36,199 bases of DNA, from positions 1 through 36,199 of the forward strand of contig JAAYZF010000477.1 in assembly GCA_012514975.1 (NCBI GenBank), read 5' to 3'. Below, piece by piece: positions 1 to 36,199 of the stretch. Below the pieces are notes generated by a model that was not told the origin of the DNA, made no database searches, and saw only the letters and a list, made by a program, of their open reading frames with translations. The translations under genes were made by a program, and so were the position numbers. The DNA is from a bacterium (GTDB lineage Bacteria > Auribacterota > UBA3054 > JAAYZF01). Each line of letters begins with the position of its first letter. Positions within the stretch are counted from its first letter, which is position 1.

Positions 1-2577
1 AATCTCGGCCTGGACCTGCAGGGCGGGCTGTACGTCATCCTCAAGGTCGAGCTCGACGACGCCGTCCGCGTCCAGAACCAGAACACGCGCGAACGCATCA
101 AGGACACGCTCGATGAGAAGGAGATCGAGTATGTCCGCGTCGTTGACACGACGCCGACGACGATCGAGCTGACGCTCACGAACGCCGCGATGGCAAAGGC
201 GGCGATCACCGCGCTCAAGGCGGACCTGAACTACGCGGACGAGATTTCCATCCCCGACGAGCCGTTCAACAACGCCTTCACCGTCAGGCTTAAAGCCGAT
301 TTTGTCGGCCGCACAAGGGTCCGCGCGCTCGAGCAGGCGCGCCGCGTGGTCGAGAACCGCATCAACGAGCTCGGCCTCACCGAACCCTCGATCCAGGTCC
401 AGCGCCCCGAACGCATCATCGTCCAGCTTCCCGGCGAGAAGGATCCGAACCGCGTTCTGCGGCTGTTGAAGCAGACTGCGAAGCTCGAATTCCACGTGTG
501 CGCGCCCGAGAACGTGACCGAGCGCGTCATCAACAGCATCGACCGCATCAAACGGATCAAGGACAAGCTCCGCGTCGAGTCCGGCCGTGTCGAGGAAGGC
601 GGGACGTTTGTCTCGTACAAGATCGAGGACACGGACACCGAGTATTTCAAGGCGGTGCTTGCCGACAGCAACGTGCTGGCGCGCATCCCGGAGAACTACG
701 TCCTGCTGCTTGGCCGCGCGGTGCCGGATGAATCCGCCGGGCGTGTCTACCGCGAATTCGCCCTGGTCGAGCGCGACGTCGCCATTGACGGCATGTCGGT
801 CAAGGATGCCAAGGTGACGCTGCAAAGCACGGCGCAGGACCGGCAGGTGGCCCTTTCGCTCGACGGCCGCGGGCTCGCCCGGCTGCACACGACGTCCCGC
901 CGGTGCGAGAACCTCTACAAGATGAAGGGCCAGGTCTCCCGCCTCGCCATCATCCTCGACGACGTCATCTACTCGGCGCCCACGCTGATCACGTTCATCC
1001 CGAACAATCCCGTCATCAAGGGATCCTTCACCGAACGCGAGTCGGCGGACCTTGCGCTTGTGCTGCGCAGCGGCGCCCTTCCGGCTAAGATGGAGATCAT
1101 GCAGAACCAGGTCGTCGGCGCCAGCCTTGGCGCGGACTCGATCCGCAAAGGGGTGATATCGGGCATCGTCGGCGCGGCGCTTATCGCCGTGTTCATGATA
1201 GGCTACTACCTTCTCGCCGGCCTGGTCGCCAATCTTGCCCTGGTGCTCAACACGCTGATCCTGCTTGCCGTGCTCGCGTTCTTCCGCGCGACGCTGACGC
1301 TCCCCGGCATCGCCGGCGTGATCCTTACGATCGGCATGGCGGTGGACGCGAATGTCATCATCTACGAGCGCATCCGCGAAGAGCTTGCCGCGGGCAAGGA
1401 GCTCCGCGCCGCGATCCGCGACGGGTTCGCGCGCGCCTGGGTCGTCATCTTCGACTCGAACTTGACGACCATCATCACCGCGGTCATCCTGTACGTGATG
1501 GGCACGGGCCCGATCCGCGGGTTCGGCTTGACGCTGATGATCGGCCTGGCGGCCAATCTTATCACTGCCGTGTTCATCTGCCGCTGGGTCTTCGACCTGA
1601 TGCTGCTGCGCCCCGGGTTCACCACGCTGCGGATGTACCAGCTCTTCCCGCGGCCGAAGATCGATTTCATGGGCAAGCAGCTTTACTGCATCACTGCGTC
1701 GCTCATACTGATCGTCGCGGGCATGGCGGTGTTCGGCGTCCGCGTCGCCAACCAGCAGGCCGCAATGCGGGCAAACAAGACGCAGTTGGGCGAGTCGCTC
1801 CTGCAGAAGCCGATGTACGGCATCGAGCTGACCGGCGGCGACATGGTGCGCCTCCAGTTCTCGCAGCCCGCCTCGGTCGCCTCGATCCGCCAGGTCCTGT
1901 CGGGCATCGGCATGGGCGACAGCACCATCCAGGCCGTCGGCGGCGGGAACCAGGTGCTCATCCGCAGCGCGTTCAACTCGAGCACCAATGCCGTCGCCGC
2001 GCTCCAGGCAGCGATGACGGACAACCCGTTCACCGTGCTCGAGGAAGACCGCATCGGCCCGGCGATCGGCGGCGACCTGGTGAGAAAGGCCATCATCGCC
2101 ATCGTGCTCTCGCTGATCGCCATGGTCATCTATCTCTGGTTCCGCTTCGAGCTCGAGTTCGGCATTGGCGCGATGATCGCCCTTCTGCATGACGTGCTGG
2201 TCGTCGTCGCGTTCTTCGCGCTCACCGGCCGCCAAATCTCGCTGGGCGTCATCGCCTCGCTCCTGACGATCGTCGGCTATTCGGTGAACGACACGATCGT
2301 CATCTTCGACCGCGTCCGCGAGAATCTTCATGTGACCAAGGGGATGAAGCTGTCCGACCTGATGAACCTGTCGATCAACCAGACGCTGTCGCGCACGCTG
2401 CTGACGTCGGTGCTGACGCTCATGGTGGTTGTGGCCCAGTATCTCTTCGGCGGCGAGGTGATCAACGATTTCGCGTTCGCGATGATGATCGGCATCATTG
2501 CCGGCAGTTATTCGACCGTGTACATCGCCAACCCGGCCGTCCTGTTCTGGAACAAGTTCGTGAAGAGGGCGAAATAA
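1..2577 (+). CDS. secDF: Fused protein translocase subunit SecDF (5' end truncated by window edge)
   Basis: Frame 1 is open from base 1 (NLGLDLQGGLYVILKVE, the SecD GLDLQGG motif) into the 190..2577 ORF; SecD-type TM block (GIAGVILTIGMAVDANVIIYERIREE) followed by SecF-type block (VGYSVNDTIVIFDRVREN). Confidence 0.95.
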   Translation, partial: NLGLDLQGGLYVILKVELDDAVRVQNQNTRERIKDTLDEKEIEYVRVVDTTPTTIELTLTNAAMAKAAITALKADLNYADEISIPDEPFNNAFTVRLKADFVGRTRVRALEQARRVVENRINELGLTEPSIQVQRPERIIVQLPGEKDPNRVLRLLKQTAKLEFHVCAPENVTERVINSIDRIKRIKDKLRVESGRVEEGGTFVSYKIEDTDTEYFKAVLADSNVLARIPENYVLLLGRAVPDESAGRVYREFALVERDVAIDGMSVKDAKVTLQSTAQDRQVALSLDGRGLARLHTTSRRCENLYKMKGQVSRLAIILDDVIYSAPTLITFIPNNPVIKGSFTERESADLALVLRSGALPAKMEIMQNQVVGASLGADSIRKGVISGIVGAALIAVFMIGYYLLAGLVANLALVLNTLILLAVLAFFRATLTLPGIAGVILTIGMAVDANVIIYERIREELAAGKELRAAIRDGFARAWVVIFDSNLTTIITAVILYVMGTGPIRGFGLTLMIGLAANLITAVFICRWVFDLMLLRPGFTTLRMYQLFPRPKIDFMGKQLYCITASLILIVAGMAVFGVRVANQQAAMRANKTQLGESLLQKPMYGIELTGGDMVRLQFSQPASVASIRQVLSGIGMGDSTIQAVGGGNQVLIRSAFNSSTNAVAALQAAMTDNPFTVLEEDRIGPAIGGDLVRKAIIAIVLSLIAMVIYLWFRFELEFGIGAMIALLHDVLVVVAFFALTGRQISLGVIASLLTIVGYSVNDTIVIFDRVRENLHVTKGMKLSDLMNLSINQTLSRTLLTSVLTLMVVVAQYLFGGEVINDFAFAMMIGIIAGSYSTVYIANPAVLFWNKFVKRAK

Positions 2578-2587
2578 GGCGCGTGCA

Positions 2588-3601
2588 ATGAAATACCTCG
2601 TCACCGGCGGCGCCGGGTTCATCGGCTCCAATTTCGTCCATTATCTCCTGCAGACCTACCCGGGCTGCACGGTGATCAACCTGGACAAACTCACCTACGC
2701 GGGCAACCTTGACAACCTCAAGGACATCGCCGGCGACGCGCGCCACCATTTCATCCAGGGCGACATCACCGACGAAACGCTTGTCGAGTCAATGTTCTGC
2801 GAAGGCATTGACGTGGCCGTCAACTTCGCCGCGGAAACCCATGTCGACCGCTCGATCGGCGACCCCGCCGCGTTCATCAAGACCGACGTCTACGGCACCT
2901 ATGTCCTGCTCGAAGCCGCCAAACGCTGCGGCATCAAGAAGTTCATCCAGATTTCCACCGATGAAGTCTACGGCTCCATCGAGCATGGCCGCTCGTCGAT
3001 CGAGACCGACCAGCTCCTGCCGCGCAACCCCTACTCGGCCAGCAAAGCCGGCGCGGACCGTCTGGCGTACTCGTACTACGCCACGTACGGCGTGCCCGTC
3101 TGCATCACCCGGGCCTCGAACAACTACGGGCCGTACCAGTATCCCGAGAAACTGATCCCGCTCTTCGTGACCAACCTCCTCGAGAACAAGCCCGTCCCCA
3201 TTTACGGAGACGGCAGGAACGTGCGCGACTGGCTCCACGTCATGGACCATTGCCGCGGCATCGACTGCGTCATAAGGAACGGCGCCGATGGCGAAGTCTA
3301 CAACATCGGCGGAGGCAACGAGCGCGAGAACATCGAGATCGTCAACCTCATGTTCGGGCACCTCGGCAAACCCGAATCGCTCAAGCAGTATGTCAAGGAC
3401 CGCCTTGGCCATGACCGCCGCTATTCCCTCGATTCCGCCAAGCTCGCGAGGCTCGGCTGGAGACCACAGGTCGAGTTCGCGGCAGGCATCCGCGAGACGA
3501 TCGACTGGTACGTCAAGAACCGCTGGTGGTGGGAGAAACTCAAGAGCGGCGAGTACTGGGAATATTACCGGAAGCAGTACGTCGACCGCGAACAGAAATG
3601 A
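2588..3601 (+). CDS. rfbB: dTDP-glucose 4,6-dehydratase
   Basis: Extended SDR: GGAGFIGSNFVHYLL N-terminus, AAETHVDRSI, STDEVYGS, YSASKAGAD. Confidence 0.93.
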   Translation: MKYLVTGGAGFIGSNFVHYLLQTYPGCTVINLDKLTYAGNLDNLKDIAGDARHHFIQGDITDETLVESMFCEGIDVAVNFAAETHVDRSIGDPAAFIKTDVYGTYVLLEAAKRCGIKKFIQISTDEVYGSIEHGRSSIETDQLLPRNPYSASKAGADRLAYSYYATYGVPVCITRASNNYGPYQYPEKLIPLFVTNLLENKPVPIYGDGRNVRDWLHVMDHCRGIDCVIRNGADGEVYNIGGGNERENIEIVNLMFGHLGKPESLKQYVKDRLGHDRRYSLDSAKLARLGWRPQVEFAAGIRETIDWYVKNRWWWEKLKSGEYWEYYRKQYVDREQK

Positions 3602-3668
3602 GCCGCGCCTTGCACGGTGATCCGGCAGGGCTCTCGAAGAAAGACACTCAGACCATAGACGCGTAGAC

Positions 3669-3702
3669 GGCCGGCACAGACTGTTTCGCTGCCGGCCTTT
3701 TT
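3669..3702 (+). terminator. Rho-independent terminator after rfbB
   Basis: GGCCGGCA(3669-3676) / TGCCGGCC(3690-3697) perfect 8-bp stem followed by TTTTT. Confidence 0.85.
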
Positions 3703-3719
3703 GCAAGCAGCCAGCTCGC

Positions 3720-5549
3720 ATGGCAGAACTGACAGGAGTCACGATGACAGCACCTCCGACGACCAACAAGAAACTGATCGCCTGGGTCAACGATATCGCC
3801 GCCCTCGCCACGCCCGCCTCAGTCCATTGGTGCGACGGCTCGGACAAGGAGTACCACGCGCTCTGCGACCTGATGGTCAGCCACGGCACGTTCACCAGGC
3901 TCAACGAGAAGCTCCGCCCGGGCTGCTACCTCGCACGCTCGCACGCAAGCGACGTCGCCCGCGTCGAGGACCGCACGTACATCTGCGCGAAGTCGAAAGA
4001 GGAGGCCGGGCCGACAAACAACTGGACCGAGCCGACCGAGATGCGTGCGAAGCTCCGGGCCATGTTCAAAGGCTGCATGAAAGGCCGCACGCTCTACGTC
4101 ATCCCCTTCTCCATGGGCCCGATCGGCTCGCCCGTGGCGAAGATCGGCGTCGAGATCACCGATTCCCCTTATGTCGTCGTCAACATGCGCATCATGACGC
4201 GCATGGGCGCCGCCGCGCTCAACGCGCTGGGCGACGGCGATTTCATCCCCTGCGTTCACTCGGTCGGCGCGCCGCTCGAGCCGGGCCGGCAGGATGCCCC
4301 ATGGCCGTGCGAGCCCGACCCGGCGAAGAAGTACATTGTCCATTTCCCCGACACGCGCGAGATCTGGTCGTACGGCTCCGGGTACGGCGGCAACGCGCTG
4401 CTCGGGAAGAAATGCCTTGCGCTGCGCATCGCCTCAGTTGCGGCGCGCGCCGAAGGCTGGCTGGCCGAGCACATGCTGATCCTTGCGCTCACGTCGCCCA
4501 AGGGGGAAAAACACTACATCTGCGCCGCCTTCCCCAGCGCGTGCGGCAAGACGAACCTTGCCATGATGCAACCCGCGCTGCCGGGCTGGACAGTCAGGTG
4601 CGTCGGCGACGACATTGCATGGATTCGCATCGGAGCCGACGGGCGGCTGTACGCGGTGAATCCCGAGCACGGCTTCTTCGGCGTCGCGCCCGGCACATCC
4701 GCGCAGTCGAACTTCAACGCGATGGAAACGATCAGGCGCAACACCATTTTCACCAATGTGGCGCTCACGCCCGAGGGTGATGTGTGGTGGGAGGACATGG
4801 GCGGGCCCGCGCCGGCAAAGGCGATCGACTGGGAGGGGAACGAATGGACGCCCGGCTGCGGCCGCAAGGCTGCGCACCCGAACGCCAGGTTCACCGCCCC
4901 CGCGGCGCAGTGCCCGGTGATCGACCCCGAGTGGGAGAGCCCGGAGGGCGTGCCGGTCTCCGCCTTCCTTTTCGGCGGCCGGCGGCCCGGCACGATTCCG
5001 CTCGTCAGCGAGGCCTTCTCGTGGGAACACGGCGTGTTCATGGGCTCGGCAGCCGGATCGGAGACAACCACTGCCGCGCTCGGCAAAGCGGGCGTTCTGC
5101 GCCGCGACCCGTTCGCGATGCTCCCCTTCTGCGGCTACCATATGGGCGACTACCTTGCCCACTGGATCTCGATCGCATCGCGCACCGACCGGGCCAAACT
5201 GCCCAAGGTCTTCTTCGTCAACTGGTTCCGCAAGAGCACCGAAGGCAAGTGGCTCTGGCCCGGCTACGGCGACAACAGCCGCGTGCTCAAGTGGATCTGC
5301 GAACGCGTCGCCGGCACGGGCAAGGCCGTCAAGACTCCCATCGGCAACCTGCCCACGCCCGATGCGCTTGATCTGTCGGGATTGGATGTGTCAGAGGAGG
5401 ACATGCGGCAGCTCCTGGCCATCGATGTAGAGGGATGGAAGCGCGAGGCGGACAATATCGGGAGCTATTATGATACGCTGGGCAGCCACCTGCCCGCCGC
5501 GCTGCGCGCCGAGCTCGAACAGCTCCGCCAGCGCCTGGCAACGGCGTGA
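3720..5549 (+). CDS. pckG: Phosphoenolpyruvate carboxykinase (GTP)
   Basis: 609 aa; [14 protein letters not shown]-loop, [32 protein letters not shown]-type PEPCK. The internal Met of [10 protein letters not shown] is an alternative start. Confidence 0.95.
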
Positions 5550-5573
5550 TTCGTGGCTGAGGCAGTGACGGAC

Positions 5574-5606
5574 AGAAAGGGCCGCGCACACCGCGCGGCC
5601 CTTTCT
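5574..5606. terminator. Bidirectional terminator between convergent pckG and HDAC-fusion genes
   Basis: AGAAAGGGCCGCGC(5574-5587) / GCGCGGCCCTTTCT(5593-5606), 14-bp perfect stem with loop ACACC; the minus-strand stop codon (5605-5607) overlaps it. Confidence 0.8.
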
Positions 5607-7347
5607 ATGCGCATGGTCGGCCGTCTTCACCGGCGCACAGGCCGGTAAAGAACTGACGCGCGTTGGCGCCGATTGTGCGATTGTCGTACCCGCCTTCCTG
5701 CACAACCACTGTCGGCACATTCACAGCGGCAATCCGCAGGCCGATCTCCTTGTACACCGGCCCCCGCAACGGCCATGAGCCGGTCGGATCCCCTTTCGCC
5801 GTATCCAGACCGAGGCAGACGACCAAGTGCGCGGGTCTGAACGCGCGAAGGTGCTTCAGCGCGCCGTCGAGCGTGGCAAGGTAGCGCTCGGCATTGATCG
5901 TTTCAGGCAGGGGGTAATTGATGTTGAACCCCTTCCCGGCACCCTCGCCGCGTTCGTCGGCGAATCCGCTGAAATACGGGAAGGCGAACGACGGGTGACC
6001 ATGAATCGAGACGGTCAGCACGTCGTCACGCCGGTAGAAAATCCGCTCCTGGCCATTGCCGTGATGGTAGTCGATGTCCAGCAGGGCAACGCGGCCATAG
6101 CGCGACAGATAGTGCGCGGCAACCGCGGCATTGTTGAAGTAGCAGAAGCCGCCGAAGGAACTCTTTTCGGCATGGTGTCCCGGCGGCCGCACCAATGCGT
6201 ATGCAACGCGCGCGCCTTCAACCACTTTCTGCGCCGCGGTGAGTGCGCAGTCGACCGCGCGGCGCGCGGCGAGGTGCACGTCATGCGTAAGCGGCGTGAA
6301 CGTGTCGATGCAGTAGTAGCCGGCCCGCACCGCCAGTTCAATCGGTGGGCGCGCGTTATTGCGGAGCGGAAAGACGTACGGATACACCGTTTCGTCCGGT
6401 TCAAGCGATTCGCACACGCGCTTGATGTACTGCAGGTAGCCCGCGTCATGCACTGAAGGCAGCCAGCGCGCGCCTTCGCTTCCGGGCGCGACCCGTGTGA
6501 ACAGCCCTGTGGGAATGATCGCATCGAGAATCGTGCGGATGCGCACCGGCGCCTCGAAGTATCCGCGCTCGCGGATGTGGTGCAACTCGTGCTGGTCGCT
6601 GACGACAAGCGCCACACGCCCGTCCGCGGAAGACACGTCAACGGTGCGCCCCCGTGGCAGATACCGCCAGTCGCGCAACCGCACGGGGTCTTCGACAACA
6701 GAATTCACCACCAATGCCACGTACTCCGGCGTGCAGACATGCTTGTACTTGCGCTCAAGCACGCAGCGGATGAGGTCGCGCAGGTATGCCGCGCGCAGCA
6801 CGGTGCCTTGGCCAAGGTCGTCAAAGACCAGGTAGGGCGGATTGTCGCCGCCGGGCTTCAGCGGCGTCTCGTACGCGGTGTTGACGATCGGCCGCGCGCC
6901 GAATGATTCATAGAATCGAAGACGGGCTTGGCTTTGCGCCAGCACGTCCGGATCGGAGCACAGCGCAGGATCGTCAGGGAGACATTCGTAGAACAGGCCC
7001 GTCACGCCCCGCACAAGCGCCTCCTCACGCATGCGCTGGTACAACGCGGCGCCGATACCGCGCCCGACGAGACCCTTGTCTGCCGCGAGATAGTCAAGGT
7101 AGGCGAAGCGCAGCTTCATCTCGTGCGACAGCAGGGCACAGCCGCGCACCTTGCCGCTGCTTGTCTCGGCGACATACATCACCGAGCGAAAGCCATATTT
7201 GATGGGATCGCGCACGATGTCGGGAATGGCGTCGATCTTGGCGCGCTTGAGTGCGGAGAACTGCGCGGCGAGGATGTCGCACGCCTGTTTCATCGCCGTC
7301 TTGTTCGCAGGAGAGATGTCGTCGAATATCCGCCGGATCCTGAACAT
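5605..7347 (-). CDS. GNAT N-acetyltransferase fused to histone deacetylase / AcuC / acetylpolyamine amidohydrolase-family domain
   Basis: N-terminal ~180 aa with GNAT motif A (GLVGRGIGAALYQRMREEA); C-terminal HDAC motifs RPPGHHAE, LLDIDYHHGNGQE, GLDTAKGDPTG, QEGGYD. Start chosen as MFRIRR after GGGAGGTGGCT. Confidence 0.9.
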   Translation of the reverse strand: MFRIRRIFDDISPANKTAMKQACDILAAQFSALKRAKIDAIPDIVRDPIKYGFRSVMYVAETSSGKVRGCALLSHEMKLRFAYLDYLAADKGLVGRGIGAALYQRMREEALVRGVTGLFYECLPDDPALCSDPDVLAQSQARLRFYESFGARPIVNTAYETPLKPGGDNPPYLVFDDLGQGTVLRAAYLRDLIRCVLERKYKHVCTPEYVALVVNSVVEDPVRLRDWRYLPRGRTVDVSSADGRVALVVSDQHELHHIRERGYFEAPVRIRTILDAIIPTGLFTRVAPGSEGARWLPSVHDAGYLQYIKRVCESLEPDETVYPYVFPLRNNARPPIELAVRAGYYCIDTFTPLTHDVHLAARRAVDCALTAAQKVVEGARVAYALVRPPGHHAEKSSFGGFCYFNNAAVAAHYLSRYGRVALLDIDYHHGNGQERIFYRRDDVLTVSIHGHPSFAFPYFSGFADERGEGAGKGFNINYPLPETINAERYLATLDGALKHLRAFRPAHLVVCLGLDTAKGDPTGSWPLRGPVYKEIGLRIAAVNVPTVVVQEGGYDNRTIGANARQFFTGLCAGEDGRPCA

Positions 7348-7389
7348 AGCCACCTCCCATGCAGGCGATGTCACGCCCGTCACTCCGCA

Positions 7390-8787
7390 TCAAAGCGCCA
7401 GAAGTCTCACGCCGGCAACACGGGCGAACAGGGCGAGTTCGTCGATCACATCGCCGGCCACGGCATGGATGTGGTTCGCATGCAGCTCGTTGAGCAGCGT
7501 CCGTGGGTCAACCGCGCTGCGCACGAACAGGTGCGGCCAGCTCGGGCAGCTCTCCGCGAGCCATGACTCCCGTGCGGCAACCGCCTCGGCGCGGTACGCC
7601 AGCAGCACCATGCCGTCGCGGTCATGCATCAGCCGCGCGCACGTCAACGGCCCCGGCCCGCCAATGTATTTCACGTGGCAGCCGGCGCCTGCGTACTTCG
7701 GTATCACCGGGACAAGCTCGACGGCGTCGAGCGGCTTCGCGCCCTTGCGCCCGCGGGCAGCGTAGTGCACCGACGCGGCCCCGCAGTTGCAGAGCGTCCA
7801 CAGGCGTCTACGCGCGTCATAATGGCGGACGTCCATGAAGAGCGCGGGGATGCCGCTGATCAACTGGAGGATCTGCATTGTCAGCGCGCCATCACCATCC
7901 GCCTCGCAGGCGCAGGCGACGGGCGCGCGCGGGCCGTCCCAGTCGATCGTGGCAGGCAGGAAGGCCGCGGAAAGGCATTGCGTCCAGTAGTACTCGGAGA
8001 GATCGTAGTGGCATTTGATGCCGACGAAGTCGAGCTGCCGGTCGTCGATGATCTGCTTGACGGCCTGCGCGCACGCCGCCTGCTCCTTAAGCGTTTCCCT
8101 CGTCAGTTTGCTTCCCGCGGCATAGCAGACCGCGCCGCAGTGCTGCTCGAGCCACCGGGCTATGCGCGCGCGTTCCTTCTCCGGCACGAGCGCGGCGCGG
8201 CGCAGAATCTCGCTCTGATCAACGTGATCAGCGTCCACGCCGAACACGCGGTGCCATTCGATCCCCGATGACGCGACGCCGGTGAGCATGCCGATCGACC
8301 TGCCGCCGATCTGGCCGTACACCTGGCCGCGCAGCGCGTGCCGGGCGCCGCATGCCTTGACGAACACGGCGAGCGCGCGCTTCACTCCGCGTGCCGACAG
8401 CGGGCCCCAGATGCGCGTCTGGAAGTGCCCGGTCTGCTCGAGCGCGCCGCCGGCGGCAAGCATGCCGCCCATGCCGGGCAGGCCCGCCTCGCCAGGCGAG
8501 AGGATCACGACGGGTTTCCGCAGCACATCCGCCGCGATCACCGCAAGGTTGGGAAATGCAAAGACGGGGATGTTGAACGCCACGGCAGCAACGTCATGCG
8601 CCAGCAGCCGCTTCGCCTCGCGCACCGCCATGCGCGGCTGGTGGATGACCGACTCTCCGCGCACGGGCTCCGCGCCGCATTGTTCGAGTGCGGCGGCGAT
8701 GCGCCGTTCATGGCGCTGTATGCCCGGGCGCAGCGTCTCGTGCACGCGCGTCCGGCCGTCGGAAAAGGAAAGAAGTCCAATGCGCAT
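7390..8787 (-). CDS. L-fucose/L-arabinose isomerase-like family protein
   Basis: MRIGLLSFSDGRTRVHE..., IGGRSIGMLTGV, DFVGIKCHYDLSEYYWTQCLSAAFLP, ACEADGDGALTMQIL; layout typical of fucose-isomerase-like proteins. Start moved to MRIG, preceded by GAGAGG. Confidence 0.75.
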   Translation of the reverse strand: MRIGLLSFSDGRTRVHETLRPGIQRHERRIAAALEQCGAEPVRGESVIHQPRMAVREAKRLLAHDVAAVAFNIPVFAFPNLAVIAADVLRKPVVILSPGEAGLPGMGGMLAAGGALEQTGHFQTRIWGPLSARGVKRALAVFVKACGARHALRGQVYGQIGGRSIGMLTGVASSGIEWHRVFGVDADHVDQSEILRRAALVPEKERARIARWLEQHCGAVCYAAGSKLTRETLKEQAACAQAVKQIIDDRQLDFVGIKCHYDLSEYYWTQCLSAAFLPATIDWDGPRAPVACACEADGDGALTMQILQLISGIPALFMDVRHYDARRRLWTLCNCGAASVHYAARGRKGAKPLDAVELVPVIPKYAGAGCHVKYIGGPGPLTCARLMHDRDGMVLLAYRAEAVAARESWLAESCPSWPHLFVRSAVDPRTLLNELHANHIHAVAGDVIDELALFARVAGVRLLAL

Positions 8788-8855
8788 GATCATCCTCTCT
8801 GGAGGCCGCGCGGCCTCCTGTGTGCGCCCGGGCGGGCGCAGTGGCGCACGCCGCG

Positions 8856-10148
8856 TCACACCGGCGTGCAATAGGGCCCCTCGGGCACCGCGGCGATCGT
8901 CCCGCCGCGTGCGACACAGGCGTCAACAAGGCGCTGCAGCGCGGCGGTGGGATCGTCGGGCGCGTACGTGGCGTTTACGGACAGCCGGTGCAGCGTCTCG
9001 GGCGCGATCCCTCCCGTCACGAAGCGCACGTGGTTCTCGCCTGCTTTTTCGAGCGCGCGAGAGTGCATCTGGAATTCCCATTGGTCCTTGATGAACACGC
9101 CGGGCTGCCTGATGTGGTCGAGAAACGCGCGCCAGCGGCCGACATACGCGAACATCGTCTCCGCATACACGCTGCTGCCGATTCCCTCGACGCAGCCGCC
9201 GAACGCGATCACCTTCCCGCCGCGCCGTACAGCCGGCAGACACGAGGTGAATCCCTTCACACACTGGTAAAACGTCGCGTCAAGCGGATAGCCGCCGCAG
9301 GAGGAGACCACCACGTCGGCTTCGCGCACGACAGGCGGGCACGCGTGCCGGGCCACGAACGCGCACGCGGCAAGATGCGCTTCCTCGAGCCCGCCGGCGA
9401 AGGCGGCGGCAACATGCCGATCCTTGTCCTGCACTACATTCAACGAGAAATCCACGCCCGCCATCCGCGCGATGGAGAGCGATTCACGGTGCAACGGGTT
9501 GCCTTCGAGCACGCCGTTCGTCGCGCATGGGTCGGCAATGAACTCATAGCCGTGAAACCGTTCGAGCGTGTCGAACGACGACAGCCCCGGACACACCGCC
9601 TTCCGCCCGCCGGAGAATCCGGCGAATATGTGCGGCTCGACCAGCCCCGTGATCATCCGGAACCCCGCCGCCAGGAACCGCTTGTTCAGCCGCACACGAC
9701 TGCCCGACCAGCTCCTGCCCGGCAGCCCGGCCAGCTCGGCCTCGCAGTCTGAATGATGGTTCACGATCCGGTACATCGCCGGCACGTCACGGCCGAACAT
9801 CTCGATGTGCTCGGCCGCCGTGCTTGGCCGGTGCATGCCGGTGGCGACAAGGATGGTGAGGTCATCGCGCGGGACGCCCGCATCCTCGATGCGCCGCAGA
9901 AGCTGCGGCAGGAACGCCGTGTACGCGATCGGGCGGGTGACGTCGGAGACGACGATCACCACCTCGCCCTTCCTGCGCCGCGCCAGCGCTGCGCCGAGCG
10001 CTTCAGCGCCAAGAGGCCGCTCCACCGCGTCCAGCACCAGCGCGTCCGCACGCGCCGCCGCGCGCGGATATCCCGACCGGTAGACGATCGCGTCGTCGGG
10101 TACCCGCAGCGAGATTTCCTCGCGGTGATAGGGGAAGTGCAGCATCAT
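8856..10148 (-). CDS. LarA-like nickel-dependent 2-hydroxyacid racemase/epimerase family protein (DUF2088-type)
   Basis: VSDVTRPIAY, VATGMHRPSTAAEH, IVNHHSDCE, EPHIFAGFSGGRKAVCPGL: LarA-like His and Lys positions. Start moved to MMLHF. Confidence 0.82.
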   Translation of the reverse strand: MMLHFPYHREEISLRVPDDAIVYRSGYPRAAARADALVLDAVERPLGAEALGAALARRRKGEVVIVVSDVTRPIAYTAFLPQLLRRIEDAGVPRDDLTILVATGMHRPSTAAEHIEMFGRDVPAMYRIVNHHSDCEAELAGLPGRSWSGSRVRLNKRFLAAGFRMITGLVEPHIFAGFSGGRKAVCPGLSSFDTLERFHGYEFIADPCATNGVLEGNPLHRESLSIARMAGVDFSLNVVQDKDRHVAAAFAGGLEEAHLAACAFVARHACPPVVREADVVVSSCGGYPLDATFYQCVKGFTSCLPAVRRGGKVIAFGGCVEGIGSSVYAETMFAYVGRWRAFLDHIRQPGVFIKDQWEFQMHSRALEKAGENHVRFVTGGIAPETLHRLSVNATYAPDDPTAALQRLVDACVARGGTIAAVPEGPYCTPV

Positions 10149-10179
10149 ACGCTCAACACCCTGGCGCGGCAGACCGCCG

Positions 10180-11478
10180 TCACCCCATGTTCCTGACAAG
10201 GGAGAAATCCCCCGTTCTTGCCGCCGCAAGAATGGGGGCCATGTATTCATCCACCAGCCCCGCCGAGAGCGGCACGGGCATGTTCTTCAGTTTCGATTCG
10301 AGCTGCGGGTTCTTCGCCGCGGCAAGTGCGCGCGCGACATGTGCATCGGTGAACCCGGGGACTTCGCCCAGCGTGGCCGGGAAACCGACGTCCTTCGACA
10401 GCGCGATCATCGCCTCGGCAACGGCGATGCCGAGGTCCCGCCCCTTGAGCGCGGCGGCATCAGCCTTGAGATATCCGGCGTCGCGGTAGATCGCCGCGAC
10501 CGCGCGCAGCTTCTCCTCGATCGCCGGGGCGAAGAACACGACGTAATACGGGTTCATCACCGCGCATGCGCGGCCATGCGGCAGTATGTCCACGAGCGAG
10601 AAGCTTGTCAGGTGCGCCCCGTTGGTGCCACCGATCATGATCGCGTAGCCGCCCAGGTCGGTGCCCAGCCCGAGCGCTTCGCGCGCGGGGAGGCTGCCCG
10701 GGTCGGCGCAGCAGGCCTTGATGCTGTGCACGATCAGCTCGATGCCTTTGAGGCAGACGGGCCGCGCCTGTTCGAGCGCGGGGCCGGCGAGGCCCATGAA
10801 GACTTCGAGGCAGTGCGACACGCCGTCGAGCGCACCGTCCGTCGTCAATGCCGGCGGCGTGGATGCAGTCACGGCATAGTCGAACAGCGCCCTGGGCGGC
10901 ACGACTGCGTCATCGACGATCAGCAGTTTCTGCCCGGTGGCCATGTCGGTGATGTTTGCGTATTTCGTGAGATGCGCGCCCGAGCTGGCGACGAGCTGCA
11001 CGGCGACGAGCGGGAGGAGCGTGCGGTTCTCCGCCGCGAGCTTCGCCGCGACCTGGCCGACGCCGAAGTAGCCGCCGATATCCGGATGCCGGTCGCCAAG
11101 CGCGGCATACGCCACGGCGCCCTTTGCGGCATCGATGACACTGCCGCCGCCCAGCGCGACCACTACATCCGGCTCCTGGGCCCGCAGCGCTGCGGCAATC
11201 CTGAACACATCTTCGCGCGGCGCATTCGGCTGGGCGCCCGGGATGAACGGCCCGGCGAGCGCCACCCCGGCGGAGTTCAGGGATGCTTCGAGCGCTGCGT
11301 GCGCCGGCGCGGCCCATGCCATGCCCATGCCGTCCGCGACCACCGCGGCGCGACGGCCTGTCGCCGCCACCAGCGCGCCGATCCGTCCGAAACATCCAAG
11401 GCCGAAGACGTAGGCATCACGCTTGAACAGGTGAAGATACGCCGCCGCCTGCTTCTTGCTGCCGTCGAAATCAATCAT
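10180..11478 (-). CDS. Iron-containing alcohol dehydrogenase family protein
   Basis: ALGGGSVIDAAKGAV NAD-binding motif; TDGALDGVSHCLE and GTNGAHLTSFSLVDILPHGRACAVMNPYYV metal-binding region. Confidence 0.85.
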   Translation of the reverse strand: MIDFDGSKKQAAAYLHLFKRDAYVFGLGCFGRIGALVAATGRRAAVVADGMGMAWAAPAHAALEASLNSAGVALAGPFIPGAQPNAPREDVFRIAAALRAQEPDVVVALGGGSVIDAAKGAVAYAALGDRHPDIGGYFGVGQVAAKLAAENRTLLPLVAVQLVASSGAHLTKYANITDMATGQKLLIVDDAVVPPRALFDYAVTASTPPALTTDGALDGVSHCLEVFMGLAGPALEQARPVCLKGIELIVHSIKACCADPGSLPAREALGLGTDLGGYAIMIGGTNGAHLTSFSLVDILPHGRACAVMNPYYVVFFAPAIEEKLRAVAAIYRDAGYLKADAAALKGRDLGIAVAEAMIALSKDVGFPATLGEVPGFTDAHVARALAAAKNPQLESKLKNMPVPLSAGLVDEYMAPILAAARTGDFSLVRNMG

Positions 11479-11496
11479 GGAATCGATTCCTGGTCG

Positions 11497-12438
11497 TTAA
11501 GGTCTCTTCATCTCGACCGCGCGCAGCGCCGCTGAACAGATGCTCGTGTCGTCAAGCCCCGCGCGCGTGAGTATCTCGGCGTACGAGCCCGATTCGCCAA
11601 ACCGGTCGGGGATGCCGCAGCGCAGCACGGGCACGGGGACGCGCGCGCACAGCGCCTCGCACACCGCGCTGCCAAGGCCGCCGAGCACGCTGTGTTCCTC
11701 GACCGTCACGAGAGCGCCGGTATCGCGCGCGGCGCGCACGAGAAGCTCCTCGTCAAGCGGCTTGATCGTGTGCATGTCGATCACGCGCGCAGACACCCCG
11801 CCGGCATTGAGCAGCCCTGCCGCGCGCAGTGCGCACGGGACGAGCGTGCCGGTGGCAACGATCGTCACATCGGTCCCTTCACGCACGGCGATGCCCTTGC
11901 CGATGGCGAAGGGATGATCCGGCCCGTAGTCTTCCGTCACCGCCTCGCGCGAAAGGCGCAGGAACACCGGCCCGTCATGCGCAATCGCCGCGCGCAACGC
12001 CATGCGCGTCTCGGTGATGTCCGACGGCGCGATGACCGTCATGTTCGGTATCGCGCGCATGACGGCGATGTCCTCGACGGACTGATGGCTCGCGCCGTCA
12101 GCATAGTCAGACAGTCCGGCATAGCCGCCGACGAGCTTGACGTTGGCGCCGGCGTAGGCGACCTGCGCGCGCACCTGGTCGCCCGCGCGCAGCGCGATGA
12201 ACAGGGCGAACGTGCTGACGACGGGAATGCAGCCGGAGGCGGCAAAGCCCGCCGCGGCGCTCACCATGTTTGCCTCAGCGATGCCAAACGTGAAGAAGCG
12301 GCCGGGGAACCGCGCCTTGAACAGCTTCGTCTGCGTCGAGCTGCACACGTCGGCATCAAGCACGACGATCCGCTCGTTCGCCTCGCCAAGCGCGACAAGC
12401 TCCTCGCCGAATACAAGCCGCTGAGGTTTCGCCGTCAT
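11497..12438 (-). CDS. Transketolase C-terminal subunit
   Basis: MTAKPQRLVFGEELVALGEANERIVVLDADV..., FFTFGIAEANMVSAAAGFAASG, SHQSVEDIAVMRAIPNMTVIAPSD. Start moved to MTAKPQ. Confidence 0.92.
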   Translation of the reverse strand: MTAKPQRLVFGEELVALGEANERIVVLDADVCSSTQTKLFKARFPGRFFTFGIAEANMVSAAAGFAASGCIPVVSTFALFIALRAGDQVRAQVAYAGANVKLVGGYAGLSDYADGASHQSVEDIAVMRAIPNMTVIAPSDITETRMALRAAIAHDGPVFLRLSREAVTEDYGPDHPFAIGKGIAVREGTDVTIVATGTLVPCALRAAGLLNAGGVSARVIDMHTIKPLDEELLVRAARDTGALVTVEEHSVLGGLGSAVCEALCARVPVPVLRCGIPDRFGESGSYAEILTRAGLDDTSICSAALRAVEMKRP

Positions 12439-12462
12439 GTGAAATGTGGAACCGGTATCTTT

Positions 12463-12490
12463 GAAACTCGAAACTCGAAACTCGAAACTC
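12463..12490. repeat. 4 x 7-bp tandem repeat (GAAACTC)
   Basis: GAAACTC GAAACTC GAAACTC GAAACTC read directly; 24 bp upstream of the transketolase C-subunit ATG. Confidence 0.95.
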
Positions 12491-12502
12491 GAGCGAGCGG
12501 TG

Positions 12503-12874
12503 TCAGCGTTCTTTCGGCCCGACGCGCGTTTGCCTGATGAAGGCATTCAGCTTCGGGCCCAACTCGTTGACGAGTTTTGTATACTCCTCAACACGTGCCG
12601 GAGATGAAATCACGCCCCGGCGTATGGCTTTTCGCAGCCATGCTTTCGTCTCCTCGAATGAGCCGCGCGCGATATGATAAAAGCGTTTACGGTCGTTGAG
12701 GGCATACCTGCCGTAGCCTTCGGCAATGTTCGAGGCGATGCTGTCAACCGCCCTGACAATCTGGTACCCGATTGTCTTCTGAACCTTCTCCAACCACGTG
12801 TCAAAGTCATGCCACACCATATCCGAAAGCTGCTCAGCCAGACGGTACACGTCGAGTTCGTAGACTTCGACCAT
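12503..12874 (-). CDS. Four-helix bundle protein, 23S rRNA intervening-sequence protein (S23) family
   Basis: 123 aa; YQIVRAVDSIASNIAEGYGRYALNDRKRFYHIARGSFEETKAWLRKAIRRG is the S23/IVP core; strong SD (CAGGAGGAGACCATG). Confidence 0.92.
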   Translation of the reverse strand: MVEVYELDVYRLAEQLSDMVWHDFDTWLEKVQKTIGYQIVRAVDSIASNIAEGYGRYALNDRKRFYHIARGSFEETKAWLRKAIRRGVISSPARVEEYTKLVNELGPKLNAFIRQTRVGPKER

Positions 12875-12953
12875 GGTCTCCTCCTGAAAATCCCTATGAA
12901 GTGTTGCGGCTAGAGGGAATGTACAGCGGTTGCCAAAACGAACACTCCCTATC

Positions 12954-12981
12954 AGGTCTCAAGTCTCCAGTTTCGAGTTTC
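12954..12981. repeat. Degenerate inverted 7-bp array
   Basis: AGGTCTC AAGTCTC CAGTTTC GAGTTTC, approximate reverse complement of the GAAACTC array at 12463-12490. Confidence 0.85.
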
Positions 12982-12993
12982 AAGGTGAACCTG

Positions 12994-13860
12994 TCACTTC
13001 CCAAGCTCCTCCTTCGCCGCGCGGTAGTCCTCGGCGCCGATCTGCTTGCCGTGCCACTCGCTCTTTCCCTCCATGAACGAAACGCCTTTGCCCTTGACGG
13101 TGCATGCGATCACCACGCGCGGCACCGGGCCCGCTGCCGCGCCGGTCGCCCAGCGCAACGCCGCATCGAGCCGTGGAATGTCGTGTCCGTCGCACTCCCT
13201 TACCGCCCAGCCGAACGAGCCGAACTTCGCCCGCACATCGAGCAGCGGCATTACTTCCTGCGTCGTGCCGTCAAGCTGGACGTCGTTCTTGTCGACGATG
13301 ACAGCCAGATTCGACAGCTCGTACTTGCGCGCGGCCATGAGCGCCTCCCAGATCTGCCCCTCGTTCAGCTCCCCGTCGCCGACGAGGACGCAGACGCGGC
13401 TGTCTCTTCCCGCCAGCCGCGCGGCGAGCGCCATGCCGATGCCCGCGGAGATGCCCATGCCGAGCGATCCCGTCGACATCTCGACGCCGGGCACTTTCCG
13501 CATGTCGGGATGGCCCTGCAGCATCGAGCCGGTGCGCCGCAGCGTCGGGAGCGCGTCTGCGCCGAAGAAGCCGCGCGCGGCGAGCACGGCGTACAGCGCG
13601 GGCGCCGCATGCCCTTTCGACAGGATGAACCTGTCGCGGTCCGGCCACGCGGGATCGTCGGGCTTGACGCGCAGGTGGCGTGCATACAGCAGCCACAGGA
13701 TTTCAACACACGAGAGGGAACCGCCCGTGTGGCCCGATTGCGCGGCATGGATCATGTCCACGATCGTGTTGCGCAACGACCGGCACTCGCGGGCGAGCCG
13801 CGCGGCCTCGGGGCGTGTCAACCTGCCTGCTGACGCGGCATGCCGTGTGGTCTCATTCAT
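12994..13860 (-). CDS. Transketolase N-terminal (TPP-binding) subunit
   Basis: SGHTGGSLSCVEILWLLY, SKGHAAPALYAVL, LVGDGELNEGQIWEALMAARKYELSNLAVIVDKN, GHDI. Confidence 0.93.
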   Translation of the reverse strand: MNETTRHAASAGRLTRPEAARLARECRSLRNTIVDMIHAAQSGHTGGSLSCVEILWLLYARHLRVKPDDPAWPDRDRFILSKGHAAPALYAVLAARGFFGADALPTLRRTGSMLQGHPDMRKVPGVEMSTGSLGMGISAGIGMALAARLAGRDSRVCVLVGDGELNEGQIWEALMAARKYELSNLAVIVDKNDVQLDGTTQEVMPLLDVRAKFGSFGWAVRECDGHDIPRLDAALRWATGAAAGPVPRVVIACTVKGKGVSFMEGKSEWHGKQIGAEDYRAAKEELGK

Positions 13861-14686
13861 TGTTGTACGCGTGCAGCAGCGGCGCGAGGAACGCGGTCGC
13901 CTCGCGCGCCGCCGTGTCAGGATCGGGCGTCGGCAGTATCTCGACCGCGGCCCACCCGTTGTACCGTGCCGCCTTCAGCGCGGCGAACACGGCCTCGAAA
14001 TCAAGATGGCCCCGCCCGGGCGCCAGCCGGTTCGAATCAGCCAGATGCAGATACTTCACCAGCGGCGCATGGCGCACCAGCGTGTCGCCGATGCGGGCAT
14101 CCTCGATGTTCATGTGGAACACGTCAGGCATCAGCCCCGCGTTCGGGCGGGCGACAGCCGCGAGCAGCGCCGCCCCTTCGTCCACTGTGTTGATGAAGTT
14201 GATCTCGTAGCGGTTGACCGGCTCGATGACCAGCGTCACGCCGCGCGGCGCCGCGCAGTCGCACAGGCGGCGCATGCACTCGACGAAATTCCCCTCGGCC
14301 TGTGCGCGCGTCTGGCCATCCGCGATGCCGCCGCGCGCGCGGCCGATATTGACCGTTCTGCCGAAGCGTCCGGCAAGAGCGATCAGCTCCTCGAACACCT
14401 GCACGGCGCGACCGCGCACGGCATGGTCAGGATGAGTGAAGCACAGGCCGAGACACGCGAACACCTGTCCGGTGCTGATCGCGCTCACGGCAAGGTGTTC
14501 GAGATCGAGCAGCCGGGCGAGCTTCTCCGCATCGACGTCACCGGCCGTCTTCAGCGCGAGCTCGACGCCCCGATAGCCGCACGCCGCAGCCTTGCGGATC
14601 GAGTCGTCGAACCCGCGCCAGACGACGAATGCGTTCGGCGGCGCGCCGGCATCGGCAATGGCGATCGAGAGGTCCATTCGCGGCAT
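13853..14686 (-). CDS. Xylose-isomerase-like TIM-barrel sugar (phosphate) isomerase/epimerase
   Basis: LVIEPVNRYEINFINT, DVFHMNIEDARIGDTL, YLHLADSNRLAPGRGHLDFEAVFAALKAARYNGWAAVEI; overlaps the next gene by 8 bp. Confidence 0.85.
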   Translation of the reverse strand: MPRMDLSIAIADAGAPPNAFVVWRGFDDSIRKAAACGYRGVELALKTAGDVDAEKLARLLDLEHLAVSAISTGQVFACLGLCFTHPDHAVRGRAVQVFEELIALAGRFGRTVNIGRARGGIADGQTRAQAEGNFVECMRRLCDCAAPRGVTLVIEPVNRYEINFINTVDEGAALLAAVARPNAGLMPDVFHMNIEDARIGDTLVRHAPLVKYLHLADSNRLAPGRGHLDFEAVFAALKAARYNGWAAVEILPTPDPDTAAREATAFLAPLLHAYNNE

Positions 14687-14719
14687 TGAGGCGTGCCATG
14701 AAGGGGATTAGCACAACGC

Positions 14720-14783
14720 GCGCGGCGCCTGCCGCGCATGTCATGACAGGCTGTATTATAGCCGATGCGAGTGCGAAAGGCAA
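14720..14783 (-). promoter_or_regulatory. Promoter and possible operator of the minus-strand catabolic operon
   Basis: Minus strand: TTGCCT (14783-14778), 17 nt, TATAAT (14760-14755). Palindrome TGTCATGACA (14739-14748) near the expected start site, then GCGCGGC-GCCT-GCCGCGC (14720-14737). Confidence 0.6.
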
Positions 14784-14812
14784 GGAGGCGCCGGCAGCCA
14801 CGCGCCGTCGGT

Positions 14813-14842
14813 TTGACACCGCGGCCCGTGAATTGCTACACT
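14813..14842 (+). promoter_or_regulatory. Promoter for HU gene
   Basis: TTGACA (14813-14818), 18 nt, TACACT (14837-14842); SD AAGGAG upstream of ATG 14892. Confidence 0.7.
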
Positions 14843-14891
14843 AGCGGGACGGCGGTGCGATCGCACCAATAGTAACAGGATAAGGAGAACG

Positions 14892-15164
14892 ATGAAAAAG
14901 GACGATGTCGTCGAAAAGATGGCTGAAGCAGCCGGTATCACCAAGGCAGCCGCAGAGACAGCGCTCAAGGCTGCGCTTGATGGTATCCTCGGTGGATTGA
15001 AGAACGGCGAACGCGTCGTGCTCGTCGGCTTTGGCTCGTTCAACGCCACGCAACGCGCGGCACGCCAGGGCGTCCACCCGCAGACAAAGCAGCCGATCGC
15101 CATCCCTGCCAGGAAATCGGTGAAGTTCAAGCCGAGCAAGGAACTGGTCGAGGCGCTGCAGTAG
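14892..15164 (+). CDS. hup: HU/IHF-family DNA-binding protein
   Basis: MKKDDVVEKMAEAAGITKAAAETALKAALDGI...GFGSFNATQRAARQGVHPQTKQPIAIPARKSVKFKPSKEL. Confidence 0.95.
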   Translation: MKKDDVVEKMAEAAGITKAAAETALKAALDGILGGLKNGERVVLVGFGSFNATQRAARQGVHPQTKQPIAIPARKSVKFKPSKELVEALQ

Positions 15165-15187
15165 GCTGTGCAGCCCGGCAATGAGAT

Positions 15188-15226
15188 GGGAGCGGGGGCG
15201 CCATCGCCTCCGCTCCCGTTGTTTCG
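15188..15226 (+). terminator. Terminator after HU
   Basis: GGGAGCGGGGGCG / CGCCTCCGCTCCC 13-bp stem (one G-T), loop CCAT, followed by GTTGTTTC. Confidence 0.75.
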
Positions 15227-15265
15227 TGCGCGGCAACGAACGCCGCAGGAACGTGCTGCACACTC

Positions 15266-16477
15266 ATGGCACAGATGACACGCATGACACGCATAATCGA
15301 GTTCTTCGGCCTGCGCCGCAGCATGGTGGCCCTGCTCAGCATGGTCGTTCTCGTGGGGCTGGGCGAGCGGATGGCCGAGCGCTTTCTGCCGGTGTACCTG
15401 ATGGCCATCGGCGGCGGCATCCTGACGCCGGGGTTTCTCAACGCGCTGGACAACCTGCTGAGCGCGCTGTACTCCTTCCCGGGCGGCTACCTGAGCGACA
15501 AGCTCGGCCACAAGCGCGCCCTGCTCGTCTTCAACCTCGTCGCCATGGCGGGCTACCTGATCGTCATATTCATCCCGACGTGGCAGGCTGTGTTCGTCGG
15601 CTCGTTCTTTTTCATTTCGTGGACCGCCCTGTCGCTGCCCGCGACCATGAGCCTCGTGTCGGCCGTGCTCCCGAAGAACAAGCGCACCATGGGCGTGTCC
15701 ATGCACTCGCTCGTCCGGCGCGTGCCCATGGCGCTGGGGCCGATCATCGGCGGCCTGCTCATCGGCTGGCTGGGCCGCGAGACCGGCGTGCGCTGGGCCT
15801 TCGTCGGCGCGTTCATCCTCGGGCTGGTCGCACTGGTGATGCAACAGACGATGATCGACGAGGCCGGGACGGGGAAACCCGCGGCGGAAGGCAACCCGTT
15901 CCGCCTCCTCAGGTTCATGTCGCCCCAGTTGCGCGTCCTGCTCGCCGCCGACATCCTCATCCGCTTCTGCGAACAGATTCCGTACGCCTACGTGGTACTA
16001 TGGGCCATGGACCTCGTGAAGGTGAGCGCGTTCGACTTCGGCATTCTCACCACGGTCGAGATGGCGACCGCGATGCTCATCTACGTCCCGGTCGCCTATC
16101 TGGCCGACCGCGGGACGAAGAAGCCGTTCGTCGTCATGACGTTCATCAACTTCACGCTCTTCCCGCTGGTCCTCCTCGTCTCGCATTCGTTCTGGCTGCT
16201 CGTGCTCGCGTTCTTCGTCCGAGGAATGAAGGAATTCGGCGAGCCGACGCGCAAAGCGCTGATCATGGACCTCGCGCCGGAGGACCGGAAGGCGGGCATG
16301 TTCGGCCTCTACTACCTGCTGCGCGACGTGGTCGTCTCGATCGCCCCGTTCGCCGGCGCATACCTCTGGCGCTGGTCTCCCGAGGCGAACCTCATCACCG
16401 CATCGGCCTGCGGCGCGGCAGGGACGCTGTTCTTCGCCCTGTTCGGCCGGAACGCGAAGCCGGCCGAGGCCGCGTGA
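15266..16477 (+). CDS. MFS transporter
   Basis: 403 aa with about 12 hydrophobic segments; GGYLSDKLGHKRALL loop 2-3 motif. Confidence 0.88.
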   Translation: MAQMTRMTRIIEFFGLRRSMVALLSMVVLVGLGERMAERFLPVYLMAIGGGILTPGFLNALDNLLSALYSFPGGYLSDKLGHKRALLVFNLVAMAGYLIVIFIPTWQAVFVGSFFFISWTALSLPATMSLVSAVLPKNKRTMGVSMHSLVRRVPMALGPIIGGLLIGWLGRETGVRWAFVGAFILGLVALVMQQTMIDEAGTGKPAAEGNPFRLLRFMSPQLRVLLAADILIRFCEQIPYAYVVLWAMDLVKVSAFDFGILTTVEMATAMLIYVPVAYLADRGTKKPFVVMTFINFTLFPLVLLVSHSFWLLVLAFFVRGMKEFGEPTRKALIMDLAPEDRKAGMFGLYYLLRDVVVSIAPFAGAYLWRWSPEANLITASACGAAGTLFFALFGRNAKPAEAA

Positions 16478-16678
16478 CGGGTACCCGCGTTCGATTCCTG
16501 TGAAATTTTTGCCCCTGCCGCCCTGCGTTTCCGGGCAGATGATGTACATGCGACCGCCGCGGGCGCCGTGCCACGCCACTGGCACGGGCATTGCCTCCAT
16601 TGCGTTCAAGGAGCATTCGCCGTGCCGCCGCCCCGCGAGGCGTTGCCGGACTGAGCGCAGAGATGGCGTGAAGCGCTT

Positions 16679-16707
16679 TTGCATTTTATCGCGCGATTTG
16701 CTATAAT
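16679..16707 (+). promoter_or_regulatory. Promoter for secretin gene
   Basis: TTGCAT (16679-16684), 17 nt, TATAAT (16702-16707). Confidence 0.6.
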
Positions 16708-16867
16708 CCGATGCGTACACTCCTGATGTTGATGAATTCGCGTTGCCGGCGCGCGAGGTCAAGCGCGTGCCAGGCAACTCAGCCAGAGACAACGCACATG
16801 CGCGGCCATGCGCTGCGCAGCGTTATGCAGCGCCTGCCGGCGTAACCATGGGAGCACTGCACCAGTT

Positions 16868-19645
16868 ATGAATTCTTACGCACGGATCACGCACTGGACG
16901 GCACGCGTGTACGCGCCCCTGTTCATCGTGGTGCAGACGTTCATTGCCAGCCCCGCCGCGTTCGCTGCGACCAACGCGGCGGCCTTGCCGCTCGCAGACG
17001 CTTCCGCGCAGCCCGCCGCGCCGCCGGCCACTGGCACGCCTTCGGCCGCCGGCCCCGGTTCCGCCGCCATCCAGCCGTTGCAGCCAGTGGCACAGCTCGT
17101 GGGCACAAACACCGTGCTCATCACCGACGGCGGCGCATCCACCACGCTCTACGCCACCGCCATCGGCGCTGACGCTTCTTCGACCAACCCGCCGCTGATG
17201 TACCTCCAGTTCGAGGGTGTCGACATCCGCACCATCCTCCTCTATCTCAGCGACATCACGGGCGACCGCATCCTGCCCGACAGGCAGTTGCGCGGCGATG
17301 TCACCCTCATCAACCCGCGGCCCGTCACGCCGGACGAGGCAAAGCAGATCATCTTCTCCATTCTCGAGATGGAAGGCTTCACCATCGTCCGCCATCCCGA
17401 TCTGATCAAGATCGTCCGCTCGGGCGATGCGAAGACGCGCCCCATTCCCACGCTGCAGCCGCCAAGGGATGTATCGAGGATGGATACCGAGGACCTTATC
17501 CGCGCCCAGGTGATCTATCCCCAGCACATCCTCGCGAAGGACGTCGAGAAGTTTCTCAGGCCGCTGCTCACCAAGGGCGCCGGCGAGATCATCATCAACG
17601 AGCCCACCGGCGCGGTCATCATCATCGACACGGGCGCGAACATCAAGCGCCTGATGGAAATCCTCGAGATCATCGACCAGGTCATCGAGGGAGGCGAGAT
17701 CGACATCCGCATCGTTCCGCTCACCTATGCCGACGAGACGGAGATGCAGTCGCTGCTGCAAAGCATCTTCACCGCGCCGATCTTCCAGGAGCCGAGCGTG
17801 CAGAAAGTGACGGTCGGCTCCGCGCCCGGCGCCGCGCCTGCCGCGCCTGCGCCCGCCCGCAGCGCCGCGCCTGCGTCAGGCCAGTCGTCCGCGGAGCTCG
17901 ACATCGGCAAGATCGCCATGAAGGCCTCGTTCCTCGCTGAAACGCGGACGCACTCGCTGATCGTCATCGCCGCCCGGCGCAACTTCTCGCTCATTCTCCG
18001 CCTGATCAGCGATCTCGACATGCCGACGACGGAAAAAGAGGACATGGTCCACATCTATCCGCTGCAGCACTCGAAGGCGGAGGAGATCACCCAGACCCTC
18101 AACGACATCTTCTCCGGCCAGGGCGCCACCACGACGAGCGGGGGCACGACCTCATCCATCCGCAGCCGCTACGAGCAGAGCAGGCAGGCGACGCAATACG
18201 GCTCGTCGCGCTCGTATCTCGGCCGGTCCCAGGCGCCCACGCCGACCACGCAGCGCGGCGGGACGTCATCGCGCGTCCGCGGCGCCGTTCAGGCCGCCGC
18301 CGGCGGCGGCTTGGGCAACCTTGCCGGCAAGGTCTCCGTCCTCTATGACGAGCCGTCAAACTCGCTCATCATCATCACGGCGCGCCGCTACTACGAGAGC
18401 GTCAGGAAACTGGTCGAGCAGCTTGACCGCCGCACGCCCCAGGTGTGGATCGAGGCGCTCATCGTGGACGTCATCCGCGACAAGAACTTCAATCTTGGCG
18501 TGGGCTGGAAGAAGATCATCGACAACGACCAGATATTCGGCGGCAACAGCTCCGGCCGCAGCCTCGTCCAGGCGCTCGACACCACGCTCGGCCCCGCGTT
18601 CAATGAATCAACCGGGATGATCCCGCCCGCCAACACGCGCGGCATCTCGTATGCGTACGGCAAGTTCGACAAATACGGGCGGTTCGACCCGTATTTCACG
18701 CTCCAGACGGCCGAGGGCGTCAGCGACATCAACGTGCTCTCCACGCCCAGCGTCCTGGCGTCCAACAACAAGGAAGCCACGATCTCCGTCGGCCGCCAGA
18801 TCCCGATCTCGCGCTACAGCACCGGGCCGGACAGCACGGTGAACAACTACTCGTGGGAGTACACGGACGTCAACATCGAGCTCGATGTCACCCCGCGCAT
18901 CAACCGTCACCGCGAAGTCGCCCTCGAAGTCAAGGTCACCGTCCGCGAGGAAGGCGGCAAGCCCGACGGCTCGACCGACCCGACGGTGCCGCCGATCATC
19001 CTTGACCGCAATGCGCTCACCGAGGTGGTCGTGCAGGACCGCCAGACGCTCGTCATCGGCGGCCTGATCAAGGACGACCTGAACTACTCGGTGGACAAGA
19101 TTCCGCTCCTCGGCGACATTCCCGTCCTCAAGCACGCGTTCCGCACGTTCACCCAGACGCGGACCAAGCAGGAGCTGCTCGTGTTCATCACGCCCTATGT
19201 CGTCACCCTGGAAGTCGAGGGTGACAATCTCACGTCCGACATGCGCGACAAGTACCGCGGCGCCGACAGCTACGTTCTCAGCAGCGAGCGCGACGCACTG
19301 TACGATGACGTGAACCGCGAACGGCGCAAGATCACCATCTACGACGACTGGCGCGAGTTCGAGAAGCACGTCGAGGATGCCGAGACCTACTTCCGCCCGC
19401 CCAAGGGCTCCTACGGCACTCCCCCTTCACAGATGAAGCGTACGTATTACGCGCCGCCGGAAACGCGGCCGCATGTCACGCCCTACGAAGGCGAGCTCGA
19501 GCTCGACTTCAACGAGGACGTCATGCCCTCGCAGCCGGCGCCTCAGAAGAGCGCTCCGACGAACACGACGCAAAGCGCGGGCGCGGTGATGCCTTCCGTG
19601 CTTGCGCGCGAGCAGTACCTGATGCAGAACAGCGAAGACTTGTGA
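16868..19645 (+). CDS. Secretin (GspD/PilQ superfamily) with C-terminal extension
   Basis: Signal peptide, repeated N-domains, secretin core (VLASNNKEATISVGRQIPISRYS; VIGGLIKDDLNYSVDKIPLLGDIPVLKHAFRTFTQTRTKQELLVFITPYVV). Confidence 0.92.
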   Translation: MNSYARITHWTARVYAPLFIVVQTFIASPAAFAATNAAALPLADASAQPAAPPATGTPSAAGPGSAAIQPLQPVAQLVGTNTVLITDGGASTTLYATAIGADASSTNPPLMYLQFEGVDIRTILLYLSDITGDRILPDRQLRGDVTLINPRPVTPDEAKQIIFSILEMEGFTIVRHPDLIKIVRSGDAKTRPIPTLQPPRDVSRMDTEDLIRAQVIYPQHILAKDVEKFLRPLLTKGAGEIIINEPTGAVIIIDTGANIKRLMEILEIIDQVIEGGEIDIRIVPLTYADETEMQSLLQSIFTAPIFQEPSVQKVTVGSAPGAAPAAPAPARSAAPASGQSSAELDIGKIAMKASFLAETRTHSLIVIAARRNFSLILRLISDLDMPTTEKEDMVHIYPLQHSKAEEITQTLNDIFSGQGATTTSGGTTSSIRSRYEQSRQATQYGSSRSYLGRSQAPTPTTQRGGTSSRVRGAVQAAAGGGLGNLAGKVSVLYDEPSNSLIIITARRYYESVRKLVEQLDRRTPQVWIEALIVDVIRDKNFNLGVGWKKIIDNDQIFGGNSSGRSLVQALDTTLGPAFNESTGMIPPANTRGISYAYGKFDKYGRFDPYFTLQTAEGVSDINVLSTPSVLASNNKEATISVGRQIPISRYSTGPDSTVNNYSWEYTDVNIELDVTPRINRHREVALEVKVTVREEGGKPDGSTDPTVPPIILDRNALTEVVVQDRQTLVIGGLIKDDLNYSVDKIPLLGDIPVLKHAFRTFTQTRTKQELLVFITPYVVTLEVEGDNLTSDMRDKYRGADSYVLSSERDALYDDVNRERRKITIYDDWREFEKHVEDAETYFRPPKGSYGTPPSQMKRTYYAPPETRPHVTPYEGELELDFNEDVMPSQPAPQKSAPTNTTQSAGAVMPSVLAREQYLMQNSEDL

Positions 19646-19700
19646 CCTCCGGCCGCGCGGCGCGCGCACCCCGTGTGCCGGCGTTCACGCAGGACGCACC

Positions 19701-20660
19701 GTGAAGATCGACCTCGAGAAAGAACTGATGGCAGGCGGCTTCCCGCCGCGGCGCTCGTTCTGGCTGCCGGCAATCGCCGGCCTGTGCTTCGTGAACCTCC
19801 TGCTCGCCGCCGTCGCGCTGCACGTCAGCGTCCGCACGGCGCACCGGCAGCCGCCGGAGCTGCCGTTCGTTGCTGACACGAACGTGATCCTCACCGTGCC
19901 GATGACCCAGCGGATTTCGTCGCTCGAACGTTCCGTGCGCGACCTGCGCGCCTCGATGAAACAGTCGCAGAAGGAAATCCGCGTCGCCACCGCCGAACAG
20001 GCCGTCGAGAAGAAACGCGAACGCATGGGCGACCGCGCCATCAGGAAGTCTGCCGACATCGTCACGGCGCCCGCGCCCGCGCCCGTTGCCCGCCGTTCGC
20101 CCGCGGAGGTCGTCGCGCTCTCCCAGGAACAGAAACTCGCGCTCGACCAGATGGTCGACGAAGACGACTCCGGCGCCCAGGTCCGCTCGTTCCTCGCCAG
20201 CCTGACCAACGCCGCCGTGCAGAACGCCTGCATCGAATACCTTATGGCCAAGGGCGACCAATGGCTCACCGCCGCGACCCAGCTCCCCGCGGATGCCACG
20301 GACGATGCGGAAGTGTATCTCGACAACGCCGAATACTTCTACGATGTCGTCAGCGGCGTCGTCAACGATACCGCCGTCATCGCCTACATCGCCACCAAGC
20401 GCAACGCCATACAGCTCGCACGCCAGCAGCGCGCCATGGTCGCCGCGCAGCAGGAGCAGGCTGCCCTGCAGGAGGAGACCAAGGCCGAGCTCGAAGAAAG
20501 GTTCACCCCGCGCGAAACCGCGCAGGAAGCGTTCGAACGCATGCGGCGCGACCGCCGCCGCACCATCTTCGATTACCCGTCATCCGGCACCGTCAGGCCC
20601 TACCAGACGGATTGGGACCCCGATCCGCGCGTCCGCGAAGAGCGGGGCCTGGAACACTAA
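19701..20660 (+). CDS. Hypothetical single-TM, coiled-coil-rich protein adjacent to secretin
   Basis: 319 aa; N-terminal TM (FWLPAIAGLCFVNLLLAAVALHV), charged helical regions; no family recognised. Confidence 0.75.
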   Translation: MKIDLEKELMAGGFPPRRSFWLPAIAGLCFVNLLLAAVALHVSVRTAHRQPPELPFVADTNVILTVPMTQRISSLERSVRDLRASMKQSQKEIRVATAEQAVEKKRERMGDRAIRKSADIVTAPAPAPVARRSPAEVVALSQEQKLALDQMVDEDDSGAQVRSFLASLTNAAVQNACIEYLMAKGDQWLTAATQLPADATDDAEVYLDNAEYFYDVVSGVVNDTAVIAYIATKRNAIQLARQQRAMVAAQQEQAALQEETKAELEERFTPRETAQEAFERMRRDRRRTIFDYPSSGTVRPYQTDWDPDPRVREERGLEH

Positions 20661-20733
20661 CCGCCCGGCGGGACAGCGCCGCGATGCGCTGACCAGCGTT
20701 CATCCACGACCCCGGCTTTGCACCCGACACCGT

Positions 20734-22212
20734 ATGCCCACACGACCGCGCCGCACACAACGCTCCTCCGCCGGCATTGACGCCGCCGGACGGTACGACC
20801 ACATCCTTGCCGAGCGCTATGCCAGCGCGCGCATGGCCGCGCTCTTTTCGCCTGTCGAGCGGTTCCGCCTCTGGCGCAGGCTCTGGGTCGCCCTCGCGGA
20901 AGCCGAGCGCGCGCTCGGCCTGCCGATCTCCCAGGCTCAGATCGCCGAGCTCAAACGCTTCGTGGATGACATCAATCTCGATGACGCGCGCCGCATCGAG
21001 CGCGAAGTGCGCCACGACGTCATGGCCCACGTCAAAGCCTACGGTCTCCAGGCCCGGCGCGCAGCCGGCATCATCCACCTCGGCGCCACAAGCTGCTACG
21101 TCACCGACAATGCCGACCTGCTCATCTACCGCAGCGCCCTCGAGTTGATCAGCGACCGGCTCATCGAGGCTGTCAGGCCTCTCGCCGCGTTTGCCTTCCG
21201 CGAGCGCCGCCGCCCGGCATTGGGCTACACCCATCTCCAGCCCGCCCAGCTCACCACCGTCGGCAAACGCGCCTGCCTCTGGGTGCAGGACCTGTTGCGC
21301 GATTTCGAGCAGCTTCATTTCTGCATCAGGCGCCTGAAGTTCCTCGGCGTCAAAGGCGCCACAGGCACCCAGGCCAGCTTCCTCGCCCTGTTCAACGGAG
21401 ACCACCGCAAGGTCGTCAGCCTCGAACAGCGTGTCGCCCGCGCGTTCGGTTTTGACGACTGCTTCCCCATCGCCGGCCAGACCTACACGCGGAAGGTCGA
21501 TGCCGACATCCTCTCGTGCCTCGACGCGATCGCTGTGAGCGCGCACAAGATGACCAACGACATCCGCTACCTCCAGAGCGTTGGCGAGCTCGAAGAGCCC
21601 TTCTCGGAGAAGCAGATCGGCTCGTCCGCCATGGCCTACAAACGCAATCCCATGCGCTCCGAGCGCGCCGCCTCGCTCGCCCGGTTCATCATCTCCGTCA
21701 GCACATCGCCCCAGATGACCGCCGCGAGCCAGTTCCTCGAACGCACGCTCGACGACTCGGCCAACCGCCGCCTCGTCATGCCCGAGGCGTTCCTGGCGGC
21801 GGACGCCATTCTGATCCTGCTGCGCAACATCGCCGCCGGCCTCGTCGTCTATCCCAGCGTCATCGAGCGCCGTGTCAGCGACGCGCTGCCTGTGATGGCG
21901 ACCGAGAACCTGCTCATGCGCGCCGTTGCCTGCGGCGGGGACCGCCAGCAGGTGCACGAACGCATCCGCGTCCATGCCATGGCGGCCATGGCGGGTGTCC
22001 GCGAGGGCCGTGCCAACGACCTGCTCGAACGCATCGCGGGCGACAGGGCCATCGGCCTCTCACGCGCCATGATCGCCAGGGAACTCGCGCCGCGGAAGTT
22101 CGTCGGCCGCGCGCCCGAGCAGGTCGCGGAATTCATCGCGCAGGACGTGCGCCCTCTGCTCCGCCGGTACAAACCATTCTTTCCGGCCGATGATGCGGCC
22201 GTCAAATACTGA
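20734..22212 (+). CDS. purB: Adenylosuccinate lyase
   Basis: HLGATSCYVTDNADL, GYTHLQPAQLTTVGKR, QIGSSAMAYKRNPMRSER signature; start MPTRPRR assumed. Confidence 0.93.
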   Translation: MPTRPRRTQRSSAGIDAAGRYDHILAERYASARMAALFSPVERFRLWRRLWVALAEAERALGLPISQAQIAELKRFVDDINLDDARRIEREVRHDVMAHVKAYGLQARRAAGIIHLGATSCYVTDNADLLIYRSALELISDRLIEAVRPLAAFAFRERRRPALGYTHLQPAQLTTVGKRACLWVQDLLRDFEQLHFCIRRLKFLGVKGATGTQASFLALFNGDHRKVVSLEQRVARAFGFDDCFPIAGQTYTRKVDADILSCLDAIAVSAHKMTNDIRYLQSVGELEEPFSEKQIGSSAMAYKRNPMRSERAASLARFIISVSTSPQMTAASQFLERTLDDSANRRLVMPEAFLAADAILILLRNIAAGLVVYPSVIERRVSDALPVMATENLLMRAVACGGDRQQVHERIRVHAMAAMAGVREGRANDLLERIAGDRAIGLSRAMIARELAPRKFVGRAPEQVAEFIAQDVRPLLRRYKPFFPADDAAVKY

Positions 22213-22660
22213 CGTGGACCTCTACTGGATCAACGGCGTTGCAGGCAGCGAACATCCTCGCTCCCCCGGCGACATCGAGTGGCTCAAGCGCCAGGGCATC
22301 AACGCCATCGTCACACTCAGCGAATATCCCCTGCCCGCCGAATGGACCGCCGGCATGCGTGTGCTGCATTCGCCCGTGCCCGACTTCCACGCGCCAGCAC
22401 TCGCCCAGCTCCACGAAATCGTCCGCTTCCTGGACGAATGCAGAAGCGCGCACTGCACCCCGCTCGTCCATTGCGCCATGGGCCGCGGCAGGACAGGCAC
22501 GGTGCTCGCCGCGTGGCTCATCGCCCACGGCGCACCCGTGCAGCAGGCGCTGCAGGACGTGCGCGCGCAACGCCCCGGCGCCGTCGAAACCGACGAGCAG
22601 GAGAACATGCTCTACGAATTCGCGATTGACTGCCGCACGGGAGAAGCCCCGCCGGCATGA
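22190..22660 (+). CDS. Dual-specificity protein phosphatase family
   Basis: VHCAMGRGRTGT (HCX5R) active site; 156 aa; overlaps purB end by 23 bp. Confidence 0.88.
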   Translation: MMRPSNTDVDLYWINGVAGSEHPRSPGDIEWLKRQGINAIVTLSEYPLPAEWTAGMRVLHSPVPDFHAPALAQLHEIVRFLDECRSAHCTPLVHCAMGRGRTGTVLAAWLIAHGAPVQQALQDVRAQRPGAVETDEQENMLYEFAIDCRTGEAPPA

Positions 22661-22715
22661 CTGTCCACGCGCGCGCATGCTGCCGGGATCTGCACGTGTG
22701 TTCGCACGCGCTACA

Positions 22716-25700
22716 CTAGAGCCGCCCGCCGAACTGGAGTGTCAGCTCCATGACCTCGCTTTCATGGTGGATTTCCAGCATGATGGAACGCGCGTCCTCA
22801 AGGTAGTACCAGTGCGTCCTGTTAGCAAGCGAGCGGAGTTGCGGCACAGGGTTGCCGTTCAGCTCGAAGCTGATCGCGCGGGGCGACAGGGGAAACAGCA
22901 CACGCGAGGTCCGGTGGGGGAAAAACGCCACGGTCAGCTTCGCCTCGTCCCGCAGCTTGTCCTTGGCGATGCGTGCATCGGCAGGCGTAACGGCGTAGAC
23001 GCGCGTCCGGTCGATCAATGTGAACGACTGGCATGAAAGGCGCGGCGGACACCCGCGGTCCCGCAGCCTGTTAAGCCACACCCCGTCCGGGAACAGCAGG
23101 CCTCCCACACGTGCGCCACCATCACATGCGAGTCCGGCGGGCATCATCCCGCCCACATTCGCTCCGCGGTACACGTCGTACGCCGCCTGCACAATCGTGC
23201 GCGGGTACCGGAGCCACTGTTCCGGCGTTTCGCCCGCGTTGAACAGCTCGCGCAGCGCGTCCGCGTACAGAAGCGTCATCTCAGGCGACACGGCGTCTGC
23301 AAGCGGCGAGACGGCGGCGGGAACGCCGAACCGCGCACTGGCGAGCTCGCACACCTCCGTGCCCCTCATGCCGAAAAACGCCTGGCCGGCGTGCGCCCAG
23401 CGCCACGCTTCGCGGAAATACCGCTCGTCGCCCGTCAGCCGGAAGGCCAGCACATTCGCCTCGATCAACTCGGCGCACGCGTCAATGCTGCTCGCGGTCG
23501 GCCCCGCCGTGTCATCGGCGGGAGTGCGCAGCCCGCGCGCAGCGTCAAGCAGGTCGCATGCGGCAGCCACGCCGCTCCTGTTGCCGCAGACCGCGGCCGC
23601 AAGAAGCAGCCGGGCGGCTGCCGCGCCGCATGCGCGTGCCGCGGGCGCCGCGGCACCGCCGTCCACGCCCATGCGCCTGGTCAGCTCCTTTGCCTCCGCG
23701 CACAGCCGGTCCTGCGCTGCCGCGCCGGCCGCGTACAGCGTTTCAGCCTCGTCGTCCAGCATGAAGAGCGCGGCAGCGGCCATCCCATGCTGCAGCGCGC
23801 ATGTGAGCACCTCGTCCACCGGGAGCGCATCGAGCGCATTCGTCAGCGTTGACAGCCATGTGCCGAGCCGGTTCCTCCGCTCGTACTCCGTCTCGCGCGC
23901 CGCTTCCATCCACAACATTGCCGCGCGGGCAGCAGTGTGGTCTCCTGCGTGCAGGGACTCGGCGACGTCGTTCGAGCCTGAGTAGGTCTCCGCGAGCGCG
24001 CTGTCCACGAGCGCTGAGACTTCCGCCTGCTCGGCCTGCAACACGATGCGCCCCGGCGCCCCGCGCGCCGGCTGCGGGAACAGCCGCGTCATGTCCGCTT
24101 CGCCCGCCTGCAGCGACAACTCGGCCCGGAGGGTGACGTTGGTTGTCAACGGTGGCGGCACGTGGCGCCGCCCGGCGTCTGCGTCCCTGCACAACCGTGC
24201 GCGGAACACGGCGTGCCGGTCCATTACCGCGGGCCGTTCAATCCGCCAGTTGACGGACGGGTTGCTCTCAGGCGGTTCACTGGCCGCCGTCCATGTGAGC
24301 ATGCCGTCCTCGAGCATGCAGCACACGAACGGTGCTATCTGGCCTGCAAGCGGCGCGCGCATGCCGCGCTGCGCAAGCGACAGCCATGGATACTGCAGTG
24401 CTTCTTCCTCCGCCGCGTGCACGCGTCCAAACGCGTAGCGCGGCATCACGATCGCGGTGCGCTCGCTGCACTGCATGACCGCCACCGGGCCGCTCGCGTC
24501 GAGGATAGCGCGGGGCTGGCTGCCCGAGAAGGCCGTTTCCACCACGATACGCCCCGCCGCGGGCGCGTAGGTGAAGCTTTGGTTCATCGTCCACACCGAG
24601 CCGTCTGCGCTCATCTGCATGTCTGACATCTGAACCGTCTGAAGGCTGCCGGACGCCGTGTGCCGTATGCGGGCCGGCTGGAACGAGATCGTCTCACGCC
24701 CTCCGGCGGCGGTTGCACACTTGAGTGATGCAAGCGGCGCGAGCTCGGCGATGTCGGAACAGATCCCGTCGCGCGTGATGCCAAGCTTCACCGTACGAAC
24801 GCCGTCCTCTTCCTGGATGAAGCGCAGCCGCATGGTCCCGCACTGCCAGTCGTAGGCAATCAGCGGCACGCCGCGTCCGCCGCGAATGCGCGTCCACGCA
24901 GTTCCCCACGCGGTGTTCTGGGTGAACACCGTGTCCGCCGCGGCAACCGGAAAGGAAAACGCCACGGCCTGGCCCGTACGCGCAACGGTCACCGTGCCGC
25001 TCAACGTGTCTGCATGCAGATGCGGAAAGACTGTCCAGAGAACTTCCGTGAATCCCCGGCCGGGCATGGGCGGCACGGGCTGCTCGATGAACCGCTGCTC
25101 CGAGACGGCCCCGGTGTTCTCATCGAGCGCCAGCGTCACTGAATCCACCGAATCCGTGCCAGACGCTTCCCAACCCTCGTTGCGAATCTCCGCCGCCAGG
25201 TGCGCTGCAACGCCGTTCTGCACATGCGGCATGCGGGGCGCAATGCGCGTCACACGCAGATGGGGCGCACAGGCGACTTCCTGCCCGGGCTGCCATGGTC
25301 CGGCACCGCCGTCCGCGACGCCGGCAAGGCGCCACGCGCGTGCTCCTTCGCGCCCCGTGCCGAACACCAGGCGCGCGCGTGTGGCGTTCGTGTCGTCGAT
25401 TGTACGGATAAGCGCCGGCAGCACCCATTCCACCCCCGCCGCACCGGCAGTCGCGCAGTACGTAACGCTCCAGGCAATATCCGTCACCACGCCGATGCCG
25501 GCAGGCACCGCGGCACGCCAGTACAGGAGGTTGGTCGACGGTGTCCCGTCATAGACGGCCATGCCGTTCACCGCCACCCGCGCCACTACGCCCGAATGCC
25601 CGCCGCCGGTCAGCGCCCACGCGCCAATGCATTCGACCGCGCCGTCACCCGGGTCAGGCCCGTCGGGAAGCGCGAGGCGGGCCTGCGCAAATGCCGCCAC

Positions 25701-25913
25701 GGGCGAGGCGCCGAGTGCGAGGTGCAATGATGGCAACGGCACACCGCATACGTCGCGCCACGACGGCGTCAGCGTCGCATTCCTGCTCACCGAGAATGCT
25801 TCGGCACGCGCCGCCAGGTCTGCCTGCACATGCACGGCAGGCATCGCGTGCCCGCCAGACACGCTGAACGCGATGCATGCGAACACCGCCGCCCGTACCC
25901 GGTTCAATGCCAT
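22716..25913 (-). CDS. Large secreted protein of unknown function
   Basis: 1065 aa; signal-peptide-like N-terminus, beta-rich N-terminal half and helical C-terminal region (ELIEANVLAFRLTGDERYFREAWRWA); SD overlaps the argD stop codon. Confidence 0.85.
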   Translation of the reverse strand: MALNRVRAAVFACIAFSVSGGHAMPAVHVQADLAARAEAFSVSRNATLTPSWRDVCGVPLPSLHLALGASPVAAFAQARLALPDGPDPGDGAVECIGAWALTGGGHSGVVARVAVNGMAVYDGTPSTNLLYWRAAVPAGIGVVTDIAWSVTYCATAGAAGVEWVLPALIRTIDDTNATRARLVFGTGREGARAWRLAGVADGGAGPWQPGQEVACAPHLRVTRIAPRMPHVQNGVAAHLAAEIRNEGWEASGTDSVDSVTLALDENTGAVSEQRFIEQPVPPMPGRGFTEVLWTVFPHLHADTLSGTVTVARTGQAVAFSFPVAAADTVFTQNTAWGTAWTRIRGGRGVPLIAYDWQCGTMRLRFIQEEDGVRTVKLGITRDGICSDIAELAPLASLKCATAAGGRETISFQPARIRHTASGSLQTVQMSDMQMSADGSVWTMNQSFTYAPAAGRIVVETAFSGSQPRAILDASGPVAVMQCSERTAIVMPRYAFGRVHAAEEEALQYPWLSLAQRGMRAPLAGQIAPFVCCMLEDGMLTWTAASEPPESNPSVNWRIERPAVMDRHAVFRARLCRDADAGRRHVPPPLTTNVTLRAELSLQAGEADMTRLFPQPARGAPGRIVLQAEQAEVSALVDSALAETYSGSNDVAESLHAGDHTAARAAMLWMEAARETEYERRNRLGTWLSTLTNALDALPVDEVLTCALQHGMAAAALFMLDDEAETLYAAGAAAQDRLCAEAKELTRRMGVDGGAAAPAARACGAAAARLLLAAAVCGNRSGVAAACDLLDAARGLRTPADDTAGPTASSIDACAELIEANVLAFRLTGDERYFREAWRWAHAGQAFFGMRGTEVCELASARFGVPAAVSPLADAVSPEMTLLYADALRELFNAGETPEQWLRYPRTIVQAAYDVYRGANVGGMMPAGLACDGGARVGGLLFPDGVWLNRLRDRGCPPRLSCQSFTLIDRTRVYAVTPADARIAKDKLRDEAKLTVAFFPHRTSRVLFPLSPRAISFELNGNPVPQLRSLANRTHWYYLEDARSIMLEIHHESEVMELTLQFGGRL

Positions 25914-25922
25914 TCGTCACTC

Positions 25923-27107
25923 CTAGAGCGCTCTAAGCCCTCGCTCGACCGCCGCGAAGGCCTTGTCTGTTTCATCCCGCGTCACGAAGATCGACGTGAG
26001 GAACCGCAGGACATGCTCGTGCGTGCAGTTGACGAGCACATGCTCTTCGAGGCATGCGTCGACCACGGCCTGGCCCGGCTTGTCCAGCTCGATGCCGAAC
26101 ATGGCGCCCGCGCCGCGTATCTCCCTGATCACATTGAATCTCGCCTGAAGCGCCTTTGCCCGCTCGCGGAACATCGCCTGTACCTCGTTGGCGCGCGTGA
26201 GTCCCTGTTCCTCATCAATCACCTTGATGACTGCCAGCCCCGCCGCGCATACAAGCGGATTGCCGCCGTACGTCGAGGCGTGCGTGCCCGGCTGCAGCAC
26301 GTCGGCAACCTTTGTCGCGGCGACAAACGCGCCGACAGGCACCCCGCCGCCCAGCGCCTTGGCCAGCGTCATCACGTCCGGCTGCACACCTGCCCACTGG
26401 AAGCCGAACCAGTGGCCCGTACGCGCCACGCCCGTCTGCACCTCGTCGAAGATCAGCAGACAGTCCCGCTCGTCGCAGAGTGTGCGCAGGGCCTGCAGGT
26501 AGCCCGCCGGCGGCACGTTCACCCCGCCTTCGCCCTGGATCGGCTCCACCATCACCGCGCACGTCTCGCTGTCCATGGCCGCCTTCACCGCCTCGGTGTC
26601 GCCAAAGGGCACATACGTGAACCCGGGCAGCATCGGCTCGAACCCCCTGTGATACTTCGCCTGCGCCGTGGCAGACAGCGCGCCGAAGGTACGGCCGTGA
26701 AACGAGTTCTCCATCGTGATGAACTTCCACTTTCCCTTGCCCGATCCCCATTTCCGCGCAAGCTTCAGCGCTCCCTCGTTCGCCTCGGCGCCCGAGTTGC
26801 CAAAGAACACCTTGCCCGGAAATGAACGCTTGACAATCTCCGCGGCCAGTTGCGCCTGCAGCGGGTTGTAGAAGTTGTTCGGCGTGTGCAGCAGTCTGCC
26901 CGCCTGGTCGCGGATCGCGGCAACGACCGTGGGATGGCAATGCCCCACCAGGTTCACGCCCCAGCCGGGATACATGTCAAGATACTTCCCGCCTCCCTCG
27001 CTCTGCAACCACGCGCCCGCGCCGCGCACGAACGCAACCGGCAGCCTGCCGTATGAAGGCACAACGTATGAATCGTAGTCGCTTTTTGTCTGCGTTGAAA
27101 CACTCAT
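25923..27107 (-). CDS. argD: Acetylornithine aminotransferase
   Basis: YLDMYPGWGVNLVGHCHP, NSGAEANEGALKLARKWG, MVEPIQGEGGVNVPP, LIFDEVQTGVARTG, TLAKALGGGVPVGAFV. Confidence 0.94.
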   Translation of the reverse strand: MSVSTQTKSDYDSYVVPSYGRLPVAFVRGAGAWLQSEGGGKYLDMYPGWGVNLVGHCHPTVVAAIRDQAGRLLHTPNNFYNPLQAQLAAEIVKRSFPGKVFFGNSGAEANEGALKLARKWGSGKGKWKFITMENSFHGRTFGALSATAQAKYHRGFEPMLPGFTYVPFGDTEAVKAAMDSETCAVMVEPIQGEGGVNVPPAGYLQALRTLCDERDCLLIFDEVQTGVARTGHWFGFQWAGVQPDVMTLAKALGGGVPVGAFVAATKVADVLQPGTHASTYGGNPLVCAAGLAVIKVIDEEQGLTRANEVQAMFRERAKALQARFNVIREIRGAGAMFGIELDKPGQAVVDACLEEHVLVNCTHEHVLRFLTSIFVTRDETDKAFAAVERGLRAL

Positions 27108-27131
27108 GTCAGTTGCTCTGCAATCGCGCTG

Positions 27132-27159
27132 TTAGTCGTTAGTTGCTGGTCGTTGGTCG
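27132..27159. repeat. 7-bp-periodic micro-array, 4 units
   Basis: TTAGTCG TTAGTTG CTGGTCG TTGGTCG, between argB and argD. Confidence 0.85.
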
Positions 27160-27196
27160 TCCCCGGCAGTTCCAGCTGCGTACCGGTCACTGAATA

Positions 27197-28075
27197 CTAT
27201 CCGTTCACGATCTCCGTCCCGATTCCCTTGTCCGTGAATATCTCGAGGAGGAGGCTGTGCGGGATGAATCCGCTGATCACGTGCGTCTTGTATACATGGT
27301 TCTGCAATGCGTGCACGCACGCATCAACCTTCGGGATCATCCCGCCGGCGATGACGCCCTGTTCCTTCAGCTTCGGGACGTCCTCCACATGGATCGTCGA
27401 AATGACGGTCCGTTCATCCTTCGGGTCGTAGAGGATGCCGGGCACGTCTGTCAGGTAGACCAGTTTCTCCGCCGTGAGCGATGAGGCGATCTCGGACGCG
27501 ACGGTATCGGCGTTGATGTTGTACACGCTACCGTGTTCATCAACGCCCAACGGGGCCACCACGGGCACCTTTCCCGCGATGAGCACGTCGAACAGCGGCC
27601 GCGGGTTCACCCGCCTCACTTCACCGACAAATCCCCAGTCTATCACCGCCCCGTTCTCGTCCGTGCCGGTCATCTTGCGCACGCGGATCATCCGGCCGGT
27701 CTTGCCCGAGAGCGCCTCGGCTTCGCAGCCAAGCTCGCCCAGTTTCGCAACGATCTTCGCATTCACGTCGTTGAGAATCACATCCTCGACGATCTCCATC
27801 GACCGCTCGTCCGTCACGCGCAGCCCCTTGACGAAACTCGTCTCGATGCCCGCCGCGGCGAGGCGTTTGGTGATGTTCTTGCCGCCGCCATGCACGATGA
27901 TCGGACGCATGCCCACCGTGCGCATGAAGACGACGTCGCGCAGGATGTTCTCATCCGCGCTGTTCCGCTCAATTGTCGAGCCGCCGTACTTGATGACGAC
28001 GATGCGGTCGCGGAACGCCTGGATATACGGCAATGCCTCGATGAGCACACGCGCTTTCTCTATCGCCTGTTCCAT
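27197..28075 (-). CDS. argB: Acetylglutamate kinase
   Basis: VIKYGGSTIE, PIIVHGGGKNITKRL, YNINADTVASEIA, GGMIPKVDAC; start MEQAIEK. Confidence 0.95.
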   Translation of the reverse strand: MEQAIEKARVLIEALPYIQAFRDRIVVIKYGGSTIERNSADENILRDVVFMRTVGMRPIIVHGGGKNITKRLAAAGIETSFVKGLRVTDERSMEIVEDVILNDVNAKIVAKLGELGCEAEALSGKTGRMIRVRKMTGTDENGAVIDWGFVGEVRRVNPRPLFDVLIAGKVPVVAPLGVDEHGSVYNINADTVASEIASSLTAEKLVYLTDVPGILYDPKDERTVISTIHVEDVPKLKEQGVIAGGMIPKVDACVHALQNHVYKTHVISGFIPHSLLLEIFTDKGIGTEIVNG

Positions 28076-28120
28076 AGGTGACTGATTATACGAAATATCC
28101 GCACGAATATCCACCCGCGC

Positions 28121-28149
28121 TTGACATCCCCGGCTTGATTGGGTAAAAT
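28121..28149 (+). promoter_or_regulatory. tRNA-Val promoter
   Basis: TTGACA (28121-28126), 17 nt, TAAAAT (28144-28149). Confidence 0.75.
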
Positions 28150-28170
28150 AACACGCTGTACAAACGCTTT

Positions 28171-28247
28171 GGGCGGTTAGCTCAGTTGGTTAGAGTGCCT
28201 GCTCGACATGCAGGAGGTCGCAGGTTCGATTCCCGCACCGCCCACCA
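28171..28247 (+). tRNA. tRNA-Val (anticodon GAC), CCA encoded
   Basis: Cloverleaf: GGGCGGT/ACCGCCC acceptor, GCTC..GAGT D-arm, CCTGC-TCGACAT-GCAGG anticodon arm, GCAGG-TTCGATT-CCCGC T-arm. Confidence 0.95.
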
Positions 28248-28254
28248 TGCTGAG

Positions 28255-28288
28255 ACCCCTGTGGCCATCAAGGCCCCAGGGGTTTCCT
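28255..28288 (+). terminator. Terminator after tRNA-Val
   Basis: ACCCCTGTGGCC-ATCAA-GGCCCCAGGGGT stem (one mismatch) then TTCCT. Confidence 0.65.
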
Positions 28289-28448
28289 GTTTCCGCCGCC
28301 CTCGCACGCGCCGCCGGCAATTGCAGACGCCGGTCCCGGTGTTCCGTCTGGATCGGCGGCCGTCGTGCCGTCTGTGGATGGATGCACTGCGCCCGTTGGA
28401 CCGTGCGCACGGAGTGTACCCAGGGCGGCGCGTAAATGCAGCCGTGCA

Positions 28449-28477
28449 TTGCATTTTGCGCCGTGATAGTGTATAAT
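28449..28477 (+). promoter_or_regulatory. Promoter for prepilin-like gene
   Basis: TTGCAT (28449-28454), 17 nt, TATAAT (28472-28477). Confidence 0.6.
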
Positions 28478-28518
28478 ACGTACGACTACGCAGTCATTCA
28501 CCAGTTCCTGGAGTTGAC

Positions 28519-29139
28519 ATGAAGACAAACAGACGCAGCGGCTTCACGCTCATCGAGCTGCTTATCGTGATCTCGATCATCGGCATTCTCGCCGGCATGG
28601 GCATCGCAACGTACCCGGTCGTCATGGCGAAGGTGTACCAGATGCAGTGCTCGCAGAACCTGCGCTCGATGTACTCGATCTTCCTGATCTACAGCCAGGA
28701 ACACAATGCGTACCCGACAACCCAGCCGCCGCTCACGCGGTACGAGCGCGGCGGCGGCGTGCGCGATCTGTGGCCGCTGTTTGACGTCGGCGTGATGCAG
28801 AAGGAGCAGCTCGAGCTCCTCAAGTGCCCGCAGAGCACCGTGGTTCCCTTCTCGAGCAATCCGACCATCGATGAATTCGACAAGAAGCACATTTCGTACT
28901 CGTACAACTCGACGGCCATACCAAACGATCCGAACAATCCGCCCATCATGGCCGACCGCGGGGTAAGCAGCGGCGTGCTGAATTTCAACGCGCAGGACGT
29001 GTATGCGAGGCCGAACCACAAGACGGGCGTGAACGTGCTGCTTGCGAACGGTCGCGTCGTGTGGGTCTCGTGCGACCGCCGCGGCAAGCTCAGCCGCTCC
29101 GTCGTCGCCGAGGAACAATGGGGGCGCCTGCTCGATTAA
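28519..29139 (+). CDS. Prepilin-type (GspG/H-like, DUF1559-like) pseudopilin
   Basis: RSGFTLIELLIVISIIGILAGMG type IV prepilin motif; C-terminal NHKTGVNVLLANGRVVWV. Confidence 0.9.
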   Translation: MKTNRRSGFTLIELLIVISIIGILAGMGIATYPVVMAKVYQMQCSQNLRSMYSIFLIYSQEHNAYPTTQPPLTRYERGGGVRDLWPLFDVGVMQKEQLELLKCPQSTVVPFSSNPTIDEFDKKHISYSYNSTAIPNDPNNPPIMADRGVSSGVLNFNAQDVYARPNHKTGVNVLLANGRVVWVSCDRRGKLSRSVVAEEQWGRLLD

Positions 29140-29205
29140 GGCCGTTTTCCGTGGAGTGCGTCTCATACGAGGCCGCAGCACCACACCGCAGTATGATATG
29201 ACCGA

Positions 29206-29229
29206 GGCGGCCCGTACGGCCGCCTTTTT
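29206..29229 (+). terminator. Terminator after prepilin gene
   Basis: GGCGGCC-CGTAC-GGCCGCC followed by TTTTT. Confidence 0.85.
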
Positions 29230-29281
29230 CTTTAACCGCGCGGCAGTTGCTGCCGCGTCTCGTGTTGAGCCGGAGTGTGAC

Positions 29282-29476
29282 ATGAAACGTCTTCCGCGGT
29301 TGGCCCTCGCCGTTCCTCCCGTTGCCGCTCTCATCCTCTTCACCGCCTGCTCCGGCACACCCGAGGAGAACGCCCGCTGGTATCTCAAGGACAAACCCGC
29401 CGATATGCGCGTCCCTGTCAGCGGCACGGCCGACCCCGCGCAAGGCATCGCGGACGATCCGGCCATGAAGGAGTAA
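29282..29476 (+). CDS. Small putative lipoprotein
   Basis: 64 aa, MKRLPRLALAVPPVAALILFTAC lipobox-like; stop overlaps next start (TAATG). Confidence 0.6.
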   Translation: MKRLPRLALAVPPVAALILFTACSGTPEENARWYLKDKPADMRVPVSGTADPAQGIADDPAMKE

Positions 29477-30312
29477 TGGACGATCTGTTTCCCGACATCC
29501 ATGCCGCCGCGCTGCCGCCCCTCGGTGAGAACATCTACGTCGGCACCAGCGGCTTCATGTTCGCCGACTGGCGCGGCACGGTCTATCCGGCTCATCTTTC
29601 CGACCACGAGACGCTGCCGTATTATCTCAATGTCTTTGCGTTCAACGCTCTCGAGCTGAACTTCACGTTCTACACCGCGCCGTCGCCACGGCTTCTCGAA
29701 CCGTTCGTCCAGCGCACGCCGCCCGCGTACCAGATCGCGGTCAAAGCCTTCAAAGGCATCACACACGCCAGGCCGGATGACGTCACTCCGGGCGACTTTG
29801 CCGCGTGCAGAGACACGCTCGCTCCGGCCCGTGATGCGGGCAAGCTCGCCGCGGTGCTCCTCCAGTTTCCCTACGCGTTCCATAACACAGAGGGGAACCG
29901 CGTCTACCTCAAACGCTGCCGCGCAGAGCTGCCCGATGATCCTCTTGCCATCGAGTTCCGGCACAAGAGCTGGGCTAGTGACGAGACCGACGCGTTGCTC
30001 AAGGCTGAAGGCCTGGCATGCTGCGCCGTGGACGAACCGGCGCTGGAAGGGCTTGTCCCTCTCCGCACCGCGGTCACCGCGCCGCTCGGCTATGCCCGTT
30101 TTCATGGCCGCAATCCCGCATGGTTCTCCGCGGGAGAGAAGGAACGGTACAATTACCTGTACAGCGATGACGAACTGCGCGACTTCGTCCGGCGTGTCAG
30201 GCAGATGGCGAAGAACGTCAAGAAGATGCTCGTGTTTTTCAACAACTGCTACATGGGCAAGGCGATCAGAAACGCCCTTCGCTTTCGTGAATTGCTTCAC
30301 GAAAGCGTGTAA
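29476..30312 (+). CDS. DUF72 (YecE-like) family protein
   Basis: IYVGTSGFMFADWRGTVYP, LELNFTFYTAPS, FAVKAFKGITHAR-like core (AVKAFKGITHARP), FFNNCYMGKAIRNA. Confidence 0.9.
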   Translation: MDDLFPDIHAAALPPLGENIYVGTSGFMFADWRGTVYPAHLSDHETLPYYLNVFAFNALELNFTFYTAPSPRLLEPFVQRTPPAYQIAVKAFKGITHARPDDVTPGDFAACRDTLAPARDAGKLAAVLLQFPYAFHNTEGNRVYLKRCRAELPDDPLAIEFRHKSWASDETDALLKAEGLACCAVDEPALEGLVPLRTAVTAPLGYARFHGRNPAWFSAGEKERYNYLYSDDELRDFVRRVRQMAKNVKKMLVFFNNCYMGKAIRNALRFRELLHESV

Positions 30313-30333
30313 TCGTGCTCGTAATCGTAATCG
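30310..30333. repeat. 6-bp-periodic micro-array, 4 units
   Basis: TAATCG TGCTCG TAATCG TAATCG; first unit contains the DUF72 stop codon. Confidence 0.8.
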
Positions 30334-30358
30334 GCTTTTGTTCCGTTGGGGAGAATCC

Positions 30359-30619
30359 ATGGTAAACTACAAGATCAGATGCGAAGTCGTGCGGATCGTC
30401 CAGAACACGTTCAAGTGTGCAACCATGGGCCAGACGTTCATCCTCGGGCCGCGCACGCCGGAAGGCATGTGCGCACGCGCCTATTCGGCTGTCTACCCCG
30501 TGTCAACAGCCATGCGGTTCTCCGAGGAAATATCGTGGGAGCAGGGCCGCGGGTATGTGGACGTAATGTGCCCGGACAATGATGTGGTGTACAGGTTGAC
30601 GCGCATCAAGGAAGGCTGA
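30359..30619 (+). CDS. Small conserved protein, TIGR04076-like
   Basis: 86 aa MVNYKIRCEVVRIVQNTFKCATMGQTFILGPRTPEGMCARAYSAVYP; resembles TIGR04076 from memory. Confidence 0.65.
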   Translation: MVNYKIRCEVVRIVQNTFKCATMGQTFILGPRTPEGMCARAYSAVYPVSTAMRFSEEISWEQGRGYVDVMCPDNDVVYRLTRIKEG

Positions 30620-30651
30620 CATCCCGGCCCCGGCGGTGCCGAGTCGTCAAA

Positions 30652-30722
30652 GGCGGACCGCCGCTGAAGCGGGGCAAACGGTCACCGGGGACGGTGACCC
30701 TCCAGGGCGACCGTCGGCCGCC
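30652..30722. repeat. Cluster of GC-rich palindromes, REP-like
   Basis: GGCGG-A-CCGCC (30652-30662) and GGTCACC-GGGGAC-GGTGACC (30680-30699) in a convergent intergenic region. Confidence 0.5.
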
Positions 30723-30792
30723 TCATATGGCCTCACAGGCACACCACGAGCGCACACTTCCGCATTCACGCGTCCCGTCGTGCATCGCCGTT

Positions 30793-30813
30793 ACTGAACA
30801 CTGAGTACTGAAT
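30793..30813. repeat. 7-bp-periodic micro-array, 3 units
   Basis: ACTGAAC ACTGAGT ACTGAAT. Confidence 0.8.
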
Positions 30814-30830
30814 ACCAACCACCCGCCGTC

Positions 30831-30854
30831 CTCCGTGCCTCTGTGGCTCTGTGG
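30831..30854. repeat. 8-bp-periodic micro-array, 3 units
   Basis: CTCCGTGC CTCTGTGG CTCTGTGG. Confidence 0.8.
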
Positions 30855-30881
30855 TGAGCCGGTCGTGGCAGTATCCGCTCT

Positions 30882-33029
30882 CTATTCGCTCATCTTCTCC
30901 AGTTTCTTCTCCAGCTCCTCGACGGTGTTCACCGGCATCTCGCACGTGAAGTTTCTGCAGACATAGGCCGTCGCCATGCCGTCAAGGGGCTCGTACGCCG
31001 CGACGTCCGGCATAAGCGTGTCGTGCGCCGTATCGCCGGGCGTTCGCACGATCAGCAGCGCATGCGGCAGGAAGCGCGACTGAACGGCGCGGATCATTGC
31101 GCGCATCGTCTCGTCCGCGGGATTGCCCGCGAGCACGATTTCCGCCGTGGGCCCGAGCTGGAAATCGAGCGTGATCAGCATCTGGGCATAGGCGGTTGGC
31201 ATACCGGCCACCGCGGCGCCGTTGGCCGCAATGAGCCGCGCGGCCTTGTCCTCCCAGTCCCGCCGGCCGGTCATGCGGCCAAGCTGGAGGAGGTCGAGTG
31301 CGGCGACGGAATTGCCCGAGGGGATGGCGCCGTCCTGGAATTCCTTTGTCCGCGCGATGAGCTTCTCTGCGTCGCTGCCGGCATGAAAGAACGCGCCGGC
31401 AGCGTCGTCCCAGAACAGCGCGATCATCTGTTCCGCAAGGCTGCATGCCGCTGCCAGGTGCTCAGTCCTGCCCGTGGCCTGGTACAGTTCAATCAGCCCG
31501 CGGATGAAGAACGCATAGTCATCGATGAAGCCCGGGATGGCCGCCTGGCCATTGCGATACCGGTGAAGAAGCCGCCCGTCCCGTGCGCGCAATGAACGCA
31601 GGATGAACGATGCGGCGCGCTCGGCGGCCGCTGCATACTCGGGCATCTGCAGCGCCTGGGCGCCCGTGGCAAGCGCGGCAATCATCAGCCCGTTCCAGTC
31701 AGTCAGTATCTTGTCGTCCTTGGGCGGCCGGGGCCGTTTCGCGCGCGCAGCGTGCAACTTCTCCCTGCATCGCGTCAGCAATGCCGTCGTCCCCGCGATG
31801 CCGGAAGAATCGCTCCGCGACCCTTCCAGGTGCAGGATGACACGGCCCTCGAAGTTTCCCTCCGGCGTTGCGCCGTAGAGTGCGCAGAACGCTGCTGCAT
31901 CAGCGCCCAGAACGTTGGTCAGCTCATCATACGGCCATGTGTAGAATGCGCCTTCCCCGCCTTCGCTGTCAGCATCCTCGGAGGAGTAGAACGCCCCGTC
32001 AGGCGAGGTCATGTCCCGCAGAACATACGTGAAGACCTGCCGAGCGACCGCCGCATAGTCCTGCGTGCGGGTCATTTTGAACGCCTCGCAGTACGCCGTG
32101 GCGAGCAGGGCCTGGTCGTAGAGCATCTTCTCGAAATGCGGCACGAGCCACTCCGCGTCCACGGAATAGCGGTGAAAGCCGGATCCGACGTGGTCCCATA
32201 TGCCGCCGGAAGCCATTGCGGCGAGCGTGCGTTCGGCCATGGCGAGGGCATTCGTGTCATGGAACCGCGCAGCAAGGCGCAGCAGCAGCGACAGGTTGTG
32301 CGCGCCGGGGAATTTCGGCGCGTCGCCGAACCCGCCATGCACGCCGTCGAACAGGGATGCATACTGCCGCCCCGCCGCGCGCAGCACTTCCTCCGCCACG
32401 ACGCCCTGCCGCGGCTCGTTCGAGGAGAGCAGGCCCGCCATCTCGCTCCCCGCGGCCAGCACACGCGCCCGGTCCTCCTTCCACAACCGGGCGATCCGCG
32501 GGAGCAGGTTCAGCATGCCCGGCCGTCCGTATCTGTCGTCCCTCGGGAGGTACGTCGCGGCGAAGAACGGCTTCTGGTCAGGGGTCATCACAATGGTGAG
32601 CGGCCAGCCGCCGCTGCCCGTCAACGCCACGCACACCGTCATGTACACACTGTCTATGTCCGGCCGCTCCTCGCGGTCCACCTTGATGGCGATGTAGTCG
32701 CGGTTGAGCAGCGCGGCAACGCCGGCATCCTCGAACGATTCGCGTTCCATCACGTGGCACCAGTGGCAGGCCGCGTAGCCGATCGAGAGGAAGACGGGCT
32801 TGTCCTGCGCGCGCGCCGCGTCGAACGCTTCGTCGCACCAGGGATACCAGTTGACCGGGTTGGCGGCATGCTGAAGAAGATAGGGGCTTGCCTCGCGCGC
32901 AAGGCGGTTGGACGATGCAGCCGTGTTCATCGCACGCTCCGGTGCGTCGGGTGAGCAGGCAGCGAGGGCGGCACAGGCGAAGAGCGCCGCGGTGCGCCTT
33001 GAAGGGTATCTGGGAAGGGCCGGGCACAT
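30882..33029 (-). CDS. DUF255 thioredoxin-fold protein (YyaL/SPATA20-like), putative lipoprotein
   Basis: [55 protein letters not shown]-terminal ALAAC lipobox-like. Confidence 0.92.
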
Positions 33030-33105
33030 TCGAGCACTATGATACCATTAACGATGCCGAAGCGTGGCATGGCGTGCGTCCGGCGGCGCGGGAAAGGCGG
33101 GGGGG

Positions 33106-33134
33106 TTGACAAACGGCGGATAATATGGTAAAGT
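33106..33134 (+). promoter_or_regulatory. Promoter upstream of structured RNA candidate
   Basis: TTGACA (33106-33111), 17 nt, TAAAGT (33129-33134). Confidence 0.7.
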
Positions 33135-33140
33135 GGTACT

Positions 33141-33310
33141 GAAATAGGAGATTAGCGGGTGCGGCACGGGCACAGGGCCCGCACGCCCCGTTAACATAGG
33201 CGGCGCTCCAACGCCTCCCCGCGCGACGCCGCCGCAGACGGGCCTCAGGGGGCCCTGCACTGCAAGCGTGCGCCGTGGGCAAAGTGTTCACGGCGCGCGT
33301 TGCATCTCCG
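33141..33310 (+). ncRNA. Candidate structured non-coding RNA, class undetermined
   Basis: Nested helices 33173-33180/33250-33257, 33187-33191/33238-33242, 33199-33205/33227-33233; separate hairpin 33261-33304; own promoter; second promoter follows before proS. Ends approximate. Confidence 0.45.
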
Positions 33311-33321
33311 GCGCCTGCTTC

Positions 33322-33351
33322 TGGACAATTCCCCGCACTTTTTCGTATAAT
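33322..33351 (+). promoter_or_regulatory. proS-proximal promoter
   Basis: TGGACA (33322-33327), 18 nt, TATAAT (33346-33351). Confidence 0.65.
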
Positions 33352-33417
33352 TCTCACGTTCGTGCGGCCAGACGGTGCTGCCGCACCTTAATCCGTACTG
33401 CACGCGAGCGAGCACAT

Positions 33418-35139
33418 ATGCGGTGGAGCCGAGCACTTATTCCCACGGTAAAGGAAACGCCGAAGGACGCCGAGGTCGCCAGCCACAGCCTCATGGTCCG
33501 CGCCGGCATGATGCGCAAGGTCGGCGCAGGCATTTTCAACTACCTGCCCCTTGGCTGGAAGGTCGTCCAGAAGGTCGCTCAGATCGTCCGCGAGGAAATG
33601 AACAAGGCGGGCGCGCAGGAAATCCTGATGCCCGTGCTCTCCCCGGCGGAGCTGTGGATGGAGAGCGGCCGGTGGTTCGTCTACGGTAAGGAGCTGATGC
33701 GCCTTAAGGACCGCCACGAGCACGACTACGTCCTCGGCCCCACGCACGAGGAGGTCGTCACCGACCTCGTCCGCCGCGAAGTCCAGTCGTACCGCGAGCT
33801 GCCGTTGTGCCTCTACCAGATCCAGACGAAATTCCGCGACGAGGTGCGCCCGCGGTTCGGCGTCATGCGTGGCCGCGAGTTTTCGATGAAGGACGCGTAT
33901 TCGTTCCACGCCACGCCCGAGGACATGGTGAAGTACTACGGCGTGATGCGCGACACGTACGTCAACATTTTCACGCGGTGCGGTCTTGACACCCGCGTCG
34001 TCATCGGCCACTCGGGCGCGATCGGCGGCAAGATTGCCGAGGAGTTGATGGTGCTTGCCGACACGGGTGAATCCGTCGTTCTGGCCTGCCCGGACGCGTC
34101 GTGCGGCTACACGGCAACAGATGAGACGGCGCACGGCGTCGTCACGCACGCCGAGGCGGACGAACAGCCGCGGCCGCTCGAGAAAATCCACACGCCGGGC
34201 AAGGAAACGATCGAGGACGTCACGGCGTTTCTCAAGAAAACGCCGGCGCAGACGGTCAAGGCCCTGCTCTTCCGCTGCGACGACAAGCTGGCCGTGGTGT
34301 TCGTCCGGGGGGACCGCGATGTGAATCCCGCGAAGCTGCACGCCGTGGTCCAGGGGTTCGAGATCGAGATCGCCGACGCGGCGTTCATCGAGTCGAAGAA
34401 AGCCGCCGGAGTCGTTCCCGGCTATTGCGGCCCGCTCGGGATCAAGCCTGAGCACCTGCTGTTCGACGAGACGGTGAGGCACGTGGTCAACGGTATCGTC
34501 GGCGCGAATGAGCCGGATTACCACCTCGTCAATTTCAACGTAAGCCGGGATGTGCCGGACGCGCAGTTCCATGACCTCGTCCTCCAGGTGAAGGGCGACG
34601 GCTGCCCGAGATGCGGCACGCCGATGGTGACGTTCCGCGGCATCGAGGTCGGCAACATCTTCCAGCTCGGCACGAAATACTCCGAGGCGCTCAAGGCGAA
34701 CTTCCTTGACGAGGGCAATGCCGAAAAGCCCATGTTCATGGGCTGCTACGGCATCGGCGTGACGCGCACCGTGGCCGCCGCGATCGAGCAGCACCACGAT
34801 GCGAACGGCATCATCTGGCCGCGCGCCATCGCGCCGTACGACATCCTTCTCCAGCCGCTCGCGGTGGACAATGCGGACGTCGCACGCGTCACCGGCGAAC
34901 TCGAAGCCGCGCTCGAGAAACGCGGGTATGACCTGCTGGTGGACGACCGCGACGCGAAGCCCGGCTTCAAGTTCAAGGACGCCGACCTGATCGGCATCCC
35001 GCTGCGCGTCACGATCAGTCCCCGCTCGCTCGGCGAGGGCAAGGTCGAGGTGAAACGCCGGTGCGACGAGAAAGCCGTGCTCATCCCCCTCGAAGGCGCC
35101 GTGGAGAAGATCATCGAAACGTACCACACGTGTCCGTAA
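33418..35139 (+). CDS. proS: Prolyl-tRNA synthetase (with INS editing domain)
   Basis: MRWSRALIPTVKETPKDAEVASHSLMVRAGMMRKVGAGIFNYLPLG; GPTHEEVVTDLVRRE; REFSMKDAYSFH; GCYGIGVTRTVAAAIEQ; YbaK-like insertion. Confidence 0.95.
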   Translation: MRWSRALIPTVKETPKDAEVASHSLMVRAGMMRKVGAGIFNYLPLGWKVVQKVAQIVREEMNKAGAQEILMPVLSPAELWMESGRWFVYGKELMRLKDRHEHDYVLGPTHEEVVTDLVRREVQSYRELPLCLYQIQTKFRDEVRPRFGVMRGREFSMKDAYSFHATPEDMVKYYGVMRDTYVNIFTRCGLDTRVVIGHSGAIGGKIAEELMVLADTGESVVLACPDASCGYTATDETAHGVVTHAEADEQPRPLEKIHTPGKETIEDVTAFLKKTPAQTVKALLFRCDDKLAVVFVRGDRDVNPAKLHAVVQGFEIEIADAAFIESKKAAGVVPGYCGPLGIKPEHLLFDETVRHVVNGIVGANEPDYHLVNFNVSRDVPDAQFHDLVLQVKGDGCPRCGTPMVTFRGIEVGNIFQLGTKYSEALKANFLDEGNAEKPMFMGCYGIGVTRTVAAAIEQHHDANGIIWPRAIAPYDILLQPLAVDNADVARVTGELEAALEKRGYDLLVDDRDAKPGFKFKDADLIGIPLRVTISPRSLGEGKVEVKRRCDEKAVLIPLEGAVEKIIETYHTCP

Positions 35140-35141
35140 GT

Positions 35142-35165
35142 CTGGAATGATGGAATGCTGGAATG
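35142..35165. repeat. 8-bp-periodic micro-array, 3 units
   Basis: CTGGAATG ATGGAATG CTGGAATG; final unit contains the predicted start codon of the next gene. Confidence 0.85.
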
Positions 35166-35696
35166 CGCAAGCTTGAGGTCATAGCATCTGGGTTCGGAGG
35201 CCAGGGCATCATGGTCCTGGGCAGAATCCTTGCCCAGGCCGGCATGCGCGAGGGCATGCACGTCACCTTCCTGCCCAGCTACGGCTCGGAGATGCGGGGC
35301 GGGACGGCGAACGTGCAGGTGATCCTGAGCGACGCGCCGATCAGCTCGCCCCTTATCGTCACCGCGGACGCGCTGATAGCGATGAACGAGCCGAGCGTCG
35401 TCAAGTTCGCCGGGCGCGTGCGGCCGGGCGGCATCATCGTCATCAACGAAAGCCTCGGCGCCGCGCCGGCACATCCACCCGAGAACGCGCGCGTCTGCAT
35501 GGTGCCGTGCACGCAGATGGCAATAGACCTCGGAAACGAACGCGTCTGCAGCATGATCGCCCTCGGCCGTCTTGTGCGCGAGTCGGCCGTTGTGCCGCTC
35601 GACAGCATCGTCGCACAGATGAAGGTGCAGACGGCGAAATACGCTGCAATGCAGGAGTTGAACGAGAGAGCCCTCAGGCTCGGGTACGGCGGCTAG
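35163..35696 (+). CDS. 2-oxoacid:acceptor oxidoreductase gamma subunit
   Basis: SGFGGQGIMVLGRILAQAGMREG, SYGSEMRGGTANVQVILSD. Confidence 0.9.
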   Translation: MRKLEVIASGFGGQGIMVLGRILAQAGMREGMHVTFLPSYGSEMRGGTANVQVILSDAPISSPLIVTADALIAMNEPSVVKFAGRVRPGGIIVINESLGAAPAHPPENARVCMVPCTQMAIDLGNERVCSMIALGRLVRESAVVPLDSIVAQMKVQTAKYAAMQELNERALRLGYGG

Positions 35697-35700
35697 CCTC

Positions 35701-36199
35701 GTGAAGCGTCCCAACATCCTCTACCTCCATTCGCACGACACCGGCAGGTATGTCCAGCCGTACGGCCATGCCATCTGCACGCCGCACCTGCAGAAGCTGG
35801 CTGAAGAAGGCATGCTGTTCCGCCAGGCCTTCTGTGCAAATCCCACATGCTCGCCCAGCCGCGCGTGCCTGCTCACCGGGCAATATGCCCACAGCAACGG
35901 CATGCTGGGCCTTGCGCATCGCGGTTTTGCCCTCAATGACTACTCGCAGCACATACTGCATACGCTGCGCCGCCACGGCTACATCGCCGCCCTCGCGGGC
36001 GTGCAGCATATCGCCAGCCACACCGACGGGGGCGCATGGCGGAAAATCGGCTATGACCGCCACTTGGGCGATCCGAGTGTCGCGCACACGGCCGCCGCGG
36101 AGTTCATACTGTCGAACCCGGCGCAGCCGTTCTTCCTGTCCGTGGGATTTGTCGAGACACACCGCGAGTTCCCTGATGCCCATCCCGAGGACGACGCGC
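35701..36199 (+). CDS. Sulfatase (3' truncated by window edge)
   Basis: GTG start; VKRPNILYLHSHDTGRYVQPYG..., CSPSRACLLTGQ formylglycine motif (C-x-P-x-R). Not in the supplied ORF track. Confidence 0.88.
   Translation, partial: MKRPNILYLHSHDTGRYVQPYGHAICTPHLQKLAEEGMLFRQAFCANPTCSPSRACLLTGQYAHSNGMLGLAHRGFALNDYSQHILHTLRRHGYIAALAGVQHIASHTDGGAWRKIGYDRHLGDPSVAHTAAAEFILSNPAQPFFLSVGFVETHREFPDAHPEDDA

Follow-up and report, generated by a model that had tools for sequence, protein, structure and literature searches.

A probable small mobile repeat element with an S23 gene and inverted heptamer arrays between split transketolase genes

The insert between tktN and tktC

Why does a gene for a 23S rRNA intervening-sequence protein lie between the two halves of transketolase? 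In the window, by which we mean the whole 36,199-nt stretch of DNA that was analyzed (contig C461 of a 4.1-Mb draft genome of 484 contigs, 76% complete), the host genes tktN (transketolase N-terminal half, PF00456, 12994–13860, minus strand) and, downstream of it, tktC (C-terminal half, PF02779/PF02780, 11497–12438, minus strand) are separated by 555 bp, counted from the tktN stop to the tktC ATG (12439–12993). This insert encodes, in operon direction, a four-helix-bundle protein of 123 aa (12503–12874, minus strand) of the S23 / 23S_rRNA_IVP family. The product passed the curated cut-offs over the full domain of both PF05635 (77.7 bits, cut-off 33.8, 9.4e-22) and TIGR02436 (84.7 bits, cut-off 24, 4.7e-24), and a related solved structure is XCC0516 (PDB 2gsc_A, E 8e-8). 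By homology tktC starts at the ATG at 12436–12438; the long frame 11497–12546 (minus strand) crosses one of the arrays described below, and automatic gene calling would lengthen tktC through that array (12439–12546), with 'SSFEFRVSSFK' as a spurious N-terminus.

The S23 ORF is framed by two tandem arrays, and the element measures roughly 525 bp from array to array. The outer array (12461–12492, plus-strand numbering; the 3' arm in operon sense) holds (GAAACTC)x4 on the plus strand at 12463–12490, which is (GAGTTTC)x4 in operon sense, and was found by TRF at 12463–12492 with 100% matches. The second array (12954–12983, plus-strand numbering; the 5' arm) consists of four imperfect copies, GAAACTC GAAACTG GAGACTT GAGACCT in operon sense and AGGTCTC AAGTCTC CAGTTTC GAGTTTC on the plus strand (12954–12981). 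An inverted-repeat search paired 12461–12488 with 12956–12983 (28 nt, 86% complementary, 467 nt apart), and in operon sense the arms show three G-U pairs and two true mismatches. This agrees with the original prediction, which placed an S23 ORF within inverted heptamer arrays between the tkt halves and let the arms pair over 28 positions with about two mismatches. The arrays are not a product of chance, since three consecutive GARACTY units occur nowhere else in the 4.1-Mb, 76% complete genome and since the arm-complementarity score of the locus (36) lies above the 99% null (26). Chance or an assembly artefact was also rejected because the same pattern is present in isolate genomes, e.g. of Xanthomonas arboricola, Brucella and Pedobacter. 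Dispersed solo arrays of the window unit GAAACTC were not found in the window's incomplete genome. Two ORF-less arrays of other units were seen in the window, a direct array of GTTAGTC x4 (27131–27160) between aminotransferase- and acetylglutamate-kinase-like ORFs, and a direct array of three copies of a TGGAATG-type octamer (35142–35166) past a prolyl-tRNA-synthetase-like ORF, which resembles the repeat unit found at L002, another S23 locus of this genome.

That the tkt halves usually abut, as had been claimed, was confirmed by spacers of −5 to 41 bp in at least 15 relatives from the phylum whose tkt genes are split. The site is empty in these relatives, so the element is not fixed, and among the relatives compared an S23 element was present at the tkt junction only in the window. 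In four genomes (L337, L338, L344 and L349) the junction instead carries a short inverted hairpin array that is ORF-less. Where such an array starts at the end of tktN it provides the stop codon of the gene (TAAGCAG in L344, TAATCAG in L349), and L344 shares its unit, GTAAGCG/A, with S23 element L092 elsewhere in the same genome. The tkt spacers at L331:2295–2413 and L347:2292–2567 (118 and 275 bp) contain other low-complexity repeats with no clear inverted pair or hairpin, and are possibly decayed elements.

Repeat arrays at other S23 loci

The window's genome has 13 matches to PF05635, and most of these S23 loci have inverted short tandem arrays whose unit differs by locus (ATTGCCG, GATGTAC/GATGGAC, TTGATGAC, CGCACTGA, CTCGTC and others). 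For each S23 locus the 260-bp flank upstream of the ORF was aligned to the reverse-complemented 260-bp flank downstream, with mismatched pairs as the null. The phylum sample comprised 98 usable loci from 27 genomes, the kin being mostly draft MAGs; 74 of the 98 exceeded the 99th percentile of the null in inverted and 10 in direct orientation. The search for further S23 loci with flanking arrays that had been proposed as a check was thus positive. The 24 loci below the threshold, in a detection that relied on fixed windows, include some affected by contig ends, decay or a too short window. In other phyla 39 of 74 S23 loci exceeded their own 99% null, which was inflated by shared motifs. Most S23 genes sampled across bacterial phyla are framed in this manner, the repeat being a different one at most loci; the arrangement in the window is confirmed and generalises.

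Where arrays stood on both sides (105 loci) the period was 7 bp in 65, 8 bp in 33, 10 bp in four, 9 bp in two and 6 bp in one. In these loci an arm unit had a similarity of 0.76 to the opposite arm of the same locus, vs. 0.47 to the arms of other loci. The 5' array is rich in G and poor in C on the sense strand, and the 3' array is its mirror; homogeneity was slightly higher in the 3' arm (0.864) than in the 5' arm (0.843, p 0.008), and array copy number showed no difference between the two arms. Loci L010, L011, L012 and L013 encode longer S23-like proteins and have arrays of mostly 9-bp units inside as well as beside the gene; L012 has the four-helix suffix domain TIGR04258 and L013 is tandemly duplicated.

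The repeat is tied to the protein. In a tree built from 90 S23 proteins, the array period, with labels partly curated by eye, needs 10 changes, as compared to a mean of 16.6 after shuffling (0/200 shuffles as low), and S23 pairs above 70% identity have a common period in 97% of cases. Units become more alike the closer their proteins are: in same-orientation comparisons their similarity climbs from 0.43 to 0.73 as protein identity grows, whereas it stays flat near 0.42 across protein identity when one unit is reversed. These results show that the array period follows the S23 protein clade and that protein and unit sequence vary together, which holds for a single orientation of the unit. The proteins closest to that of the window (L148–L153, 59–69% identity) come from different gene junctions wherever the surroundings could be read. 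L149 (Lentisphaerota) has the GAAACTC unit of the window, in an array preceding a gene that, judged from its sequence, looks like xseB; GAAATT-type units occur at L150 and L151.

Dispersed copies and ORF-less derivatives

Three copies in one genome (L024, L029 and L032) are 83–86% identical over array, ORF and array and have no homology outside this unit, and array copy number differs between element copies. At L016 an element of 441 bp is matched in a congeneric species by a spacer of ~35 bp, a near-empty site, and in a third species by other repeats; the gene upstream ends differently in each species (NIRIS*, NIRNFDF* and DIRTAVVK*, translated by eye). One and the same junction can also hold different elements in relatives (L031/L032 and L008/L017). 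No target-site duplication was recognised. The S23 ORF runs with rather than against the operon by 91:6 at loci whose two neighbours are co-directional, with neighbour directions taken in several counts by a simple longest-ORF rule, and dN/dS of the S23 protein between copies is 0.05–0.17, i.e. purifying selection. Presence/absence polymorphism, dispersed copies, a sense-orientation bias and purifying selection are thus shown. A mobile unit inserted in the operon is supported because relatives have empty junctions, arrays frame 74 of 98 loci elsewhere and copies are dispersed, and to this extent the proposal of an IVS-like, possibly mobile operon unit stands; the mRNA stem that formed part of it fared differently, as described below.

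When 687 kb of contigs was surveyed for inverted array pairs 350–700 bp apart, the credible spaced pairs enclosed S23 or, in four cases, GxxExxY genes; exceptions were coding repeats of high GC content and a single pair within a long ORF. GxxExxY genes (PF13366/TIGR04256, PDDEXK_3, PDDEXK fold) have the same architecture with units of ~9–10 bp, e.g. CACAGAGGA or GCGGATTTA, and were seen within inverted arrays at L228:19415–19869, L229:916–1329, L232:2011–2441, L241:1714–2250 and L248–L277. Arms lay above the null, itself inflated, at 14 of 29 GxxExxY loci, and the orientation bias (16:2) is as for S23. The L228 gene is interrupted by a stop.

ORF-less arrays are common, and solo arrays lie near gene ends. 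Their similarity to S23 units is 0.676 within their own genome and 0.561 towards other genomes (p 1e-5), which shows that ORF-less arrays are derivatives of S23 elements. At L052:12953–13150 two inverted octamer arrays, 83 bp apart and ORF-less, enclose a sequence with a second palindrome, and this is probably a short hairpin derivative. X. arboricola has one S23 gene with GGGAATC-type arms, which sits between genes that, as we read the sequence, are presumably accB and accC. A three-unit pattern of this repeat gave 392 hits in the genome vs. 0–1 for the reversed-pattern control, and by eye, in the first 430 kb, seven of 14 plus-strand arrays were followed by a minus-strand array within 200 bp, with the minus-then-plus order absent. 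These are the GGGAATC repeats described in Xanthomonas as intergenic heptamer arrays of mostly four units, with 70–75 convergent inverted pairs per genome, and read as G4 (G-quadruplex) elements (PMC4692102). S23 is not mentioned in the main text of that paper; the unit is that of the arms of the X. arboricola S23 element. In Geobacter, tandem 7-/8-mers in inverted pairs between genes were described as putative global regulator sites (PMC2700814), with no link to S23; compared by their published description they resemble S23 arms in layout. The literature that we searched held no link between S23 and arrays outside rRNA, and subscription papers and bioRxiv, which were beyond our reach, may describe the class.

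Competing explanations and a model for the element

The original prediction read the arms as an mRNA stem, through which RNase III would excise or cut the insert in the way of an IVS and so uncouple the tktN and tktC messages. The 23S rRNA IVS of Coxiella burnetii is built alike, with a sense S23 ORF in about 430 nt, a 28-bp terminal inverted repeat, GACAGAT heptamer repeats in the 5' arm whose copy number varies by strain, and a stem that is cut by RNase III (PMC4990558). As in Coxiella, the window element has a sense S23 ORF within pairable terminal inverted repeats made of heptamers, and the Coxiella heptamers strengthen its kinship to rRNA IVSs; unlike the Coxiella IVS it is not in 23S rRNA but between the protein-coding genes tktN and tktC, and at each of its two ends the heptamers build up a complete array. 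The insert RNA also folds far better than shuffled sequences (z −6.4), and the 91:6 excess of ORFs in operon sense likewise speaks for this reading. However, selection on an mRNA stem would give an excess of G-U pairs on the sense strand, and at 70 loci the arm mismatches comprised 70 sense-strand vs. 72 antisense-strand wobbles (124 vs. 133 in a looser alignment), with no sense excess. Since the two are equal, the arms behave as DNA inverted repeats, and the claim that the wobbles point to a selected mRNA stem was not upheld. Nor did Rfam give a match in window 11000–14500. We therefore regard excision or cleavage as the purpose of the arms as rather unlikely; RNase III cleavage of the mRNA-resident element may happen as a by-product.

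Two other explanations are less probable still. S23 could be a domesticated nucleic-acid-binding host regulator with the arrays, solos included, as putative binding sites. This would suit the purifying selection, the co-variation of protein and unit, the solo arrays near gene ends and the reading of the paired opposite-strand Geobacter arrays as global regulator binding sites (PMC2700814), but it accords poorly with presence/absence at orthologous junctions, with dispersed copies, with several S23 genes per genome that each have their own unit, and with the exchange of one element for another at a single junction, and we consider it improbable. Least probable, in our judgement, is a passive origin of the arrays by slippage and hairpin-templated copying at junctions, where S23 merely tolerates or enters existing array pairs. 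The variable array copy number between copies and the abundance of ORF-less arrays could be explained in this way, but not so readily that the period follows the S23 clade, that units agree with the S23 of their own genome, or that spaced inverted pairs in 687 kb enclose nearly only S23 or GxxExxY.

Taken together, the segment is probably a small mobile repeat element, in which an S23 gene and inverted heptamer arrays form one unit of a widespread class. A GAAACTC-array element would have entered where the tktN stop meets the tktC start. Within the class, protein and arrays make up one unit, whose period (7, 8, 9 or 10 bp) goes with the protein clade and whose repeat sequence drifts along with the protein while its orientation stays fixed. 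The S23 protein, which forms a homopentamer in Xanthomonas, would recognise the strand-oriented, repeat-built ends and may drive their copying into gene junctions with the help of another enzyme. Both full elements and short ORF-less hairpins would be copied to gene ends, comparable to REPINs from RAYT genes.

In REPIN/RAYT systems one gene is flanked by inverted repeats, and many ORF-less hairpins of its repeat are dispersed between genes. The S23 class likewise has dispersed short derivatives (the 392 hits in X. arboricola; solos that match units of their own genome), but S23 is not a Y1 (HUH) transposase, only PF05635 matching the window ORF, and its ends are iterated 7–10-bp units with a sequence mostly private to each locus. 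Array architecture, mobility and solo derivatives together suggest a REPIN/RAYT-like element that is a sibling of the 23S rRNA IVSs. A DDE insertion sequence does not describe the window element, which has no transposase and has variable arrays as ends. The S23 fold is not known to contain a catalytic motif. Avd of diversity-generating retroelements has an S23-like four-helix-bundle fold, is a pentamer and works with a dedicated reverse transcriptase, whereas no reverse transcriptase was found in the window's 76% complete genome. RVT_1 was absent from this genome (G000) and from G002, both incomplete and both element-rich, which weakens the case for an obligate reverse-transcriptase partner. 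No transposase was identified as shared; those of the Y1 type are frequent across the phylum (33/44).

More tentatively, S23 and GxxExxY may act as mobility factors for tiny transposons with iterated 7–10-bp ends, which would form a class of their own across bacteria; in this class the protein would set the period and co-evolve with the unit, and rRNA IVSs and the orphan repeats of Xanthomonas and Geobacter would be members or derivatives of it. In environmental bacterial genomes the 'four helix bundle protein' is often met and has lacked an explanation; the present data recast it as a mobile-element gene with a cognate repeat, and they link 23S rRNA IVSs to relatives that reside in mRNA. They also offer one origin for heptamer arrays that were reported separately in Xanthomonas and Geobacter and were unexplained before. 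The function of S23 also becomes directly testable: does the protein bind or copy its own array, and is the length of the repeat set by its clade?
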